The notes under the pieces: model-generated
Told to the model about the DNA's origin: nothing
What the model saw: the letters and a program-made list of their open reading frames with translations, nothing else
The model's database searches: none
In this document: in pieces, positions 1 through 64,000 of the stretch
Layout of the letters: every line of letters begins with the position of its first letter
How positions within the stretch are numbered: position 1 is the stretch's first letter
Translations under genes and position numbers: made by a program
Origin: Anaerolineaceae bacterium
Lineage (GTDB): Bacteria; Chloroflexota; Anaerolineae; Anaerolineales; Anaerolineaceae
Assembly (NCBI GenBank): GCA_029975475.1
Contig: JARKPB010000008.1
Coordinates: 558,001-622,000, forward strand
Length of the DNA stretch: 64,000 bases
Reading direction: 5' to 3'

Positions 1-665
1 TGCAGTCGGTTAACCCCTTCAATGACCAGGGTGTTGGAACCAATATTTTCAATTTTCGCGCCCATCCAGTTTAGCAGCTGGCACAATTCCTGGACGTGCG
101 GCTCAGAAGCCGCGTTTCGGATGACGCTGGTGCCTTTCGCGAGGACCGCAGCCATGATCGCGTTTTCAGTCCCGGTTACCGATGCTTCATCCAGTAAAAT
201 GTCCGCTCCGGTGAGGCCCCTTGCGGAAAAGCTGAAGGTTCTTCCGTAGTTAACCTCAGCGCCTAAAGCGCGCAGGGCAAGCATGTGGGTATCCACCCTG
301 CGGCGACCAATTACATCACCGCCAGGCGGGGGTAACACCAGGCCCCCCGAGCGGGCGGTCATCGGGCCGGCGAGTAGAATGGACGCGCGAATTTTTTTGC
401 ACAGGTCCGGGTCCAGCGAAGCGGGACGGACGTCTTTGGCTTCAAATTTCCACGAATTTCCGCTTAAATGGGTTACGTTAACCCCAAGGCTGACCAGCAG
501 GTCCCGCATTGTTTTCACATCCAGAATCTCCGGGACGTTGTGCAGGATAACGGGCTCTTCTGTTAACAGGCTGGCTGCGATTAATGGTAAAGCGGCGTTT
601 TTGTTTCCTCCGGGTGTGATTTCACCGCGCAGCGGGTGTCCGCCTTCTATAATGAATTTTTCCAT
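1..665 (-). CDS. murA: UDP-N-acetylglucosamine 1-carboxyvinyltransferase MurA, N-terminal part (cut by window edge)
   Basis: Only about the first 221 codons are present; the C-terminus lies left of the window. MurA transfers enolpyruvate from PEP to UDP-GlcNAc, the first committed step of peptidoglycan synthesis, in the cytoplasm. The start at 665 ([15 protein letters not shown]) follows a GGGAG ribosome site. GGNKNAA at residues 19-25 holds the substrate-binding Lys22. The loop that carries the catalytic Cys in most bacteria reads PGGDVIG, so residue 117 is Asp; Asp at this place is known from fosfomycin-insensitive MurA. A TATAAT box lies at 714-709 on this strand. The fold assignment is certain; the resistance phenotype is inferred. 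Confidence 0.93.
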
Positions 666-741
666 GAATTACTCCCGAGTTGTGAGATACCCCTTGGAAA
701 TATATTTTATTATACCCGCTCTCCTCACGCCTTCGGAAAGT

Positions 742-2751
742 TTACGTAATCTGGTCTATATCAACAGTCGGCACCTTGCAAACAAAATTTTCGCAAAAAT
801 AATACGTGGTCAGGTGATTCTGGCTGGGTTTGTTCTTCGCAATTTCAGGTATCGCGTCCCGGGTCTGGTCTGTGACCTGAATGATCCAGCGGAAAGGACG
901 GTAAGTCTTTGGTAATATCGTTCTGTTTCTCCCTTGGGAGTCACCGCCGGTAGGAATGGATATCACCAGCGTTTCTGGCGCGTGGTTTGCAATTAGCGCT
1001 GTCTTCAGCCAGGCGGCGAAGGAGGTTGGATACTTGCTAACCAGATCGGCAGCGGCGCCAAGCATGTCTTGGGCAATGGCTCGATATTCATCCCTGGCGT
1101 CAATTGTGAAAAAGGCGAGGAGGACTTGGGCCGCCAGCGCGTTTCCAGAAGGCAGGGCATTATCCTGTATGTCTCGCCCTCTGAAAATCAGGGTTGGGTC
1201 TTTCTGGCTGTCATAGAAGCCGGACTGGGGGTGCTGAAACCGCGCCATCATTTCGTCCATGAGTCGGCTGACAAACGGGTATATGCTTTCATCCGCTCGC
1301 AGCTGGTTGAAAGCCAGCAGTCCCAGAATTACCGCGGCGTAATCTTCCAGCAGGGCAGGTTTTCCCGGAACTCCTTCCCGCCATGTGCGGTATAGCCCGC
1401 TGTCAGCTGAATACATTTGTTTCATCAAAAATTTCGACAGCTGCCCGGCCGCCAGATCGTACCGTTCGTTTTCAAGATAACGAGCGGCTTCAGACAGTGC
1501 CGACAGCAGTAATCCATTCCAGCTGGCGATTACTTTGTCGTCCGCATGGGGTTTTACCCGCTGGTCGCGAATTTCCAGAAGTTTCTGGCGAAATTCCCGA
1601 AAAGTATCTGTGCGGTAATCTGCAGAAGGATTAAATGCCTGGTCCTTAAACCTCAGGATGATTTTTCCATCAAAATTACCTTGTTGAGGTAAATCGAATA
1701 GCTGCGAAAATGCTTGGCGAGCGCTGGTTTCTGAAAAAGCCCGGTCAATTTCATCCAGGCGCCAGAGGTAATATTTTCCTTCCTCACCTTCGGAATCTGC
1801 ATCCAGCGAAGCCATGTATCCGCCCTGCGGTAATTTCATCTCGCGGATAACAAAATCAAGCGTATCTTCACACACCGCGCGGTAAAAAGGATTGCCCGTC
1901 TGGAGATATGCCATGAGGTAAACCCTGGCGAGCTGTGCGTTATCGTACAGCATTTTCTCAAAGTGCGGCACGAGCCAGCGAGCATCGGTAGAATAGCGGT
2001 GAAACCCGCCGCCGATCAAATCCATCATTCCGCCTCTGGCCATCTCTTGAAGGTTGTGCTCGGCAAGCTTCTGGCTTTCCCGGTCTCCTTCAACGGCTTT
2101 TAACAGGAGTACCTCAAGCGCCATTGGCTGTGGAAATTTTGGGGCGGTTCCCCATCCGCCGTTGTGTGCATCATAAGCATTCCGCATTTTTAGAAGGCTT
2201 TGATCGATGATACTGGACAGGTCAAGCGGATCGTCCTTTTCAGGCAGGTCAAGCGCGCTGACCAGGGTTGTCTTGATCTGCACTGTGACCGCATGAATTT
2301 CATCCCGGCTGTTTTCCCAGGCTTCAGCGATACCCTTTAAAACTTGCAGGAAGGACGGCATGCCGTAGCGCGGTTCAGGCGGAAAATAGGTCCCGCCAAA
2401 AAAAGGCTCTCCTTCCGGGGTTAGAAATACCGATAGGGGCCATCCTCCCTGGCCGGTCATGTGAACCACAGCGGACATGTAAATCGAATCGATATCCGGC
2501 CGTTCTTCACGGTCGACTTTAATGGCGATAAAATGCTTGTTTAAGAAATCTGCCACTACCGGGTTTTCAAAACTTTCATGCGCCATCACGTGGCACCAGT
2601 GACAGGCGGCATAACCGATTGATAAGAATACCGGTTTATTTTCTTTTTTTGCCTGATCGAATGGCTCTTCCCCCCATGGATACCAGAAGACCGGGTTACT
2701 GGCATGCTGTAGCAAATACGGCGAAGACTCGCTGGATAATAAATTTGGCAT
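742..2751 (-). CDS. DUF255 thioredoxin-domain protein (YyaL/SSP411 family)
   Basis: About 669 aa, the usual full length of the family. The N-terminus has the thioredoxin-like region with a CHWC pair (AACHWCHVM, about residue 50) followed by [10 protein letters not shown]. The rest resembles the (alpha/alpha)6 barrel of N-acylglucosamine epimerase-type enzymes ([22 protein letters not shown]). The C-terminus [13 protein letters not shown] matches the family end, so the gene is complete. The start at 2751 has AGGTGAT just upstream; an in-frame GTG lies three codons earlier. A TATAAT box sits at 2776-2771. The biochemical role of the family is not settled; a redox or sugar-related function is only inferred. 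Confidence 0.88.
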
Positions 2752-2833
2752 GGTGATCACCTGTAAATTGATTATACGGTGAGAACCATGCCAGCAAAAT
2801 TTTGTTTACAACCTTGCGCAGCGTCTGTCAGGC

Positions 2834-3604
2834 TCAGAATTTCCAGTTTCCCAGGGTAGGGATGGCTGTATACATGGTCAGGTCCAGCTGTATGGGGGTG
2901 ATTGACACGAAACCGTCTGCCAGGGCGCCCACGTCGGTGCCCGCTTCAGGCGTGCCGGTCGGTGAGTCGCCGCCGATCCAGTAATACGGCCTGCCGCGCG
3001 GATCGATGCGCTTATCCAGGCGATCGCGGTAAACCCTCAGTCCCTGTCGGGTGATTCGAAAACCCTTGATTTGCGCTTCAGGCAAATACGGAATATTGAC
3101 GTTTAACAAAGTTCCATCAGGAATTCCATTCTCAATGGCAGACTGAATGACCCTGCGGGCAATACTGGCAGCGGGGGTAAAATCCTGAATGTTTAGATGG
3201 TTTTCAACGGACCCAAGCGAGAATGCGATCCCCGGTGTATCCCAGATTAACGCTTCCATCGCGGCTGTAACCGTGCCGGAGTAGGTCACATCGTGGCCAA
3301 GATTTGGCAGCGGATTAATCCCGGAAACAACCAGGTCGATTTTTGTTTCAAAAAAGCCCAGCAAAGCCAGGGCTACGCAATCCGACGGCGCGCCGTCTGA
3401 GGCAAATGCCTGAATGCTGTCCGCGAGGATTGTTTCCTTGACCCTTAACGGGCGGTCCAGGGTTTTTACGTGACCGCCGCCAGACCAGTTTCGGTCGGGA
3501 GCGAGAATGCTGACTTTGGTATCCGGGATAGAACGCGCTGCCTGCGCCAAGGCCAATAACCCCTGGGCGGTAATCCCGTCATCATTGGTAACAAGAATGT
3601 GCAT
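2834..3604 (-). CDS. surE: 5'/3'-nucleotidase SurE
   Basis: 256 aa, normal SurE length. SurE is a metal-dependent nucleoside monophosphate phosphatase acting in the cytoplasm, linked to stationary-phase survival. The N-terminal MHILVTNDDGI carries the metal-binding Asp pair; VVSGINPLPNLGHDVTYSGTVTAAMEA is the conserved SGxNxG...YSGTVxAA block. It is on the same strand as the DUF255 gene about 80 bases downstream. It diverges from the acetyltransferase gene at 3769 across a 164-base spacer. Confidence 0.95.
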   Translation of the reverse strand: MHILVTNDDGITAQGLLALAQAARSIPDTKVSILAPDRNWSGGGHVKTLDRPLRVKETILADSIQAFASDGAPSDCVALALLGFFETKIDLVVSGINPLPNLGHDVTYSGTVTAAMEALIWDTPGIAFSLGSVENHLNIQDFTPAASIARRVIQSAIENGIPDGTLLNVNIPYLPEAQIKGFRITRQGLRVYRDRLDKRIDPRGRPYYWIGGDSPTGTPEAGTDVGALADGFVSITPIQLDLTMYTAIPTLGNWKF

Positions 3605-3768
3605 AGAATTTCTCCCATTAAACTTCTTTTATTACCATACCGTTATTGTCTTAACACCGCGCCAACAAATGGTTAACAGCTTGAAAACGTTTTAGACTGC
3701 ATTGGGTTTTAAGAATGGAGTATACTGAAGGTATTGTTGTTTTAGACCCATTTCAAGCGAGGTATCAT

Positions 3769-4896
3769 ATGCTAACGATTGAGAAGGTCGATGTTCGTTC
3801 AAAAAAAGAAGTCAATGACTTCGTGATGTTTCACCATAAGCTGTATCAAGGAACCCCTCAATGGGTGCCGCCATTCATTGAGGACATAAAAACCATGCTC
3901 AATCCGGATAAACATCCCTTTTACGAGCATTCAGAGGCGGAATTCTGGGTTGCGCGCCAAAACGGTGAGATCGTCGGCCGGCTGGGAGCGATGGAAAACA
4001 AGCCGTTTAATAAATGGCACCAGGTTAAAAAAGCGCAGTTTTATCTGTTTGATTGTGTGGATGACCAGGAGGTCGCCAACGCGCTGTTTAACCGCGCTTT
4101 TGAATGGTGCAAAGCCCGGGATCTGGATACGATTGTCGGACCAAAAGGGTTAAGTGCTTTTGACGGCTACGGTATTCAGATTGAAGGACATGAATTACGG
4201 CAGATGATGACGATGATGAATTACAACTTCCCTTATTATCAAAAGCTGGTCGAAACGATTGGATTTGAAAAGGAAGTTGATTTTGTTTCCTGCTACATGC
4301 CAGCCGAGTCGTTCCACCTCCCAGAAAAAGTCCACCTGATTTCTCAAAAGGTTCAGGAAAAAGGTAAATTCGCGGTCAAGAATTTTAAGAATAAGCGCGA
4401 AATGGTTAAAATGGCCTGGGAAATCGGCGAGGCTTACAACAATACCTTTGTGAACAACTGGGAATATTACCCCTTAACCCAGCGGGAAATCAAATTCCTG
4501 GTGGATAATTTGCTGGTCGTTGCTGATCCCAACCTGATCAAGATCATCACATACAACGACAAGATTGTTGGTTTCTTGTTTGCTTTTCCGGATATTTCCG
4601 CAGCCCTACAGCGGCACGGTGGGAGAATCACCCCCTGGGCCGTTGTGGACTTTATGCTTGAACTCAAAAGAACCGACTGGGTTTCATTAAACGGCGCGGG
4701 GATTTTACCCGAATATCAGGGGCGGGGCGGTAATGCGCTCTTGTATACCGAAATGGAAAAGACCCTGCAGAATTACCATTTTAAGCACGGTGAATTGACC
4801 CAGGTGGCTGAATCCGCCTCGCAAATGAGAAAAGACCTCATCAACGTCGGCGGCCGTGCGTACAAAAATCACCGGGTATTTCGAAAGAAAATCTAA
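3769..4896 (+). CDS. GNAT-family N-acetyltransferase-like protein
   Basis: 375 aa, cytoplasmic. The C-terminal part has a GNAT acetyl-CoA loop signature (GILPEYQGRGGNALLYTEM), and the N-terminal part has a second GNAT-like block (AEFWVARQNGEIVGRLGAMEN). The length fits the two-lobed GNAT proteins of unknown substrate that are common in Chloroflexota and Bacteroidota. ATG 3769 is preferred because GAGG lies seven bases upstream; an in-frame ATG at 3715 has no ribosome site. A strong hairpin with a T-run follows the stop. The substrate is unknown. Confidence 0.75.
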   Translation: MLTIEKVDVRSKKEVNDFVMFHHKLYQGTPQWVPPFIEDIKTMLNPDKHPFYEHSEAEFWVARQNGEIVGRLGAMENKPFNKWHQVKKAQFYLFDCVDDQEVANALFNRAFEWCKARDLDTIVGPKGLSAFDGYGIQIEGHELRQMMTMMNYNFPYYQKLVETIGFEKEVDFVSCYMPAESFHLPEKVHLISQKVQEKGKFAVKNFKNKREMVKMAWEIGEAYNNTFVNNWEYYPLTQREIKFLVDNLLVVADPNLIKIITYNDKIVGFLFAFPDISAALQRHGGRITPWAVVDFMLELKRTDWVSLNGAGILPEYQGRGGNALLYTEMEKTLQNYHFKHGELTQVAESASQMRKDLINVGGRAYKNHRVFRKKI

Positions 4897-6200
4897 CCCT
4901 TAGCCTGTCGGCCGGAGCGAAAAGAAGCTCCGGCCTTTTTAATGATCGGCGAGAGCAACCAGACGAGACCAATGGCTGAGAAAATGGTTTCGTATAAAAC
5001 CAACGGAAGGGCATACCTTTGATACGGGAGCGGTGATCCAAACAAGGCAGCCAAAAGGGTGAAAATCCACCCGGCTATCAGGGTAAAACAGACTCTCGAT
5101 CGGTTTTTTATGGCTTCACGAAGGCAAACGACCAGACCGAGGGTCGCGCCTAAGATCCGCAAAGGACCTGCAGTTGCCCCCTGAGAGAATTGGTTGATCC
5201 ACTGCGAGCGGTAATCATTGAAAGTATCCATCAACGCGATATCATAATTGCTGATATCCGACAGCGCCGGCGGTTGAAAAAATTGATTGCCCGCAAGGCT
5301 CGCCGTGCGCATCAATAGACTGGAAAGAACTTTTTCTGGATTGGAGCTGACTAACGCTGCGCGCTGGTCTTCCATCAGCGATTTTCGGGCGCTGACGGCA
5401 GCCTGGACAGAGGTCATTGGATCCTTCCAGTGAACTGGGTTCAATCCAAATGTGATCAGGCCGATCACAATGATGGTAATCAACGCGCTAGAAAGACCGG
5501 AAAATTTTATGGTTTTCTGTTTGAGGGTTAATGCCGTAAAAAGGGCGAGCGCAGCGCTGGAAATTCCGTTGACTTTGGTGTTAATTGCCAGTCCGGCTGC
5601 GGCGGCTGTTAACAGGTACTTTTCCGGGAAGCGCAGGACGAAAAAAAGCACCGCGGCGTTTAGAAAAAGCAGCAGGCCTTCGCTCATCGCCCGACGGGTG
5701 TGAAGAAGAACCAGCGCGTTAAGCCCGAAAAAGAGGACCGCAAGTATGCCCGCCGCCGTGCCCCGAATTGTTTTGGCTGATAAAAAAATCAGTAGGAGGG
5801 TGAAGGGAAACCAGATCATTATCGACCAGCGGCCCGCCATTAAGACCGGAGGGGTTGGTAGATTACCCAGGGCGCGGTTTGTTTCCCAGTCCGCGTTCCA
5901 TGCCCAGTCAGATTGCGGGGGAGCGATACCTGCCAGGCGTAAGCCGATGCCGATCATGATTTTCGCGAGCGGGGGATCAACAAGGCGATAATATGTGCGC
6001 GGGGTGATGACTTGAGCTGCCGTATAGGATACATCTGCGGGCCACTGCGACATCCAGGCAATCACATCCTCGCTGGTGTAGAGATAGGTGGCTTCGTCTG
6101 GGTGAAAAGGCACCAGGCTGGCGGTTGAGAAATAATAAACGCATACCAGTGTAATGGCAGCTGCCGGGAGGATCCAGTTCAACAGGTTTTTTCTGGTCAT
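4893..6200 (-). CDS. Polytopic membrane glycosyltransferase, GT-C/PMT-like
   Basis: About 435 aa with many hydrophobic segments. The early acidic motif FHPDEATYLY after the first membrane segment is the periplasmic Asp-Glu signature of GT-C enzymes, which use polyprenyl-phosphate sugars. A second motif, DPPLAKIMIGIG, matches the PMT 'DPP' region. The start at 6200 (MTRKNLLNW) is chosen because the residues upstream are polar and unlike a membrane-protein start; no clear ribosome site is visible. It is divergent from the gene at 6225, with start codons only 24 bases apart. The sugar and acceptor are unknown. Confidence 0.75.
   Translation of the reverse strand: MTRKNLLNWILPAAAITLVCVYYFSTASLVPFHPDEATYLYTSEDVIAWMSQWPADVSYTAAQVITPRTYYRLVDPPLAKIMIGIGLRLAGIAPPQSDWAWNADWETNRALGNLPTPPVLMAGRWSIMIWFPFTLLLIFLSAKTIRGTAAGILAVLFFGLNALVLLHTRRAMSEGLLLFLNAAVLFFVLRFPEKYLLTAAAAGLAINTKVNGISSAALALFTALTLKQKTIKFSGLSSALITIIVIGLITFGLNPVHWKDPMTSVQAAVSARKSLMEDQRAALVSSNPEKVLSSLLMRTASLAGNQFFQPPALSDISNYDIALMDTFNDYRSQWINQFSQGATAGPLRILGATLGLVVCLREAIKNRSRVCFTLIAGWIFTLLAALFGSPLPYQRYALPLVLYETIFSAIGLVWLLSPIIKKAGASFRSGRQAKG
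4910..4940 (+). terminator. Rho-independent terminator of the acetyltransferase gene
   Basis: A 9-bp GGCCGGAGC/GCTCCGGCC stem closes an 8-base purine loop and is followed by TTTTT. It lies inside the 3' coding end of the convergent glycosyltransferase gene. Confidence 0.85.
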
Positions 6201-6218
6201 AGGGACAAAGGCTATAAT
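6191..6218 (+). promoter_or_regulatory. Promoter that places +1 on or next to the ATG (leaderless)
   Basis: TATAAT at 6213-6218 lies seven bases before the ATG at 6225, so the expected transcription start coincides with the start codon. A weak -35 (TTCTGG, 6191-6196) is 16 bases upstream. No Shine-Dalgarno sequence is present, as expected for a leaderless message. Confidence 0.5.
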
Positions 6219-6224
6219 GGGTTT

Positions 6225-7823
6225 ATGCGCCGGTTCAAAAATACCGATTTTCTGGTAGTCCTCTTCATTCTGGGGCTCTTGTTTGCGTTCCGAATGATCC
6301 TGACCATTCAGGGCAGCGTTCCCTTCAATGCGGACGAAGCGGTTGTGGGGTTGATGGCCCGCCACATTCTTGAGGGAGAGCGCCCGATATTTTTTTACGG
6401 CCAGGCGTACATGGGCTCTCTGGATGCGTTTTTGATTGCGGCAGGGTTTCGCATATTTGGCGACAGTGTGATGTCCATTCGGGTGATTCAATCCTTATTA
6501 TATCTGTTTGCCGCGGTGATGTGTTTCACGGTGGCGAAAAAAGCGCTGGGAGAAAAATCCGCGCTTTTTGGACTTGGTTTGCTGGCTTTTGGCGGGGTGA
6601 CGCTGGTTCTCTACACGAGCGCCACTCTTGGCGGCTATAACGAAGCCCTTTTATTTGGGGCGGCCCAGATGGTGATGGCTGTCAATATGAGCCAGACGCA
6701 CAATCCCAGCCGGAAAATGTGGTTGATTTTTGGAATTTTCGCTGGAGCGGGGTTCTGGGCGAACGCGCTCACGCTGGTGTTTACCATTCCGATCCTGCTG
6801 GAATTTCTTTTCCGGGCTGTCAAAGAAAAGCAATTTCAACGCAGGTTTTCTTATTCAATCTGGCTGCTTTTTGGCGCAGGGTTTGGCGCATTGCCATGGC
6901 TGTTCGCGCTGGTGAAAAGCGGTTGGTGGCCGCTGTTGTCTGAATTGACCGGGAGCGCGGTTGCCGTGGAAGGTGGAAGTTTTGTCACCCGCCTGGGTCT
7001 GCATCTGCTCAATTTTGTGTTATTCGGGCTGCCGGTTATTCTGGGAGTGCGGGCTCCCTGGTCAGCGGATTGGTTCGCGCTCGCTGCCGCGCCATTTCTG
7101 ACTTTGATCTGGGGGCTGATTGGGCGCTGGGCGATTCAAAACACAAAGGTGGAAGGTGCGCGGGGTTTCTTTTATAAAACCTCTCTGGGCACGTTTTCGC
7201 TGTTAATCCTTTTATTTCTGCTGACTTCATTTGGTGCCGACCCATCCGGCCGATATTTTCTGCCGTTGATTGTGCTGGGCAGCCTCTGGGCTGGAGATTG
7301 GTTATCCAGCGGTCCTCTGCCTCTCAGGCTCAAAATCCTGGCGTATGTGCTCATCATCGGAGTGAATATATATGGCGTGTTCTGGGCTACCCGTCCGGAC
7401 CGACCCGGGCTTACCACGCAATTTTATGCCCCGACCATTGTGGATCATTCCTACGATCAGGAGTTGATCCATTTTCTTGAGCAGACCGGTGAAACCAGAG
7501 GATACAGCACATACTGGATTGCTTATCCGGCTGTTTATCATTCTCAGGAAAAAATTATTCTTTCCCCGCGGCTGCCTTATCATCTTGATTTGCGTTACAC
7601 CCCTCGCGATGACCGGATACCAGCTTATACCGACCTTGTGTCTCGCAGTTCAAAGCCGCCAGTGCTTGTTATTCAACCGAATGAGTTGTTGGAGAACCGC
7701 ATCAGGGAGCGGCTGAGTGCTTTGGCGATCCGCTGGCAGGAAGAGAGGATCGGAGATTACCTCATTTTTTATCAATTGTCGCGAAAGGTTGACCCGGCAG
7801 ATTTTGGCTTTCCTTTTCCGTAA
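6225..7823 (+). CDS. PMT/ArnT-like GT-C glycosyltransferase (GT39/83 type)
   Basis: 532 aa integral membrane protein. After the first membrane segment the motif VPFNADEAVVGLMARHILEGERPIFFYGQAYMGSLDA fits the ArnT/PMT family, where the acidic pair lies in the first periplasmic loop. About ten further hydrophobic segments follow, then a soluble C-terminal domain from about residue 400. The probable role is transfer of a sugar from a lipid carrier to a protein or envelope glycan on the outer face of the membrane. It is the second gene of the GT-C cluster. Confidence 0.8.
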   Translation: MRRFKNTDFLVVLFILGLLFAFRMILTIQGSVPFNADEAVVGLMARHILEGERPIFFYGQAYMGSLDAFLIAAGFRIFGDSVMSIRVIQSLLYLFAAVMCFTVAKKALGEKSALFGLGLLAFGGVTLVLYTSATLGGYNEALLFGAAQMVMAVNMSQTHNPSRKMWLIFGIFAGAGFWANALTLVFTIPILLEFLFRAVKEKQFQRRFSYSIWLLFGAGFGALPWLFALVKSGWWPLLSELTGSAVAVEGGSFVTRLGLHLLNFVLFGLPVILGVRAPWSADWFALAAAPFLTLIWGLIGRWAIQNTKVEGARGFFYKTSLGTFSLLILLFLLTSFGADPSGRYFLPLIVLGSLWAGDWLSSGPLPLRLKILAYVLIIGVNIYGVFWATRPDRPGLTTQFYAPTIVDHSYDQELIHFLEQTGETRGYSTYWIAYPAVYHSQEKIILSPRLPYHLDLRYTPRDDRIPAYTDLVSRSSKPPVLVIQPNELLENRIRERLSALAIRWQEERIGDYLIFYQLSRKVDPADFGFPFP

Positions 7824-7826
7824 CGG

Positions 7827-8597
7827 CTACAAGCGTTGGTCTTTTAGAAAAGGATACGCGGCGCGAATTTCGCTGATCAGACTGAGATCAAGGTCCGCAA
7901 ACAGTAATTCTGGGTCCCTCGAGCCAGCCAGAGCGATGGTCTCACCCCATGGGGATATGACTCTGGAACATCCCGCGAAAACCTCTTTTCCGGATTTCCC
8001 CACCGCGTTGACCGCGATAAACCAGGCAAGGTTTTCAATCGCCCGGGCGGCTGTCAGTGTGAGCCAGTGATCTGTCCGCGCAGCGGGCCATTCAGCGCAG
8101 TTTGCCAATATTGGCGCGCCCTGGCGCGAATATTGCCGGAATAACTCGGGAAAGCGAAGGTCATAGCAGATTGACAGCCCAACTTCACCAAAAGGAAGCG
8201 GCTGGCGTACGGGTGCCTGGCCAGGAAGAAAATGCCGGTCTTCTTTCATCAAGCCGAAAAGGTGGATCTTATCATACACCGGCAGGATAGTTTGATCAGG
8301 GCTTATGGTGATAAAACGGTTGGTCAGCCCTTTTTGGCCGGGAACGGGGTAGCTGCCGCTGATAAAGATGGATTTTTCCGCGCTTCGTTTTTGTAAGTGT
8401 GAAAAGACTTCCTGGAAGGAAGCGCTCAACTCTTGCAGCCTAAGCAGGTCAAAGCCGGTGTGCCAGAGCTCGGGAAAGAGGATCCAGTCCGCATTTTGAT
8501 CCGCGGCTGCGTTAATCATCTCATCTGCGCGCAGAAGGTTTGTATCTGGATCGCCGAATGCGATCTGTAACTGAGCCAGTGCAATTCGCGTGGTCAT
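7827..8597 (-). CDS. Carbon-nitrogen hydrolase (nitrilase/omega-amidase family)
   Basis: 256 aa, the usual length. The catalytic Glu-Lys-Cys triad is visible: FPELWHTG, YDKIHLFG and SICYDLRFPE. It hydrolyses a small amide or nitrile in the cytoplasm; the CYDLRFPE signature is closest to the omega-amidase/YafV and Nit branches. The start at 8597 (MTTRIALAQLQ) is chosen by family alignment; a TATAAT box at 8612-8607 on this strand lies only ten bases upstream, so the leader would be very short. It interrupts the glycosyltransferase run but on the opposite strand. Confidence 0.88.
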   Translation of the reverse strand: MTTRIALAQLQIAFGDPDTNLLRADEMINAAADQNADWILFPELWHTGFDLLRLQELSASFQEVFSHLQKRSAEKSIFISGSYPVPGQKGLTNRFITISPDQTILPVYDKIHLFGLMKEDRHFLPGQAPVRQPLPFGEVGLSICYDLRFPELFRQYSRQGAPILANCAEWPAARTDHWLTLTAARAIENLAWFIAVNAVGKSGKEVFAGCSRVISPWGETIALAGSRDPELLFADLDLSLISEIRAAYPFLKDQRL

Positions 8598-8650
8598 ATG
8601 GCTTGAATTATAATTTATTTGCTGATTACCGCAGGTTGTTGGGAGGTCTG

Positions 8651-9892
8651 ATGCGAAATCCGAAATGGTGGGTTGTTGCTCTGTCGGCCGTATTGCTATT
8701 TGCAATCTTGACGTTCGCGAATACTGCCTTTGCCAGACAAAATCCCGGCGGCAGCGATTTTCTTGTTCATTACATCGGCACACGGGCTTTAGTTTTTGAT
8801 GGAATCAGCCCGTATTCGGATGAAACTGCATTAAAAATTCAGCAGATCGCGTATGGAAGACCGGCGAGGAGCGGTGAGCATGAACTGCGGGTAGCGTATC
8901 CGCTTTATTCCATTGTCATTTTTTTGCCGTTTGCGCTGATCAATGATTTCAATCTAGCCCGCGGGTTATGGATGACCGTCCTGGAAATCGGATTGGTTGG
9001 TTTTACCCTCCTCAGTTTGCGTCTGGCAAACTGGAAACCCGGGCGAAAAATGTTGATTTTTGTACTCTTGTTCTCGGTGCTCTGGTATCACGGGATGCGT
9101 CCATTAATAAATGGAAATGCAGTTATCCTGGTCGGAGTTCTGATGGCGGGCGGCTTATTGGCATTAAGGAATGGAGAGGATGAACTCGCCGGAGTTCTGC
9201 TGGCATTTTCAACCATAAAACCTCAGGTGGTTTTGTTACCGCTGCTGTATTTGATTTTATGGGCTCTATACCGAAAGCGTCATAAACTGGTGGGTTGGAT
9301 TGTTGGCACGGTGGTTTTATTGACGATTAGCGGTATGCTGCTGATTCCCGACTGGATTTTGCAGAATCTCAGAGAGGTTATTCGTTATCCCTTATATAAC
9401 CCGCCGGGCACATTGCAGGCCTCCCTGAAGGTCTGGTTTCCCGCAACCGGAGAAAGGCTGGGAAACGCGGTTTCGATCATCCTGGGACTGATCTTGCTGG
9501 TTGAGTGGTGGCGAAATCGTCAGGGCGATTCAAGAGCCAATTTATGGGTATTCTCATTAACTCTGGTGATCAGCCAGTGGATCGGTATTCAAACCGATCC
9601 TGGTAATTTTGTCATTTTGGTGCCAGCCCTTTTTACCGCTGTGGCCATCTGGGAAGAGCGGTGGGGGTCCTTGGGACGCATTATCTCGGTGATCCTGCTG
9701 GTCGGGTTGCTGGTTGGAATCTGGGCGATCTTCCTCGCAACCGTAGCATACGATTATCAGCCGATTCAAAGCCCGGTTATGTTTTTGCCGCTGCCCGGGA
9801 TATTGTTGATGTTACTGTACTGGGTACGCTGGTGGGCGGTCCGTCCGGTGAATCTATGGTATGACTTGCTCCGCCAGAAGGATAACCCATGA
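8651..9892 (+). CDS. DUF2029-type (GT87) membrane glycosyltransferase
   Basis: 413 aa with about ten membrane segments. The region PGGSDFLVHYIGTRALVFDGISPYSDE matches the GT87/DUF2029 start, where the Asp lies in the first outer loop, and LINGNAVILVGVLMAGGLLALRNG is the internal conserved block. GT87 members add mannose or arabinose from lipid carriers in other phyla. ATG 8651 follows GGGAGGT with good spacing. The gene overlaps the next one by four bases (ATGA), so the two are probably co-translated. Confidence 0.75.
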   Translation: MRNPKWWVVALSAVLLFAILTFANTAFARQNPGGSDFLVHYIGTRALVFDGISPYSDETALKIQQIAYGRPARSGEHELRVAYPLYSIVIFLPFALINDFNLARGLWMTVLEIGLVGFTLLSLRLANWKPGRKMLIFVLLFSVLWYHGMRPLINGNAVILVGVLMAGGLLALRNGEDELAGVLLAFSTIKPQVVLLPLLYLILWALYRKRHKLVGWIVGTVVLLTISGMLLIPDWILQNLREVIRYPLYNPPGTLQASLKVWFPATGERLGNAVSIILGLILLVEWWRNRQGDSRANLWVFSLTLVISQWIGIQTDPGNFVILVPALFTAVAIWEERWGSLGRIISVILLVGLLVGIWAIFLATVAYDYQPIQSPVMFLPLPGILLMLLYWVRWWAVRPVNLWYDLLRQKDNP

Positions 9893-11391
9893 TCCGGAAG
9901 GTAAAAGCAGTTGGGCCTGAAGCAGCAATATTGCTGTTAGGCTGCGCGATGCGGCTGGCGGCGATCGGTTCCCGCAGCATTACCTATGATGATGCTTTCA
10001 GCATCTTTTTGGCCCAACGGCCTTTGGTTGAGATTATTCGCGGGACCGCCGCTGACACGATGCCTCCGCTGTATTACTTCATACTGCACGCCTGGCTTTA
10101 TCTGGGCCAGGATGTGATCTGGCTGCGGTTGTTGAGCGTCTTTTTCGGTCTGCTGAGCGGGCTGGTGTTTTATTTCTTCGTCAGAGACCTGGCAGGACGA
10201 ACCGCGGCTGTCTGGTCGAGTCTGTTCTACGCAATTTCACCTATCCATCTTTATCATGCCCAGGACCTGCGGATGTACGGGCTGCTCAGCCTGCTGGTTT
10301 GCTTACACTGGTGGTCAGCCTACCGGATCATGCAAAAAGATGGCAGGGCATCTAATCATGAATGGGGGGTTTTTCTTTTTTCCGCGGCGCTGGCTTTTTA
10401 TACCCATAATCTGGCCGGGTTTTCCATAATTGCGCCGTCCGTGTTTCTTATCCTTCAACGCCGCTGGAAACTGGCAGCCCGGTTAATCGCCGTTCAGGCA
10501 GCGGCTCTGCTCCTGTACCTGCCCTGGCTGATCTTTCTGCCTGGCCAGATTCACAAGATACAGTCCGCATTCTGGACCCCCCGGCCGGGGATACTTGAAA
10601 TCGTTCAGACGGTGATCATGTTTTCCGCCAATCTGCCGCTGCCCGGTTCAAACCTTATCTGGGGATTGGCGTTTTCATTGTTGGTTTTCAGTACTGTGCT
10701 GTGGTGGCTGCTGAAAAAAAGAAAGCAGATTAAATTAATTGCGTATCCGCTGGTTTTGCTGCTTACTGCTCCGACGCTGTTATTTGTGATTTCACAGTTC
10801 ATGCGTCCCGTTTATGTTCAGCGGGCTTTCCTACCGGCTTCCTTCGGTTATTTAATATTGATCGGAAGCTGCCTGGCTGAGTCTTTCGGGCAAAAATCGA
10901 GCCGAATTCCCAGAGCAGCGGCAATTGGCCTGCTGCTGGCCGGATTGCTTTCCGCGCGGTTGGGTTTCATCACCTTTATCACCTATGACCAGTTCCCGCG
11001 TTCGCCATTCCAATCACTGGCGAATGTCCTTCGGTCTCGTTCTTCAGAGCTGGATTGCATTCTGCATGATAATAAGCTCAGCTATTTTCCAACCCATTTT
11101 TACGCCCCGGAGCTGGCGCAGTCATTTCTGGCCGATTCGCCAGGTAGCATAAATGACACGTTTGCGCCGGCATCTCAGGCAGCCATGCAGATCTTTCCAG
11201 TACCAGATGTTCAGGCGGCTTCTGCCGATTGCAACCATATCGCCTTTATCGTGTTCGATAAATCATTAATTGAACTGGGAGGAGAAACATACCATCCGGT
11301 TTGGCAGTACCTGTCGCAGCATTTTCGGGGTGGTAACAAAATGGCTGTAGGCGATATCTGGATCTATTTTTTTGAACGGAACAGGCCATGA
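9889..11391 (+). CDS. Membrane glycosyltransferase, GT-C/PMT-2 like
   Basis: 500 aa integral membrane protein. SRSITYDDAFSIFLAQRPLVEIIRGTAADTMPPLYYFILHAWL matches the PMT_2 family (acidic DD motif, then TMPPLYY). RDLAGRTAAVWSSLFYAISPIHLYHAQDLRMYGLL is the second conserved block. The C-terminal ~100 residues form a soluble extracytoplasmic domain. The start and stop overlap both neighbours by four bases, so the genes from 8651 to 14449 form one operon. The donor and acceptor cannot be told. Confidence 0.8.
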   Translation: MIRKVKAVGPEAAILLLGCAMRLAAIGSRSITYDDAFSIFLAQRPLVEIIRGTAADTMPPLYYFILHAWLYLGQDVIWLRLLSVFFGLLSGLVFYFFVRDLAGRTAAVWSSLFYAISPIHLYHAQDLRMYGLLSLLVCLHWWSAYRIMQKDGRASNHEWGVFLFSAALAFYTHNLAGFSIIAPSVFLILQRRWKLAARLIAVQAAALLLYLPWLIFLPGQIHKIQSAFWTPRPGILEIVQTVIMFSANLPLPGSNLIWGLAFSLLVFSTVLWWLLKKRKQIKLIAYPLVLLLTAPTLLFVISQFMRPVYVQRAFLPASFGYLILIGSCLAESFGQKSSRIPRAAAIGLLLAGLLSARLGFITFITYDQFPRSPFQSLANVLRSRSSELDCILHDNKLSYFPTHFYAPELAQSFLADSPGSINDTFAPASQAAMQIFPVPDVQAASADCNHIAFIVFDKSLIELGGETYHPVWQYLSQHFRGGNKMAVGDIWIYFFERNRP

Positions 11392-12995
11392 GTCTCAAGC
11401 TTGAACGCTGGTGCATCTGGGCAGGTTTTCTCGTTCTGCTGGTGGTGATCGCGACGCTGGTACCTTCGCCTGGTTATATGGACGCGCAATATTATTTCGC
11501 AGGTGGCAGAGCGCTGTTCCAAAATCAGGGGTTTTATGAACAGTTCGTCTGGAATTATCTCAATGAACCCGCCGGGCTGCCTCAGCCATCCCATCTTTAC
11601 TGGATGCCGTTACCTTCGGTAGTTTCATACCTGGGGATGTTGGCTGCCGGCCGGGATGATTTTTGGGGCGGTCGGATTCTGTTTATCTTACTTTCCAGTT
11701 TTATCCCATTGCTGACATCTTTGGCCGCTGAAAGGGCTGGTCTGGGACGCCGGGAAATTCGCCTTGCATCCTTGCTTTCGGTTTTTTCAGGGTATTACTG
11801 GGTTTACCTGACCCTGCCGGAGACCTTTGTTCCTGCGATGCTGCTGGGCGGTGTGTATTTGATCACCTTGATGGTCCTGAACCATCCAGCCGCCCCTTTA
11901 TATCTTTCAGCTGTGCTGGGGGTAATTTGCGGTCTGATGCAGATGACCCGCGCGGATGGTATGATCTGGTTAGCGGCCGCTGGAATTTATCTTCTTCTGG
12001 TTGAATGGCGCGATCAAGGAACATTTCCTGTTAAAGCCAGAAGGTTAGCCTTTTCTGAAGCAGCGTTGTTCATCGGTTTTATTTCAGTCAGCGGCGCCTG
12101 GTACTGGAGAAATCTGTCCCTGTTTGGCAGCTTATTTCCACCTGGAAATTCACGCGCCCTCTGGATCGAAACCTACAATCAAACCTTCGCGTATCCAGTA
12201 AATCATTTGACATTTCAAAACTGGCTGTCAAGCAGTCTGGCGGAGCATATCACCGTGCGCTTGAACGCGCTCGGATCCAATCTATTGACATTGATCGCGG
12301 TGAATGGTTTGATTGTCCTGTTTCCGCTGGCGCTGCTTGGGTATTCGACCTGGTCAAAAAAACTCTGGGCGCAAACCATGGCCGGCCTTGGCGGGTTGGT
12401 GATTGTGATTATGAGTCTGGTTTTCCCGTTCGCGGGGTCTCGCGGCGGTTTTTTTCACAGTTTTTCTGGATTTCAGATATTGATCTGGATTTTGGCGCCG
12501 GTTGGCCTGGGAAAAATATTGCAGTGGGGCCAGAAAAAGCGCCGCTGGGAAATAGAAATTGGCTGGAAGGTGCTTGCCCTTGGCTTGATCGGGTTAAGCG
12601 CAATCATCAGTATGTTTATCTTTTATATGCGCATAGCCATAACAGCAGAAAAACCTGCAGGCTGGCAAACAGAAGAAACGACGTATCGAACCGTGGAATC
12701 GGTATTGATTAACAAAGGTGTCCCGGTGAGCGAGCGTATCATGGTTGCCAATCCAGTCGGTTACTATCTGGTCAGCGGAAGGCAGGCGATTGTCACCCCG
12801 GATTCACCGCTTGAATCTTTTTTTGAGTTAGCCTCAAAATTTGATGCCTGTTACCTGGCAGTGGAACCCGACCATGTTAAGAGTCTGCAGCCGCTGTATC
12901 TTTCCTCTAGTCCAATTGACGGCTTTTGTTACTTTGACACAATCGGGGACGTAAAACTATACACACTTTGCGGCGTCCCGGAGTGCAGGCGATGA
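11388..12995 (+). CDS. Polytopic membrane protein, probable GT-C glycosyltransferase
   Basis: 535 aa with about twelve hydrophobic segments. VPSPGYMDAQYYFAGGRALFQNQGFYEQFVWNYL has the layout of a GT-C first outer loop. MTRADGMIWLAAAGIYLLLVEW resembles the usual mid-protein 'R.dg' block. It is translationally coupled to the genes on both sides (four-base overlap upstream and downstream). Family membership is less clear than for its neighbours; function is inferred from the cluster. Confidence 0.65.
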   Translation: MSLKLERWCIWAGFLVLLVVIATLVPSPGYMDAQYYFAGGRALFQNQGFYEQFVWNYLNEPAGLPQPSHLYWMPLPSVVSYLGMLAAGRDDFWGGRILFILLSSFIPLLTSLAAERAGLGRREIRLASLLSVFSGYYWVYLTLPETFVPAMLLGGVYLITLMVLNHPAAPLYLSAVLGVICGLMQMTRADGMIWLAAAGIYLLLVEWRDQGTFPVKARRLAFSEAALFIGFISVSGAWYWRNLSLFGSLFPPGNSRALWIETYNQTFAYPVNHLTFQNWLSSSLAEHITVRLNALGSNLLTLIAVNGLIVLFPLALLGYSTWSKKLWAQTMAGLGGLVIVIMSLVFPFAGSRGGFFHSFSGFQILIWILAPVGLGKILQWGQKKRRWEIEIGWKVLALGLIGLSAIISMFIFYMRIAITAEKPAGWQTEETTYRTVESVLINKGVPVSERIMVANPVGYYLVSGRQAIVTPDSPLESFFELASKFDACYLAVEPDHVKSLQPLYLSSSPIDGFCYFDTIGDVKLYTLCGVPECRR

Positions 12996-14449
12996 AGCCC
13001 TGGCAAAAACTTTCCGTTCTATTGTTTGCTCTGATTTCAGCCGGCCTTTTTATTGGTTTTTCTTACACGGCCGGCTTCATTGGATTTCCCCTTGATGATG
13101 CCTGGATCCATCAAACCTACGCGCGGAATTTAATTAAAACCGGGCGCTGGGAATTTCAACCCGGTGCGGGTTCCGGCGGGTCAACATCCCCGCTCTGGTC
13201 TATGTTGCTGGTGCCAGGCCACATGAGCAGTGTTTTTCCGGAAATCATCTGGTCCTGGCTCTTGGGGTTGTTCCTTCTCGTCCTCCTCGGTTTCTTGTTC
13301 TATGCCATCATGAGGGCTGCCGGTCTTGACCGCAGAGCAGGATGGCTGGCGGCGTTATTCGCGGTTACCGAGTGGCACTTTGTCTGGGCCGCTCTTTCTG
13401 GCATGGAGACCATTCTGGCGGTTTTCATCTGTGCGCTTTTTATTTATTTGTTGATGAGACCCAACAGATCGTACTGGCTGTCTGGTATTCTGACTGGCGC
13501 AGCGGTCTGGGTGCGGCCAGAACTAATCTCCTGGGCTGGTCCGGTCCTCTTCTGTATTGGGCTTGCGCCATCAGACTGGCGGCAAAAAATTCGTGACGCG
13601 GCGAGATACCTGATACCATTCGCGGCAATATTCGCTGGATATTTATTTTTCAATTTACAAACCTCCGGTCAAATCTGGCCGACCACCTTTTTTGCCAAAC
13701 AAGCGGAATACGCCGCATTACTGCAAACTCCTCTGTTCTCTAGAGTTTTAAAACTGGCTGTTCTTCCCCTCAGCGGCGCGGGCGTGCTGCTTCTGCCGGG
13801 TTTTACTGCTGCGCTGTTTGCCGCCTGGAAGGATAAATCGCCAGCGCTGATCGCAGCAGCTCTCTGGCTGGCTGGTTTCATTCTGCTTTACGCCCTGCGT
13901 TTGCCGGTTGTGTATCAACACGGCCGTTATATGATGCCGGCCATGGCGGTCTATTTTATCCTTGGCATATTTGGTACGGCGAAAATTCTGATTCCGTGGC
14001 TGCACAAACCGCGGATCTATTCCATCCTGGCTCGCGCCTGGTCGGTTTCGCTGATATTGGTTCAACTGGGTTTTTTAATTCTTGGAGCGGCTGCTTACCG
14101 TCAGGATGTGGAAATTATCGAGACCGAAATGGTTGCTGCGGCGGTGTGGATTCGCGATCATACCGAACCGCAAGATTTGATCGCGGTTCATGACATTGGC
14201 GCGGTCGGTTATTATTCGCAGCGGCGTATCCTTGACCTGGCCGGATTGATTAATCCAGAGGTGATCCCATTTATTCGGGCGGATGATCAACTCAGAGACT
14301 ACCTTTATGCCAAAGGCGCGAAGTATCTGGTCGTGCTTCCCACCTGGTACGACAGCCTGACACGCGGCCTGGATCCTGTCTATTCGACAAATGCCGCGCT
14401 CTCCCGGCGGCTGGGTGAAGAAAATCTGACGGTTTATAAATTACCATAG
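12992..14449 (+). CDS. Polytopic membrane glycosyltransferase-like protein
   Basis: 485 aa. The motif GFPLDDAWIHQTYARNLIKTGRWEFQPGAGSGGSTSPLW after the first membrane helix is typical of a GT-C subfamily with an outer-loop DD(A)WIH signature and a conserved SGGSTSPLW stretch. The final ~90 residues are a soluble domain that includes GAVGYYSQRRILDLAGLINPE. The start at 12992 is the ATGA overlap with the previous stop. It is the last gene of the cluster. Confidence 0.75.
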   Translation: MKPWQKLSVLLFALISAGLFIGFSYTAGFIGFPLDDAWIHQTYARNLIKTGRWEFQPGAGSGGSTSPLWSMLLVPGHMSSVFPEIIWSWLLGLFLLVLLGFLFYAIMRAAGLDRRAGWLAALFAVTEWHFVWAALSGMETILAVFICALFIYLLMRPNRSYWLSGILTGAAVWVRPELISWAGPVLFCIGLAPSDWRQKIRDAARYLIPFAAIFAGYLFFNLQTSGQIWPTTFFAKQAEYAALLQTPLFSRVLKLAVLPLSGAGVLLLPGFTAALFAAWKDKSPALIAAALWLAGFILLYALRLPVVYQHGRYMMPAMAVYFILGIFGTAKILIPWLHKPRIYSILARAWSVSLILVQLGFLILGAAAYRQDVEIIETEMVAAAVWIRDHTEPQDLIAVHDIGAVGYYSQRRILDLAGLINPEVIPFIRADDQLRDYLYAKGAKYLVVLPTWYDSLTRGLDPVYSTNAALSRRLGEENLTVYKLP

Positions 14450-14547
14450 GCGAAGGACTATACCTTTGACTGAGAATCATATAAAATAATGGATGGTTTT
14501 TTACCGCTGGGGTTATCGGGCTGCAATACCTCTGAGAGGGTATCAAT

Positions 14548-15603
14548 TTGGAACAAACAAACGCAACCTCTGATTGGGATTTATTTGTTGGCCAGCTGCA
14601 AAATGAACTGGAATCCTCACGGCGCAACCTGAAAGAAATCAATCTGCTGCTTGAGCAAAGTCAGATTGAAATGAACCGCATCACACAGCGGAATAAACAG
14701 GTTGCAGAACAGCTGCAGCAAATCCTCAACACATTTGACTCAGCGCCCAGGGAGGATATCCGCAGCGCGTATAAAGATATGCTCGAGACCCAGCAGCGGT
14801 TGCTCGTCATGAAAGGCCAGCTCGAGAAAATGCAAAGCGACCAGAGCGGTCTGGAGCGTTACGTTGCCCTTCTGGAAAAAATCAACCAGATGGTGGTTTC
14901 CGGTGCGGTTAAAGGCGGAAAAGGCCGCGAATCGACACCGACTCTGGAAATGCTGATAAACGCTCAAGAGTCGGAACGCCAGCGACTGTCGCGGCAGATG
15001 CACGACGGTCCTGCCCAGGCGTTATCCAATTTTATTGTGCAGGTGGAAATCGCGGCTCGATTGCTTGATCTCGATCCCGGCCGGGCAAAAGAAGAGTTAA
15101 GCGCGTTGAAAACTTCAGCCATGGGCACATTCCAAAAGGTTCGCGGGTTTATCTCTGATTTGAGACCGATGATGCTGGATGATCTTGGGCTTGTTCCCAC
15201 GGTTAAGCGCTACCTTGACACGTTTCGCGAGCAGTCTGGTATTGAAACAAGCCTAACCGTGAAAGGTGTTGAAAAACGTTTCGAAAACTACCTTGAGGTG
15301 TTTATTTTTCGGGCGATTCAAGAACTGGTTGGGAGCTGCGTACGCAGCAATCAAGATACTCCCGGAAAAATTCAGATTAGCGTCCAGGTGATACTGGAAG
15401 AGCATCTGGTAAAGGTAACCGTCAGTGACAACGGCAAAGGAATGGATGACAGCAGCTTAATGGATGCCGAAGGGATTGGTTTAAAGTTAATCAAAGAACG
15501 GATAGAAATGCTGGGCGGCGATTTTGATATCGACAGCGCGCCTGGAAAAGGCAGCCGAATCTCATTGCAGGTGCCGGTTGTTGAAATTGCAGAAACATCA
15601 TAA
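14548..15603 (+). CDS. Sensor histidine kinase, DegS/LiaS-like, cytoplasmic
   Basis: 351 aa without membrane segments. Residues about 10-135 form a long coiled coil rich in Glu, Gln and Leu. The HisKA_3 dimerisation domain follows, with phospho-acceptor His152 in [16 protein letters not shown]. The HATPase domain has [12 protein letters not shown] and [16 protein letters not shown]. The N-box reads [13 protein letters not shown] instead of the usual QEaLtNavkHa, so the Mg-binding Asn is not obvious. Translation starts at TTG 14548, with GAGAGGGT upstream. No response regulator is adjacent. Confidence 0.82.
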
Positions 15604-15620
15604 TTTATCAGGAGCACTTA

Positions 15621-16790
15621 ATGAGTAAGACAATTGGTATTTTAACCGGTGGAGGGGATGTTCCCGGTCTGAATCCTGCGATTAAGGCGGTAGTCATCGG
15701 GGCATTAGAGCAGGGGTACCGGGTGATCGGTATCCGGCGCGGATGGGGCGGATTGCTCAACTACAACCTGGATGAACCCTCTACCTATGATTATTACGTG
15801 CGCGAACTGGTTCGGGAAAATGTGCGCACGATTGACCGAACTGGCGGCACCTTTTTGCACACTTCTCGAACCAATCCGCAGAATGTTTCCCCCAAGAGCA
15901 TTCCGGATTTTCTCAAGAATTCCAGCCTCGGTAAACCGATTGATGACAAAGGCACCATGGATTACACCTCCCATGTGCTAAAAGTGCTGGAACATCTGGG
16001 GATTGATTATCTGGTGCCAATTGGCGGCGACGACACGTTGAGTTACGCGGTGCGCCTGCACAAAGAAGGCTTCCCGGTTGTGGCTATCCCCAAGACCATG
16101 GATAACGATATCTTCGGGACAGATTACTGCATCGGTTTTTCAACGGCGGTAACCCGTTCGGTTGATTTCATCACCAATATGCGCACCGCGGTTGGGTCGC
16201 ATGAGCGTATCGGTGTGGTTGAATTATTTGGCAGAAATTCGGGTGAAACCAGTTTGATCACTGCGTACCTTGCCTATGTCGATCGGGCAATTATTTCAGA
16301 AGTTCCTTTTGAAATTGAGCGTCTGGCCGAGTTCTTGCGTGAAGATAAGCGCAATAATCCTTCCAATTATGCCATGATGACCATTTCAGAAGGCGCGATT
16401 ATGCACGGAGGCGACATCGTCGAATCGGGAGATGAGGATGCCTACGGGCATAAAAAGCTCGGCGGGGTGGGCATGCTGACTGCCATGGAAATTAAAAAGT
16501 TGACCGGTCAGGACATCATGTATCAACAGCTCGGCTACCTCATGCGCTCCGGTGCGCCTGATTCGCTCGACCGAATGGTGGCCATGTCCTATGGCAACCT
16601 TGCCATCCAGCTCATCCGCCGCGGCGAGACGGGGAAAATGGTTGCCCTGCACGGCGGTAAATACACGACTGTGCCGGTAGAAATGGTGCTTGCCGGGAAA
16701 AAACGGGTGGATGTTCCCGCTTACTATGATATTGAACAGTACAAACCCAGAATTCGCGATTTTATGGGCGTGCCCATGTTCCTGAGTTAG
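15621..16790 (+). CDS. pfkA: 6-phosphofructokinase, PPi-dependent type
   Basis: 389 aa. It phosphorylates fructose 6-phosphate in glycolysis. The N-terminal [14 protein letters not shown] is the nucleotide/PPi loop. GGDDTLSYA (near residue 135) and PKTMDND have Asp and Lys at the positions that select pyrophosphate over ATP in the family. [15 protein letters not shown] binds the sugar phosphate. AGGAGC precedes ATG 15621. PPi use would make the reaction reversible; this is inferred from the two motifs. Confidence 0.9.
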
Positions 16791-16809
16791 CTTTGGTTCT
16801 AAAAGCGAG

Positions 16810-16836
16810 GCGCCGGTAGAAACCGGCGCTCTTTTC
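16810..16836 (+). terminator. Terminator after phosphofructokinase
   Basis: GCGCCGGT/ACCGGCGC is an 8-bp stem with a short AGAA loop, followed by TCTTTTC. Confidence 0.8.
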
Positions 16837-16855
16837 TATGGCAAGGAGGTATGGA

Positions 16856-17383
16856 TTGGGCGTGAAAGATCAAGGTGTCCAAATGGTGCGCTGGTCTGTG
16901 ATTCCGCGTGTATTGATCTTTCTTTTTATGAACGAGCAAGTTCTGTTAATAAAAGGCGCGCCGACAAAGAAAATCTGGCCAAATCGGTATAACGGGTTAG
17001 GCGGTCATATTGAGAAAGGTGAAGACGCGCTTACAGCAGCCTGCCGTGAATTGAAAGAAGAAAGTGGCGTGGACGGCGTCCAGCTGCATTTAGGCGGCAC
17101 AGTCATAATTGATACTCAGCAGGAACGCGGGATCCAGATGTTTGTGTTTTGGGGGGATGTTCCGGCGGAAATCAAATTAACGGTGAGTACGGAGGGAAGT
17201 CTGGAGTGGGTCCCGGTAAACGACCTTGAACGCTTGCCGCTTGTTGAAGATTTACCGTACCTGATTCGGCAGATTGAGGGTGTTCGTTCTGGGAACATGC
17301 GCCTTTTCCATGCCCGGTATTCATACAATGAACGTGATCAGTTGGTGATCGCGGAATCCGTTGAACCGGGCTTGCTTGAATAA
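16856..17383 (+). CDS. Nudix hydrolase (MutT-like)
   Basis: About 175 aa. The Nudix box is complete: GGHIEKGEDALTAACRELKEESGV. Proteins of this type hydrolyse nucleoside diphosphate derivatives, for example oxidised dNTPs. An AAGGAGG at 16843-16849 points to TTG 16856 (or GTG 16862); the ATG at 16838 would place the ribosome site inside the gene. The 3' end overlaps the convergent rsmD by about 46 bases. The substrate is unknown. Confidence 0.85.
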   Translation: MGVKDQGVQMVRWSVIPRVLIFLFMNEQVLLIKGAPTKKIWPNRYNGLGGHIEKGEDALTAACRELKEESGVDGVQLHLGGTVIIDTQQERGIQMFVFWGDVPAEIKLTVSTEGSLEWVPVNDLERLPLVEDLPYLIRQIEGVRSGNMRLFHARYSYNERDQLVIAESVEPGLLE

Positions 17384-17925
17384 AAAAGTAGCAGGGTTGT
17401 GCCGTATCGGCGGCGGTCAAATTCTTCCCAGTGTTGCAGTGTGATACTCTCATCTTCAACCGGGTCAATCTGGACGATGATCCATCCATCCTCAGCGAGC
17501 CAACCGGGGTTTTGATCCAGAGTTTGTAAGGATTTGATCCACATCTTCTTATATTGCGGCGGGGCGATAAAAATGTAATCAAAAGCCCGGGCGGGCGGCG
17601 CTGCCAGGAATAAAAACGCGTCTCGTTGAATGACATCGGCATTTTGACTGAGGTGGGTAAGGGCAAGATTTTTTCGGATGGTATCAACCGCGGGACGGTT
17701 TAGATCAACAAATTGAACAAAAGCAGCGCCCCGGCTGAGCGCTTCAATCCCTACAGAACCTGTACCGCCAAATAGATCCAGCAGGGTTGCGTCGAGGATA
17801 TCGGGGCCAATAATATTAAACAACGCTTCTTTTACCCGATCAGTAATCGGTCGGGTGATCTCTCCGGGAACATCCTGCAAGCGAATTCCCCGAGCCTTTC
17901 CAGCAATGATCCGGGGGGTGCTCAT
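17338..17925 (-). CDS. rsmD: 16S rRNA (guanine(966)-N2)-methyltransferase RsmD
   Basis: 195 aa. MSTPRIIAGKARGIRLQ and TRPITDRVKEALFNIIG are RsmD hallmarks. LLDLFGGTGSVGIEALSRGA is the SAM-binding motif I. The catalytic motif IV reads IAPPQY where most members have DPPY. The enzyme methylates 16S rRNA during 30S assembly. Its start abuts the UroD-family stop, so the two are probably co-transcribed. Confidence 0.92.
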   Translation of the reverse strand: MSTPRIIAGKARGIRLQDVPGEITRPITDRVKEALFNIIGPDILDATLLDLFGGTGSVGIEALSRGAAFVQFVDLNRPAVDTIRKNLALTHLSQNADVIQRDAFLFLAAPPARAFDYIFIAPPQYKKMWIKSLQTLDQNPGWLAEDGWIIVQIDPVEDESITLQHWEEFDRRRYGTTLLLFYSSKPGSTDSAITN

Positions 17926-17926
17926 T

Positions 17927-18922
17927 TTATCGGGCTGCCTTTTCGACGCTTGCTCTGGCTGCGCGGATGTTGCCTGCCGGTGTGATAATCGGCAGGACGC
18001 AGCCTGTGCCGAGGATGAAAGGCTTCCCTTCCATCTGGGTGATTGCGCGGTCCGCTTCCTGGCGAACCTGATGCGGTGTGCCGTATGCCATCGTTTCCCA
18101 CTGGCGGAGGCCGCCGCATACCAGCGCGGAACTCATCCTGCTGCCTTCTGCCAGCGACGGCGGTGATTTTTGATCATGCCAGTTGATTATTTGTGCCCCG
18201 GGATAATCCAGAACCCATTCAAAATGAATTTCGTCACCGTGCACATGCAGTATGTTGAGCCATAATTCTTTCCCAACATCGAGAATTCGAACCGCGAATT
18301 CCCTGGCGAATCGATTAAATTCAACCGGCGTTAGATAATTCTTCTGGGCGTGCTGCTCTGCGAAAAAAATCCCGTCGACGCCTAACTTAATACATTCCTT
18401 AAGAAATGCGATCGTGGTTGTTGTTATGGTACTCAGTCCGTCCGCCATTTCTTGAGGATATTGCCGGAGGCAGGTCAGCAGCTTTTGTTTTCCCAGCAGG
18501 TTTTTCGCCTGCGAAAGCGGGCTAAAGATGGTCTGGATGACCGGGGTGTCAGGCTGTCTATTTGCCAGGATGATTTCCAGACAGCGCAGTTGCTGGCCCA
18601 AACTATCCTCAAGGGGCGAGAGTGGTTTTAGCGCCTGGAAAGCGCGGATATCTTTGACTGCGGGTTCCTGGTAATCCCTCGTTCCTTCAGGATTACCCTT
18701 CCATACATCGCGGGCTCCCCAGCCGTGCACGCAAAAACTGGACGCCGGTGTAACTTTGATTAAGTCAAAATCATACTGCGCCTGAAACTCCAGGGTGGAA
18801 CGGGCAAGTTCTTCCGGGTCCTGATCATCTACCGGAAAATGCCGCCACAGGGCTACACCGGGACGATCAAAACCTTTGGCTTCCAGTAAATTTATCAGCC
18901 TTTGCCGGTGAGTTATGGCCAT
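17927..18922 (-). CDS. Uroporphyrinogen decarboxylase-domain protein (HemE/MtaA family)
   Basis: 331 aa TIM-barrel type protein. The N-terminus GVALWRHFPVDDQDPEELARSTLEFQAQYDFDLIKVTPAS and the internal EQHAQKNYLTPVEFNRFA and ILGTGCVLPIITPAGNIRAA match the URO-D superfamily. The layout is nearer to the corrinoid methyltransferase-like branch than to true HemE, and no other tetrapyrrole gene is adjacent except a ChlI-like ATPase upstream. A true haem role is therefore not supported. The start at 18922 has an upstream GGA motif. Confidence 0.78.
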   Translation of the reverse strand: MAITHRQRLINLLEAKGFDRPGVALWRHFPVDDQDPEELARSTLEFQAQYDFDLIKVTPASSFCVHGWGARDVWKGNPEGTRDYQEPAVKDIRAFQALKPLSPLEDSLGQQLRCLEIILANRQPDTPVIQTIFSPLSQAKNLLGKQKLLTCLRQYPQEMADGLSTITTTTIAFLKECIKLGVDGIFFAEQHAQKNYLTPVEFNRFAREFAVRILDVGKELWLNILHVHGDEIHFEWVLDYPGAQIINWHDQKSPPSLAEGSRMSSALVCGGLRQWETMAYGTPHQVRQEADRAITQMEGKPFILGTGCVLPIITPAGNIRAARASVEKAAR

Positions 18923-18933
18923 GGAGTCCTCTT

Positions 18934-20100
18934 TTATTCACAGTACTTCTTGATCGCGGAATCAATTTCCGCTTCTTCGTCCGCGGGGCGATGATGAGCA
19001 GAATCACCCCGTCTCAATCTCAGAGCCAGCGGAGCGACTGTGAGCAGGTCAGTGAGTTCGGGTATTTCCCTTCCGGCAGCCGCTGCGTAGGCTCTTGTGG
19101 CTTCAAAAAGGGCAATTTCTGCCCGCAAAGATTTAATTCCTAACTCTTTGATTATCTCTGATCCGATCTTGTAGATTCGGTCGCCAGTTTTCACACCGGG
19201 GAGCGCTTTTCTAGCGGCAATGATTTCCTGTCTGGCGGCTTCGGTTTCTACCTCATACCGGGAAACAAATTGATGGGGATTTCGGCGGTAATCCGCCGCC
19301 AGTTCATAGGCCAAAAGCCGGGTTCGGGATTCTTCCAGCGGGTGGGCAAATACCCTGAGGCCAAAACGGTCCATGATCGGTGGACGGAGACTGCCTTCAT
19401 CCGGGTTCATAGATCCAACCAGGATAAATCGAGACCAGTATGTCGCGGATATTGCGCCGTGCCGGATGGTGTAAGTTCCCTGCGCTGCGGCATCTAAAAT
19501 CGCGTCCGTCACCTGGGCAGGCAAAAGGTTGATTTCATCAACATAGAGCAGGTTTTGATCAGCCAGCGATAGAATCCCGCGTTTTATCCTTGTGCGGTCG
19601 TGAACCAGCGCGCGCTCATCCAGGCTTCCAATCACATCCTCGATGGTAGAGGTTAAAGGCAATTCAACGATGCGCATCGGTTCAACAATTTTGGAAAGAT
19701 TACCCTCTGCATATTTACGGGCGCAGTCCGGGCAGACTGCGTCAATCCCGCCAATTTCCACATCTTCCGGCAAACACCCGTAGTAACAGCTGCTTCTTTC
19801 AACCATTGGCAGCAGCGTGCTTAATCCCCGCGCAGCGGTTGTTTTCCCGGTTCCACGAGGTCCGATCAGCAGGGCTCCGCCGATAGCCGGGTTAATCACG
19901 GACAGCAGCAGGGCGAGTTTTAACTCCTCCAGCCCAACCATCGCGAGCAGCGGAAAAGGGCGAATATCCGCCAGACCTGAAGCGCCGCTGCTGGCCGCTG
20001 GCTGATCGTTTTTTCCGGTGACCAGGTTAATTAAGTCTTTTAGCGACCGAATGTTCGGCGGGATCGGCGTTTCATCTTGTGGAAAAGGCGTGTCTTCCAT
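18934..20100 (-). CDS. Magnesium-chelatase ChlI-type AAA+ ATPase
   Basis: 388 aa. Walker A GPRGTGKTTAARGLS, Walker B LLYVDEINLL and the insert GSLDERALVHDRTRIKRGILSLADQNLL are typical of ChlI/BchI. A four-Cys knuckle (CYYGC...CPDC) lies about residues 106-126, as in many ChlI proteins. In photosynthetic cells ChlI drives Mg insertion, but ChlI-like ATPases with VWA partners occur in many non-phototrophs. No chlD or chlH is in the window, so chlorophyll synthesis is not implied. Twelve bases separate it from the UroD-family gene. Confidence 0.85.
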   Translation of the reverse strand: MEDTPFPQDETPIPPNIRSLKDLINLVTGKNDQPAASSGASGLADIRPFPLLAMVGLEELKLALLLSVINPAIGGALLIGPRGTGKTTAARGLSTLLPMVERSSCYYGCLPEDVEIGGIDAVCPDCARKYAEGNLSKIVEPMRIVELPLTSTIEDVIGSLDERALVHDRTRIKRGILSLADQNLLYVDEINLLPAQVTDAILDAAAQGTYTIRHGAISATYWSRFILVGSMNPDEGSLRPPIMDRFGLRVFAHPLEESRTRLLAYELAADYRRNPHQFVSRYEVETEAARQEIIAARKALPGVKTGDRIYKIGSEIIKELGIKSLRAEIALFEATRAYAAAAGREIPELTDLLTVAPLALRLRRGDSAHHRPADEEAEIDSAIKKYCE

Positions 20101-20108
20101 CAGGTTGC

Positions 20109-20576
20109 CTACCGGCCGGTATGAACTTCAATATCTCGATATGTCCAGTAGCGGTTGGCGAAAAAATTCCACAGCATGACCAGCCCGATTAAGATTGCCA
20201 GGGCTAGATTCGCGGCAAGCGTGTGGTTGTCAACAGGCAAGGCGATCTGATTGCGGTTGAAGAAATCTTCTAATAATCTTTCTATTGAAGTGATGGTCAA
20301 GGCGCGGATACCAATTCCGATCAAGGAGACAACCGCGAACTGAATCAACTGCGGCCCCGCTTTTTTATTCCTGGATTCCGGGTAAGTCCATAAACGATTC
20401 CAGATAAAGTTATTTAACACCGCTGCGATAAACGAAATCACCGACGAGGGCAGGGTCGGTAATCCGACCAGGGCTTTCAGCAGGTTGAACACGCCAAAGT
20501 CAACCACCGCGCCGAATGCGCCGACAATGGCAAATTTATAAAAACGGTGGCGTTCTTTTCGACTGGTCAGAATCAT
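20109..20576 (-). CDS. GtrA family membrane protein
   Basis: 155 aa with four hydrophobic segments. [22 protein letters not shown] and the end [15 protein letters not shown] are GtrA signatures. GtrA proteins move or assist polyprenyl-linked sugars across the membrane for envelope glycosylation. The start overlaps the stop of the sugar-nucleotide SDR gene by four bases, so the two are coupled. Confidence 0.88.
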
Positions 20577-21532
20577 GCAAGTCCCAGTTTTTCTGCAAAG
20601 TACGGAATGGTCTGTTTTATCCCATCTTCCAGGCTGGTTTTAGGGCTCCATCCCAGGATTGCTTTTGCGCGGGAAATATCAGGTTGTCTGCGCTGAGGAT
20701 CGTCGCCCAGGCGCAATTCGTCGCGGTGAATGATGGAATGCGGATTGCCGGTGAGGCGGTTGATCGTCTCGGCGAATTCTAGAATCGAAATTTCCTTATC
20801 ATTGCCCACATTCACCGGCATGGTTTCGTCGGATAAGAAGAGCCGGTAAATGCCTTCAATGAGGTCGTCTACAAAGCAAAAACTTCTGGTCTGCAGTCCG
20901 TCCCCATAGATGGTCAAAGGTTCTTTCCGCAAAGCCTGCTGAATAAAATTAGGCACCACGCGGCCGTCATCCAGGCGCATCCTAGAGCCGTAAGTGTTAA
21001 AAATACGGACAATTCGTGTATCAATTTTGTGATAACGATGATACGCCATTGTAAGCGCTTCCGCGTACCGCTTGGCTTCGTCATAAACAGAGCGCGGTCC
21101 AATTGGGTCACAATGACCCCAATAGGTTTCTTTTTGCGGGTGTTCCAGCGGATCGCCGTATATCTCGCTGGTCGACGCGAGTAAGTAACGCGCACCGTGC
21201 GCCCGGGCGACACCCAGCGTGTTATGGGTTCCTAAAGCCCCGGCTTTCATCGTTTGAATCGGGAGATTGGGGTACCCGTAAGGAGAACCCGGGTTGGGGC
21301 TGGCGGGTGAGGCAAAGTGCATCACTCCGTCAACTTTGCCAGGGACAAAAATAAAGTTCGCCACATCATGGCGAATAAATGAAAAGTGTTCGTTATTCGC
21401 CAGATGGGCTAAATTTTCAGGGCTGCCAGTGACAAAGTTATCCATCCCGATTACTTCATGCCCTTCATTCAGCAATCGTTCGCATAAATGCGAGCCAAGG
21501 AAGCCCGCCGCTCCAGTAACGAGAATTCTCAT
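20573..21532 (-). CDS. NAD-dependent epimerase/dehydratase, UDP-glucuronate decarboxylase-like
   Basis: 319 aa extended [24 protein letters not shown] is the NAD-binding GxxGxxG start; [14 protein letters not shown] and [11 protein letters not shown] hold the catalytic Ser and the YxxxK pair. [29 protein letters not shown] is the block shared with UDP-xylose synthases. It would supply a nucleotide sugar, fitting the GtrA gene and the glycosyltransferases. GGGAG precedes the ATG at 21532. The exact sugar is uncertain. Confidence 0.85.
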
Positions 21533-21545
21533 AGGTTCTCCCAGT

Positions 21546-23102
21546 TTATTTCCAGTCAATCCGGCTGATCGATCCATCCGCAGTGACCTGGATTGTTTTC
21601 GAAGTATCCGTATCCACGAGGATGAGGTTGCCCTGATGTAAGAGGGCCACCCAGTGGTTATTGTTAGAACTTGCAGGCGGGCCCCAGACCACCCGCTGGG
21701 GCTCTATGCCGCTGCCTTCGTTCGGAAATAGACGCCGGCGGTTGGACCCATCCCGATCCATGATCCATACCTGGTACAGGCTGCTGTCGCTTTGATCTGG
21801 CGCCGCTGCCTGTAAGTAAAGGATGGTGTTTTTTCCCTGGTTGTTTTTTGCGGAAATTGAGGGATAGGCAAACATGCCCGTCTGCTCCGCCAGTTTAATG
21901 GAAATGTTTTCCTGAACTAACAGGGTGTTTAAGTCAAAACGCGCCTGATTGGAATCCGGATCGGATTGATGATTCACATAGAGTAAAAAATCGGATGAGG
22001 CGCCCCATGAAACCGGCGAAATCCAGGCCCACTGCGCTTTTGTGTCGTAAGGTATGATGTTGATGACCGGTATTAGCTCTCCGGTTTCCAGGTCAACTAT
22101 ACCTACCGCGTCGGGCCTTGAGAACCAAAGATTTTGACCGTCCGGAGACCATGAAAATTCCGTACCCCACCAGCCATAAATTCCACCAGAATTGGTCTCG
22201 ACGATATTTTTTGGGTCAAGCGGGGCACCCACATCTGTTAGCGGAAGTATGTAAAGATCATTGTTTGCCTGCCAGCCAGGCGCTGTTTCTCTGGGTTCGA
22301 CTGTGGAGAAAGAAATGCGCAATGACCGCCCTGGGATCCAGGCGGCGTGATGAATGACATTTCTAACCTTGAGGTTAATCGGCTGCGGATTATCGGATTC
22401 AACGTTGACAACATACAGGCTGTTGATCCCTTCCGCGGGATCCAATTTACGCGAGAAAAGCAGAAAACGGCCGTCAAAGCTAAGTTCAAAGACCCTGCCG
22501 TCCAGATCGCCCGTCATTACCACCGGCTTACGATTGCCAGTCGAAGTTTCCATAATCCAGGCGTTTCCGGCTGTCAGGTATGCGATTTTTCCGTCGATTG
22601 GTGTCGAAGTGAATGGGTTCTGGATACCAATCATGGTGATTTCGGGGACGGGTTTTGTAATGACCTCGCTTTTATACAGCGTTTTTGAAACCTCTAAACC
22701 GTCTTCAAACACCTTCCGATAGGTAATTTGCTCCAGGCCGTTGGTTCCAGGCTGGATTAATAACTGAATGGATTCGGGTAGAGATTCGTTGCGCACCGTC
22801 TGAATTTCAAACGGGATAATATTCTCTTCGACTTCAAATTGCTCGGTAACCCGTATGACTTTAATCACGGTGTCTTCAATCATGGTGGTAAAACTGGGCG
22901 GTTCCACCCGATCAAGAGGATTCATAGTCACATTGGCGATTTTTAAAGCGGTTTGAATTGATGTTTGAGGCGCAACCTTAACCGTAATTTCTTGACCGTC
23001 GACCCTGATGGTGGCTGAAATTTCTTGAGCGGGCGCAGCGAGGACTGAACAGCCGCTAAGGAAAATAAGGCTCAACAGGATAAGAATCCAGGGTATTTTC
23101 AT
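21546..23102 (-). CDS. Lipoprotein with DUF348, G5 and TolB-like propeller domains
   Basis: About 518 aa. The signal peptide [14 protein letters not shown] ends in a lipobox, so it is a secreted lipid-anchored protein. Residues about 30-80 ([26 protein letters not shown]) match DUF348, and the next ~80 residues match a G5 domain ([16 protein letters not shown]...[15 protein letters not shown]...KPVPEI). Repeats such as [16 protein letters not shown] and [10 protein letters not shown]-like strands form a TolB/WD40-type propeller. G5 domains often bind sugars or peptidoglycan, so a cell-surface role is likely. Confidence 0.72.
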
Positions 23103-23186
23103 GCCGAAAAAACGTCGCATTGTTTCTGGCTTTTAAGGATAAGGTATAATTCAGCACATCCTTAGAAAGAGCGTGATAATTATAGC

Positions 23187-23765
23187 ATGACTGACTCAGC
23201 GCAGCCCCAAATGATGCCTGAACTACGCGCCAGATTAGAGGCGTTGCTTTTTGTCGCTCCCGGGGCGGTGACCAGCGCGCAGCTGGCTCAAGCGCTCGAT
23301 CTTTCGCCGCAAGAAATTGATGCGGCATTAAATTCATTGCAGCAGGAATACGAGCGTGCATCGCGGGGTTTGCGGCTGCAATTTCACAATGGCCGCGTAC
23401 AGCTGACTTCAGCCCCGGAAATGGCGGCCTTTGTGGAAAAATTTCTTGGATTGGAAACCATGGCGCATCTTTCTCGGGCTGCTTTAGAAGCGCTGACCAT
23501 TGTGGCTTACCGGCAGCCGATCACCAGACCGGCTGTTGATGCGATTCGCGGTGTTAATAGCGACGGCGTGTTAAAATCTCTGTTAAGCCGCGGTTTAATC
23601 CAGGAGGTAGGTCGGGCTGAAGGCCCAGGCCGGCCCATCTTGTACGGCACAACCGCGGAATTTTTGCAGCATTTTGGGTTGCCATCCATTGATGCGCTCC
23701 CGCCGTATGAACTTCCGTCCGAAGAACTTGATAAGCAGCCAAACAATGGTTTATTGAAAGATTAA
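23187..23765 (+). CDS. scpB: Segregation and condensation protein B
   Basis: 192 aa. ScpB is the winged-helix kleisin-interacting subunit of the SMC condensin complex. LEALLFVAPGAVTSAQLAQALDL and LEALTIVAYRQPITRPAVDAIRGVNSDGVLKSLLSRGLI are the family signatures. A TATAAT-like box lies about 40 bases upstream of the start. rluB follows after four bases, a very common scpB-rluB order. scpA is not in the window. Confidence 0.95.
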   Translation: MTDSAQPQMMPELRARLEALLFVAPGAVTSAQLAQALDLSPQEIDAALNSLQQEYERASRGLRLQFHNGRVQLTSAPEMAAFVEKFLGLETMAHLSRAALEALTIVAYRQPITRPAVDAIRGVNSDGVLKSLLSRGLIQEVGRAEGPGRPILYGTTAEFLQHFGLPSIDALPPYELPSEELDKQPNNGLLKD

Positions 23766-23769
23766 CCCT

Positions 23770-24552
23770 ATGGAAGAACGCGTTCAAAAAATTCTGGCAA
23801 GGGCGGGTTATGGTTCACGCCGGTCATGCGAGGAGCTGATTACTGCCGGCCGGGTCACTGTCAACGGGAAAATCGCCGAACTGGGAACAAAAGCAGATCC
23901 CGCTTCTGACAAAATCATGGTGGATTTGCACCCGATCCCCGGTCAGGAAAAACTGGTCTATATTGCCTTGCATAAACCCCGCGGCGTTTTATCTGCAGTG
24001 ATTGGTCAGGGCGACCGTCCAACCGTGAGGGATTTGGTGAACGTCCGCGAATCGATTTATCCGGTCGGGCGATTGGACCTGGACTCGGAGGGATTAATAT
24101 TACTTACCAATGACGGCGACCTGGCCAATAAGATCACGCATCCAAGGTTCGGTCACGAGAAAGAATACCGTGTGCTGGTCGGGAAAAAACCGGATGAGGC
24201 TCAGCTGGCCGCCTGGCGCAGAGGGGTCGTGCTGGAGGATGGAACGCGGACGCAGCCCGCGGATGTGACTGTGGATACCATCGCTGGACGGGGAGCATGG
24301 TTGAAAGTCATTATGAGAGAGGGCCGAAAACGTCAAATCCGTGAAACTGGAAAAATTCTGGGAATTCCTGTATTGCGGATTGTTCGAATACGGATTGGCG
24401 AAATTCGTTTGGGGCAGTTGAAAACGGGCGAATGGCGGTATTTGAGCGACCTTGAGGTGAAAAAGCTGAAACAAACTCGCGGATCTGAACGCCGCCCGAA
24501 GCCGATTAAAAAATCGGGCGTTCCCAGAACGCCCGAAATTAAAAAAACGTGA
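23770..24552 (+). CDS. rluB: Pseudouridine synthase RluB/RsuA family
   Basis: 260 aa. An N-terminal S4 RNA-binding domain (VQKILARAGYGSRRSCEELITAGRVTVNGK) precedes the catalytic domain with YPVGRLDLDSEGLILLTNDGDL, which contains the catalytic Asp. MREGRKRQIRE closes the fold. It makes pseudouridine in 23S rRNA (position 2605 for RluB). The basic C-terminal tail encodes the terminator hairpin of the convergent gene. Confidence 0.92.
   Translation: MEERVQKILARAGYGSRRSCEELITAGRVTVNGKIAELGTKADPASDKIMVDLHPIPGQEKLVYIALHKPRGVLSAVIGQGDRPTVRDLVNVRESIYPVGRLDLDSEGLILLTNDGDLANKITHPRFGHEKEYRVLVGKKPDEAQLAAWRRGVVLEDGTRTQPADVTVDTIAGRGAWLKVIMREGRKRQIRETGKILGIPVLRIVRIRIGEIRLGQLKTGEWRYLSDLEVKKLKQTRGSERRPKPIKKSGVPRTPEIKKT
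24508..24536 (-). terminator. Terminator of the convergent membrane-protein gene
   Basis: TCGGGCGTTC/GAACGCCCGA is a 10-bp stem with a three-base loop. Read on the minus strand it is followed by TTTTTT, so it serves the gene ending at 24553 and lies inside the rluB 3' end. Confidence 0.75.
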
Positions 24553-25242
24553 TTATTTATAGAGGGCTAAAAACAGCCGTACAGCTTCAGGATCAGCTGT
24601 GATATCTTTCTGTAACTTGCGAACGGCTTCCTTAATTTTTGAAATTGGAACGGTTGGGTAAGGGGCGTCAGCTGCATCCACAGTGGCTTTTGGGTTGGTG
24701 AAGGCGAGGATCGCCGTTATCGGCAGTTCAGGCAGCCCATTTTTTGCCAGTAATTTTTTTAAGTCATCAATTTCTCCCCGCACTTCCAGATCCACCCGTC
24801 CCAGCCTTTCCTCTCCAAAAATTTTCCAGTAGGCGCTGCCGCCTTTCTGTTTCCAGCGGCCCTTGACGCTGTCGTAGGTAATCTTTCCGCCCTGTTGATA
24901 GGGAAGCAGGGCGATCAAACCGCTTGGGCCAACCAGCAGATGAGGAATGTTCGCAACGTAATGCATCAGGGTGTATTTGTCGCCGATCCCTTTGAGCGAA
25001 GCGGTAAGGATTTCATCCGGACGCGGGGATTTCCCCCAGCGGTTGCCAAAATAGACGCCAATCTGTGAGAGGATGATGCCCAGGATCAGGGCAATTAAAA
25101 CAGTTCCAAACTGCTGGCCGCTGTTGATATCCTGGATGGATATGATAAAACCTCCGACCATTATCCCCAACCCGGCAAGCGAAGTGAGCATACCGATGGT
25201 GCGGTTGCGTTTGATTAGTTTATCGTTGGATAGTACTTTCAT
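24553..25242 (-). CDS. Membrane protein with two N-terminal helices and a NERD-like domain
   Basis: 229 aa. Two hydrophobic segments lie about residues 15-35 and 45-65 (TSLAGLGIMVGGFIISI; TVLIALILGIILSQIGVYFG). The soluble part has ADIPHLLVGPSG-type layout (NIPHLLVGPSGLIALLPYQQGGKITYD), loosely like the NERD nuclease-related domain, but no catalytic residues can be assigned. It ends four bases before the plsX start on the same strand, so it may share that transcript. Function unknown. Confidence 0.6.
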   Translation of the reverse strand: MKVLSNDKLIKRNRTIGMLTSLAGLGIMVGGFIISIQDINSGQQFGTVLIALILGIILSQIGVYFGNRWGKSPRPDEILTASLKGIGDKYTLMHYVANIPHLLVGPSGLIALLPYQQGGKITYDSVKGRWKQKGGSAYWKIFGEERLGRVDLEVRGEIDDLKKLLAKNGLPELPITAILAFTNPKATVDAADAPYPTVPISKIKEAVRKLQKDITADPEAVRLFLALYK

Positions 25243-25246
25243 AAGG

Positions 25247-26260
25247 TTACCGCTGATAGGTCAGGTTGCTGAGTTTTTCCTGTATGCTCAATTTCATTGC
25301 GTCGAGCAAATTGGCATCCACAGCGCGTTTTGCCAGGCGCAGAGCTGAGATCAGCGCGCGGTGATCCGACCGGCCGTGGCCAATAAACACATATCCATCC
25401 ACACCAAGCAGCATCGCAGCTCCGACTTCAGCCGGGTCCATCAACCGCCGCAGTTTATTAAAGGCCGGTTTCGCCAGCAACCCGCCAAGGCTGGTGATCA
25501 AAGATGCCTTGATCTCATTCCGAATATTCGTCAAAATAAATTTGCCGACCGCTTCGGAGGTTTTGATGAAGACATTGCCGCTGAAGCCGTCCGCAACGAC
25601 CACGTCAACTTCGCCGGCAAAAATTTCCTTCGGTTCAACATTCCCGTAAAAATTCAAGCTGCTGGCTTTCAGCAAGGGGTAGGCGTCTTTGACCAGCTGA
25701 TTGCCCTTGCCGGGCTCTTCCCCGTTTGCCAGCAACGCGACTTTTGGATTTGGAATCCCAAGCACTTTTTCAGCGTACACGCTGCCCATTACCGCGAATT
25801 CCAGCAAAAATTCTGGACGGCAGTCAGCGTTCGCGCCGGTGTCCATAAAAACACAGCGCCCTTTCTGGGTGGGAATTGTGGTGGTTAAAGCCGGGCGCGA
25901 GATGTTCTGCAGCCGGCGCAGGGTCGTTACAGCGGTAAAATAGGCGCCCCCGGTATTTCCGGCGGTTACAAATGCTTTTGCCTCGCCCGATTTTACCAGT
26001 CCCATACCGACTGCCATTGAAGTATCAGGTTTCTTTTTCGCGCTGTCCACCGGCTTGTCGGTCATTTCCAGGACTTCGGCTGCGTGGATGATGCGGACCG
26101 GAGCGTGATTTTTATTGAGCTCAGCCAGGCGGCTGGCTAAAAGCGCTTCGTTCCCGACCAGAAGGATTTCTTCGTTTAATTCCGCGGCGGCGGCGATGCT
26201 GGCGAGCAGTTCAGGTTCCGGGTAGGTATCGCTTCCCATTGCATCAAGTACCAGGGGCAT
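25247..26260 (-). CDS. plsX: Phosphate acyltransferase PlsX
   Basis: 337 aa. PlsX makes acyl-phosphate from acyl-ACP for glycerolipid synthesis. MPLVLDAMGSDTYPEPELLASIAAA, VEVVADGFSGNVFIKTSEA-type (DVVVADGFSGNVFIKTSEAVGKF) and GVDGYVFIGHGRSDHRAL are all PlsX signatures. The usual plsX-fabD or rpmF-plsX neighbours are absent. The gene is divergent from the tRNA-Leu gene. Confidence 0.95.
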   Translation of the reverse strand: MPLVLDAMGSDTYPEPELLASIAAAAELNEEILLVGNEALLASRLAELNKNHAPVRIIHAAEVLEMTDKPVDSAKKKPDTSMAVGMGLVKSGEAKAFVTAGNTGGAYFTAVTTLRRLQNISRPALTTTIPTQKGRCVFMDTGANADCRPEFLLEFAVMGSVYAEKVLGIPNPKVALLANGEEPGKGNQLVKDAYPLLKASSLNFYGNVEPKEIFAGEVDVVVADGFSGNVFIKTSEAVGKFILTNIRNEIKASLITSLGGLLAKPAFNKLRRLMDPAEVGAAMLLGVDGYVFIGHGRSDHRALISALRLAKRAVDANLLDAMKLSIQEKLSNLTYQR

Positions 26261-26305
26261 AGTATCACCTCATCTTCGTCAGGCTCTCTGCGGCTTGCCA
26301 ATCGC

Positions 26306-26333
26306 TTGACATCCCAACAGAGGCGGTTATAAT
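26306..26333 (+). promoter_or_regulatory. Sigma-70 type promoter of tRNA-Leu
   Basis: TTGACA (26306-26311), a 16-base spacer and TATAAT (26328-26333). The predicted start is about 26340, five bases before the tRNA. Confidence 0.85.
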
Positions 26334-26344
26334 ATCGAAGCTTT

Positions 26345-26426
26345 GCGCTGGTGCTGGAATTGGCAGACAGGCATGGTTGAGGGCCATGTGCCGAAAGGCG
26401 TGTGGGTTCAACTCCCACCCAGCGCA
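26345..26426 (+). tRNA. tRNA-Leu (anticodon GAG)
   Basis: Acceptor stem GCGCTGG pairs with CCAGCGC at 26419-26425. The D-arm region is GGAATTGGCAGACAGGC, the anticodon loop is TTGAGGG with GAG, a long class II variable arm follows, and the T-arm is GTGGG-TTCAACT-CCCAC. The 3' CCA is not encoded. A strong promoter lies upstream and a terminator follows within 10 bases. Confidence 0.95.
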
Positions 26427-26432
26427 CTGATT

Positions 26433-26458
26433 AACCGCTGAAAAGCGGTTTTTTTTTA
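26433..26458 (+). terminator. Terminator of tRNA-Leu
   Basis: AACCGCT/AGCGGTT stem with a GAAA loop, followed by a run of T's. Confidence 0.85.
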
Positions 26459-27418
26459 TACCTTACGATCCACCATCTTTCCAACTATTTCTGTCAGGTA
26501 AAGGATCTCCTCTGTCTGGGGAAGGTAGGATAGTTTCTTGAGGCCTTCCACAAGGTGGGCACGCGCTTCGTCTCTGGCTTTTTCGATCGCGTCTGATGTT
26601 TTGATCCGGTTGATAAAACTTTCAACCTCATTTTGCGAGTCAAAACATTCGCCGGCGGATAATTTCTGTGAAAGTGGGTGGTTCGGGTTGTTTTCAATAA
26701 ACGCGATCACGGGCAGGGTGACGATTCCCTGGCGAAGATCAGAACCGGTTGGTTTTCCGAGTGTTTCGGGGGCTTCCGTAAAATCCAGAATGTCATCAAT
26801 AATCTGAAAGGCGACACCCACCTGATAACCAAAAGCTGCAGCAGGATTAATCATCTGGTCTCCGCAATTTGCGACCATTGCAGCAGTGGCAGCGCAGGTT
26901 TCAAATAAGGAAGCCGTCTTCGCATAGATGCGTTTGAAGTATTCTTCCCGGTTCGGCAGACAGCGGTTGGTGAAAAGTTGCGAGATTTCGCCGTTGACGA
27001 TCGTTTGCAAGGTTCGGGAAAACATGCTCATCGCTGCCAGAGACCCCGTATCTGCAGCCAGTTTGGCGGCGCAGGCAAATAAAAAGTCACCCGTTAAGAC
27101 GGTGGCCGCCGGGGACCACTTTGAATTCAGGGTTGGGGTTCCGCGTCTGAGGAGCGCGCCGTCGATCAAATCGTCATGGACCAGGGTTGCCGTGTGAAGC
27201 AGCTCAATCGCCGCGCCAAGAGTGATCAGTTTTTGCTGCGGCGCGCCAAGCGCCCTGCCAATTAAAACAGTGATCGTTGGCCGGATGCGTTTTCCACCCG
27301 CGCTTAGCAGCAGATCAAGAGCTGAAGCCAGATCTGGATGCTGGCCGGATGCCTGGGCGCGCATCAGACTTTCAATTTCATATAATTCCTCTTGGATGAG
27401 AGGCGTTTGTGCAGTCAT
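26456..27418 (-). CDS. Polyprenyl (E)-diphosphate synthase
   Basis: About 320 aa trans-isoprenyl diphosphate synthase. The first Asp-rich motif is VHDDLIDGALLRRG and the second is QIIDDILDFTEAPETLGKPTGSDLRQG. It elongates isoprenoid diphosphates for quinone side chains or polyprenyl carriers. The order with tatD upstream is tight: the tatD stop at 27424 lies six bases before the ATG 27418. An in-frame ATG-less extension to 27427 is possible. The product chain length cannot be told. Confidence 0.9.
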   Translation of the reverse strand: MTAQTPLIQEELYEIESLMRAQASGQHPDLASALDLLLSAGGKRIRPTITVLIGRALGAPQQKLITLGAAIELLHTATLVHDDLIDGALLRRGTPTLNSKWSPAATVLTGDFLFACAAKLAADTGSLAAMSMFSRTLQTIVNGEISQLFTNRCLPNREEYFKRIYAKTASLFETCAATAAMVANCGDQMINPAAAFGYQVGVAFQIIDDILDFTEAPETLGKPTGSDLRQGIVTLPVIAFIENNPNHPLSQKLSAGECFDSQNEVESFINRIKTSDAIEKARDEARAHLVEGLKKLSYLPQTEEILYLTEIVGKMVDRKV

Positions 27419-27423
27419 GTGGT

Positions 27424-28209
27424 TCAATTTTCAGGGTCCCAGTGAAACAAACGATCCGCATTCAGCGACGTGATTTGTTTGACGTCCTGCTCGCTAATGT
27501 TAAGTATATTCGAAACCTGCGCGATGACATAGTTGAGATAATAAGGTTCGTTGCGTAAACCGCGTTTGGGCACCGGTGATAGATACGGCGCGTCTGTCTC
27601 TAAGAGCGTCATCCCAGCGCCAGCGGCTTGCAGGGCGGCAGCCGTACGAGCATTGTTTTTGTAGGTAATTGGGCCGCCGATTCCGATCATCATCCCGAGC
27701 TGTTTTACTGTCGCGATTTGCTGCGGACCTTCGGAGAAGGCGTGAAACACTCCGTTTAACCGGCGGCTGCCCAGTGAATTCCAGTCCTCAATTTCTTTCA
27801 CCAGATCTGAAAATGCCTGACGGCAGTGCAGCACCACAGGTTTTGAAAATTCAGCCGCAAGGTTGAACTGATGATGCAAAGCCTTTCGCTGATCTTCAGG
27901 CTGAACATAGTTTCGATAATAATCCAGCCCGATTTCACCCACGGCGACAACCTTGGGGTGCCCGAGGAGCTGCTTTAACTCACTGGTACTGTTTTTGTTC
28001 CAGGAATTGACTGAATTTGGGTGAATCCCGGCAGCTGCGAAAACGATATCAAATTTCTCCGCGAGCTGCACGGCAAGAATGCTGGTTTTGATGTCAATTC
28101 CCGGAACCAGAATACGGTATATCCCGTGATCACGGGCTCGCTGAATGACTTCTGCCAGGTCTTGCTGGAATTCTTCCAGGTTGAGGTGGCAATGGGTATC
28201 ACAATACAC
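27424..28209 (-). CDS. tatD: TatD-family metal-dependent deoxyribonuclease
   Basis: 261 aa TIM-barrel amidohydrolase. The N-terminus YCDTHCHLN holds the HxH metal site; VAVGEIGLDYYRN, VVLHCRQA and LLETDAPYLSPVPKRG complete the metal ligands. It acts as a 3'-5' DNase. GTG 28209 is chosen because VYCDTHCHL is the normal family start and it lies just after the stop of the upstream phosphomutase gene (28215). Confidence 0.92.
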   Translation of the reverse strand: MYCDTHCHLNLEEFQQDLAEVIQRARDHGIYRILVPGIDIKTSILAVQLAEKFDIVFAAAGIHPNSVNSWNKNSTSELKQLLGHPKVVAVGEIGLDYYRNYVQPEDQRKALHHQFNLAAEFSKPVVLHCRQAFSDLVKEIEDWNSLGSRRLNGVFHAFSEGPQQIATVKQLGMMIGIGGPITYKNNARTAAALQAAGAGMTLLETDAPYLSPVPKRGLRNEPYYLNYVIAQVSNILNISEQDVKQITSLNADRLFHWDPEN

Positions 28210-28214
28210 AGGGC

Positions 28215-29636
28215 TTATTCCAGACCGACGATTTTTAATCCGTCTTTGAGGATTTGCTGAACGCTTTCCTTCCTGGTCGTTTCGCAGTAAACCCGGATAA
28301 TCGGTTCGGTGCCGGAGAACCGGATCAGCATCCATCCGCCGTCTTCCAATTTAAATTTGAAACCATCGGTTGTGTCCAGACCTATGCATTTAATACCGCC
28401 AATGGTTGCGGGATTCGCGGAAAGGATCATGGCTTCTTTCGCCTGGCGATCCCCTTTGAAGCTGCGGTCGACCCGATCGTAGTAGTGCGGTCCGACGATT
28501 GAAAACAGGTGCGCCAGCAATTGCGAAGGTGATTTTTTAAGCTTTACCATCAGATCAAGGAAGAAAAGCCCTCCCAGAATGCCGTCTCGCTCGGGAACAT
28601 TTCCGCGGAATGCGTACCCGCCTGATTCTTCCCCGCCGATCATGGCGTTTAATTCGAGCATCTTCGGGGCGACATATTTGAACCCTACCCCGGTTTCAAC
28701 AACTGGGACATTATAGATTTTGCCCAGTTTTTCGAGCATGCTGGTCGTGGACAGGGTCTTTACAATCGCTCCGCGTTCTTTTCTCACTTCAAGTAAATAA
28801 TACGCCAGCAAAGCGTAAACCTGAAGCTGGTTGATGAAAACTCCGTTTTCGTCCCCGATTCCAACCCGGTCGGCATCCCCATCCGTGATGATTAAAACAT
28901 CCGCCTTTTTCTCAAGCGTGGTTTGAAGGCCGACATTGATGTTCGGCGGAATCGGTTCTGGGCGCTTCATCTCCGGAAAAATCGGGTTGCGTTGATTGTG
29001 GATTTCAATCACTTCCAGGTTACCGCCTGAAAGCAGGCGCGTGAACCAGCCCGCGCCGTTGCCCCACATGGCATCTACCAGCACCTTGAGGCCGGACTCT
29101 CGAATGGGTCCAAGATCAATCAAATCATTGAGATGCTGGATGTAAGCCGGGGCCGGGTCAAATATTTTGATCAAACCTTTCGCTTCCGCATCGGAAAAAG
29201 GCATCGCCCGAACGTCAGCCGGGCTGTCCGGGATCAGATTCTCGATTTGCTTCAATCCTTCAGGAGGGATCGCGCCGCCGTTTTCATCGCGCACCTTAAA
29301 GCCGTTATCTGTGGGAGGATTATGGGATGCGGTGATGTTGATCGCGCCGGCCGCTTTCAGGTTGACTACCGAAAATGCGATGACCGGAGTAGGGGTTGCG
29401 CCGTCCGTAAGGTGGACGTTCAAACCATTGCCCGCCATCACCTCTGCCGCCGCCCTGGCAAATTCTTCAGATAAGAACCGCTTATCATGGCCGATCACGA
29501 TCCACTGGCCAGTTTTTCCCTGTTTAACCAGGTAACTGGCAAAACCCTGCGCGGCCCGGCGCACATTTGCGAAAGTGTAATCATGAGCGATTGCTCCGCG
29601 CCAACCATCCGTACCAAAAATGATGTCTTTGGCCAT
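28215..29636 (-). CDS. Phosphoglucomutase/phosphomannomutase
   Basis: 473 aa alpha-D-phosphohexomutase. [15 protein letters not shown] is the N-terminal substrate loop; [11 protein letters not shown] holds the phosphoserine; [14 protein letters not shown] binds Mg; [19 protein letters not shown] is the sugar loop; [15 protein letters not shown] closes the phosphate site. It interconverts hexose 1- and 6-phosphates for glycan precursors. The first codon is followed by a tight operon with tatD and the prenyl synthase. Confidence 0.93.
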
Positions 29637-29721
29637 GGTATTCCTCCCAGCAAGATTGATTGAAGCAATTATATCAGGTCAACCTTGATGCTTCAAACTT
29701 CCAAACCGGACAATTTTTAGG

Positions 29722-29730
29722 TGCTATAAT
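29722..29730 (+). promoter_or_regulatory. Extended -10 promoter for the cysteine desulfurase/mnmA operon
   Basis: TGCTATAAT at 29722-29730 is a TGn-TATAAT extended -10 element. No convincing -35 lies at the usual distance. It is 20 bases before the ATG, with GGAGG between. Confidence 0.6.
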
Positions 29731-29750
29731 CGTTATTCGCTGGAGGTTCG

Positions 29751-30914
29751 ATGACGAATACCGGAGCATATACTTATCTCGATTACGCTGCATCTACTCC
29801 ACTTGATCCCAGAGTACTGGATGCCATGCGGCCATATTTTTTGGATCATTTCGGGAATGCATCATCGATTCATCGGCTGGGCCAGGTTGCTGAAGCTGCA
29901 ATCTCTGAGGCGAGAGAGGTTATCTCCGCTTTGCTTGGCGGTGAGGAATGCCAGCTCATTTTTACAAGTGGAGGGACGGAAAGTGATAACCTTGCGCTGC
30001 GCGGAATCATTGACGCCTGGACGTCTCCGGGTCTGCCCCGGATTCTGACCACTCCGGTTGAACATTCTGCGGTGCTTGGCACAGCCCGCCATCTGGCTGA
30101 TCAAGGCCGGTGCGCGCTCGATTTGCTTCCGGTGGATCGTTACGGGATGGTTGCTCCCGATGATGTCAGGCGGGCTATCCGAAAAGATACTGCACTGGTA
30201 TCCGTTATCTACGCAAATAATGAAGTTGGCACGATTAATCCGATACAGGAGATTGGCCAGATTTGTAGAGAGATGGGAATTCCGTTTCACACCGATGCCG
30301 TTCAGGCTGCGGCACATCTCCCGATCAATATCCATGATGAGAATATCGATCTTTTATCTCTTGGCGCCCATAAGTTTTACGGTCCGAAAGGGGTCGGGGC
30401 GCTGTTTGTCAATCACCGCCTTCGCCTGACGGCGCAAATCAGCGGCGGAAAGCAGGAAATGGGAATGCGGGCAGGTTCAAGCCCGACGCCGTTAATTGTT
30501 GGCCTGGCGGAGGCTTTGAAAATCTCCCGCCTTGATTTGACAAGCCGCAATTCTAATTTTGCAGAGATGCGCGGCTGGTTGATCGATCAGGTACTCCAAA
30601 AGGTGGATCGGGCTGTCCTGACAGGACACCCGGTGTTCCGCCTGCCCAACCACGCCAGTTTTGCATTTCAGCAGGTGGACGGCAGCCGTCTATTAATGCT
30701 GCTGGACGCGCGCGGTTTCGCCTGTTCTTCCGGATCGGCCTGCAAGGTTGGTACCCCGGCGCCTTCTGAAGTGCTAACTTCAATGGGGTTCACTAAAGAT
30801 TGGGCGCTGGGCGGATTGAGAGTGACGGTTGGGAAAGATACGCGCGATGACGACCTGGAACGTTTTGCCGCAGTACTGCCAGAACTGATTAACGCAGCCA
30901 GGAGGTCTGATTAA
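29751..30914 (+). CDS. Cysteine desulfurase (NifS/IscS family)
   Basis: 387 aa PLP enzyme. YLDYAASTPLDPRVLDAM is the NifS start; LSLGAHKFYGPKG contains the PLP Lys; FACSSGSACKVGTPAPSEVL contains the catalytic Cys. It supplies persulfide sulfur. The stop overlaps the mnmA ATG, so its sulfur most likely goes to tRNA 2-thiouridine synthesis. GGAGG precedes ATG 29751. Confidence 0.94.
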   Translation: MTNTGAYTYLDYAASTPLDPRVLDAMRPYFLDHFGNASSIHRLGQVAEAAISEAREVISALLGGEECQLIFTSGGTESDNLALRGIIDAWTSPGLPRILTTPVEHSAVLGTARHLADQGRCALDLLPVDRYGMVAPDDVRRAIRKDTALVSVIYANNEVGTINPIQEIGQICREMGIPFHTDAVQAAAHLPINIHDENIDLLSLGAHKFYGPKGVGALFVNHRLRLTAQISGGKQEMGMRAGSSPTPLIVGLAEALKISRLDLTSRNSNFAEMRGWLIDQVLQKVDRAVLTGHPVFRLPNHASFAFQQVDGSRLLMLLDARGFACSSGSACKVGTPAPSEVLTSMGFTKDWALGGLRVTVGKDTRDDDLERFAAVLPELINAARRSD

Positions 30915-31984
30915 TGCGCGCGGTTGTCGCCATGAGCGGCGGTGTGGATTCTTCGGTCGCGGCTGCTTTGATGGTTAAGGCGGGATATGAAGTCATTGGG
31001 GTGATGCTGCGCCTCTGGAATCAGACGAATAAAGAAGACGAAAACCGCTGCTGCACCCCGGAAGCGGTCGCCATGGCCCGCAGAGTTGCCGCGCGGCTGG
31101 GAATCCCATTCCATGTGCTGGATGCCCGACTGACTTTCTATAAAAATATCGTCGAATCATTTATAGATGAATACTCCCAGGGTTTAACCCCGAATCCTTG
31201 TATTCGCTGTAACCAGCGGATCCGCTGGGGTTTTTTGTTAGACCAGGCCAGAGCCATGGGGGCTGATGTATTTGTGACCGGGCATTATGCCCGGGTTGAT
31301 CTTCAGGACGGGCATCCGGTGTTAAGGAAAGGGATTGATCCAACCAAGGATCAGTCGTATGTTCTGGCGGGATTAAGCCAGCAGCAGCTCGCTTTCACGC
31401 TACTGCCGGTTGGCGACTACACCAAAGCCCAGATTCGTCAAATCGCGGCAGAACAAAATTTTGAAGTTGCCAGCAGACCGGACAGTCAGGATTTGTGTTT
31501 TCTGGGCAGCCAGGATTACCGTGAGTTTATCGCCAGTTTTCAGCCGGATTCGCCCGGATTTTCTCCAGGAAAGATTGTGGATTTGGCTGGTAATATCCTT
31601 GGTGATCACGAGGGACTGATCCACTACACAATTGGCCAGCGAAAAGGGATAAAGGTCTCTGCTGCGCAGCCGTATTATGTAATTCGGAAAGATTACTCTT
31701 CCAATCAACTTGTGGTTGGCCAAATTGAGCATGCAGGGATTCATTCGTTTATGCTTGACTCGCTCAACTGGTTGGGCCGCCAGGCTCCGCAGGAAGTTCC
31801 CGGGCTGACCGCGATGGTTCGTTACCGCTCGAAGGAACTTCCGGTTCGGAGCCTCACACCGCAGCAGGCTGGCTTATGGAGGACCGAACTGGAATATTCG
31901 CAAGCGGGGATTGCTCCGGGGCAGCTGTGCGTATTTTACAAAGGCGACCAGGTCATGGGCAGCGGGAGGATCCTCCGGGTATAA
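30914..31984 (+). CDS. mnmA: tRNA-specific 2-thiouridylase MnmA
   Basis: 356 aa. The PP-loop SGGVDSSVAAALM activates U34 of tRNA with ATP. NPCIRCNQRIRWGFLL holds the first catalytic Cys and FLGSQDYREFIA is in the usual second active-site region (DSQDLCFLG holds the second Cys). It thiolates the wobble uridine of Glu, Gln and Lys tRNAs. It is translationally coupled to the cysteine desulfurase. Confidence 0.95.
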   Translation: MRAVVAMSGGVDSSVAAALMVKAGYEVIGVMLRLWNQTNKEDENRCCTPEAVAMARRVAARLGIPFHVLDARLTFYKNIVESFIDEYSQGLTPNPCIRCNQRIRWGFLLDQARAMGADVFVTGHYARVDLQDGHPVLRKGIDPTKDQSYVLAGLSQQQLAFTLLPVGDYTKAQIRQIAAEQNFEVASRPDSQDLCFLGSQDYREFIASFQPDSPGFSPGKIVDLAGNILGDHEGLIHYTIGQRKGIKVSAAQPYYVIRKDYSSNQLVVGQIEHAGIHSFMLDSLNWLGRQAPQEVPGLTAMVRYRSKELPVRSLTPQQAGLWRTELEYSQAGIAPGQLCVFYKGDQVMGSGRILRV

Positions 31985-32006
31985 TGAGTATTCCGATGGA
32001 GGAGTT

Positions 32007-32306
32007 ATGCCGGGCTTTATCTTGGGTTTTGTTATTGCGACAATGATCGGCGCAGGTTTTCACCTCTGGAGGGGGGGAGGACCGGGCAGGTTATTTTTCT
32101 ATTTGGTCTTATCCTGGGTGGGGTTCGCCCTCGGGCATTTTTTGGCGGAAATGCTTGCCTGGAATTTTCTTCGGGTAGGCTCAGTAAATTTAGGTCTGGC
32201 GGTAATCAGCGCGGTTTTGTTTTTGCTGCTTGGCGCCTGGCTTGGAAAATCCTCCGGCAAAGACGAACACAAACGGAAATCGTATCCAAAGCCGCTAAAG
32301 AGGTAA
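32007..32306 (+). CDS. Small integral membrane protein of unknown function
   Basis: 99 aa with three hydrophobic segments (GFILGFVIATMIGAGFHLW; LFFYLVLSWVGFALGHFL; LGLAVISAVLFLLLGAWLG) and a basic C-terminal tail. ATG 32007 has GGAGGAG upstream. It lies between mnmA and trmI in the same orientation with short gaps. Function not recognised. Confidence 0.7.
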   Translation: MPGFILGFVIATMIGAGFHLWRGGGPGRLFFYLVLSWVGFALGHFLAEMLAWNFLRVGSVNLGLAVISAVLFLLLGAWLGKSSGKDEHKRKSYPKPLKR

Positions 32307-32307
32307 C

Positions 32308-33177
32308 ATGACCTGGAATCGTTACGGCGCGACCCCGCAGGACGGCGACCTTGTCCAACTGGTTGGACTGCGCCACAAACACTTTTTGATCACATTAAAA
32401 ACTGGCGGCGAGTTTCAAACCCACCGCGGGGTGATCAAGCATGATGATCTCATTGGCAAGCCGTGGGGATCTCAAGTTTTCAGCCACAACGGCAGCCCGT
32501 TTTTTATCTTACAGCCCAGTTTCAGTGATTTATTGAAATATACGCCGCGGGCGACTCAAATCATGTATCCAAAGGATATTGGGTTTATCTTGCTTTCCAT
32601 GGGAATTGGCGTTGGCAGCACGGTGCTGGAAGCCGGAACCGGCTCGGGGTCATTAACTGCCGCATTTGCCAATGCCGTCGGGGATGAAGGCAAAGTCTTC
32701 TCTTATGATGTGAAAGAGGCTACCCAGAAGATCGCGATCAAAAACCTTGAGAAACTCGGACTGGCACAGCGCGTTTCTTTTAAGGTTCGGGATATCGAGG
32801 AAGGTTTTGACGAGAGCAATGTTGATGCGGTTTTTCTGGATGTCCCCAATCCTTTTGATTACCTGCGGCAGGTACGCGCTGCGATGAAAACTGGAGGCTT
32901 TTTTGGGACCTTGCTGCCGACCTACAATCAGGTGGCAACGCTGATCAATGCCCTTCGCCAGGCTGATTTTGGCTTTATTGATGTCTGCGAGATCTTCTTG
33001 CGCTATTTCAAAGCGGAACCGCAGCGGCTGCGGCCAACCGACCGCATGGTGGCGCATACTGGTTTCTTGATTTTTGCGCGGCCGATGATCATTGACCATT
33101 CCATCCTTGAAGGCGCTGAAATCATTGCCGCCGGCGCCAGCGCAGATGATGATGATGACAACCAACCCCCTTACTGA
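32308..33177 (+). CDS. trmI: tRNA (adenine(58)-N1)-methyltransferase TrmI
   Basis: 289 aa. GDLVQLVGLRHKHFLITLKTGGEFQTHRGVIKHDDLIGKPWGSQV is the TrmI N-terminal domain. VLEAGTGSGSLTAAFANAVG is the SAM site and VDAVFLDVPNPFDYL is the catalytic D-P-P-like motif (DVPNP). It methylates A58 in the T-loop of tRNA. The C-terminal tail is acidic (ADDDDDN), coded by GAT repeats that overlap the next start. Confidence 0.93.
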   Translation: MTWNRYGATPQDGDLVQLVGLRHKHFLITLKTGGEFQTHRGVIKHDDLIGKPWGSQVFSHNGSPFFILQPSFSDLLKYTPRATQIMYPKDIGFILLSMGIGVGSTVLEAGTGSGSLTAAFANAVGDEGKVFSYDVKEATQKIAIKNLEKLGLAQRVSFKVRDIEEGFDESNVDAVFLDVPNPFDYLRQVRAAMKTGGFFGTLLPTYNQVATLINALRQADFGFIDVCEIFLRYFKAEPQRLRPTDRMVAHTGFLIFARPMIIDHSILEGAEIIAAGASADDDDDNQPPY

Positions 33178-33745
33178 AGAAAAATTACGGGCGCTGTTTC
33201 AACCAACCGCTGATCTCTGGTCATCTTATCCGCACCCTGACCAGTATAAAAAGGCTGCCGTGCTTTTGCTGCTCGCCAAAAACGCAGACGGCTGGGCGAT
33301 ATTATTTACCCGCAGGACTGAAAGCGTTCAGAACCACAAAGGACAGGTGGCATTTCCCGGCGGGGGAATGGAGGAAGCGGATAAGAATCTGGTTGAAACG
33401 GCTCTGAGGGAAGCAAGAGAGGAAATCGGTATCAATCTGTCGCAGATTGAAGTACTGGGAAAGCTTCCGCCGTTCCCAACCATTTCAAATTTTGTCATTT
33501 ATCCTGTGGTCGCGCTCTATAACGGGCAAAATGAGTTTGTACTCTCCACGGATGAAGTGGTGAATGTCTTTTATATCCCCATCACCTGGCTGGACGATCC
33601 CGAGAACTGGTATGAATCTCCATACGTCCTGCGCAACGGGAAAATGGAAAAAGTTATCCATTATAAGGAGTATGCCGGCGAGAATTTATGGGGAATAACC
33701 GCCCGAATTGTCCATCAATTATTAGCTGAATTAAGAAAAGGATAA
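33146..33745 (+). CDS. Nudix hydrolase, NudL/CoA pyrophosphatase type
   Basis: About 199 aa. FTRRTESVQNHKGQVAFPGGGMEEAD is the NudL/UPF0035 signature, and GGGMEEADKNLVETALREAREEIGI is the Nudix box. Members cleave coenzyme A or similar dinucleotides. Four consecutive in-frame ATG codons (33146-33157) overlap the trmI 3' end, so the exact start is ambiguous; there is no ribosome site, which suggests translational coupling to trmI. Confidence 0.87.
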   Translation: MMMMTTNPLTEEKLRALFQPTADLWSSYPHPDQYKKAAVLLLLAKNADGWAILFTRRTESVQNHKGQVAFPGGGMEEADKNLVETALREAREEIGINLSQIEVLGKLPPFPTISNFVIYPVVALYNGQNEFVLSTDEVVNVFYIPITWLDDPENWYESPYVLRNGKMEKVIHYKEYAGENLWGITARIVHQLLAELRKG

Positions 33746-33748
33746 CAA

Positions 33749-33786
33749 AACAGGCTGCGCAGAAAATATCTGGGCAGCCTGTTTTT
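33749..33786 (+). terminator. Terminator after the Nudix gene (bidirectional use possible)
   Basis: AACAGGCTGC/GCAGCCTGTT stem with a 15-base loop region and TTTTT. It lies between convergent genes. Confidence 0.8.
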
Positions 33787-33806
33787 GCTTCATCCAAAGA
33801 AAGCGG

Positions 33807-34442
33807 TTATTCTTCGATTTCTTCTTTCTTGCCGCGTTCAATCACTTCTGGCTCGGCCGAGGTCGTTTCTTCTTCGACGATTTCTTCCTCGCCGCCAGCG
33901 GTAACGATCGCGATCATCTCATTCGGGTCGCTGAGCAGCGTGACCTTATTGCTGATTTGCAGGTCTTTTACATGGATTGCCGCGCCAATCGTTTCAAGCA
34001 CAGAGACATCCACAACAAATTTTTCGGGCAGATCCTGCGGCAGGGCTTCGACTTCAACTTCACTGACACCGTAGACGATGATGCCGTTGAAATCTTTGAC
34101 CGCTGGCGCGGTGCCTACGAGTTCAATCCCCACTGAAGTGCGGATCTTTTCTGTCAGCGAAACGACCTGAAAGTCAACGTGCAGATAGGTCCCTTTGAGA
34201 TAGTCCCGTTGTTTCTCGCGCACCAGAGCAGCGTGCTCTTTGCCATCCAGAAGAATGGTGACGATACTGGATGATGTGGCAGTATTGAGGATTTTACTGG
34301 TGGAGTGCGCATCCATCGAAATCGGGGTTGGCTCAAAATTATGACCGTACAGCACGCCCGGGAGCAATCCCTGGCGGCGCAGCGCGCCAACCTGTTTTCC
34401 TGTAACTGTTCGTCTGGTGGCTTCAATAACCTGTTTTGACAT
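33807..34442 (-). CDS. rplY: 50S ribosomal protein L25, long (Ctc) form
   Basis: 211 aa. IEATRRTVTGKQVGALRRQGLLPGVLYG is the 5S rRNA-binding N-terminal domain, and the C-terminal TL5 domain includes FNGIIVYGVSEVEVEALPQDLPEKFVVDVS. The end is a Glu-rich tail. It binds 5S rRNA at the central protuberance. It is a single gene here without pth next to it. Confidence 0.95.
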   Translation of the reverse strand: MSKQVIEATRRTVTGKQVGALRRQGLLPGVLYGHNFEPTPISMDAHSTSKILNTATSSSIVTILLDGKEHAALVREKQRDYLKGTYLHVDFQVVSLTEKIRTSVGIELVGTAPAVKDFNGIIVYGVSEVEVEALPQDLPEKFVVDVSVLETIGAAIHVKDLQISNKVTLLSDPNEMIAIVTAGGEEEIVEEETTSAEPEVIERGKKEEIEE

Positions 34443-34516
34443 TTCCTTTTCCTCGAGCGCCTCTCTCCCGCTTACCGGGATACCTTCGCTCTATTTTTAT
34501 TCGGCTTTCGCCGGGA

Positions 34517-34981
34517 TTAACGATTCTTTTTCAGCAAACTGAAAATACCCGCAACGGCTCCGAAAGCAGCACCTGCCAGTAAACCGACCATTACCAGGGA
34601 GCGTTGATCCAGGATGGTTTCGACGTTGCCGTCGATTTTTCCGGCGATGGTGACAATAGAGCTGATTTTACCCGTGCGGATTTCTCGCGCAGCGATGACG
34701 CCCGCTTTGCTGTTGTTGATTTGCGCGGAATTCGCGCTCATCAAAGAAACCCCTGACTCGTTGACCTGGATCTCTTCTCCTTGAAGAGCGACCACCGCAG
34801 ATTGTTTGATCGCCGAGTTCGAAGCCTGCACGGCCATCACGACTGATTCCCGCATGGTGATTTGCTGGGCGGCGATTAACCGTACTGCAGACATTTCGAT
34901 GTCAACGGTCTCTGCTTCAATGGTGTCTAATTTCGTTTCGGAGATACCTTCCGGCATCGTGAACTCAGGTGCATCCGTCAT
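34517..34981 (-). CDS. Hypothetical repetitive protein with a C-terminal membrane helix
   Basis: 154 aa. Residues about 15-120 are a repeated pattern of small and aliphatic residues (VRLIAAQQITMRESVVMAVQASNSAIKQSAVVALQG), as in short beta-solenoids such as bactofilins. A hydrophobic segment (SLVMVGLLAGAAFGAVAGIFSLL) ends in a basic KKNR tail. It may be a membrane-tethered scaffold. I cannot assign a family. Confidence 0.6.
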   Translation of the reverse strand: MTDAPEFTMPEGISETKLDTIEAETVDIEMSAVRLIAAQQITMRESVVMAVQASNSAIKQSAVVALQGEEIQVNESGVSLMSANSAQINNSKAGVIAAREIRTGKISSIVTIAGKIDGNVETILDQRSLVMVGLLAGAAFGAVAGIFSLLKKNR

Positions 34982-35067
34982 CGCAGGCTCCTTTCACGCA
35001 AAAAGCAATTTTACCATCAGAAAATTGAGCGTCAAGACATGCAGCCAGACATTCACCATGAAATTGC

Positions 35068-36561
35068 TTACTCTACCCAGTCCAGTGTTCTGGCGACGGC
35101 TTTTTTCCAGGCTGTATATTTTTCTTCTCGAACAGCAGCTTCCATGCTCGGCCGCCATTCTTTATCTTTACCCCAGTTTGCGATCAATTCTTCGTTGCTC
35201 TGCCAGTAGCCTGTCGCAAGCCCCGCTGCGTAAGCCGCGCCCAGAGCGGTGGTTTCCGAAACCACCGGGCGGATGACCGGCACATTCAGGATGTCCGCCT
35301 GGAACTGCATCAGGAGCTCGTTTACCACCATCCCGCCGTCCACTTTCAGTGATTTCAGATGCACGCCGGAATCAATTTCCATCGCTTCCAGCACTTCGCG
35401 GGTTTGGAAGGCGGTCGCTTCCAGCACGGCTCTGGCAAGATGCCCTTTGTTCGCGTACCTGGTTAATCCGGCGATGACACCCCGCGCGTCTGAACGCCAG
35501 TGCGGCGCGAATAGCCCTGAAAAAGCCGGGACAAAGTACACTCCGCCGTTGTCCTCCACCGAACGCGCCAGGGGTTCGATTTCCGCTGAACTGGCAATAA
35601 TCCCCAGGTTGTCGCGTACCCACTGAACCAGCGCGCCGGCGATGGCGATCGAACCTTCCAGACAGTAGACCGGCGGTTGGCTTTCAAATTGATACCCCAG
35701 GGTGGTAAGCAGGCCGTTCTTGCTTTGCACGATTTCTGTGCCTGTGTTTAACAGCATAAAACACCCGGTACCGTACGTGTTTTTTGCTTCCCCGGGCTGG
35801 TAACAGGTTTGACCGAAAAGCGCTGCTTGTTGGTCGCCCAGGTCTCCGGAAATTGGCACGCCAGGGCAAACCACCTGGCAATACCCGTACACTTTGGAGG
35901 AAGGCTCAATTTTCGGCAGCATGGCAGCCGGGATGTTCATATCGTTTAGGATGTCCTGATCCCACTGCAGGGTTCGCAGGTCCATCAAAAGGGTGCGCGA
36001 AGCGTTGGTCACGTCCGTGATGTGTATGCCGCCGCGAGGCCCGCCAGTCAGGTTCCAGATCAACCAGGTGTCCATATTGCCGAACAGGGCTTCTCCAGCC
36101 TCGGCCTTTTCCCGCAAACCGGGAACGTTTTCCAGCAGCCAGGAGATTTTTGGTCCTGAAAAATAGGTCGCCAGCGGAAGTCCGGTTTTCTGGCGGTACC
36201 GGTCAATCCCATCCGTTCCAGCGAGAGATTTGCAGATCTCATCGGTGCGCGTGTCCTGCCAGACAATCGCGTGGTACAAAGGTTCTCCGGTGTTTTTATC
36301 CCAGACCGCCGCCGTTTCGCGCTGGTTGGTGATGCCGATCGCCTGAATATTGTCCGCGTCAAGTCCGCCGCGAGTCAGAGCGGTTTGCAGAACATTCAAT
36401 GTACTCTGCCAGATTTCACTGGCATCATGTTCGACCCAGCCAGGTTTCGGGAAAATCTGGGAATGTTCTTTCTGAGCCTGAACGATGATTCTGCCGTTAT
36501 GATCAAAAATGATGCAGCGCGTACTGGTCGTCCCCTGGTCAATTGATGCGATGTATTTCAT
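35068..36561 (-). CDS. glpK: Glycerol kinase
   Basis: 497 aa FGGY kinase. [20 protein letters not shown] is the N-terminal phosphate loop; [29 protein letters not shown] and [12 protein letters not shown] are GlpK signatures; [20 protein letters not shown] binds ATP. It makes glycerol 3-phosphate. GGAGGGAACC precedes ATG 36561. Its 5' end overlaps the YqeB-type gene by 23 bases. No glpF or glpD is adjacent. Confidence 0.95.
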
Positions 36562-37396
36562 GGTTCCCTCCCGGATGATATAAGTGATGAAAGACGGCTT
36601 GTAATACACCGCCGCCAATTGCTAAGGCTTTATCAGAAATAAACTCGCAGTACTCAGGCCGGTTGCGCGGATCAATATCGGCGAGCTTGGTTCGCCCAGC
36701 GACCGGCTGACCCGGGCGCATTAATCCTCGCAGCACACCGCTGATGGCTGCTTTGATCGGCAAATCATCCACCCGGCCGACCACATCCCCGGCCTCGATA
36801 TGGTCTCCGATCTTTTTTTGGGTGGTAAAGATGCCCGCGGCTGGAGAATGGATCACTCGATCAGCATTCGCCCCCACGATGTCGCCCGGAATACCGGTGT
36901 CGCTTTGAGCGCTGCCTTGATAGTACACTCTGCCCAGGTAATGGCTGCGGTTGGTTTCGATCACAGCGTCCACATCCACGCCGGCGGTGAAGCCTGGGCC
37001 CACGCCAATGGTCAACCTGCCTGGCTGGCGCGCGGTCCCCGTGTTGCGTTTCGCCATAATCGCGTCAACCACTGCAAATGGATTGAGCCCATTTAATATT
37101 TTCGCCTCGGGGTCAACGAAAACAGCGATCTTCCCCTCCCTCATTTGTTGTTCAGCCTGGGCCAGGCTGGTGGTCAGGCGCGCAGTGATCCCTTCTACCT
37201 TGGTTTCGCCCTCGTAAACCGCTTCGGAAAAAGTTACCGTTCGGCGAATGGCTAAAGGGCGAGCGATTTCCGTCATCATCACGCGCAGGCCTGCCCAGAA
37301 GCAGCGGGCAGCGATTCCGCTGGCTTGTTCTCCAGCGCCTTTTATTAAAATCAACGGCCGGAAAACTAAATCAGACTGTTGGGTTTCGTTGGTCAA
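36539..37396 (-). CDS. yqeB: EF2563/YqeB-type selenium-dependent molybdenum hydroxylase system protein
   Basis: 285 aa. [49 protein letters not shown] is the family's Rossmann-like N-terminus, and the C-terminal part has [23 protein letters not shown], a biotinyl-like fold. The family is linked to maturation of Se-dependent molybdenum hydroxylases. Here it is coupled to glpK and no molybdenum hydroxylase gene lies in the window. It starts at TTG 37396 with GAGG upstream. Confidence 0.8.
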
Positions 37397-37416
37397 ATGA
37401 TCCTCGATGCTATAAT
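37389..37416 (+). promoter_or_regulatory. Promoter of the M1-like peptidase gene, leaderless geometry
   Basis: TTGGTC (37389-37394), a 16-base spacer and TGCTATAAT (box at 37411-37416). The ATG at 37423 is seven bases after the -10, so transcription should begin at the start codon. Confidence 0.6.
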
Positions 37417-37422
37417 TTCGAT

Positions 37423-38892
37423 ATGGTGAAGAATATCTTGATCCTGTCTTTCGTATCTGTTTTCATCCTGGCTGGCTGCGCCCAGCCGCTGCAGAACGAT
37501 CCAACCCCGCTGGCAGCGCCGCCTACCGCTGCAGCTACTGCGCTGGTCTCGCCAGAAACGCCAACCCCGGATTTTACAGCCACCCCTGAGACGCTCGCAA
37601 TTCCTCAAACGGGGATTCAATATGATTTCGACCTGACAATTGATTATTATAGCCATAATGTCGATGTCCGGCAAAAGATCGCGTTCACCAATAATACCGG
37701 CGATACCCTCGATGATCTGGTGCTGTTGGTTTACCCCGCTTTGTTCCCCGGCGCGTTTTCTTTGCAGTCTATCGAACTGAATGGACAGCCGTATCTCGCC
37801 TACCAGTTTGGAAATAAGCGCATCACCCTGCCGCTCCCCAGAGCATTGCCGCCCGGTGACCCGCTGACCGTTGACCTGAAGTACCGGATTAACCTGCCAG
37901 CCAGGGAAGGGACGTTTGGGTGGACGTCGCGTCAGACCAATCTGGGAAACTGGTTTCCCTTCATTCCCGCCTATCTGCCTGGAACCGGGTGGGTTGAACA
38001 TGACCCGTGGGTGGTTAATGATTTCCTGGTTGGGGAGTTTCTGGTATACCCCAGTGCAAATTACAGGGTTAACCTCCGCATGGTTGACGGTCAGGAAAAC
38101 GTGGTTGTCGCGGCACCTGCGGTTGAAACTGCCGCGAGCGGCGGCAAATATTATGAATTAGACCAGGCGCGGACTTTTACGCTGTCGCTGAGCGACCAAT
38201 TCCAGATGACCGAGCTGGCTGCCAACGGGGTCACAATCCGTTCTTATTACTTCAGCGAACATGCTTATGCCGGCTCAGAAGTCGTAAAACTCGCGGCGAA
38301 AGCATTGGACGTGTTCTCGCAGCGCTTTGGAGCCTATCCGCGGACCAGTTTGACGGTTGTGGAGGCGGATTTTTTGCACGGGATGGAATTTGACGGGCTG
38401 TTTTTCCTCAGTCGGGGATTTTACGGCTTTTACGACGGCGGCGCACAAAATAATCTGACCATAATCACCGCCCATGAAACTGCCCACCAGTGGTTTTTCA
38501 GTATGGTGCACAATGACCAGGCTCTGGAACCGTGGTTGGATGAGGCGTTGTGCACCTATTCAGAAAAAATATACTATGAAACCTATCATCCTGAACTGGT
38601 CGAGTGGTGGTGGAATAACCGTGTAAATTATTTCAATCCATCGGGGAAAATAAATATCCGCATCTATGACGCGGCCAGTTACGAAGATTACCGGGATACA
38701 GTTTACCTTAACGGCGCAAAATATTTTGAAGAGCTGCGTCAGGCGATCGGAGATGATGCGTTTTTCCATTTTCTAAAAGTCTATGTCGAGCAAAATCGAA
38801 ATCGAATCGCCAACCGCCAGATTTTCTTTAATTTATTAGATTCCGTAACCGATGTGAATACCAGCAGCCTTACTCAAAAGTATTTCAAGTGA
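37423..38892 (+). CDS. M1-family metallopeptidase-like lipoprotein
   Basis: 489 aa. Signal peptide with lipobox (VSVFILAGCAQ) then a Pro/Thr-rich linker (residues about 22-60), so it is anchored outside the membrane. An immunoglobulin-like N-terminal domain (YDFDLTIDYYSHNVDVRQKIAFTNN) is typical of M1 enzymes. The zinc site is HETAHQW (HExxH, about residue 351) with the downstream Glu in DEALCTYSE. It should cleave peptides at the cell surface. It lacks the usual GAMEN exopeptidase motif; the matching place reads HGMEFDG. Confidence 0.82.
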   Translation: MVKNILILSFVSVFILAGCAQPLQNDPTPLAAPPTAAATALVSPETPTPDFTATPETLAIPQTGIQYDFDLTIDYYSHNVDVRQKIAFTNNTGDTLDDLVLLVYPALFPGAFSLQSIELNGQPYLAYQFGNKRITLPLPRALPPGDPLTVDLKYRINLPAREGTFGWTSRQTNLGNWFPFIPAYLPGTGWVEHDPWVVNDFLVGEFLVYPSANYRVNLRMVDGQENVVVAAPAVETAASGGKYYELDQARTFTLSLSDQFQMTELAANGVTIRSYYFSEHAYAGSEVVKLAAKALDVFSQRFGAYPRTSLTVVEADFLHGMEFDGLFFLSRGFYGFYDGGAQNNLTIITAHETAHQWFFSMVHNDQALEPWLDEALCTYSEKIYYETYHPELVEWWWNNRVNYFNPSGKINIRIYDAASYEDYRDTVYLNGAKYFEELRQAIGDDAFFHFLKVYVEQNRNRIANRQIFFNLLDSVTDVNTSSLTQKYFK

Positions 38893-38906
38893 AAAGGAAA
38901 TAAAAA

Positions 38907-39263
38907 ATGACCGATCTGCCTTCCACCTGTGCGGGTTGCGGGGCCGGGCTGGGTCCCCGGGATATCGTCTGCCCGTATTGCGGTCAAAAAACCGGAATCC
39001 TTCCAGATGAGTTGAGCAACGACGGATTCAGCCGTTTGCCAGAATCCGATCTCCCGGAAGCGCCGCCGGCTCAACCTTCCTCCCAGTCGGAAGAAGTGCG
39101 GCAGATGATCGAAAGCCTGCCCCAGACTGCCTGGCTGAGAACCGGAAAACCTCAGGCTGCCTTTAATAAAATCTGGAAATACGGGGTGATCCTGTTGATC
39201 GTGTTGTTTTTCCTGTGCATCAGCTGTGTCATGCTCACGATCCTGCTGACGGCGAGAAATTGA
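38907..39263 (+). CDS. Zinc-ribbon membrane protein
   Basis: 118 aa. The N-terminal CAGCGAGLGPRDIVCPYCG is a CxxC...CxxC zinc ribbon, followed by a polar linker and one C-terminal membrane helix (YGVILLIVLFFLCISCVMLTILL). AAGGAAATAA precedes the ATG. It lies 14 bases after the peptidase gene and is the last host gene before the prophage. Function unknown. Confidence 0.75.
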   Translation: MTDLPSTCAGCGAGLGPRDIVCPYCGQKTGILPDELSNDGFSRLPESDLPEAPPAQPSSQSEEVRQMIESLPQTAWLRTGKPQAAFNKIWKYGVILLIVLFFLCISCVMLTILLTARN

Positions 39264-39577
<314 letters not shown>

Positions 39578-39734
39578 GAAGTCACAAACAGGCAGCAACT
39601 ATAGGCGGATTGCTATAAAAAATCGCAGGACAAAGCGGTCTAAGGTTGGCATTTTCAAAGTGTGAAGCAAGCGGTCTACAGTTTATTTTTTTCTGCTCTT
39701 GTATGCAGAAAACTGAATAGAACATAAGTTCTGT
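39578..39734. other. Left end of the prophage, non-coding, with a direct repeat
   Basis: AAGCGGTCTA occurs at 39633-39642 and 39669-39678, starts 36 bp apart, in the same orientation. The place, just inside attL, is where integrase arm-type sites usually lie. No gene is visible. Confidence 0.4.
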
Positions 39735-40109
39735 TTACCCTTTTAAAACACTTCGAGCCGGATCAACCCGGCTCTTTTTGATGTTGGTGCTGCGGCGTTC
39801 GGCTTTGAAGCGCAGGAGGTCAAGAATTTCCTGGCGTTCCTGCGGGGATAACTGGGACAGCAGGTGGAAGAATTCCTCTTGATACTCAGTATCCTCATCC
39901 ACCGGTGGCAAGAGGCCGGCGGCGCGAAAGACGGTTTCGGGCGGTAGATTCAGCGCGTGGGCGATGGCAAGACAGGTTTCTGCATCTGGATTTCTGACTT
40001 GGTTAATCAAATTGCTTATTCCTCCACGCGTTATGCCACTAGCCCTGGCTAAATCTGCCTGGGTCATCCCACGTTGCCGTAATTGTTCAATAAGCCATGA
40101 AGAAAACAT
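39735..40109 (-). CDS. XRE-family phage repressor
   Basis: 124 aa. The N-terminal helix-turn-helix (LIEQLRQRGMTQADLARASGITRGGISNLINQVRNPDAETCLAIAHAL) is of the XRE/CI type. There is no peptidase domain, so it is a short repressor. It is the only leftward phage gene seen near the left end and faces the early genes, the normal place for a lysogeny repressor. The start could be 40109 or 40127; neither has a ribosome site. Its coding region holds the first TACTCAGTA palindrome (39883). Confidence 0.85.
   Translation of the reverse strand: MFSSWLIEQLRQRGMTQADLARASGITRGGISNLINQVRNPDAETCLAIAHALNLPPETVFRAAGLLPPVDEDTEYQEEFFHLLSQLSPQERQEILDLLRFKAERRSTNIKKSRVDPARSVLKG
39755..39779 (+). terminator. Rightward terminator inside the 3' end of the repressor gene
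   Basis: GAGCCGG/CCGGCTC with a short loop, followed by TTTTT. It points into the prophage and would stop transcription arriving from the host side. Confidence 0.6.
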
Positions 40110-40119
40110 GTTCACAATT

Positions 40120-40209
40120 GAATACATTTTGACACAGAAGTTGTATTCTCAGGAAAGCAATGAGATTACAGTACTTGACAATTCGTGTTATGCATACTAC
40201 AATGTATTC
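40120..40209. promoter_or_regulatory. Candidate repressor operators (three GAATACA half-sites)
   Basis: GAATACA at 40120-40126 and its complement TGTATTC at 40142-40148 and 40203-40209. The third copy starts at the last base of the -10 box of the early promoter; the first covers the repressor start. This layout suits a CI-like control region. Confidence 0.5.
40175..40203 (+). promoter_or_regulatory. Early rightward promoter
   Basis: TTGACA (40175-40180), a 17-base spacer and TACAAT (40198-40203). It drives the early phage genes and overlaps a GAATACA half-site. Confidence 0.8.
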
Positions 40210-40251
40210 ATACGAAAACACAATGTTATCGTAAATAAGCAAGGAGGAACA

Positions 40252-40383
40252 ATGAACAGCACATTTTTTGATTTCAGTGGCAAGACGTTTCAAATCAATC
40301 TCGGCTTCGGCCTACTTGTTATCTGGAAAACCTACCGCTGGCGCGTTGCCCTGCATGTGGGACACCGGCGGTTTTCTATCTAA
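40252..40383 (+). CDS. Small phage protein, 43 aa
   Basis: MNSTFFDFSGKTFQINLGFG is followed by a hydrophobic stretch (LLVIWKTYRW) and a basic end. A perfect AAGGAGG at 40241-40247 supports translation. It is the first gene after the early promoter. No family recognised; a small membrane-interacting or antirepressor role is only a guess. Confidence 0.55.
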   Translation: MNSTFFDFSGKTFQINLGFGLLVIWKTYRWRVALHVGHRRFSI

Positions 40384-40392
40384 GGAGGACAA

Positions 40393-40602
40393 ATGGCAGA
40401 CGTATTCATGAATGTGCGAATTGAAGAGGAAGATGCGCGGATGTTGGAACGGATGATGGCAGAAGACTACATCGATAACCGTTCCATGTTCGTTAGGAAA
40501 CTCATCCGCCAGGAGTGGGCGCGCCGCTACTCGCGGCCGAACCCGGCTATCTCGGTGGCGGATGCAATGCTGGCTGGAAAGGAAATCGGCAATGAAGCGT
40601 AA
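40393..40602 (+). CDS. Ribbon-helix-helix-like small DNA-binding protein
   Basis: 69 aa. DVFMNVRIEEEDARMLERMMAEDYIDNRSMFVRKLIRQEW has the strand-helix-helix layout of CopG/Arc repressors. AAGGAGGA lies upstream of ATG 40393. Such proteins bind short palindromes as dimers, so it is a candidate reader of the TACTSAGTA sites; this is inference only. The next gene overlaps its end. Confidence 0.6.
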   Translation: MADVFMNVRIEEEDARMLERMMAEDYIDNRSMFVRKLIRQEWARRYSRPNPAISVADAMLAGKEIGNEA

Positions 40603-40705
40603 GTACCGCATTTGGGACGGCTCCCGTACTGAGTATTTTGCATGGCTGACTGACTCCGAGGCCGCAGGTCTGCGGCGGCAAGGGTTTTATGTAATCCCAG
40701 TATAG
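40592..40705 (+). CDS. Small phage protein, 37 aa
   Basis: MKRKYRIWDGSRTEYFAWLT, then DSEAAGLRRQGFYVIPV. It overlaps the previous gene by 11 bases and contains a TACTGAGTA copy (40627) coding for R-T-E-Y. AAGGAAAT precedes it. No family recognised. Confidence 0.5.
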   Translation: MKRKYRIWDGSRTEYFAWLTDSEAAGLRRQGFYVIPV

Positions 40706-40714
40706 GAGGCAAGC

Positions 40715-41032
40715 GTGATTTGCGAAATTCGGCTGGATTACGGTGTGATTACGGCGGTTTTGCTCGGGCTGTTGCTGTTCGGCATCGGCTACAACGCGCT
40801 GGTAGCCTGGCTGGAACGGCGCGGGTACACGGAAGGATACTTGAGCCTGATCGTGGCACTCGGCGTGGCGATGACACTGGCGGGCGTTGCAGTACTGAGT
40901 ATCCAGGCTGCGCTGCTGGCACTGGGCGCGTTTTGTGCCACCGGCACACCGATGATCATCGGGTCCATTACCCGATATTTGAAGGCACGCGATGAAGCCA
41001 AGCGCGTCATGCTGGACGAGGTTAAGCAATGA
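40715..41032 (+). CDS. Small phage membrane protein
   Basis: 105 aa with three hydrophobic segments (VITAVLLGLLLFGIGYNAL; SLIVALGVAMTLAGVAVLSI; ALLALGAFCATGTPMIIGSI). It starts at GTG 40715 after TAGGAGG and its stop overlaps the next start (ATGA). A TACTGAGTA at 40893 codes V-L-S-I. Function unknown. Confidence 0.65.
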   Translation: MICEIRLDYGVITAVLLGLLLFGIGYNALVAWLERRGYTEGYLSLIVALGVAMTLAGVAVLSIQAALLALGAFCATGTPMIIGSITRYLKARDEAKRVMLDEVKQ

Positions 41033-41238
41033 CCAAACCGCGTGAGTGGCCCAATTCCGCGAAGGAAGCGCGGGACAGAAGCGCCGAGGAAGCCATCTGC
41101 GCTTTGAGAGCCATCGAGCCGCTTTTGGAAAAGGAGGTGACAGAGACAGAGAAAATCAGACGGCTGGCAATTGCGATGAACGCTTTGCAAACGATTTTGC
41201 GCCTGCTGGAACGAGAGGGCGCACAGACAAGACCATGA
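41029..41238 (+). CDS. Small phage protein, 69 aa
   Basis: MTKPREWPNSAKEARDRSAE, then a helical, charged part (AICALRAIEPLLEKEVTETEKIRRLAIAMNALQTILRLLE). The start overlaps the upstream stop, so it is translationally coupled. No family recognised; the predicted helices suggest a coiled coil. Confidence 0.55.
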   Translation: MTKPREWPNSAKEARDRSAEEAICALRAIEPLLEKEVTETEKIRRLAIAMNALQTILRLLEREGAQTRP

Positions 41239-41331
41239 CTGAACTTAAAGAAAAAACCGCTCTGCGCGGGAGCGGTGTTGGTGAAAGAGCGGAAACTCTT
41301 TACATCTTTATTTTACCAGAAAGGAAAAGAA

Positions 41332-42063
41332 ATGACTACTCAAAATTGTGTTGATCCGTGGGACGCCGCAGAACAGGCTAAAGAGCTTCAATTTTCAAAC
41401 ATCATCTGGGGTCAGTGCGAGGCAAAGTCGTGGTGGTGCGTGCTGGAAAAGGGCATAGGCAAGGTGGAATTTGATCCGCAGGTGCACAGCCCAGATCAAC
41501 AGCGCACGGCGATTGATATTATCATCCACCCGCTCACCGACATGGGCCTGACTTTCGACCTGGCGCGCAACATGATCGCAGAAAGCCGTGAATGGGCATC
41601 ATTTGTTCTGCCCAGCATCCGTGACCTGGGGGTTTCGCCGAAAGAAATCAACGGCAAATGGGTCAAAGTGCAGACGGTTCCGGTGACGGATAAAGCCAGC
41701 AACCCGGTTACTTACACTGATTCCAATGGTGCGGTCAAAGAGAAAACCACCATTAAATTCCTGGCGGTCTTCCCGAATGAGGAGGCGTGCCGCGCTGACT
41801 ATCTGGCGAATTCCGGTAAAGTTCCCCAGCCGGATACTCAGTATGCGGGGGGCAACGGCAACAGCAATGGAAACCAGGAACGCGATACGGCACTGAAGTT
41901 CCTGAAAGTTTACGTGGAAAACGCCTGCCGCGGACAATCCGATCTGCAAGCGATTCGATCCCAGCTGGCTACTCAGCTGGCGCAGCAGCCGTTGATTTCG
42001 AAATACTTCACGGTGGACAGCCCGGAAGTTGTTCAAATGATTGCAAATAATATGAGCAAGTAG
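41332..42063 (+). CDS. Phage early protein of unknown function
   Basis: 243 aa. ATG 41332 follows AAGGAAAAG; an in-frame upstream start has no ribosome site. SNIIWGQCEAKSWWCVLEKG and RTAIDIIIHPLTDMGLTFDLARNMIAESREWASFVLPSIRDL are distinctive, and a Gly/Asn linker (GGNGNSNGNQ) precedes a helical C-terminal part. Its place before the ERCC4 nuclease suggests a replication or recombination accessory role. The spacer upstream holds a small hairpin (ACCGCTC/GAGCGGT). The palindrome at 41835 codes D-T-Q-Y. Confidence 0.6.
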   Translation: MTTQNCVDPWDAAEQAKELQFSNIIWGQCEAKSWWCVLEKGIGKVEFDPQVHSPDQQRTAIDIIIHPLTDMGLTFDLARNMIAESREWASFVLPSIRDLGVSPKEINGKWVKVQTVPVTDKASNPVTYTDSNGAVKEKTTIKFLAVFPNEEACRADYLANSGKVPQPDTQYAGGNGNSNGNQERDTALKFLKVYVENACRGQSDLQAIRSQLATQLAQQPLISKYFTVDSPEVVQMIANNMSK

Positions 42064-42073
42064 AGGCGGCCGC

Positions 42074-42241
42074 ATGGATATTACCTACTGGATTCCAGAC
42101 TATGATGAACTGGATTTTGACTTTACTCCGCCAGATCCAGAGGACGAAATCGCAGACAGGGAAAAAGAACGGCTTTTCGATGAGCTATGCGTGCTGATCG
42201 ACAGCGGTGCATTTGATCCGGATAACGAAGTACCGTATTAG
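42074..42241 (+). CDS. Small acidic phage protein, 55 aa
   Basis: MDITYWIPDYDELDFDFTPP, then DPEDEIADREKERLFDELCVLIDSG. It is strongly acidic, as are DNA-mimic or antirestriction proteins, but composition alone does not prove this. GAGG lies just upstream of ATG 42074. It ends 14 bases before a tRNA-like element. Confidence 0.5.
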   Translation: MDITYWIPDYDELDFDFTPPDPEDEIADREKERLFDELCVLIDSGAFDPDNEVPY

Positions 42242-42255
42242 GATGATCCATTAAC

Positions 42256-42347
42256 GGCGGGCGGTGTGGTGGGAACACGCGGGCCGGAAAGACAGGCGGC
42301 GCGAGTTAGCCTGACAACCCTGACCAGGTTCGAATCCTGGCCCGCCA
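42256..42347 (+). ncRNA. tRNA-like element 1 (non-canonical)
   Basis: GGCGGG at the 5' end pairs with CCCGCC at 42341-42346; a T-arm CCAGG-TTCGAAT-CCTGG is perfect. A hairpin GTGTG-GTGGGAA-CACGC (42264-42280) sits where the D-arm would be, and CAGGC/GCCTG form a middle stem with an 11-base loop. No normal 7-base anticodon loop with T33 can be drawn, so it is not an ordinary tRNA. It lies in a gap between phage genes on the coding strand. Confidence 0.5.
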
Positions 42348-42470
42348 ATTCGCCTGGAGTGGCGACCCAGGTGGTCCATCTTCCTCCTTTTTGGAACGGG
42401 CGGGCGCGAGGCGCGTTGCGGATTACAGGTAATGCCAGACGCCTGCCCAAAAGGGAACAGGAGCAACACA

Positions 42471-43226
42471 ATGGCAATTTCAGCAATCATGATTGATCAA
42501 CGCGAGCCGGAGCACATCCGGCAACAATTTTCCGGTGCGGCAGTGACCCTGCTCGACACGGGCGATGCCTGGGTTGCGTGTGACGACGGGCATATTCTGC
42601 TCATCGAGCGAAAGACCAGCGATGACCTGCTCAACAGCCTGCGAGACGGCAGGCTGCTGGAACAAATCAGCCGCCTGGTCAACGACCGCATCAATCAGCA
42701 ATTGCAGGGGAAATCCCAAACGTACTGGCCATACCTGATCATCACCGGGACACTCAGCCCGGACCGCAACAACAAAGCCTACACCGGACGCGAAACCGGC
42801 TGGGCATGGAACGCAGTGCAGGGGGCGTTACTGACCGTTCAGGAAATGGGATGTTACATCGTCCACTGCCCCTCAGATACTGAGTATGCCAACGCCATCA
42901 AAATGCTCGGCAATCGCGATAGGAAAGAAGTCATTGACATTCTTCCTCAGAAAGAAGCCTTGCTGGTAGACGCAAAGTCCGTGTTCCTGATGGGCCTTCC
43001 GGGCATCGGCTTGGAGCGGGCGCGGCAGATTCTGGAGTGGAGCGGCGGTATTCTGGCACACGCGTTGATCGGGTTGACGGACCTTGAGGTGAAATCGCCG
43101 CTCGGCGAAGTCTCACGCCAGAAAATTCGCAGTTTTTTGGGATTGCGGGAACAGCAAACGCTGGAGTTTGTTTTTGATGACAAAGAAAAGTTAATTATTG
43201 AGGAAAAGGAGAAAGCAAATGTTTAA
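42471..43226 (+). CDS. ERCC4-type nuclease (XPF/Mus81-like) with helix-hairpin-helix
   Basis: 251 aa. MIDQREPEHIRQQF and LLIERKTSDDLLNSLRDGRLLEQI form the ERCC4 nuclease core with the ERKxxxD catalytic motif. The C-terminal LMGLPGIGLERARQILEWSGG is a helix-hairpin-helix DNA-binding motif. It should cut branched DNA such as flaps or junctions in phage recombination. ATG 42471 has AGGAGC upstream. It overlaps the next gene by eight bases. The palindrome at 42878 codes D-T-E-Y. Confidence 0.82.
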   Translation: MAISAIMIDQREPEHIRQQFSGAAVTLLDTGDAWVACDDGHILLIERKTSDDLLNSLRDGRLLEQISRLVNDRINQQLQGKSQTYWPYLIITGTLSPDRNNKAYTGRETGWAWNAVQGALLTVQEMGCYIVHCPSDTEYANAIKMLGNRDRKEVIDILPQKEALLVDAKSVFLMGLPGIGLERARQILEWSGGILAHALIGLTDLEVKSPLGEVSRQKIRSFLGLREQQTLEFVFDDKEKLIIEEKEKANV

Positions 43227-44085
43227 ACCCGCACAAAAGCAACAATCGAAACTCAGAATGACGATTGACGGTCCAGCTGGTTCGGGAAAGACGTTTACAG
43301 CGCTACGATTTGCGCATGCGATTGCGGCGCGGTCGAACGGAAAGATTGCTGTTGTGGATACCGAACGCGGCAGCGCTTCGAAATATGTCGGGGAAACGCC
43401 GGACGGTGTGTCCTGGACATTCGATGTACTTGAGTTGACTCAATTCAGCCCGGAGCGTTATACCGAAGCCGTCTTCGCTGCCGGGCGCGCGGGATATTCC
43501 GTACTGGTCATTGACAGCCTGAGCCATGCCTGGGAAGGCACGGGCGGGGCGCTGGAAATCAAAGACAAAATTGCTGGATCAAGCAACGAAAATTCGTTCT
43601 CGGCTTGGCGGCATGTTACACCATTACACAATCGGATGATTGACGCAATTCTGCAATCACCACTGCATGTGATCACCACCATGCGCAGCCGCACCGAGTA
43701 TGTTCCGGAAATAACAAACGGGAAAATCACCGGCGTGCGGCGGGTAGGTCTTGCCCCGGTGCAGAGACCAGGAATGGAGTATGAGTTTGATTTGGTTTGT
43801 GATATGGACTGGGCGCATATTTTGACTGTCGCCAAATCGCGCTGCCCGCTGGTTGCGGACATGCAAGTTGAGAAACCAGGTCCAGAATTTATCAGCATTG
43901 TGCTGGACTGGTTAGAAGGAAAAGGCAGTCCGGTACCCGTCAAACCTGCACAAAAACCGCAAATTACGCTTGAGCAGTTGCTGGAACAGTTTGATGCCGA
44001 GGCAATTATGACTGCCAACGGCGGGAAAATCCCGGCGACGCAGGAAGAAGTTGAAATGGTCTTCGCGGTTCTCAAGGGAGCGTAA
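43219..44085 (+). CDS. Phage RecA-like/AAA_24 ATPase (possible Sak4-type recombinase)
   Basis: 288 aa. Walker A is GPAGSGKTFTALRFA and Walker B is SVLVIDSLSHAWEG. The fold and length fit the phage 'nucleotide-binding protein' group that includes Sak4-type single-strand annealing or exchange proteins. It lies between an ERCC4 nuclease and an Fe-S exonuclease-like gene, a recombination context. ATG 43219 follows AAGGAGAAA. A true recombinase role is inferred. Confidence 0.78.
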   Translation: MFKPAQKQQSKLRMTIDGPAGSGKTFTALRFAHAIAARSNGKIAVVDTERGSASKYVGETPDGVSWTFDVLELTQFSPERYTEAVFAAGRAGYSVLVIDSLSHAWEGTGGALEIKDKIAGSSNENSFSAWRHVTPLHNRMIDAILQSPLHVITTMRSRTEYVPEITNGKITGVRRVGLAPVQRPGMEYEFDLVCDMDWAHILTVAKSRCPLVADMQVEKPGPEFISIVLDWLEGKGSPVPVKPAQKPQITLEQLLEQFDAEAIMTANGGKIPATQEEVEMVFAVLKGA

Positions 44086-44087
44086 CA

Positions 44088-44849
44088 ATGATAGAGCATC
44101 TCAGTTACTCATCCATCAGCATGTATCTGGACTGCCCGGAAGCCTGGCGGCGGAAATATATTGCCGGTGAGCCGACTAAAAAGACCAGCGCGCTGGCTTT
44201 CGGCAGCGCCTTCCACGGCACGGTAGAACGCATCGTGCAGGGTGAAGCGGCTAACCTGACAAACGTATGGAGTGAAGAATTCAATAAAGCATTTGGAGAG
44301 GGCGGTGTTACTCTGGACGATGATGAATTGCCCGAACAGCACTATAACGAGGGCATCCGCATACTGAGTAACAATGATGTGCAATCTGCATTAACTGCGA
44401 TTAAGCCGCGCCATGACAGTTCCGGGGCAATGATCGAGCGCAAAGTGGAACTAAGCATACCGGGTGTTCCGGTTCCGGTGATCGGATTTATTGATATCAT
44501 CCTTGAAGACGGTACACCGGCGGATATAAAAACGTCCGCAAAGTCGTGGACGCAGGATCAGGCGAATAACAGCCTGCAAACTCTGTTTTACATTGCTGCG
44601 CTCAACCAGGCGGGTATGGAAGTCAACTGGCGGTTCAAGCATTTTGTTTTCGTCAAAACCAAAACACCCCAGGTTCAGGTTCTGGAACACGGCCACAAAC
44701 CGGGAGAACTGTTTTTTCTGTTTGAAATGATCAAGCGGGTATGGGAAGGCATCAGCAAGGAATACTTCCCGCTAAATCCCACTACCTGGCGATGCGGTCC
44801 AAAGTACTGCGATTTTTACAGCGCGTGCCGGGGACGGTATCTGGCGTAG
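44088..44849 (+). CDS. PD-(D/E)XK nuclease, RecB/Cas4-like with Fe-S cysteines
   Basis: 253 aa. LSYSSISMYLDCPEAWRRKYI is the usual start of RecB-family nucleases with the first Cys. PVIGFIDIILEDGTPADIKTS holds the D...DxK active site. The C-terminal RCGPKYCDFYSACRG adds three Cys, together enough for the 4Fe-4S cluster of AddB/Cas4 proteins. It should resect DNA 5' ends for the neighbouring ATPase. The palindrome at 44362 codes R-I-L-S, using the rare ATA codon. Confidence 0.85.
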   Translation: MIEHLSYSSISMYLDCPEAWRRKYIAGEPTKKTSALAFGSAFHGTVERIVQGEAANLTNVWSEEFNKAFGEGGVTLDDDELPEQHYNEGIRILSNNDVQSALTAIKPRHDSSGAMIERKVELSIPGVPVPVIGFIDIILEDGTPADIKTSAKSWTQDQANNSLQTLFYIAALNQAGMEVNWRFKHFVFVKTKTPQVQVLEHGHKPGELFFLFEMIKRVWEGISKEYFPLNPTTWRCGPKYCDFYSACRGRYLA

Positions 44850-44874
44850 AAGTATCTTTGGTAAAGGAGCCAAG

Positions 44875-45012
44875 ATGAAACTTTTTCAGTGCAAATTTGA
44901 AACGGATGTCCTTGGGGTGTATTTGACACCGCTGATTGGCCTGTCCAGGGTAAATGGAAAGTGGTCCTTCTGGATCGGCTGGTTATTCTGGCTGTTTACG
45001 ATCACTTTCTAG
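44875..45012 (+). CDS. Small phage protein with a C-terminal membrane helix, 45 aa
   Basis: MKLFQCKFETDVLGVYLTPL, then WSFWIGWLFWLFTITF at the end, which is strongly hydrophobic. AAAGGAGCC precedes the ATG. It sits between the nuclease gene and a tRNA-like element. Function unknown. Confidence 0.5.
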   Translation: MKLFQCKFETDVLGVYLTPLIGLSRVNGKWSFWIGWLFWLFTITF

Positions 45013-45028
45013 GTAGACATGCAACATG

Positions 45029-45103
45029 TGGCGGCGGCGTGGTGGGAACACGCACGTTCTGGGATGAAAGACTCTCACAATCGGGTTCAAATCCCGACCG
45101 CCA
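45029..45103 (+). ncRNA. tRNA-like element 2 (non-canonical)
   Basis: 75 bases, tRNA-sized. TGGCGG pairs with CCGCCA at the 3' end; the T-arm is TCGGG-TTCAAAT-CCCGA. A hairpin GCGTG-GTGGGAA-CACGC (45037-45053) has the same 7-base loop and 3' strand as element 1. A possible anticodon arm GTTCT-GGGATGA-AAGAC has one mismatch and lacks T33. It may be a decayed or modified phage tRNA. Confidence 0.5.
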
Positions 45104-45238
45104 ATCATACCGTAATTTAGACGAGCATACCCAGTGATCTGGGCGCATCCTGGAATGCGTAGCGGGGCCGGAGTCCAGGCAACCCGGCTGCGTTGGAGAT
45201 CAACCGCACGGCACAACCGAAGGCGATATCGAGGAACT
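45104..45238 (+). other. Leader before the J-domain gene
   Basis: Non-coding on the evidence of the downstream start. It contains CCCAG-TGAT-CTGGG and further GC-rich complementary segments, so it may be structured RNA. No known riboswitch consensus recognised. Confidence 0.35.
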
Positions 45239-46087
45239 ATGAATTTTGACCTCTTTGGCAATCAAGTCGAAACTGCAAAAAAATGCAAAGTGACGTACCA
45301 AAACGGAAGTTTGCTGGTGAATACGCCATACAACCCGCAATTTGTGGCGCTGATTAAGAGCTTGCCAGCCAGCGCACGGCGGTTTGATCCCGGTACTAAA
45401 TCCTGGCTGGTGGAACCTCAATATGCCTGGCATATTCAGAAGTGGATTTTTGATTGTTACAACGAAAATATTGGAACAATAATAATCAGCAACAACCAGC
45501 AACAACTGGAAACGCGCGTGTGTGATGTCTGGTATCTGGGACGAACCAAATCCAATGGCGATGAATACACTGCCAGCGGGATGAATGCTCAAAAAGAATG
45601 GGCATTTATTTTTCCAGAGCGCGTTTTGAGAGAGTGGTTTGAAGGTGGTACTCAGTATGTGAATGTAACAACCCTGTACAGCGTTCTCGGCATCCAGCGT
45701 ACCGTCACGGATGAGGAAATCAAATCCGCTTATCGGCGTATGGCGCGCCAGTGGCACCCGGACGTGTGCAAAGAGCCAAACGCGCAGGAGATGTTTATTC
45801 GCATCAAGGAAGCCTATGAGTTACTGAGTAATCCGACGAAGCGCGCCAGGTACGATGCGGGGCTTGTGCTGGAAGCATCTCTGAAAGATGCGGAAGATAA
45901 ACAGCCGAACCCAACCGGTTACCGCGCTCCTCTGCGCTGCGGATACATTCTTGCCGAGGGGTACGAACGCCTGGGACGCTTCTATGTTCAGAAAATTCTG
46001 AGTTGGGAAGACATTACAACCGAAAAAGGCACGCTGGTGGCATCATGGCCAGCGGGAGCGACAGAACCGAAATGGACATGGACATGA
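45239..46087 (+). CDS. Phage J-domain (DnaJ-like) protein with a HARP-like N-terminal part
   Basis: 282 aa. Residues about 140-205 are a J-domain: [63 protein letters not shown], with the HPD motif that stimulates DnaK. The N-terminal part ([43 protein letters not shown]) resembles the HARP-type motif seen beside helicases. ATG 45239 follows GAGGAACT; the longer in-frame start lies in the leader. It probably recruits host DnaK to a phage replication complex. Confidence 0.82.
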
Positions 46088-46094
46088 GGGAACT

Positions 46095-46298
46095 ATGTGG
46101 AAATCAGAAAAACATCTTTGCAAGATTGGAAAAACGCTCGATGCGAATATTGATAAAGCATTAGAAGAACTGCGAGAAAACAAAGAAAGTAACGGCGGCG
46201 CAGTATATCAAGTCATCAAAACGTATTTCCGGCACCGACGCAGCTGCGAAGAATGCACAATCACCTGGGGACGGATAAAACAGGAGGAGAGCAAATGA
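46095..46298 (+). CDS. Small phage protein, 67 aa
   Basis: MWKSEKHLCKIGKTLDANID, then a helical charged part and a CEEC pair near the C-terminus (HRRSCEECTITW). Its 3' end overlaps the VWA gene start by four bases. No family recognised. Confidence 0.5.
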   Translation: MWKSEKHLCKIGKTLDANIDKALEELRENKESNGGAVYQVIKTYFRHRRSCEECTITWGRIKQEESK

Positions 46299-46855
46299 AT
46301 ACTGCGATTATTCCTGGCTCACTAGGCGCGCTTGCCAAGCAGAAAGGCGAAAGTATCGCAGAAACTTTTGTCAATGCCGATTTGATTGTAATTGTGGATA
46401 CCAGCGGCAGCATGGCCAGCAGTGACAGCCGGGGTGGTAAATCCCGCTATGATGTGGCCTGTGAGGAACTGGCGCAGCTGCAAAACGCGCATCCGGGCAA
46501 AATCGCTGTTCTGTCGTTTGCAGACAGCACTATCTTTTGTCCGTCCGGTGTGCCAACGTATTTCGGCAGCGGCACAGACATGGCCGGCGCATTGCACTTC
46601 GCCAAAATTGCCGACGTTTCCGGCATGCAGTTTATCTTGATCAGCGACGGTGAACCGAACGATGAGCAGAAAACCCTTGCCGTTGCCAAAACGTACAGGA
46701 ACAAAATTTCTACGATTTACGTCGGCCCGGAAGAGCATCCAACCGGACGAGATTTCCTTCAGCGCCTGGCAGCGGCAACCGGCGGGAAAACAATTACTGT
46801 GGATCGTGCCAGAGAACTGAAAGCCGGCATCGAGAAATTGTACCTGCCAGGGTAA
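46295..46855 (+). CDS. Phage von Willebrand factor A domain protein
   Basis: 186 aa. VNADLIVIVDTSGSMASSDSRGG holds the MIDAS DxSxS; FGSGTDMAGALHFA supplies the Thr and ILISDGEPNDEQK the Asp. The fold coordinates Mg and mediates protein interaction, often with an AAA+ partner. AGGAGGAG precedes ATG 46295. A VWA gene in a phage early region is uncommon; partners could be the VapE-like ATPase downstream or a host MoxR/ChlI-type ATPase. This is inference. Confidence 0.82.
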   Translation: MNTAIIPGSLGALAKQKGESIAETFVNADLIVIVDTSGSMASSDSRGGKSRYDVACEELAQLQNAHPGKIAVLSFADSTIFCPSGVPTYFGSGTDMAGALHFAKIADVSGMQFILISDGEPNDEQKTLAVAKTYRNKISTIYVGPEEHPTGRDFLQRLAAATGGKTITVDRARELKAGIEKLYLPG

Positions 46856-46857
46856 CC

Positions 46858-47100
46858 ATGTGGAAAGAAAACAGCATTTACCCGGGAACGCACTGGATGT
46901 ATTACAACGACCGCGGCGATTACATCGCCAGGATTGACCGACAGCCTTATTACGGCAGAGGGTACCGGTGGGAATGCTTTATGTACAGCGCCAGCAGGCG
47001 TGTTGCCGGATACGCAGATACTCTTGAGGACGCGAAAAAAGCCGTGCAGGCAATCATTGAAAACCAACCCGTACAGTTATCACTTTCAGGTATTTCATGA
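46858..47100 (+). CDS. Hypothetical phage protein, 80 aa
   Basis: Rich in aromatic residues (THWMYYNDRGDYIARIDRQPYYGRGYRWECFMYSASRRVAGYADTLEDAKKAV). The layout of beta strands then a helix resembles small DUF-type domains with an AxxAxxA helix end. The stop overlaps the VapE-like start (ATGA). No family recognised. Confidence 0.55.
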   Translation: MWKENSIYPGTHWMYYNDRGDYIARIDRQPYYGRGYRWECFMYSASRRVAGYADTLEDAKKAVQAIIENQPVQLSLSGIS

Positions 47101-48578
47101 CTGTTCTTGTCGAACCATCACTGAAGAAAGATTTTGAAACGCTGACGCAGTACTTTACGATCGATTGCTCCGAAATCGGCGATCTGGACGAGGTAGCCCG
47201 GCTAATTGCACTTAAAGCCAAACCGGACGACCAGTATATCAAGGATTGTCTGCCGCCCTGGGAAAAAATCTATGATGATTACCTGATTGCCCTTGAAGTC
47301 TACCAGGATCACGATACAGCATGGTTGGAAACAATCAAGATATATCCAATTGATGTCCAAATGGCCATGCGCAATGTGATCCAGGTGCTAATCAATCAAC
47401 ATACGACACAGAACCTGAAAGCAAAAAAGCGCAAGGTGAAAACCAAAGAATACCTGGCGCAGTTCAAAAAGCTGGGGTATGACTTTGCGTTGAATTTGAT
47501 TGACGATACGATTTATCTCCGCCGCAACGGTCATCAGGAAATTCTCGGCGATATTGAGTTTTCCATTATCTACCGTGCACTGGTGGACAGCGGTATGCCA
47601 ACGCGAGAAAACGATACGCGCCATGCCATTCATATCGCATCCAAGAATAACGCGTTTCATCCTGTGAGGGATTATCTGGACGGTCTATCGTGGGATGGAC
47701 AGCCACATATTGCCAAACTTGCGGAGCATTTCGTTGACAAGTACAACATTTTTCACCTTTACCTGCGTAAGTGGCTAATCGGTACGGTTGCGCGGGTCTA
47801 TACCAGAGGTGCACAAAATCCAATGCTGGTCATGGACGGCAAACAAGGTTTAGGTAAGTCATACTTTGTCCGCTGGCTTACTCCAACACTGGAGGTGTTT
47901 AACGAAGGCCCAATTCAGCCAGACAACAAGGATGACCAGCTGCGCCTGATGTCCGTCTGGATCTGGGAAGTCAAAGAACTTGGAGCCACGTTTCGAAAAT
48001 CTGACCTGGAAGCGTTGAAGTCGTTTTTGACCCTTGAAAGCGTGCGCGTGCGCCGGCCTTACGGCCACTTTGACATATACAAGCCCGCTATTACTTCATT
48101 TATCGGCACAATCAACAACGTAGAAGGCTTTCTCAGCGATCCATCTGGATCACGGCGGTTCAACATCACCCGGATACTGAGTATTGATTGGGGGTACAAA
48201 GACGCAATAGACCGCGACCAGGTTTGGGCGGAAGCCAAAGCGGCCTTCCTGGACCGTGAAGACTGGATGTTATCTTCCGAAGAACAGAAAGTTAGAGATG
48301 AAATCAATGATGATTACACTGTTGAAGACCCGGTTGAAAATGCACTGCCGTTGTATTTTGACATTGATCCCGGTCAACAAACCTGGTGGATGGATTCATC
48401 TGAAATTGTCAAAATTCTGGAAGATCCCTACGGCGCCGGGTTGCGGCTTGGCGGGTCACGGGCTGCCAGTATGATGCTGGCACGAATTATGATGAAATTG
48501 GGGTGTGAGAAAAAGCAAAGGGTGGCTGGAAGTACAAGAATCCGCGGTTATGTTGGCATCCGGAGAAAAATACCATGA
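47097..48578 (+). CDS. VapE/virulence-associated E family SF3-like helicase
   Basis: 493 aa. The ATPase core has Walker A LVMDGKQGLGKSYFVRWL and Walker B LMSVWIWEVKELGAT, followed by FLTLESVRVRRPYGHFDIYKPAITSFIGTINNVEGFLSDPSGSRRF, which matches the VapE/D5-like family. It likely unwinds the phage origin. It precedes the iteron region and a primase gene, as in many small phage and satellite replicons. The palindrome at 48175 codes R-I-L-S-I. Confidence 0.85.
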   Translation: MTVLVEPSLKKDFETLTQYFTIDCSEIGDLDEVARLIALKAKPDDQYIKDCLPPWEKIYDDYLIALEVYQDHDTAWLETIKIYPIDVQMAMRNVIQVLINQHTTQNLKAKKRKVKTKEYLAQFKKLGYDFALNLIDDTIYLRRNGHQEILGDIEFSIIYRALVDSGMPTRENDTRHAIHIASKNNAFHPVRDYLDGLSWDGQPHIAKLAEHFVDKYNIFHLYLRKWLIGTVARVYTRGAQNPMLVMDGKQGLGKSYFVRWLTPTLEVFNEGPIQPDNKDDQLRLMSVWIWEVKELGATFRKSDLEALKSFLTLESVRVRRPYGHFDIYKPAITSFIGTINNVEGFLSDPSGSRRFNITRILSIDWGYKDAIDRDQVWAEAKAAFLDREDWMLSSEEQKVRDEINDDYTVEDPVENALPLYFDIDPGQQTWWMDSSEIVKILEDPYGAGLRLGGSRAASMMLARIMMKLGCEKKQRVAGSTRIRGYVGIRRKIP

Positions 48579-48580
48579 TC

Positions 48581-48691
48581 ATGTAGCAACCTTAGCAACG
48601 TGAGCAACCTGTTTCCTATGTTAATAGTTTTTTGTAATCAAAAAAATCTGCTTAATAGAAAAGGTTGCTACGGTTGCTCAGGTTGCTACAT
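48581..48691. other. Candidate phage replication origin: inverted triplet iterons around an AT-rich core
   Basis: AGCAAC occurs three times at 9-bp steps (48585, 48594, 48603), then an AT-rich 50-bp core, then three GTTGCT copies at the same 9-bp step (48664, 48673, 48682). The two arms are inverted repeats (GTAGCAACC and GGTTGCTAC at the ends). It sits between helicase and primase-polymerase genes, where iteron origins are usual. Confidence 0.7.
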
Positions 48692-48717
48692 CTGCTACTT
48701 TTTCAAAGAGTAGACTT

Positions 48718-49593
48718 ATGAACACATTACAACAAGCTCAATTCTGGCAAAAACTCGGCATTGCCACTATTCCAATCCGATATAAGGATAAACGACCGGA
48801 ATTGAAATCATGGCAAGAATTTCAAAAAAGGCTTCCTACAAATACTGAGTTAACCAAATGGTTTTCCGGTCCATTTCACAATATTGGCGTTGTTGTTGGC
48901 TGGCAAAATCTTGTCGTTATTGATTTTGACAGTGATACTGAGTATGCGCGCTGGCAGTTGTGGATTGCAAGACGACCGGTTTACCGCTGGATCAGGCAGA
49001 CGCTCCAGATCAAGACGGCGCGCGGTGCGCATGTATATGTTACCACTGCACAGCCAGCGTGGAATGCTAAACTGCCGGGAATTGATATCAAAGCTGTTGG
49101 CGGCTATGTACTGGCGCCACCAAGTGTGCATCCCAGCGGGGTTGAGTATACGGTACTTGCCGGCAATTTGCCCGTGCGGATCGAGGCGCTTTCTGATGTG
49201 CTTCCCGCTGAATTGTTAGCCGCTCATACTCAGTTGCCAGAGACGAAAAAAGTTGTGTCTCCGGTTATGCTCACGCTTGCCGCGGCGGATGATCCATGGG
49301 AGCGGGCAAATCAGCTATTCGAGCCGGATTGCGATTTGATTGAGCACATTAAGCAGCGATATCGCATTGAGGACTTCTTCACCAGGCTGGTTCCCAAGAA
49401 CGACCGCTGGACAATGACAAATTGTCCCTTCCATGATGATAAATCTCCGTCCATGTGGGTGGACACGGAGCGTCAGATTTGCGGGTGTTTTGTGGGATGT
49501 ACTCCGCAACCTTATGATGTCATAGACCTATACGCTAGATTACACAATCTTAGTGTTCAGGATGCAATTAAAGTGATGGCAAGGTTATTATGA
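48718..49593 (+). CDS. Phage primase-polymerase with CHC2-type zinc domain
   Basis: 291 aa. The N-terminal prim-pol domain has GVVVGWQNLVVIDFDSDTE (catalytic DxD) and APPSVHPSGVEY (sxH). The C-terminal part IKQRYRIEDFFTRL...TNCPFHDDKSPSMWVD...CGCFVGC is a DnaG-type CHC2 zinc finger. It should prime and perhaps extend DNA at the iteron origin. The zinc domain at the C-terminus is the reverse of DnaG order. Palindrome copies at 48843 (near) and 48936 (exact). Confidence 0.85.
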   Translation: MNTLQQAQFWQKLGIATIPIRYKDKRPELKSWQEFQKRLPTNTELTKWFSGPFHNIGVVVGWQNLVVIDFDSDTEYARWQLWIARRPVYRWIRQTLQIKTARGAHVYVTTAQPAWNAKLPGIDIKAVGGYVLAPPSVHPSGVEYTVLAGNLPVRIEALSDVLPAELLAAHTQLPETKKVVSPVMLTLAAADDPWERANQLFEPDCDLIEHIKQRYRIEDFFTRLVPKNDRWTMTNCPFHDDKSPSMWVDTERQICGCFVGCTPQPYDVIDLYARLHNLSVQDAIKVMARLL

Positions 49594-49781
49594 TGATAGA
49601 AATATCTCAGGAAGACGCTGCTGTTTTAAATGCCATTCGCCAGGTGCGCGAGAGTACTGGTTTTGGGCACGTGGTCGTAGAAATCAAGGACAGCCATATC
49701 CGCCTTATTGAAATCAGTTTATCTGTTCTGATACGCAGAAATGATGATAAAATAGAAGAGAAATTTGCTCATGAGGCATGA
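49590..49781 (+). CDS. Small phage protein, DUF2292-like
   Basis: 63 aa. AVLNAIRQVRESTGFGHVVVEIKDSHIRLIEIS fits the DUF2292/YezG pattern (helix then two strands ending in V-Q/R-IE). The start overlaps the primase stop by four bases. It is the last gene before a terminator and the structural module. Function unknown. Confidence 0.5.
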   Translation: MMIEISQEDAAVLNAIRQVRESTGFGHVVVEIKDSHIRLIEISLSVLIRRNDDKIEEKFAHEA

Positions 49782-49782
49782 T

Positions 49783-49818
49783 CCCGGAGCGGTCAAACGA
49801 CTGTCTTCGGGTTTTTGT
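49783..49818 (+). terminator. Terminator between early genes and terminase
   Basis: CCCGGAG/CTTCGGG outer stem with GGTC/GACT inside and a following TTTTTG. An 18-base upstream segment (49773-49790) is nearly identical to one at 56840-56857. Confidence 0.75.
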
Positions 49819-49831
49819 TTAAAGGATGGAT

Positions 49832-50224
49832 ATGGCACGAAAGAAGTTTACAGAAGATCAGATTGCGCAAATTCTTGTCGAAGCCGCTTATCGTGGTGAT
49901 CAAGAAGTGGCAAGTAAATACGGAATTAGTCAGCGCACGTTATACCGCTGGCGTGATTTTGCTGAAAATCGTCCCGGTTTGACGAAATTAATCCTTGAGA
50001 AAAAGGTGGCGTTTGAGCGCGGTTGGGCGGATGAGGCAGCTGGAGCACTGAAGGCGGGGCTTGAGTTTTTGAAGGAGGCAGCACAGAAGGCGAGCCGGAC
50101 GGATGCAAATGTCATTCACGCTGTGGCCGGGGCGGTAAAGATTGCCAGCGAAGTGTTGATTACACGTGAGGTACTGGATGCTCGACTCTCTGGACAGGAT
50201 CGAGAGGACGATACGCAGGATTGA
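49832..50224 (+). CDS. Terminase small subunit-like protein
   Basis: 130 aa. KFTEDQIAQILVEAAYRGDQEVASKYGISQRTLYRWRDFAEN is a helix-turn-helix typical of small terminases, followed by a helical oligomerisation part. It should bind the phage pac or cos site and hand DNA to the large subunit. AAAGGA at 49821 favours ATG 49832 over 49826. It overlaps the large subunit gene by 47 bases. Confidence 0.75.
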   Translation: MARKKFTEDQIAQILVEAAYRGDQEVASKYGISQRTLYRWRDFAENRPGLTKLILEKKVAFERGWADEAAGALKAGLEFLKEAAQKASRTDANVIHAVAGAVKIASEVLITREVLDARLSGQDREDDTQD

Positions 50225-52562
50225 ACGATGGATGCCGAAACAGGGGCCGTGCGTGGGGCAGATGGCGCTTGGCAACTGGCTCAAGGTAATCACGCCGGCG
50301 TATAACTGGGACTGGGCGTACCAGGTGTATCTGCGATCCGAGTTGGAACGGGTTGCAAACGGAGATACTAAACGCCTGATGGTGATGATGCCACCGCGCC
50401 ACGGGAAAACCGCAACCGTCACGGTGCGCTTTCCGGTGTGGTGGATGGAGCGGCAGCCAGGCTTGCGGGTGATTGTGTCGGCATATAACCAGACGCTGGC
50501 AAATAAGTTCAGCCGGATGAGCCGCAAACTGGCGCAGATGAGGCTGGGGTTGCGTGAAGACAGGCGCGCAGTTGAAGAGTGGGTTACTCAAACCAACTGC
50601 TGGTATCGCGCTGTTGGCGTTGGCGGCGGCATAACTGGCATGGGCGGTAATTGTTTGCCGGAAGGAACGTTGATTATCACAGATTCCGGTGATGTGCCTA
50701 TTGAAAAGCTAAATTTTTCTCACGGAGTATTATCTTATGACCACAACAGCCATAGATTTGAGTTTAAGAGAATCCAGGGTTTCAGTAGACGTGAAAGCAC
50801 TTGGCTATACCGGATTACCACTTTGTCTGGAAGAGTGGTTGAGGCTACGAGAGAACATCCTTTCTGGACGACAAGGGGATATGTCAAAGCGTCTGATGTT
50901 GCCCCCGGTGATATTTTATTGTGCGTGGTGCGGAAAGGAATTTGTGGTATCTGCGTTTGTGATGAACAAAAGCATCAAAAAGGGCTTTTCGGATCACTAT
51001 TGTTCAAGGCAATGTTCCGAAAAGCACCTTGCTGTGAAAAACAGACGTCGTTGCAAAATATGCGGAAGTCCGGTGGAGAAGAAAACAAGAGCGTATTGCG
51101 AGAATTGTCGTCCTTCCTACGCAGAGCGAAGAAAACCAATACATCCACCCAGACAAACAAAATGCCCGGTTTGCAGTTCTTTATTTCTCGCAAAATGGCG
51201 GGGTGGTGGAAAATATGCAAAGTATTGTTCGAAAAGGTGTTCGGAGGTTGCTCATTCAAGACTTATGTCTGGGAGTGGAAATCCGCAGTGGAAGCATGGA
51301 ATGACACCTCTCCGGCAGCAACCTCATTCTGCAAAAGCGTTCAGAAACATGAGAAAAAAGATTTTAGAGAGAGATGGGTATGTCTGTGTCATGTGTGGTT
51401 CGGCAGGAAAACTGCATGTTCATCACATAGACAATTATCCGATGAACAACACTTCCGCCAATTTAATTACCCTGTGTCCGAAATGCCATATATTGGCACA
51501 TTCACTGATGAATACACCTGCATATCAGAACCTGTTATTTCGGTGGAAGAATTATACAGACCTGCCCGTGTCTATGATATCCAAGTAGAGGATAATCATA
51601 ATTATTTTGCTAATGGAATCCTGGTGCATAACTGTATCATCATTGATGATCCGATCAAAAGTCGTGAAGAGGCGCAATCATTCACCTACCGTGAAAAAGT
51701 CTGGGACTGGTACACGAACGACCTGTACGCGCGCCTCGAGCCCGGAGGAGCGATGATCCTGGTCATGACTCGCTGGCATGAGGATGATCTAGCGGGCCGG
51801 ATACTGAGTAGCGAAGAGGGGGAAAACTGGCGCGTAGTGAGGATGCCGGCATTGGCTGAAGATGGGGATGTGCTGGGGCGGCGACCTGGCGAGGCTCTCA
51901 ATTCTGAACGTTATCCGGCAGAAGAGTTGCTCAAGATCAAGGCGGTGCTTGGATCGTGGGCGTTTGAGGCGCTTTACCAGCAGCGTCCGATGCCGGCAGA
52001 AGGGGGGATGTTCAAGCGGGAATGGTTCGGGAAGTTTGTAGATGCGGTCCCGGCGCAGGTGGAAGTGCGGGTGCGCTATTGGGACAAAGCGGCAACGGCT
52101 GACGATGGAGATTACACGGTTGGGGTGCGCATGAGCCGCACGTCTGATGGTTTGTTCTTTGTTGAGGATGTGACCCGTGGGCGGTGGTCCACCGGCGAGC
52201 GCGATAAAGTGATCAGACAGTGCGCCGAGACAGACCCACCCGGCACGGTGATTTGGATCGAGCAAGAGCCGGGATCGAGCGGCGTGGACAGCGTGCAAGC
52301 CCTGATCCGCATGCTGGCCGGGTATCCAGTGCATGCCGACCGCGTGACGGGTAGCAAGGCGGTGCGGGCCGAGCCATTTACGGCCCAAGCCGAGGCTGGT
52401 AATGTGGTGCTGGTCAAGGGGCACTGGAATGCGGTCTTCTTGGATGAACTCATGACGTTCCCGAATGGCGCGCATGATGATCAGGTGGACGCGGCGAGCG
52501 GAGCACTCAGTAAACTGGCGCTTCCGATGCGGGTGGAGTATGGTGAAAATCTCTGGAGGTGA
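50178..52562 (+). CDS. Terminase large subunit interrupted by an intein
   Basis: 794 aa precursor; about 467 aa after splicing. The motor has Walker A MPPRHGKT (residues 71-78) and Walker B CIIIDDPIKSREEA just after the intein. The nuclease half has RYWDKAATADDGDYTVGV, IWIEQEPGSSG and HDDQVDAAS as metal-binding Asp positions. The intein (residues 159-485) sits in GITGMGGN/CIIIDDP, directly before Walker B, so without splicing the ATPase cannot form. ATG 50178 has GTGAGG upstream; GTG 50166 is an alternative. It packages DNA through the portal. Confidence 0.9.
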   Translation: MLDSLDRIERTIRRIERWMPKQGPCVGQMALGNWLKVITPAYNWDWAYQVYLRSELERVANGDTKRLMVMMPPRHGKTATVTVRFPVWWMERQPGLRVIVSAYNQTLANKFSRMSRKLAQMRLGLREDRRAVEEWVTQTNCWYRAVGVGGGITGMGGNCLPEGTLIITDSGDVPIEKLNFSHGVLSYDHNSHRFEFKRIQGFSRRESTWLYRITTLSGRVVEATREHPFWTTRGYVKASDVAPGDILLCVVRKGICGICVCDEQKHQKGLFGSLLFKAMFRKAPCCEKQTSLQNMRKSGGEENKSVLRELSSFLRRAKKTNTSTQTNKMPGLQFFISRKMAGWWKICKVLFEKVFGGCSFKTYVWEWKSAVEAWNDTSPAATSFCKSVQKHEKKDFRERWVCLCHVWFGRKTACSSHRQLSDEQHFRQFNYPVSEMPYIGTFTDEYTCISEPVISVEELYRPARVYDIQVEDNHNYFANGILVHNCIIIDDPIKSREEAQSFTYREKVWDWYTNDLYARLEPGGAMILVMTRWHEDDLAGRILSSEEGENWRVVRMPALAEDGDVLGRRPGEALNSERYPAEELLKIKAVLGSWAFEALYQQRPMPAEGGMFKREWFGKFVDAVPAQVEVRVRYWDKAATADDGDYTVGVRMSRTSDGLFFVEDVTRGRWSTGERDKVIRQCAETDPPGTVIWIEQEPGSSGVDSVQALIRMLAGYPVHADRVTGSKAVRAEPFTAQAEAGNVVLVKGHWNAVFLDELMTFPNGAHDDQVDAASGALSKLALPMRVEYGENLWR
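50652..51632 (+). other. Intein in the large terminase (327 aa)
   Basis: Block A is CLPEGTLIITDSGDVPIEKL, block B is GRVVEATREHPFWTTRGYV with the conserved T..H, block F is ARVYDIQVEDNHNYFANGIL and block G is VHN followed by Cys. So Cys1, penultimate His, Asn and Cys+1 are all present and splicing should work. The stretch between blocks B and F shows no in-frame homing endonuclease motif; instead an HNH gene is read in the +1 frame (50881-51588). No TACTSAGTA copy lies inside. Confidence 0.9.
50881..51588 (+). CDS. HNH homing endonuclease overprinted in the +1 frame of the terminase intein
   Basis: 235 aa, entirely inside the intein but in another frame. Several Cys pairs form zinc ribbons (FYCAWCGKEF, RRCKICGS, YCENC, TKCPVCSS, YCSKRCS). 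SGSGNPQWKHGMTP is like the NUMOD3 DNA-binding motif. The nuclease is KKILERDGYVCVMCGSAGKLHVHHIDNYPMNNTSANLITLCPKCH, a standard HNH. ATG 50881 follows AAGGGGAT, a usable ribosome site. The longer in-frame start at 50737 lies in conserved intein sequence and looks accidental. Confidence 0.88.
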   Translation: MSKRLMLPPVIFYCAWCGKEFVVSAFVMNKSIKKGFSDHYCSRQCSEKHLAVKNRRRCKICGSPVEKKTRAYCENCRPSYAERRKPIHPPRQTKCPVCSSLFLAKWRGGGKYAKYCSKRCSEVAHSRLMSGSGNPQWKHGMTPLRQQPHSAKAFRNMRKKILERDGYVCVMCGSAGKLHVHHIDNYPMNNTSANLITLCPKCHILAHSLMNTPAYQNLLFRWKNYTDLPVSMISK

Positions 52563-52564
52563 AT

Positions 52565-53878
52565 ATGCTGCCAAATGCAATTTTCACAAGTTTGATTGAT
52601 GTTTTAGGCCGCGATGAGCAATCGCGAGTTGAGGTGATGCGCAAACGTTGGGAGACGTATTACGGTAATATTTCTCCGGCACTGAAGGTTAAGCCCGGCG
52701 CAGTAAATGACAACGTGCGGATCAACTACGCGCGGATGATTGTGGACAAGGGTATTTCGTTTCTGTTCGGTCAGGAAGTTGGCTTTGAGATCGATGAGAT
52801 CGAAGAGACGGAAGCTGAACAATGGCTGGATGCAGTATGGGCGCAGAACCGCAAGATGAGTTTGTTGCAGAATGCCGCGCTGGTTGGCGGCGTGACCGGG
52901 CATGTGTTCATCAAGATCGTTCCGGCGCAGTCATACCCGCGCCTGGTGGTGGTGGACTCGGAGACGGTGACAGTGAACCTGGCGCCGGATGACGCCCAGC
53001 AGATACTGAGTTACCAGATTTCGTACACGAGCCAAGACCCGAAAACCGGTAAACCGGTCGGCATCCGCCAGGTGATTGAGCGTGATGGGATGCGCTGGCG
53101 GATTGTGGACCAGGTAGGTAATTTGGAGCGGTTGACCTGGTCAACGGTCAACGAGGCCGTCTGGCCGTATGAGTTCAGCCCGATCGTGGACTGTCAGAAC
53201 CTTCCGGCGCCTGGCGAATTTTGGGGGCAGAGCGATCTGGAGGATGACGTGGTTGAGATTATTCGGGCGATCAATTTCATCGCGTCTAACACGGCGCGTA
53301 TCATCCGCTTTCATGCCCATCCAAAAACCTGGGGACGTGGGTTCGCGGCGAAAGATTTGCGCATCGGTATGGACGAGACAATCATCCTGCCTGGAGAAAA
53401 TGCAGAGCTGCGTAATCTGGAAATGCAGAGCGATTTAGCCTCCAGTCTGCGCTATCTGGATATACTGCGCCAGGCGCTGCATGAGATAAGCCGCGTGCCG
53501 GAGGTGGCAACGGGCAATCTAGATCGGGCGGGCGCACTGTCGGGCCTGGCGCTTCAAATTCTGTACCAGCCACTTTTGGAAAAGACAAACACGAAGCGTC
53601 TGCTGTATGGGGACATGCTGGTAGAGCTCAATCGTCGTCTGCTGGCAATCGGCGGGTTTGGCGATGCCCTGTACACTGCACTCCACTGGCAGGAGATGTT
53701 GCCACAAGATCCGATGCAGGAACGGCAGGCGGCGTTGATTGATCTGCAATTGGGCGTGAGCCTGGATACGCTATTGCAACGGCTGGGGTATGATCCCGAT
53801 CTGGAACGGCAGAAGCGGGAGGCAGCCAGTGCTGAGATTGGAGAGCAGATACTCACTGCCTTTGACCGAGGTCAGTAA
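52565..53878 (+). CDS. Phage portal protein, SPP1 gp6-like
   Basis: 437 aa. The N-terminal ETYYGNISPALKVKPGAVNDNVRINYARMIVDKGISFLFGQEVGFE and the C-terminal EISRVPEVATGNLDRAGALSGLALQILYQPLLEKTNTKRLLYGDML match the SPP1 Gp6 portal family. It forms the dodecameric ring at one capsid vertex. GGAGG at 52555 supports ATG 52565. The stop overlaps the next ATG by one base. Near copies of the palindrome lie at 53004 and at 52504 in the previous gene. Confidence 0.9.
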   Translation: MLPNAIFTSLIDVLGRDEQSRVEVMRKRWETYYGNISPALKVKPGAVNDNVRINYARMIVDKGISFLFGQEVGFEIDEIEETEAEQWLDAVWAQNRKMSLLQNAALVGGVTGHVFIKIVPAQSYPRLVVVDSETVTVNLAPDDAQQILSYQISYTSQDPKTGKPVGIRQVIERDGMRWRIVDQVGNLERLTWSTVNEAVWPYEFSPIVDCQNLPAPGEFWGQSDLEDDVVEIIRAINFIASNTARIIRFHAHPKTWGRGFAAKDLRIGMDETIILPGENAELRNLEMQSDLASSLRYLDILRQALHEISRVPEVATGNLDRAGALSGLALQILYQPLLEKTNTKRLLYGDMLVELNRRLLAIGGFGDALYTALHWQEMLPQDPMQERQAALIDLQLGVSLDTLLQRLGYDPDLERQKREAASAEIGEQILTAFDRGQ

Positions 53879-56508
53879 TGCCTGAAGGCGAGATTTACGA
53901 AGCAATCGAGCGCTTCCGGCGGGAACTGCTGCGGCGGGAGCGCAAAGCTGCGAGCGAGATGGTGCGCGTGTATGGCGAGGCGTGGAAGCGCATTAAGGCA
54001 GAACTAGAGCGCCTTCATACTGAGTACGAAGCGACGAAAGCGCGCGGAGAGAAGCCGGGGCCTGACTGGATTTACCAGTTCAATCGGGCGCGGGCTTTTC
54101 GGGATCAGGTGGAACGGGAACTGCTGGCGTTTGCCCAGTATGCTGAGAACCAGGTGCGCGAACAGCAGCGTGACGCTATTGAGGCAGCGGAACGGCGTGC
54201 GGAGGAGTTGACCCGGCGTGCTCTGGGGAATCCACCGGCAGGATTGGTGATTGACTGGAACCGGATTGATACCAGTGCGGTTGAAACGTTGCTGGGGGTG
54301 ACGCAGGCAGACAGTCCGCTGCACCGGCTGTTAGTGAGTATCTCAACGGAGGGGGCGCAGGCGGCGGAAGATGCGCTGTTTCAGGGAATGCTGCTGGGGC
54401 AGAATCCGCGCGAGGTGGCGCGGGAGATGCGGCGCGCGCTTGGCGTGACGTTGAGCCGCGCTTTGACGATTGCGCGGACTGAGACGCTGCGCGCCCACCG
54501 CGAGGCGACCCGCGCCAGTTACCAGGCGAACAACGATATTGTGACGGGCTGGATATGGCACAGCGCAACCGATGAGCGGACGTGCGCGGCGTGCTGGGCA
54601 ATGCACGGGACTGAACATAAGGTTGATGAGATACTGGATGATCATCCCAACGGCAGATGTTTAACTCCGGGTACTGTTGTTTCCGGCCCGCTCGCTACCG
54701 CCCTCGTAACCAGATACTACGAAGGTGATGTTATCACTATCAGCACTTCCTTTGGCAAGTTCCTTACCGTCACCCCGAATCACCCTGTATTGACCAACAG
54801 AGGTTGGGTTGCTGCTAATCTCTTGAAGAAAGGTGACTATGTAGTCAGCGGCGGAGGGGGAAATTGGACTTCTTCTGGCGTGTGTCCAGATGACTATCAG
54901 ATGCCAACCGTGATTGAGGATATACAGCGCTCTTTGAATATGACCAGGTTTTTCACGATGCCAACTGCCCCCGAAGATTTCCACGGCGACGGGGTAGGAA
55001 GCGATGTCCACGTTATATATTCCAATCGCTTTTTGCGGAGTTACCTCCAACCCTCTTTCAACAAGCCATTCCACGAGCATGATTTCTGCTTGAGAGCGCC
55101 CGAGGGCTTTTTGTTCTCTGGTGATAGCACGCCTGACTTTTTCTTCTTCAGGGACAATTCTTCCTCTGACACTATTTTGGGCGATTTTTATTCTTCTCAA
55201 ATGTTCTTCTGCAGGGGTAGTTTGTGCAAGCAGGCGGTTGGCGCTTACCTGGTCTCTGATTTCGATATGATTGGCAACCAATCTTGCTCTGATTGCACTT
55301 CTCGATACCCCAAAAGATTTGGCAAGAGCGTTTTCAGATTCGCCGCTTGTGTATCGCCTGATAATTTCTTCGTCGGGAAGACCGAGGTAGATTCTTCTGG
55401 TTTTTCCCGCCTTCTCTCCGATAATTTTGTAACGGAGGACTTTGTCACGGAACAACCCATGAGTCTTGAGATAATTTCTGAGGCGCTCTTCAGAAGTGTG
55501 GCATATGGCAGCAGCGTCTTGCGCGCTGTAGCCAGAAATGTAAAGTTCGACCGCGTGACGGAAGTCAGTATCACTCGCTTTACTGGGCATGTTTATAATC
55601 TCCAAACAATGTCAGGATGGTATATCGCTAATGGGATTATAACGCACAATTGCGCGATGATACCCAAAACACGCACCTGGGCAGAAATTGGGAAGCAGTA
55701 TGGAATTGACCTGTCTGATGTGCCGGATACTAATCCTGAGATTGAGCCTGGCGTTTCGCTGTTTGAGCGCCTGCCGGCAGAGAAGCAGATCAAGATTTTG
55801 GGACCGGCGAAGTATGCTGCATGGAAGGAAGGCGAGTTTTCGCTAAGTGACATTGTTGGGCGGTCCAGGTCGAAAGAGTGGGGAACCCACCGGTTTGAGA
55901 AGAGCCTGGCGGCGTTGCTGGGCGCAGAAAAGGCGAAGGGGTATACGCGCCTGGCGCTGATGGGGGTAGCGAGGAAAGCAGGTCAATACTCAGTAGACGA
56001 TTTGATTCGAGTGGCTGGATTGGGATTGCGCGAGTTGACGCCAGAGGAATTGAAAAGGATTGTTCAGCATGTGGCTAAGGCTGGATTTGACCCGAATGGT
56101 TTGGAAAAGTGTGGCGGGCGGCTCGCCGGGTTGGTTTGGAATGGGAAAACGTTAAAGGGAAACGATACGCTTCCACCTGGTGAAGCGCATTATTTACGGC
56201 ATGTGGTGAAACGGCATGAATGGCCTGCAAATACAACGCTGAATGAATATTATCAGAGTTTGCGAGAAGTAATTGAAGACGAGAATTCGGGTATTGTTGT
56301 TCATAAAATTGGATCAGAATGGCAAGTTGGATTTTTGAATACATCATCTGAATGGAGAGGTCTGGCTGGTAATGATATAATATTTGTGGATTATCGCCTA
56401 TCAATTTCTTATTGGGTGACGGGATATCAGCCGGACGATTTTGAGAGTCTATTGGCAAGTTCAAAATGGAGCAATATAAAATGGTTACGGCCTTTCAAGA
56501 TCAGATAG
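53878..56508 (+). CDS. Head morphogenesis protein (SPP1 gp7/Mu gpF-like) with intein and a toxin-like C-terminal domain
   Basis: 876 aa precursor, about 545 aa after splicing. The N-terminal half is a coiled-coil structural part. The Mu-F domain has RTETLRAHREATRASYQANNDIVTGWIWHSATDERTCAACWAMHG and DHPNGR/CAMIPKTRTW around the intein (residues 261-591). After about residue 690 (HVAKAGFDPN...) comes an unrelated C-terminal part (HYLRHVVKRHEWPANTTLNEYYQSL...DDFESLLASSKWSNIKWLRPF) that reads like a small nuclease-type toxin and is AT-richer than its neighbours. A small gene overlaps its end. The toxin reading is uncertain. Confidence 0.8.
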   Translation: MPEGEIYEAIERFRRELLRRERKAASEMVRVYGEAWKRIKAELERLHTEYEATKARGEKPGPDWIYQFNRARAFRDQVERELLAFAQYAENQVREQQRDAIEAAERRAEELTRRALGNPPAGLVIDWNRIDTSAVETLLGVTQADSPLHRLLVSISTEGAQAAEDALFQGMLLGQNPREVAREMRRALGVTLSRALTIARTETLRAHREATRASYQANNDIVTGWIWHSATDERTCAACWAMHGTEHKVDEILDDHPNGRCLTPGTVVSGPLATALVTRYYEGDVITISTSFGKFLTVTPNHPVLTNRGWVAANLLKKGDYVVSGGGGNWTSSGVCPDDYQMPTVIEDIQRSLNMTRFFTMPTAPEDFHGDGVGSDVHVIYSNRFLRSYLQPSFNKPFHEHDFCLRAPEGFLFSGDSTPDFFFFRDNSSSDTILGDFYSSQMFFCRGSLCKQAVGAYLVSDFDMIGNQSCSDCTSRYPKRFGKSVFRFAACVSPDNFFVGKTEVDSSGFSRLLSDNFVTEDFVTEQPMSLEIISEALFRSVAYGSSVLRAVARNVKFDRVTEVSITRFTGHVYNLQTMSGWYIANGIITHNCAMIPKTRTWAEIGKQYGIDLSDVPDTNPEIEPGVSLFERLPAEKQIKILGPAKYAAWKEGEFSLSDIVGRSRSKEWGTHRFEKSLAALLGAEKAKGYTRLALMGVARKAGQYSVDDLIRVAGLGLRELTPEELKRIVQHVAKAGFDPNGLEKCGGRLAGLVWNGKTLKGNDTLPPGEAHYLRHVVKRHEWPANTTLNEYYQSLREVIEDENSGIVVHKIGSEWQVGFLNTSSEWRGLAGNDIIFVDYRLSISYWVTGYQPDDFESLLASSKWSNIKWLRPFKIR
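54658..55650 (+). other. Intein in the head morphogenesis protein (331 aa)
   Basis: Block A begins CLTPGTVVSGPLATALVTRY, block B is FLTVTPNHPVLTNRGWVAANLLKKGDYVV, block F is GHVYNLQTMSGWYIANGI and block G is THN followed by Cys. All splicing residues are present. The middle stretch is odd (runs such as FFFF and SSS) because the opposite strand codes for a homing endonuclease across almost the whole intein. The insertion splits the conserved HPNGR-C motif. No TACTSAGTA copy lies inside. Confidence 0.9.
54661..55590 (-). CDS. Vsr-like homing endonuclease on the antisense strand of the head-protein intein
   Basis: 309 aa. Two helix-turn-helix repeats (VELYISGYSAQDAAAICHTSEERLRNYL; IIRRYTSGESENALAKSFGVSRSAIRARL) precede a nuclease fold: AEIMLVEWLVERGLEVTPQKAIGIYNVDIASYPVAVEIFGGSWHREKPGHIQRALYILNHGWHLIVIW. 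The D...E...H layout is that of Vsr-type enzymes, a fold used by the EDxHD homing endonucleases. GGAG lies nine bases before ATG 55590; a TTG at 55605 is possible. The stop codon directly abuts the intein's first codon. Its codons are in exact register with the intein codons on the other strand. Confidence 0.85.
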   Translation of the reverse strand: MPSKASDTDFRHAVELYISGYSAQDAAAICHTSEERLRNYLKTHGLFRDKVLRYKIIGEKAGKTRRIYLGLPDEEIIRRYTSGESENALAKSFGVSRSAIRARLVANHIEIRDQVSANRLLAQTTPAEEHLRRIKIAQNSVRGRIVPEEEKVRRAITREQKALGRSQAEIMLVEWLVERGLEVTPQKAIGIYNVDIASYPVAVEIFGGSWHREKPGHIQRALYILNHGWHLIVIWTHARRSPISPSAADYIVTFLQEISSNPTSVGQYRVIRGDGKELAKGSADSDNITFVVSGYEGGSERAGNNSTRS

Positions 56509-56759
56509 ATAAACGTCTTTTTGCAATTGATGGGGCGCTAAAAGATGTTGAGTATGATATGGAATGGGAATATCATGCTTTGCTTACCTTTTCAATTGAA
56601 TGGGCTGATATTTGCGGGCAAGTAAAACATCTAATTGCTGATCAAGTAAAGATGAGTCCGACTCAGAAAAGTAAATTTGACGAGTTGCGCAGTCGTTTTG
56701 ATGCCGTGAGTGACAAGCTCAAGGCGCTTGACCTGGACAACCCGTTTAGAGATGCTTAA
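56481..56759 (+). CDS. Small helical protein overlapping the head gene end, possible immunity partner
   Basis: 92 aa. MVTAFQDQIDKRLFAIDGAL, then DMEWEYHALLTFSIEWADICGQVKHLIADQV and a helical end. It overlaps the C-terminal codons of the head protein by 28 bases. GGAG at 56468 supports ATG 56481; ATG 56466 is an alternative. The place after a toxin-like domain suggests an immunity role, without family evidence. Confidence 0.55.
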   Translation: MVTAFQDQIDKRLFAIDGALKDVEYDMEWEYHALLTFSIEWADICGQVKHLIADQVKMSPTQKSKFDELRSRFDAVSDKLKALDLDNPFRDA

Positions 56760-56761
56760 GA

Positions 56762-56790
56762 GTTTTCCCCACGCACGTGGGGGTGAACCG
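56762..56790 (+). CRISPR. Solitary type I-E-like CRISPR repeat (29 bp, no array)
   Basis: The 29-bp unit starts GTTTTCCCC, has the stem CCCCAC/GTGGGG around loop GCAC, and ends with the 8-base handle GTGAACCG. This is the length, stem place and handle of type I-E repeats (E. coli handle ATAAACCG). No second copy is found within spacer distance on either side, nor any cas gene, so it is a single repeat and not an array. It lies between the small gene at 56481 and a promoter. Confidence 0.75.
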
Positions 56791-56817
56791 TTGACAACTG
56801 AAATTTTATGCTATAAT
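56791..56817 (+). promoter_or_regulatory. Promoter directly after the CRISPR repeat
   Basis: TTGACA (56791-56796), a short 15-base spacer and an extended -10 TGCTATAAT (box 56812-56817). It should drive the scaffold and capsid genes, but a terminator follows first. Confidence 0.6.
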
Positions 56818-56847
56818 CTAATTAACTGATTGCTCGACCGAGGCAAG

Positions 56848-56888
56848 AACCCGGAGCAATGCCGAAAGGTATTTGCTTCGGGTTTTTT
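56848..56888 (+). terminator. Terminator/attenuator before the scaffold gene
   Basis: AACCCGGAGCAA pairs with TTGCTTCGGGTT, then TTTTTT. It lies between the promoter at 56791 and ATG 56917, so the promoter would give a ~65-base RNA unless read through. Confidence 0.75.
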
Positions 56889-56916
56889 GTTTTGGCAGAT
56901 TTGACGAGGTGTAACA

Positions 56917-57513
56917 ATGGACGAAACGACCCAGGCGGTCACAGAAGGTGCAACCCAGGAGGTTGCGAAGCAGGCCGAAGCCCAGGCGGCGGAGGAAGAA
57001 CGCTTTGACACTGAGTATGTGCGCAAACTGCGCGCGGAAGCGGCTGATTACCGCAAGCGGCTGCGGGAGCTGGAAGGCAAGGTCAAGGCAGAAGAGGAAG
57101 CCAAGATGACCGAGCAAGAAAAACTTCAGAAGCGGCTTGCAGAATTGGTGCGCCAAACTACTGAGTATCAGCAGACCATGCAGGCGAGGACGCTGGAGTA
57201 TGAAGTCAAACTCCATGCGGCGCAGCTGGGCGTGGTGGACCCGGAAGCGGCGTATCGTTTGCTGGACACTCGCGAGATTGAATTTGGCGAGGATGGCAAA
57301 CCCGCAAACATTGAGAAAGCGCTGCGAGCATTGATTGCCGCAAAGCCGTATCTGGCGGGCGGGGGTGGGCAGGTCTCACCGACCAACCCGGCGCAGGGGA
57401 AAATCGGCGGTCAGCAAGTTTTCACTGCTGCGCAATTGAAAGACCCTAAATTTTTTGCTGCCAATCGCGAGGCCATTTTACAGGCTATGCGAGAGGGGCG
57501 CATTACTGAGTAA
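56917..57513 (+). CDS. Phage capsid scaffold protein
   Basis: 198 aa. Residues about 25-105 are a charged coiled coil (RKLRAEAADYRKRLRELEGKVKAEEEAKMTEQEKLQKRLAELVRQ), followed by a helical part with VVDPEAAYRLLDTREIEFGEDGKPANIEKALRALIAAKPYL, typical of the DUF4355/GP20-like scaffold. It guides capsid assembly and is removed later. It lies directly before the capsid gene. Palindromes at 57159 and 57504. Confidence 0.82.
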   Translation: MDETTQAVTEGATQEVAKQAEAQAAEEERFDTEYVRKLRAEAADYRKRLRELEGKVKAEEEAKMTEQEKLQKRLAELVRQTTEYQQTMQARTLEYEVKLHAAQLGVVDPEAAYRLLDTREIEFGEDGKPANIEKALRALIAAKPYLAGGGGQVSPTNPAQGKIGGQQVFTAAQLKDPKFFAANREAILQAMREGRITE

Positions 57514-57524
57514 GAGAGGAAACA

Positions 57525-58430
57525 ATGGCTAATATCACTACTACTACTGCTTCGGCTTTCATCCCGGAGATTTGGGCTAACCTGGCCCTTGAACAACTGC
57601 GCGCCAATGTGGTGCTGGCGAAACTGGTTGCCAAGGATACCGATATGGCCGCTTTCAATGTTGGGGACATTCTCCATATTCCCTATCCCGGCACTTTTTC
57701 CGCCAATAATAAGGCTGCCAACGGCGCGGTGACTTTGCAGACCCCGAGTAACGGGGCGGATGTGACCGTGACCCTGAACAAGCACAAGGAAGTATCCTTC
57801 CTGGTTGAAGATGTGGCCCGTGCGCAGGCGAATCAGGATATTCTCGCCCGCTACATTTCGGCGGCTGTTCCGGCGATTGCCGAAGCGATTGAAGCCGATC
57901 TGTTTGCGCTGTATTCCGGGCTTTCGCAGTCGGTTGGGACGAGCGGTACGGATATTTCAGCCGCGACTGTGCGCGCTGCCGTTAAGAAACTCAATGATGC
58001 CAAAGTGCCGTTGACCAATCGCTATCTGGTGATTTCGCCCAAGGATCAGATTGCTCTGCTGGGCGATACCGACCTGTCGACGTATTTCGCCAGCGCACAG
58101 GCTGATGCCGTGAAGCGCGGTGAGCTGGGTCCGCTGTACGGGCTGGATACTTACATGAGCCAGCTTGTTCCGGTGGTGAGCGGTACGCCGGATTCGACCA
58201 AGAATCTGGCTTTCCACAAGGAAGCGTTCATTCTGGCGATGCGCGCTTTGCCCGAACCGCCTGCCAATTCCGGCGCGCGCTCGGTGGCGATGCGCGACCC
58301 CGATAGCGGGCTGGTTATCCGCGTTACCAGCGCGTACAACCCGACCTATCTGGGTGTTCAGGTGACGCTGGACGTGCTGTACGGTGTGGCCGAACTGCGC
58401 GATGCAGCCGGCGTGGTTGTGCTTTCGTAG
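57525..58430 (+). CDS. Major capsid protein (HK97 fold, P22-like coat)
   Basis: 301 aa. NITTTTASAFIPEIWANLALEQLRANVVLAKLV is the N-terminal arm. GDILHIPYPGTFSANNKA and KEVSFLVEDVARAQANQDILARYISAAVPAIAEAIEADLFALYSG are typical of the P22/SPP1-type coat family. GAGAGGAAACA precedes the ATG. A long GC-rich hairpin follows the stop. No TACTSAGTA lies inside this gene. Confidence 0.88.
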   Translation: MANITTTTASAFIPEIWANLALEQLRANVVLAKLVAKDTDMAAFNVGDILHIPYPGTFSANNKAANGAVTLQTPSNGADVTVTLNKHKEVSFLVEDVARAQANQDILARYISAAVPAIAEAIEADLFALYSGLSQSVGTSGTDISAATVRAAVKKLNDAKVPLTNRYLVISPKDQIALLGDTDLSTYFASAQADAVKRGELGPLYGLDTYMSQLVPVVSGTPDSTKNLAFHKEAFILAMRALPEPPANSGARSVAMRDPDSGLVIRVTSAYNPTYLGVQVTLDVLYGVAELRDAAGVVVLS

Positions 58431-58444
58431 CCGTTTATTGGTAA

Positions 58445-58486
58445 GGGCGCGGCAGCAGAGTTTCTCCTTTGCTCACTGCCGCGCCC
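58445..58486 (+). repeat. Large hairpin after the capsid gene
   Basis: GGGCGCGGCAG (58445-58455) and CTGCCGCGCCC (58476-58486) form an 11-bp stem. No T-run follows, so it may stabilise the capsid mRNA instead of ending it. Confidence 0.6.
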
Positions 58487-58498
58487 GGAGATAACCCG

Positions 58499-58726
58499 AT
58501 GGCTAAATTCATTGTGAATTTAAAAGGCGCAGTTCATTCCATTCCGGATCATTGGCCGATACCCGGCAGCGGGCGGCTGGCAACGGAAGGGGAAATCGAT
58601 GCCTGGTATAAAGCGCAGGGATTGATCCGTGAGGTGGCAAATGGCGCGAGCGAGCATGGCAGAGTTGATCAGCCTGGTGAGAGACCTTATCGGCGATCCG
58701 GCGGGCGCAGAACAGACGTTCAGTGA
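58499..58726 (+). CDS. Small phage head-module protein, 75 aa
   Basis: MAKFIVNLKGAVHSIPDHWP, then IPGSGRLATEGEIDAWYKAQGLIREV. GGAG precedes the ATG. The last third overlaps the next gene in another frame. It may be a capsid decoration or joining protein; no family recognised. Confidence 0.5.
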   Translation: MAKFIVNLKGAVHSIPDHWPIPGSGRLATEGEIDAWYKAQGLIREVANGASEHGRVDQPGERPYRRSGGRRTDVQ

Positions 58727-59171
58727 TGATCAGATTGAGCGATCGCTAGATTTTTACCGCTGGGAGTACCGCGGTCTGCCGCTGAAACCACTGAACACAG
58801 TCATCGGCGGGAGTATTCAATACCGCGACTGGTACAGCGAGGAGCAGTACTGGGAGGCGGATGCTGGGCTGTATGATGGGGCTCATTCTCAGCTGACGCC
58901 GGCCAGTGCCGACGCGCTGCATGGACGATGGTCGTTTGCGGCTGATCAACCGACTGTGCTGGTGAGCGGCAAGGTGTATGACCCATACGGCGCGGCGGCG
59001 GATTTGCTGGAAATGTGGGTCGGTAAGGCGGCGCTGGAATTTGATGTTGACGCCGACGGAACGAACATGAAGCGCAGCCAGAAGCAGCAGGCGCTGCGCG
59101 CGCTGGCGGAACATTACCGCAAACATCAGCGGATTATTACGGCACAGCAGGTGAGAAATGACATCTTCTGA
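58641..59171 (+). CDS. Head-tail connector protein, gp6-like
   Basis: 176 aa. LISLVRDLIGDPAGAEQTFSDDQIERSLDFYRWEYRGLPL is the typical start of head-tail connectors of this kind, and it ends in a long helix (ALRALAEHYRKHQRII). It builds the neck below the portal. GAGG supports ATG 58641. It overlaps the next gene by 14 bases. Confidence 0.72.
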   Translation: MARASMAELISLVRDLIGDPAGAEQTFSDDQIERSLDFYRWEYRGLPLKPLNTVIGGSIQYRDWYSEEQYWEADAGLYDGAHSQLTPASADALHGRWSFAADQPTVLVSGKVYDPYGAAADLLEMWVGKAALEFDVDADGTNMKRSQKQQALRALAEHYRKHQRIITAQQVRNDIF

Positions 59172-59505
59172 TCTGGCAACGATTCGGGCGGAGCAAAACA
59201 GGCTGCTGCCGGACACGGTGTATATTCAGCGGGTAGTGCGGACTTCGGACGGCGCAGGTGGCTGGAGCAAAGCGTGGCAGACGATTACGACGGTAAAAGG
59301 GCGCATTGCGCCAAGCCAACGTGCTGGAGAGGCCATGCAGGGCGGCGCGATGACAGCCTACGGAGAATACATTGTGACGCTCCCCCACGATACTGAGTTA
59401 CAGCAGGATGACCGTTTGCAAATCAGCGGTACTCAGTACGAGGTAAAAGCAATTCTTGACCGCAGCGAGAAAACGGCGCTGCGGGTTTTGGTAATGAAAG
59501 CATGA
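59158..59505 (+). CDS. Phage head-tail joining protein (PF05521-like)
   Basis: 115 aa. VYIQRVVRTSDGAGGWSKAWQTITTVKGRIAPSQRAGEAM and DDRLQISGTQYEVKAILDRSEKTALRVLVM match the head-tail adaptor family. It closes the neck of a siphovirus. Near palindrome at 59391 and exact at 59430, both inside the gene. Confidence 0.8.
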   Translation: MTSSDLATIRAEQNRLLPDTVYIQRVVRTSDGAGGWSKAWQTITTVKGRIAPSQRAGEAMQGGAMTAYGEYIVTLPHDTELQQDDRLQISGTQYEVKAILDRSEKTALRVLVMKA

Positions 59506-59513
59506 GGTGAATT

Positions 59514-59783
59514 ATGGACTTCAGTGATGCACTTGTGGCAGGGGTTCCGCTCATTTTTGTGGTGATTGGGCTGGTGGAATGGTCCAAACGATTGGGGGTA
59601 TCCGGAAAACCCCTGATGGTACTCAGTATGCTGATTGGCGTGGTGCTGGGGGTGCTGTACCAGTTTAGCCAGCAGCCGCTGGAGGGATTTTCTGCCTGGT
59701 TCAGCGCGGTGGTCTATGGCCTGGCGCTTGGACTGGTTGCCAGCGGTATCTACGATGCGGCACGGAGTGTGATGAGAGGATAG
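59514..59783 (+). CDS. Holin-like membrane protein
   Basis: 89 aa with three hydrophobic segments (LVAGVPLIFVVIGLVEW; GKPLMVLSMLIGVVLGVLYQF; AWFSAVVYGLALGLVASGIYDAA). Size and place just before an endolysin fit a holin. It would make pores that release the lysozyme. The palindrome at 59620 codes V-L-S-M. Confidence 0.75.
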   Translation: MDFSDALVAGVPLIFVVIGLVEWSKRLGVSGKPLMVLSMLIGVVLGVLYQFSQQPLEGFSAWFSAVVYGLALGLVASGIYDAARSVMRG

Positions 59784-59785
59784 GC

Positions 59786-60142
59786 ATGCCGGCATCTGAG
59801 GAGCGTGTTTCAAACTTTTCACTGCAGCGGCAGATTTCTGATCTGACTGCGCGTTTGGATCAGGTGGCGCGAGATGTGAGCGAGATTAAGCAGATGCTGC
59901 GGGCTGTGGAAGAGCGTGTTCGATCTCTTGAAAACCATGAAGCAGGAGCGCATCCACTTATGGAAAGCCGAATTGATACGGTGTGTCGTAAACTTGAGGA
60001 ACATGATAAACGTCTGGAGATGTTGAATCAGATTGTCAGCCGGCTCGATCATGCCAATAAGTTGATGGCATGGCTTGGGGGGATTTTGGGCAGCACGGTA
60101 CTGATCTGGCTGGTGACGCAGATTTTGCAGGTGGTGAAATGA
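59786..60142 (+). CDS. Coiled-coil membrane protein of the lysis cassette
   Basis: 118 aa. A long coiled coil (SLQRQISDLTARLDQVARDVSEIKQMLRAVEERVRSLENHE) precedes one C-terminal membrane helix (MAWLGGILGSTVLIWLVTQIL). It resembles XhlA-type holin partners. It sits two bases after the holin gene and overlaps the endolysin start by four bases. Confidence 0.7.
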   Translation: MPASEERVSNFSLQRQISDLTARLDQVARDVSEIKQMLRAVEERVRSLENHEAGAHPLMESRIDTVCRKLEEHDKRLEMLNQIVSRLDHANKLMAWLGGILGSTVLIWLVTQILQVVK

Positions 60143-61020
60143 ACCATGCTTATGGATGTGATGTAAGTCACTGGCAGGGTGAGGTAGATTTTTTTCAGAT
60201 GCGTGAGGCTGGCGCGGCGTTTGTTTTTTTGAAGGCGTCTCAGGCGGAATGGACGGACAAGCGGTTTGTGCGAAATTACCAATGTGCGAAGGATGCCGGG
60301 TTGTTGGTTGGGATGTATCATTATCTGGACTGGAGCGTTCCAGCGATGCGGCAGGCACGTTATTTCGGCAGGCTGGTGCTGGATTATCCTCCAGATATTG
60401 AGCCGGTGCTGGATTATGAAGAACGTCGAAACGTTCCACCGCAATTAAATGCGATTGCTAATGCCCGCTTGTTTGTCGATACTGTTGGGGATTTGACAAA
60501 CGCTGTCTGTATTCTGTATACGTCACCGGGGTACTGGCGCGAGTTTGGGCGCAACAGTGTAACCTGGGAAAAACATTTGCTCTGGATTGCGCACTATAAC
60601 GTCAGTGAACCCGCGATTCCCGCGCCGTGGAGGGACTGGCTTTTCTGGCAGTACACTGACCGGGGTGAGGGGAGAAAATACGGTGTTTCCAGCGCTCAGA
60701 TTGATTTGAACCGGTTTAACGGCACGGTGGATGATCTAATGGCGCGCTACAACCAGGGAAACACGGGACAACCGACAGAACCACCGCCGCCAGTCTGTTC
60801 TCAGCCAATGAGCCCAATTCGATTACGGGTGATCGGGCAGGTTTTGAATATTCGATCTGGGCCTGCTGTATCATTTGCCCGGGTTGGGGAACTGCGGCAA
60901 GGTTCGGAAGTGACTGTTGAGGCTATCAAAGTCGAAGGTGCCAACCGGGTCTGGGTGAAACACGCAGCTGGCTGGTCAGCACTTGTGTACGACGGTAAGA
61001 TGTTCATGCAGGGGTTATGA
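60139..61020 (+). CDS. Endolysin: GH25 lysozyme with SH3-like C-terminal domain
   Basis: 293 aa. YGCDVSHWQGEVDFFQMREAGAAFVFLKASQAEWTDKRF is the GH25 start with the catalytic-site Asp; PVLDYEERRN and SAQIDLNRFNG are further GH25 positions. The C-terminal IRLRVIGQVLNIRSGPAVSFARVGELRQGSEVTVEAIK is an SH3b cell-wall binding domain. There is no signal peptide, so it needs the holin. ATG 60139 overlaps the previous stop. Confidence 0.9.
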   Translation: MNHAYGCDVSHWQGEVDFFQMREAGAAFVFLKASQAEWTDKRFVRNYQCAKDAGLLVGMYHYLDWSVPAMRQARYFGRLVLDYPPDIEPVLDYEERRNVPPQLNAIANARLFVDTVGDLTNAVCILYTSPGYWREFGRNSVTWEKHLLWIAHYNVSEPAIPAPWRDWLFWQYTDRGEGRKYGVSSAQIDLNRFNGTVDDLMARYNQGNTGQPTEPPPPVCSQPMSPIRLRVIGQVLNIRSGPAVSFARVGELRQGSEVTVEAIKVEGANRVWVKHAAGWSALVYDGKMFMQGL

Positions 61021-61355
61021 TGGCTGCGAGAGTCGTGATCCGGTACAACCGCTTGCCGCGAATTGCGGAACGGCTTTCCGATGCGGTCGGTGCAATTGTG
61101 CGCAAGGCGGCGTTTGATGTGGAGGCGAACGCAAAAGCGGTTGTACCTGTTGACACAGGGAAACTCAAAAACTCGATTACAAGTGAGTTTCCTTTGCAGA
61201 CCAAAGCCATCATTGCGCCACACACAGATTATGCAATCTTTGTTGAGTACGGCACGCGGAAGCAGCGGGCACAGCCGTACATGCGCCCAGCGGCGGAAAA
61301 GGTTGGGCCGGCGTTTATCGAGGGTTGCCGCAGGCTGGAGGAACGATTGAAATGA
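61017..61355 (+). CDS. HK97 gp10-like tail/head-tail protein
   Basis: 112 aa. AVGAIVRKAAFDVEANAKAVVPVDTGKLKNSI and YAIFVEYGTRKQRAQPYMRPAAEKV are the HK97-gp10 signature. It forms part of the neck-tail interface. The start overlaps the endolysin stop and the end overlaps the next gene by four bases. Confidence 0.85.
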   Translation: MMAARVVIRYNRLPRIAERLSDAVGAIVRKAAFDVEANAKAVVPVDTGKLKNSITSEFPLQTKAIIAPHTDYAIFVEYGTRKQRAQPYMRPAAEKVGPAFIEGCRRLEERLK

Positions 61356-61738
61356 CCCTGCTCAACGCTGACCGCTGGCTTTACACGCAGTTGACCACAG
61401 ACGCGCAGCTGGCTGCCGCGCTTGGCGGGCGCGTGTTTGTGGATAATGCGCCTTTAGGTACTCAGTATCCGCTGGCGATTATGACGTTTGTATCCAGCCA
61501 GCAGGTGGGGAACTGGTCGCAGGACCGGATTATGGATAATGAGTTGTGGCAGATCGCGGTCTGGTCGAATCAGAATAAATATTCCAGCATCGAGAGCATT
61601 GCTGACCGCATCCGCGCTGTTTTGCACAAAGCCAGTGGTACAGGGGTAATTGGTGTTGTTTTTGAGCGTCAGACCAGGATGAGCGACCCGGAAGGCTACA
61701 AAGCGATCGTCTTGGAATTTCGTCTTTTTACTCAGTGA
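61352..61738 (+). CDS. Tail terminator/completion protein (DUF3168-like)
   Basis: 128 aa. WLYTQLTTDAQLAAALGGRVFVDNAPLGTQYPLAIMTFVSSQ and YSSIESIADRIRAVLHKAS fit the DUF3168 tail-completion family. It caps the tail tube. The palindrome at 61459 codes G-T-Q-Y and a near copy (61729) overlaps the stop codon. Confidence 0.8.
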   Translation: MTLLNADRWLYTQLTTDAQLAAALGGRVFVDNAPLGTQYPLAIMTFVSSQQVGNWSQDRIMDNELWQIAVWSNQNKYSSIESIADRIRAVLHKASGTGVIGVVFERQTRMSDPEGYKAIVLEFRLFTQ

Positions 61739-61746
61739 GGTGAGAA

Positions 61747-62718
61747 ATGGGAGAGAAAGCATCTATCTTTCAGACTGTGCAAATTGGCATTGAGACCACG
61801 CCGGGAACGCCGGTGGCGGCCGGGAAGAAACTGCTGGCAACCAGTATTGTTCCGGCAGTAAAGACAGAAGGGGAGGCGTTTCGTGCGCTTGGCAACAAGT
61901 ATCCAAGTTTTGCGGTGGTTAATAAGGAGTGGAGCGAGGCCAGTATTGAGGGGAAGCTGACGTATAACGAGATTCTGTATCTTTTGTCATCGTTGCTTAG
62001 CCAGCCAACGCCGGTTCAGCAGGGAAGTACGTCGGCGTACCAATGGACGTTTACCAGCAACACCAGCGCAGAGGATGCCGGGAATACGTTTACGGTTGAG
62101 CAGGGCGATGCGAACAGCGCCTGGCGCGCAGCCGGGGTAAAGGTGAGCGGATTGGAGTTTACTTTTAACCGCAATGAAGTGACGCTGTCGGGCTCGGCGA
62201 TTGGACAATCTCTGGAGCCGAACATTACGTTAACCGGTACGGTGAGCAGTATGTTGCCGCGCCCGGTACTTCCGGCTCATTTGAAGCTTTTTATGGCTGA
62301 TTCGCAAGCTGACCTGGATTCTGCCCAGGTGACGCCGCGCGGCTTTTCGCTGAGCTGGTCATTGACGGATAAAAACACGCTTGCCTGGCCAATCGGGCAA
62401 TCTCCGGTATTGATTGAGAGCGAGCCGAAACTGGAGGCGAAATTGAGTCTGGCTACGGATAGTATCGGATTGGGTTTGATTACGACCATGCGCAACGGCG
62501 CGACCAAGTGGTTCCGTGTCCTGGCCGAGGGTGCGATCATTGCCAGCACTTACAAATACACCCTCCAGATTGACTTTCCCGGTCAGATTACTGAGGTCGG
62601 CGAGTTTTCGGATGAGGATGGTTTGTATCTGGTTGAATACACGCTGGCAATGGTGCATGACGCTACCTGGGGGAAGGCGTTCCAGATTGATGTTATTGCC
62701 GATGTCCAGACCCTTTAG
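61747..62718 (+). CDS. Major tail tube protein
   Basis: 323 aa. TVQIGIETTPGTPVAAGKKLLATSIVPAVKTEGEAFRALGNKYPSF and FTVEQGDANSAWRAAGVKVSGLEFTFNRNEVTLSGSAIGQ fit the large siphovirus tail tube family. It lies directly before the frameshifted chaperone genes, the conserved place of a tail tube gene. It is larger than most tube proteins, so it may carry an extra surface domain. Confidence 0.75.
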   Translation: MGEKASIFQTVQIGIETTPGTPVAAGKKLLATSIVPAVKTEGEAFRALGNKYPSFAVVNKEWSEASIEGKLTYNEILYLLSSLLSQPTPVQQGSTSAYQWTFTSNTSAEDAGNTFTVEQGDANSAWRAAGVKVSGLEFTFNRNEVTLSGSAIGQSLEPNITLTGTVSSMLPRPVLPAHLKLFMADSQADLDSAQVTPRGFSLSWSLTDKNTLAWPIGQSPVLIESEPKLEAKLSLATDSIGLGLITTMRNGATKWFRVLAEGAIIASTYKYTLQIDFPGQITEVGEFSDEDGLYLVEYTLAMVHDATWGKAFQIDVIADVQTL

Positions 62719-62729
62719 GAGATTGTTGT

Positions 62730-63059
62730 ATGTCGATTAAGTTAAGCGATCTGACGAAACAGACCAGGATTCTTGCGGTGGATGTTGGTGCCGCTGAACC
62801 GCTGGAGGTGGAATATCGGGTTCAGGCGTATACACCGGAAATTGAAAGTGAAATCAGTCGTGCGGACCAACGGCCAGCCGGAACGCTTTCCCGGATACTG
62901 AGTATGCTGGTGGTGCGGTGGTCTCTGGTAGATGATGATGGCAGTATGTTTCCGCTGGATGAGGTGCACACGGCCAAGTTGCCGTTGTCGTTTATGCTGT
63001 CGGTATTTGCTAAGATTGCGGAGGATATGCGCCCAAACGCGATGAACGCCGGGGATTGA
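62730..63059 (+). CDS. Tail assembly chaperone, short form (lambda G-like)
   Basis: 109 aa. IKLSDLTKQTRILAVDVGAAEPLEVEYRVQAYTPEIESEI is the small tail chaperone layout. Near its 3' end the heptamer C-CCA-AAC (63032-63038) is a canonical -1 slippery site, so part of translation should continue into the next frame. It lies between tail tube and tape measure genes. The palindrome at 62896 codes R-I-L-S-M. Confidence 0.8.
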   Translation: MSIKLSDLTKQTRILAVDVGAAEPLEVEYRVQAYTPEIESEISRADQRPAGTLSRILSMLVVRWSLVDDDGSMFPLDEVHTAKLPLSFMLSVFAKIAEDMRPNAMNAGD

Positions 63060-63250
63060 AACGGTGGCTGGTCTCCGGCGGGGAAATTGGCGCTGTACCT
63101 GATTGGTACCGGCTGATTCGGGCGGCGAGGTATCTGGGGGTGCCGCCGTGGGAATTACTGACACGCCCTGTGATCTGGATGGATCTGGCGATTACCTGTG
63201 AAAATGCGGAGTTGAGCGCTGAGCGCGCACAGATGAAGGGTAAACGATGA
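63032..63250 (+). CDS. Tail assembly chaperone, -1 frameshift extension (lambda T-like)
   Basis: A -1 shift at CCCAAAC (63032-63038) joins the first 103 codons of the short form to a 70-residue extension (RDERRGLKRWLVSGGEIGAV...MKGKR), giving about 173 aa. A separate start would have to be TTG 63056 without ribosome site, so frameshifting is the better explanation. Both forms chaperone the tape measure protein in tail assembly. The stop overlaps the tape measure ATG. Confidence 0.78.
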   Translation, partial: PKRDERRGLKRWLVSGGEIGAVPDWYRLIRAARYLGVPPWELLTRPVIWMDLAITCENAELSAERAQMKGKR

Positions 63251-64000
63251 TTAGAGCCGCAGAACTCGCTGTTGTAATTGATGCTGAAACGAAACCGGCA
63301 ATGGATGGTATCCACCAGGCGCTGGGTTTAATTGAGGGCGAGGTTTCACGTTCGTTTTCTGGTCTTGCCAATTTGGGCGGAGCAATTACGGATGTTTTGC
63401 TGATCAGCGCGGCAGCAGGCATTACGGCATTCGGCGCTGCACTGGGTGTTAGCATTCGCTCGGCGATGGATGCGGAGAAAGTGCAGGCTCAACTGCAGGC
63501 GGTTTTGAAATCGACGGGACAGGCTGCGGGGGTCACGGCGGAGCAGGTTAATCAGCTGGCGGATAAGTTGAGTACGATGACGCCGTTTGAAGATGAGGCG
63601 ATTATCAGTGCGCAATCGCTGCTGCTCACGTTTACAAAGATCGGTAAAGATGTTTTTCCGGATGCGACCAGGGTGGTACTGGATATGAGTCAGGCGCTGG
63701 GGCAGGATTTATCTTCGAGCGCGATTCAACTTGGGAAAGCGCTGCAGGACCCGGTCGAAGGAGTTGGTGCGCTGCGAAGAGTCGGGGTGAACTTTTCAGA
63801 AGATCAGAAGAAAATGATTGAGAATTTGGTCAGAACCGGTGATGTTTTGGGGGCACAACGGCTGATCCTTGAAGAGCTGAACCGGGAGTTTGGGGGAAGC
63901 GCGGAAGCCGCCGGGAAAACGCTGGCGGGCAGTCTGACGATTTTGAAAACGAAGCTGGGAAATATCGCTGAATCAATTGGCGGCGCGGTGCTGCCGGCAC
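63247..64000 (+). CDS. Tape measure protein, N-terminal part (cut by window edge)
   Basis: The open frame runs past the right edge (251 codons seen). MIRAAELAVVIDAETKPAMD, AMDAEKVQAQLQAVLKSTGQAAGVTAEQVNQLADKLSTMTPFEDEAIISAQSLLLTFTKIG and GSLTILKTKLGNIAESIGGAVLP are typical of siphovirus tape measure proteins. It sets tail length. The start overlaps the previous stop. Confidence 0.88.
   Translation, partial: MIRAAELAVVIDAETKPAMDGIHQALGLIEGEVSRSFSGLANLGGAITDVLLISAAAGITAFGAALGVSIRSAMDAEKVQAQLQAVLKSTGQAAGVTAEQVNQLADKLSTMTPFEDEAIISAQSLLLTFTKIGKDVFPDATRVVLDMSQALGQDLSSSAIQLGKALQDPVEGVGALRRVGVNFSEDQKKMIENLVRTGDVLGAQRLILEELNREFGGSAEAAGKTLAGSLTILKTKLGNIAESIGGAVLPA

Follow-up and report, generated by a model that had tools for sequence, protein, structure and literature searches.

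Can one stretch of DNA encode, in two reading frames, both the splicing domain of an intein and an endonuclease that would spread it? This question is raised by a terminase gene in a 64,000-nucleotide DNA segment from an Anaerolineaceae bacterium (GenBank assembly GCA_029975475.1, contig JARKPB010000008.1, positions 558,001 to 622,000). This whole segment is referred to as the window, and all coordinates are positions within it. The original prediction, made from the letters of the DNA, had placed an intein frame of 327 open codons at 50652-51632 and a 235-aa HNH protein in the +1 frame from position 50881. Both were found.

Terminase gene and intein

The gene for the terminase large subunit (TerL) and its intein comprise the following features:

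50166..52562, + strand: TerL gene with in-frame intein; single 798-aa open frame, start codon putative
50652..51632, + strand: intein of 327 aa, immediately N-terminal of Walker B (N followed by CIIIDDP); from Pfam and empty-site alignment
50652..50921, + strand: N-terminal half of the splicing domain (residues 1-90) with Cys1 and block B TREH (His codon 50856); from confident AlphaFold blocks and motif counts in relatives
50922..51512, + strand: in-frame linker (residues ~91-287); low AlphaFold confidence, no endonuclease domain in the TerL frame
51513..51632, + strand: C-terminal part of the splicing domain (residues 288-327) with blocks F and G and terminal HN; from AlphaFold

The TerL frame matched PHROG 38 with an E-value of 8e-90 and the Pfam families Intein_splicing (E 3e-16), Terminase_6N (5e-10) and Terminase_6C (3e-14). 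The intein extends from Cys1 to GILVHN and is followed by Cys; with C1, TREH, N327 and the +1 Cys, it has the sequence motifs expected of an intein. Two intein-free TerL proteins could be aligned without gaps through the insertion site (196 and 189 identical of 405 aligned residues). As judged from this alignment, the intein is precisely inserted at a conserved site and the exteins are intact.

AlphaFold modeled residues 1-90 and about 291-327 with confidence (block means 94-98), and the overall mean was 68. Values in the linker were below 50 at residues 98-138, 190-234 and most of 244-284, and intermediate elsewhere. The model was superimposed on the Mtu RecA mini-intein over 134 residues with a Z-score of 22.4 and an rmsd of 1.5, indicating a HINT fold. 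Pfam analysis of the intein frame returned splicing-domain families only and no endonuclease domain, in agreement with the predicted lack of an endonuclease motif between blocks B and F. According to the model, the window harbors a mini-intein with a confident splicing domain and a low-confidence linker, which is predicted to splice.

Three other readings of the insert were rejected. The window gave no Rfam match at gathering score that would point to the ribozyme of an ORF-containing group I intron, and the TerL frame passes through the insert without interruption. A split intein or a fractured gene is ruled out by the one continuous frame from 50166 to 52562, and a canonical endonuclease-bearing intein by the position of the HNH in the +1 frame and not in the intein frame.

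HNH gene in the +1 frame

The second gene overlaps the intein as follows:

50873..50878, + strand: weak Shine-Dalgarno-like AAGGGG, 2 bases 5' of ATG 50881; not conserved in relatives
50881..51588, + strand: overprinted HNH endonuclease gene, 235 aa plus stop, +1 frame; from HNH PF01844, PHROG 1271 and stop test
51385..51501, + strand: HNH domain (residues 168-206 counted from 50884); from Pfam and invariant Cys and His columns in relatives

The frame opens with ATG 50881, ends with the stop codon at 51586-51588 and encodes a zinc-ribbon protein matching PF01844 (E 6e-5) and PHROG 1271 (E 1.8e-28). A NUMOD3-like motif had also been predicted; Pfam gave no NUMOD3 match. The core residues H180, H181 and N193 are invariant in the alignment, and little or no variation occurs in the Cys and His columns. 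By these conserved catalytic residues the core is that of an HNH endonuclease, and the protein would be expected to cleave DNA at a specific site, an HNH-family match by itself being no proof of site-specific homing. A structure model of the protein reached a pTM of 0.40. Foldseek returned 147 matches to it at E ≤10 and none at E ≤0.001; ScoMcrA and EcoKMcrA ranked at the top, and no subfamily was named from these matches. The source genome contains one full copy of the HNH and one short match of 42%. When the genomes of 61 relatives were searched with the HNH profile, 45 gave a match; outside the window gene only part of the profile was matched, nearly always the HNH core.

Occurrence of the pair in other loci

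The pair was sought in other terminases, as the original prediction had suggested. A tblastn search of phages with the HNH protein yielded 18 records, of which Gordonia phage Clown and Synechococcus phage S-EIVl were the best two distinct ones. Both carry the HNH in the +1 frame inside the annotated terminase, without a separate HNH annotation. Viral contigs scanned with the single sequence gave no relative; scanning with a three-sequence alignment gave 157, of which 80 were kept, and a 19-row HNH alignment was too divergent for this use. The HNH lay within an open frame of 503-1253 aa in 55 of the 80 kept loci, always in the identical phase; no frame spans it in the other 25, where it is free-standing. 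Together with Clown, S-EIVl and the window, these 55 made up 58 loci with 43 distinct HNH genes (Clown was present twice). Later searches added 11 loci, namely two Streptomyces plasmids, one metagenome-assembled genome (MAG) and eight viral contigs. A first round of scanning genome contigs detected no relative; in the second, 80 of 107 loci were kept and one, L113 from a MAG, was an overprinted TerL intein. Four Streptomyces plasmids were matched; two were inspected and both harbored the pair; their gene tables list the HNH and, for TerL, no more than the C-terminal part.

Altogether, a TerL intein with an HNH in the +1 frame occurs as the same pair, in the same phase and at the same site, in at least 54 distinct loci, the window included. 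Carriers are Gordonia and Synechococcus phages, Streptomyces plasmids, a Planctomycetaceae MAG and viral contigs. The hosts look like TerL proteins, and wherever the contig extends so far, the intein immediately precedes Walker B; Pfam was applied to four of them, one of which (L200) gave an intein match and no terminase family, and for L056, L200 and L203 the assignment as TerL stems from the Walker B context alone.

Splicing motifs were compared in 40 loci including the window, after removal of 13 near-duplicates and one locus with a cut 5' end (L014) from the 54; a fragment (L322) was dropped. Cys1 and the last Asn were present in 40 of 40, and block B read T..H in 39 and S..H in one. The residue following the intein was Cys in 38 and Ser in two loci, and the penultimate His was present in 25 and absent in 15. 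Intein length ranged from 288 to 385 aa. All 33 inteins tested matched Intein_splicing at E ≤0.01.

Selection on the two reading frames

The synonymous codons of each distinct HNH gene were permuted within that gene 2000 times, and stop codons in the host frame were counted; L008 was left out. The host frame contained no stop in any of the 42 testable overprinted genes, as compared to a mean of 8.5 expected. The overprinted set had been selected by its open host frame; hence, what is informative is how many stops were expected, together with the third frame and the free-standing controls. The third frame showed no depletion (403 stops, 347 expected). Of 25 free-standing HNH genes 23 were testable, and 22 of these were near expectation, the exception being L076 with 1 stop as compared to 6.3. 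In the HNH region of the window the TerL frame has no stop and the third frame 14.

Substitutions were analyzed in 11 disjoint pairs of loci. Of 702 substitutions, 454 fell on the third position of the HNH codon, equivalent to the first position of the host codon. Per opportunity, HNH-synonymous changes occurred at a rate of 0.179 when the host residue changed and 0.147 when it did not, HNH-altering changes at 0.022-0.033, and changes synonymous in HNH but creating a host stop at 0.038. The latter were 4.6 times rarer than other synonymous changes, and HNH-altering changes were about five times rarer than synonymous ones. The 21 HNH-synonymous entries scored as host stops derive from scoring single changes on one background; the host frames themselves are free of stops. 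Since synonymous rates are comparable with or without a host change, and altering and stop-making changes are both rare, the HNH protein is constrained and the linker needs only to stay open. Over the match, 42 of 43 distinct HNH genes lack a stop. The one remaining gene, L008, has a nonsense codon in HNH with an open TerL frame, as expected for a decaying homing gene.

Origin and mobility of the pair

In a tree of 63 HNH proteins, 36 of 40 TerL-intein members formed one clade (100/98). The remaining four (L028 and L056/L200/L203) were located among free-standing genes, so that TerL-intein members occupy three places overall. The starred branches require at least three changes, and one gain with two losses is possible. 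Because this clade is shared, the 54 loci do not represent 54 independent events. Pairwise distances of HNH correlated with those of the splicing domain (rho 0.66), and distances of the extein with both HNH (0.67) and intein (0.75); for each correlation, none of 999 permutations was as high. HNH identity was above that of the extein in 687 of 780 pairs and intein identity in 671; between the window and L006, identities were 54% for HNH, 46% for the intein and 26% for the extein. As HNH and intein distances also track the extein, much of the spread may be vertical. The pattern fits a composite whose parts would have moved together, superimposed on extensive vertical descent.

Overprinted nucleases in other inteins

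A second intein of the window is overprinted in antisense:

53878..56508, + strand: MuF-like protein with intein; residues 274-591 match Intein_splicing above the Pfam cutoff
54661..55605, - strand: antisense nuclease ORF in the MuF intein; HTH domains and a weak MTES_1575 match

This nuclease was found in 124 phage records. Six of seven loci examined (the window, Malisha, Fosterous, Aaphi23, Vibrio H2 and Cronobacter ES2) have it antisense in an intein-matching MuF-like/VG15 gene, the Intein_splicing scores of the five relatives being 23.7-28.5 and below the Pfam cutoff of 35.8; in the seventh locus, L109, the antisense arrangement was not present. All six share one phase, with no host stops as compared to 7-31 in the other antisense frames. 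The codons TTA, CTA and TCA do not occur in the six overprinted nucleases, where 8.5-12.2 were expected with equal codon use; L109 has 12 as compared to 9.2. As these codons are wholly absent, permuting a gene's own codons is uninformative for the antisense pair, and the count under equal codon use was taken.

Five further intein hosts (L350-L354) were inspected and an overprinted nuclease was recognized in one, L353, the helicase intein of Vibrio 1.088.O. Its +1 frame has an ORF of 256 codons encoding a zinc-ribbon DUF559 nuclease (E 6e-12); host stops were 0 as compared to 13.4 expected, and the third frame contained 21 as compared to 21.4. On inspection, no overprinted nuclease was recognized in the Xanthomonas FoX3 intein host and no endonuclease was seen in the vir335 and Mvi-JY20 hosts. 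The terminase intein of cr118_1 contains an in-frame endonuclease which, by eye, has a LAGLIDADG look.

The phase of overprinting was analyzed by a dynamic-programming search across all synonymous codings, counting the stops that are unavoidable in the partner frame. The observed sense phase gave zero unavoidable stops for 40 of 40 HNH proteins, and the other sense phase at least one for each (mean 2.1). Codon-register antisense gave zero for all 40, the other two antisense phases for 7 and 8 of 40. Seven further nucleases, i.e., the six antisense ones and that of L353, gave zero in the same two phases in every case, and in the other phases in 1, 4 and 2 of 7. Two phases thus allow a stop-free partner frame for all 47 proteins tested, and the antisense MuF nuclease occupies one of them, codon-register antisense. 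For the window's antisense nuclease zero stops were reachable in two further phases, so that the observed phase is not the sole workable one. As a counter-example, the HNH of L202 occupies the other sense phase of a methylase gene that has no intein; the ShiLan HNH, as described in the excerpted text of PMC11855218, likewise lies in the third frame of a methylase without intein and is a second one.

Three arrangements are therefore at hand: an HNH gene in +1 in TerL, an HTH/MTES-like nuclease gene in antisense in MuF, and a DUF559 nuclease gene in +1 in the Vibrio helicase. Overprinting is probably a general and recurrent way of housing endonuclease genes in inteins, with at least three arrangements and a phase set by the genetic code, in which splicing and homing would be carried out by two proteins from the same bases. 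With the two functions in separate proteins, the endonuclease could evolve or decay while the host gene remains unharmed. The original prediction had envisaged one lineage with out-of-frame invasion of mini-inteins by endonuclease genes and preservation of an open host frame. Such invasion with an open host frame is supported by the 54 loci, the stop-free host frames in 42 of 42 genes and the antisense phase in six of seven MuF loci. A single lineage is not supported, as the window's two nucleases have their matches in different families and the TerL HNH occupies three places in the tree.

Expression of the HNH gene and alternative explanations

A ribosome site belonging to HNH had been predicted; the candidate is a weak AAGGGG before ATG 50881, less than the prediction implied, and the start is not conserved in relatives. 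ATG is found at the window's start position in L003, L006, L012, L013, L197 and L198, and the aligned codon is ACA or ACG in L005, L008, L009, L193 and L194. The candidate start varies from GTG to non-start codons in the cyanophage-type group, and the L031 group of close contigs has no ATG, GTG or TTG in the interval -30 to +100 relative to the His codon of block B. Alternatively, +1 programmed frameshifting out of the TerL/N-intein frame could yield HNH as a fusion protein, without internal initiation. The phase would suit such a shift, a start codon is missing nearby in some members, and slightly fewer HNH-frame stops than expected lie upstream of block B (91 as compared to 119 in 42 loci; third frame 247 and 253). 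This depletion is slight beside that downstream, 0 as compared to 8.5 per gene, and L056, L200 and L203 have HNH-frame stops just upstream together with an ATG at the beginning of the HNH domain, which favors internal initiation there. Programmed frameshifting is thus unlikely and not the explanation we favor.

Sequencing or assembly frameshifts might have split one in-frame intein-HNH protein, and within one locus two compensating frameshifts would look alike. However, the phase is the same in 54 distinct loci, among them finished phage genomes and plasmids, and HNH overlaps the end of block B, which implies genuine coding in both frames. The assembly error named in the original prediction as its refutation would have to recur in dozens of separate assemblies, and we regard such an error as virtually impossible. 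Hardly any more probability attaches to a host frame open by chance with only HNH being of importance: 3.7% of shuffles lacked a host stop in the very GC-rich Clown, but for the window 13.4 stops were expected and 0 of 2000 shuffles were stop-free, the fraction in the other 41 genes was ≤0.037 (≤0.009 in all but Clown), and synonymous changes making a host stop are rare. The nonsense codon of L008 could suggest that HNH is a dead remnant; given the 42 stop-free genes, the rarity of altering changes and the near-invariant Cys/His columns, this is very improbable. Somewhat less remote, though still improbable, is a function of HNH in DNA packaging and not in homing. The gene is located in terL, and HNH proteins aiding packaging are cited in the excerpted texts of PMC11855218 and PMC12613952. 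On the other hand, HNH follows the intein instead of TerL as such, in most pairs both HNH and intein show higher similarity than the extein does, L008 carries a nonsense codon, and relatives are free-standing in 25 of 80 kept loci.

The observed architecture, its conservation, the selection pattern in the two frames and the confident mini-intein model are most probably explained by a composite homing element, a TerL mini-intein at the Walker B site whose linker houses the HNH gene in +1. A ribosome in the TerL frame would yield a precursor protein, the intein ends of which would fold around a passive linker, leading to excision and joining of the TerL halves. A second initiation within the intein, at ATG 50881 in the window, would produce the free zinc-ribbon HNH endonuclease. 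This enzyme would cut intein-less terL near Walker B, and repair would copy the intein together with the nested gene. TerL is presumably essential, and selection would therefore purge stops from its frame; HNH could avoid them by synonymous codon choice alone, which is always possible in its phase.

Significance and comparison with known systems

Apparent mini-inteins with a featureless linker, in genes annotated simply as terminase (e.g., in Clown and S-EIVl), can conceal a complete conserved nuclease gene. This bears on the persistence and spread of apparent mini-inteins and on the entry of endonucleases into inteins. Furthermore, the pair is an unusually clean overlapping-gene system, one frame being under protein-level selection and the other needing only to stay open, and its phase obeys a genetic-code rule that can be tested across all intein linkers in databases.

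An out-of-frame HNH insert without an intein is already known: the excerpted text of PMC11855218 describes the ShiLan domain and the Pacc40 insertion as out-of-frame HNH inserts in phage DNA methylases. They resemble the present pair in that a zinc-finger HNH is hidden out of frame in a host gene left open, and in their patchy distribution. They differ in that the text reports a methylase host, an HNH in the third frame and no splicing domain, with the insert presumably staying in the protein; the HNH studied here lies in +1 of a TerL gene and is enclosed by a full splicing domain. The arrangement with an intein may have been described earlier: on overlapping frames in actinobacteriophages, the same excerpt cites Gorbalenya 1998 ('Non-canonical inteins') and a preprint by Gosselin 2025 on actinobacteriophage inteins, which may describe something alike. 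Among the papers listed by our literature searches, none was recognized as reporting an out-of-frame endonuclease inside an intein.

Phage HNH endonucleases are reported in group I introns or free-standing (excerpts of PMC3706429 and PMC3428280). They share the HNH core and the zinc ribbons with the present protein, which is nested in an open intein frame without an Rfam match. The dCTP deaminase intein of cyanophage CL131 is a canonical endonuclease-bearing example (excerpt of PMC6293099).

Canonical inteins, e.g., PI-SceI, carry an in-frame endonuclease between blocks B and F. The splicing domain and the location of the endonuclease between B and F are alike here, but the endonuclease is encoded in another frame and is not part of the intein protein. 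As compared to the mini-inteins Mtu RecA, Spl DnaX and Ssp DnaB, fold and motifs are the same; here, a linker of ~190 aa encodes a second protein.

Nuclease genes within other inteins

Besides the terminase (TerL), the window harbors a second gene with an intein, a MuF-like gene, and a nuclease reading frame lies antisense within this intein. The antisense phase of the nuclease was identical in six of the seven loci examined. A further intein with a nuclease gene in another frame was found in a helicase of Vibrio phage 1.088.O (locus L353); this locus was the one opened among 29 Vibrio records matched by the N-intein query.

Window 53878-56508, + strand: MuF-like gene with intein, containing the antisense nuclease ORF
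Window 54661-55605, - strand: nuclease ORF, antisense, inside the intein of the MuF-like gene
L353 2093-4795: helicase intein gene
L353 2775-3542: zinc-ribbon DUF559 nuclease ORF in the +1 frame of the helicase intein

Variation among terminase loci

Inteins of the cyanophage-type group (L004, L018-L055) end with LN, SN, AN or GN instead of HN; therefore, their last splicing step may differ. In the set of 40 distinct TerL-intein loci, 15 inteins lack the HN end. The TerL gene of L006 shows a second intein-like start (CMVGDTSVMLPDG...) downstream of position 2710, hence this terminase may carry two inteins.

L349, located at the edge of contig G074:C55 from another genus of the same family, comprises an intein C-end together with a C-extein of TerL that shares 79% identity with its counterpart in the window. 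The contig ends within the element and the upstream frames contain stops, so that the locus is legible no further.

In two Streptomyces plasmids (L111, L112), the gene table includes the HNH gene among its CDSs and represents TerL solely by its C-terminal part; the overlapping terminase is thus truncated in the annotation. The HNH gene of L076, classed as free-standing, has one host-phase stop as compared to 6.3 expected, and it is possibly a recently decayed overprint.

HNH genes in methyltransferase frames

HNH genes were also overprinted on C5 cytosine methyltransferase frames (L202, L223, L236, L242, L257), identified by Pfam for L202 and L242 and by eye for L223, L236 and L257. The HNH gene of L202 occupies the other sense phase. 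No intein was seen in these five hosts. These HNH genes resemble the ShiLan insert, a published out-of-frame HNH in phage DNA methylases which lacks a splicing domain.
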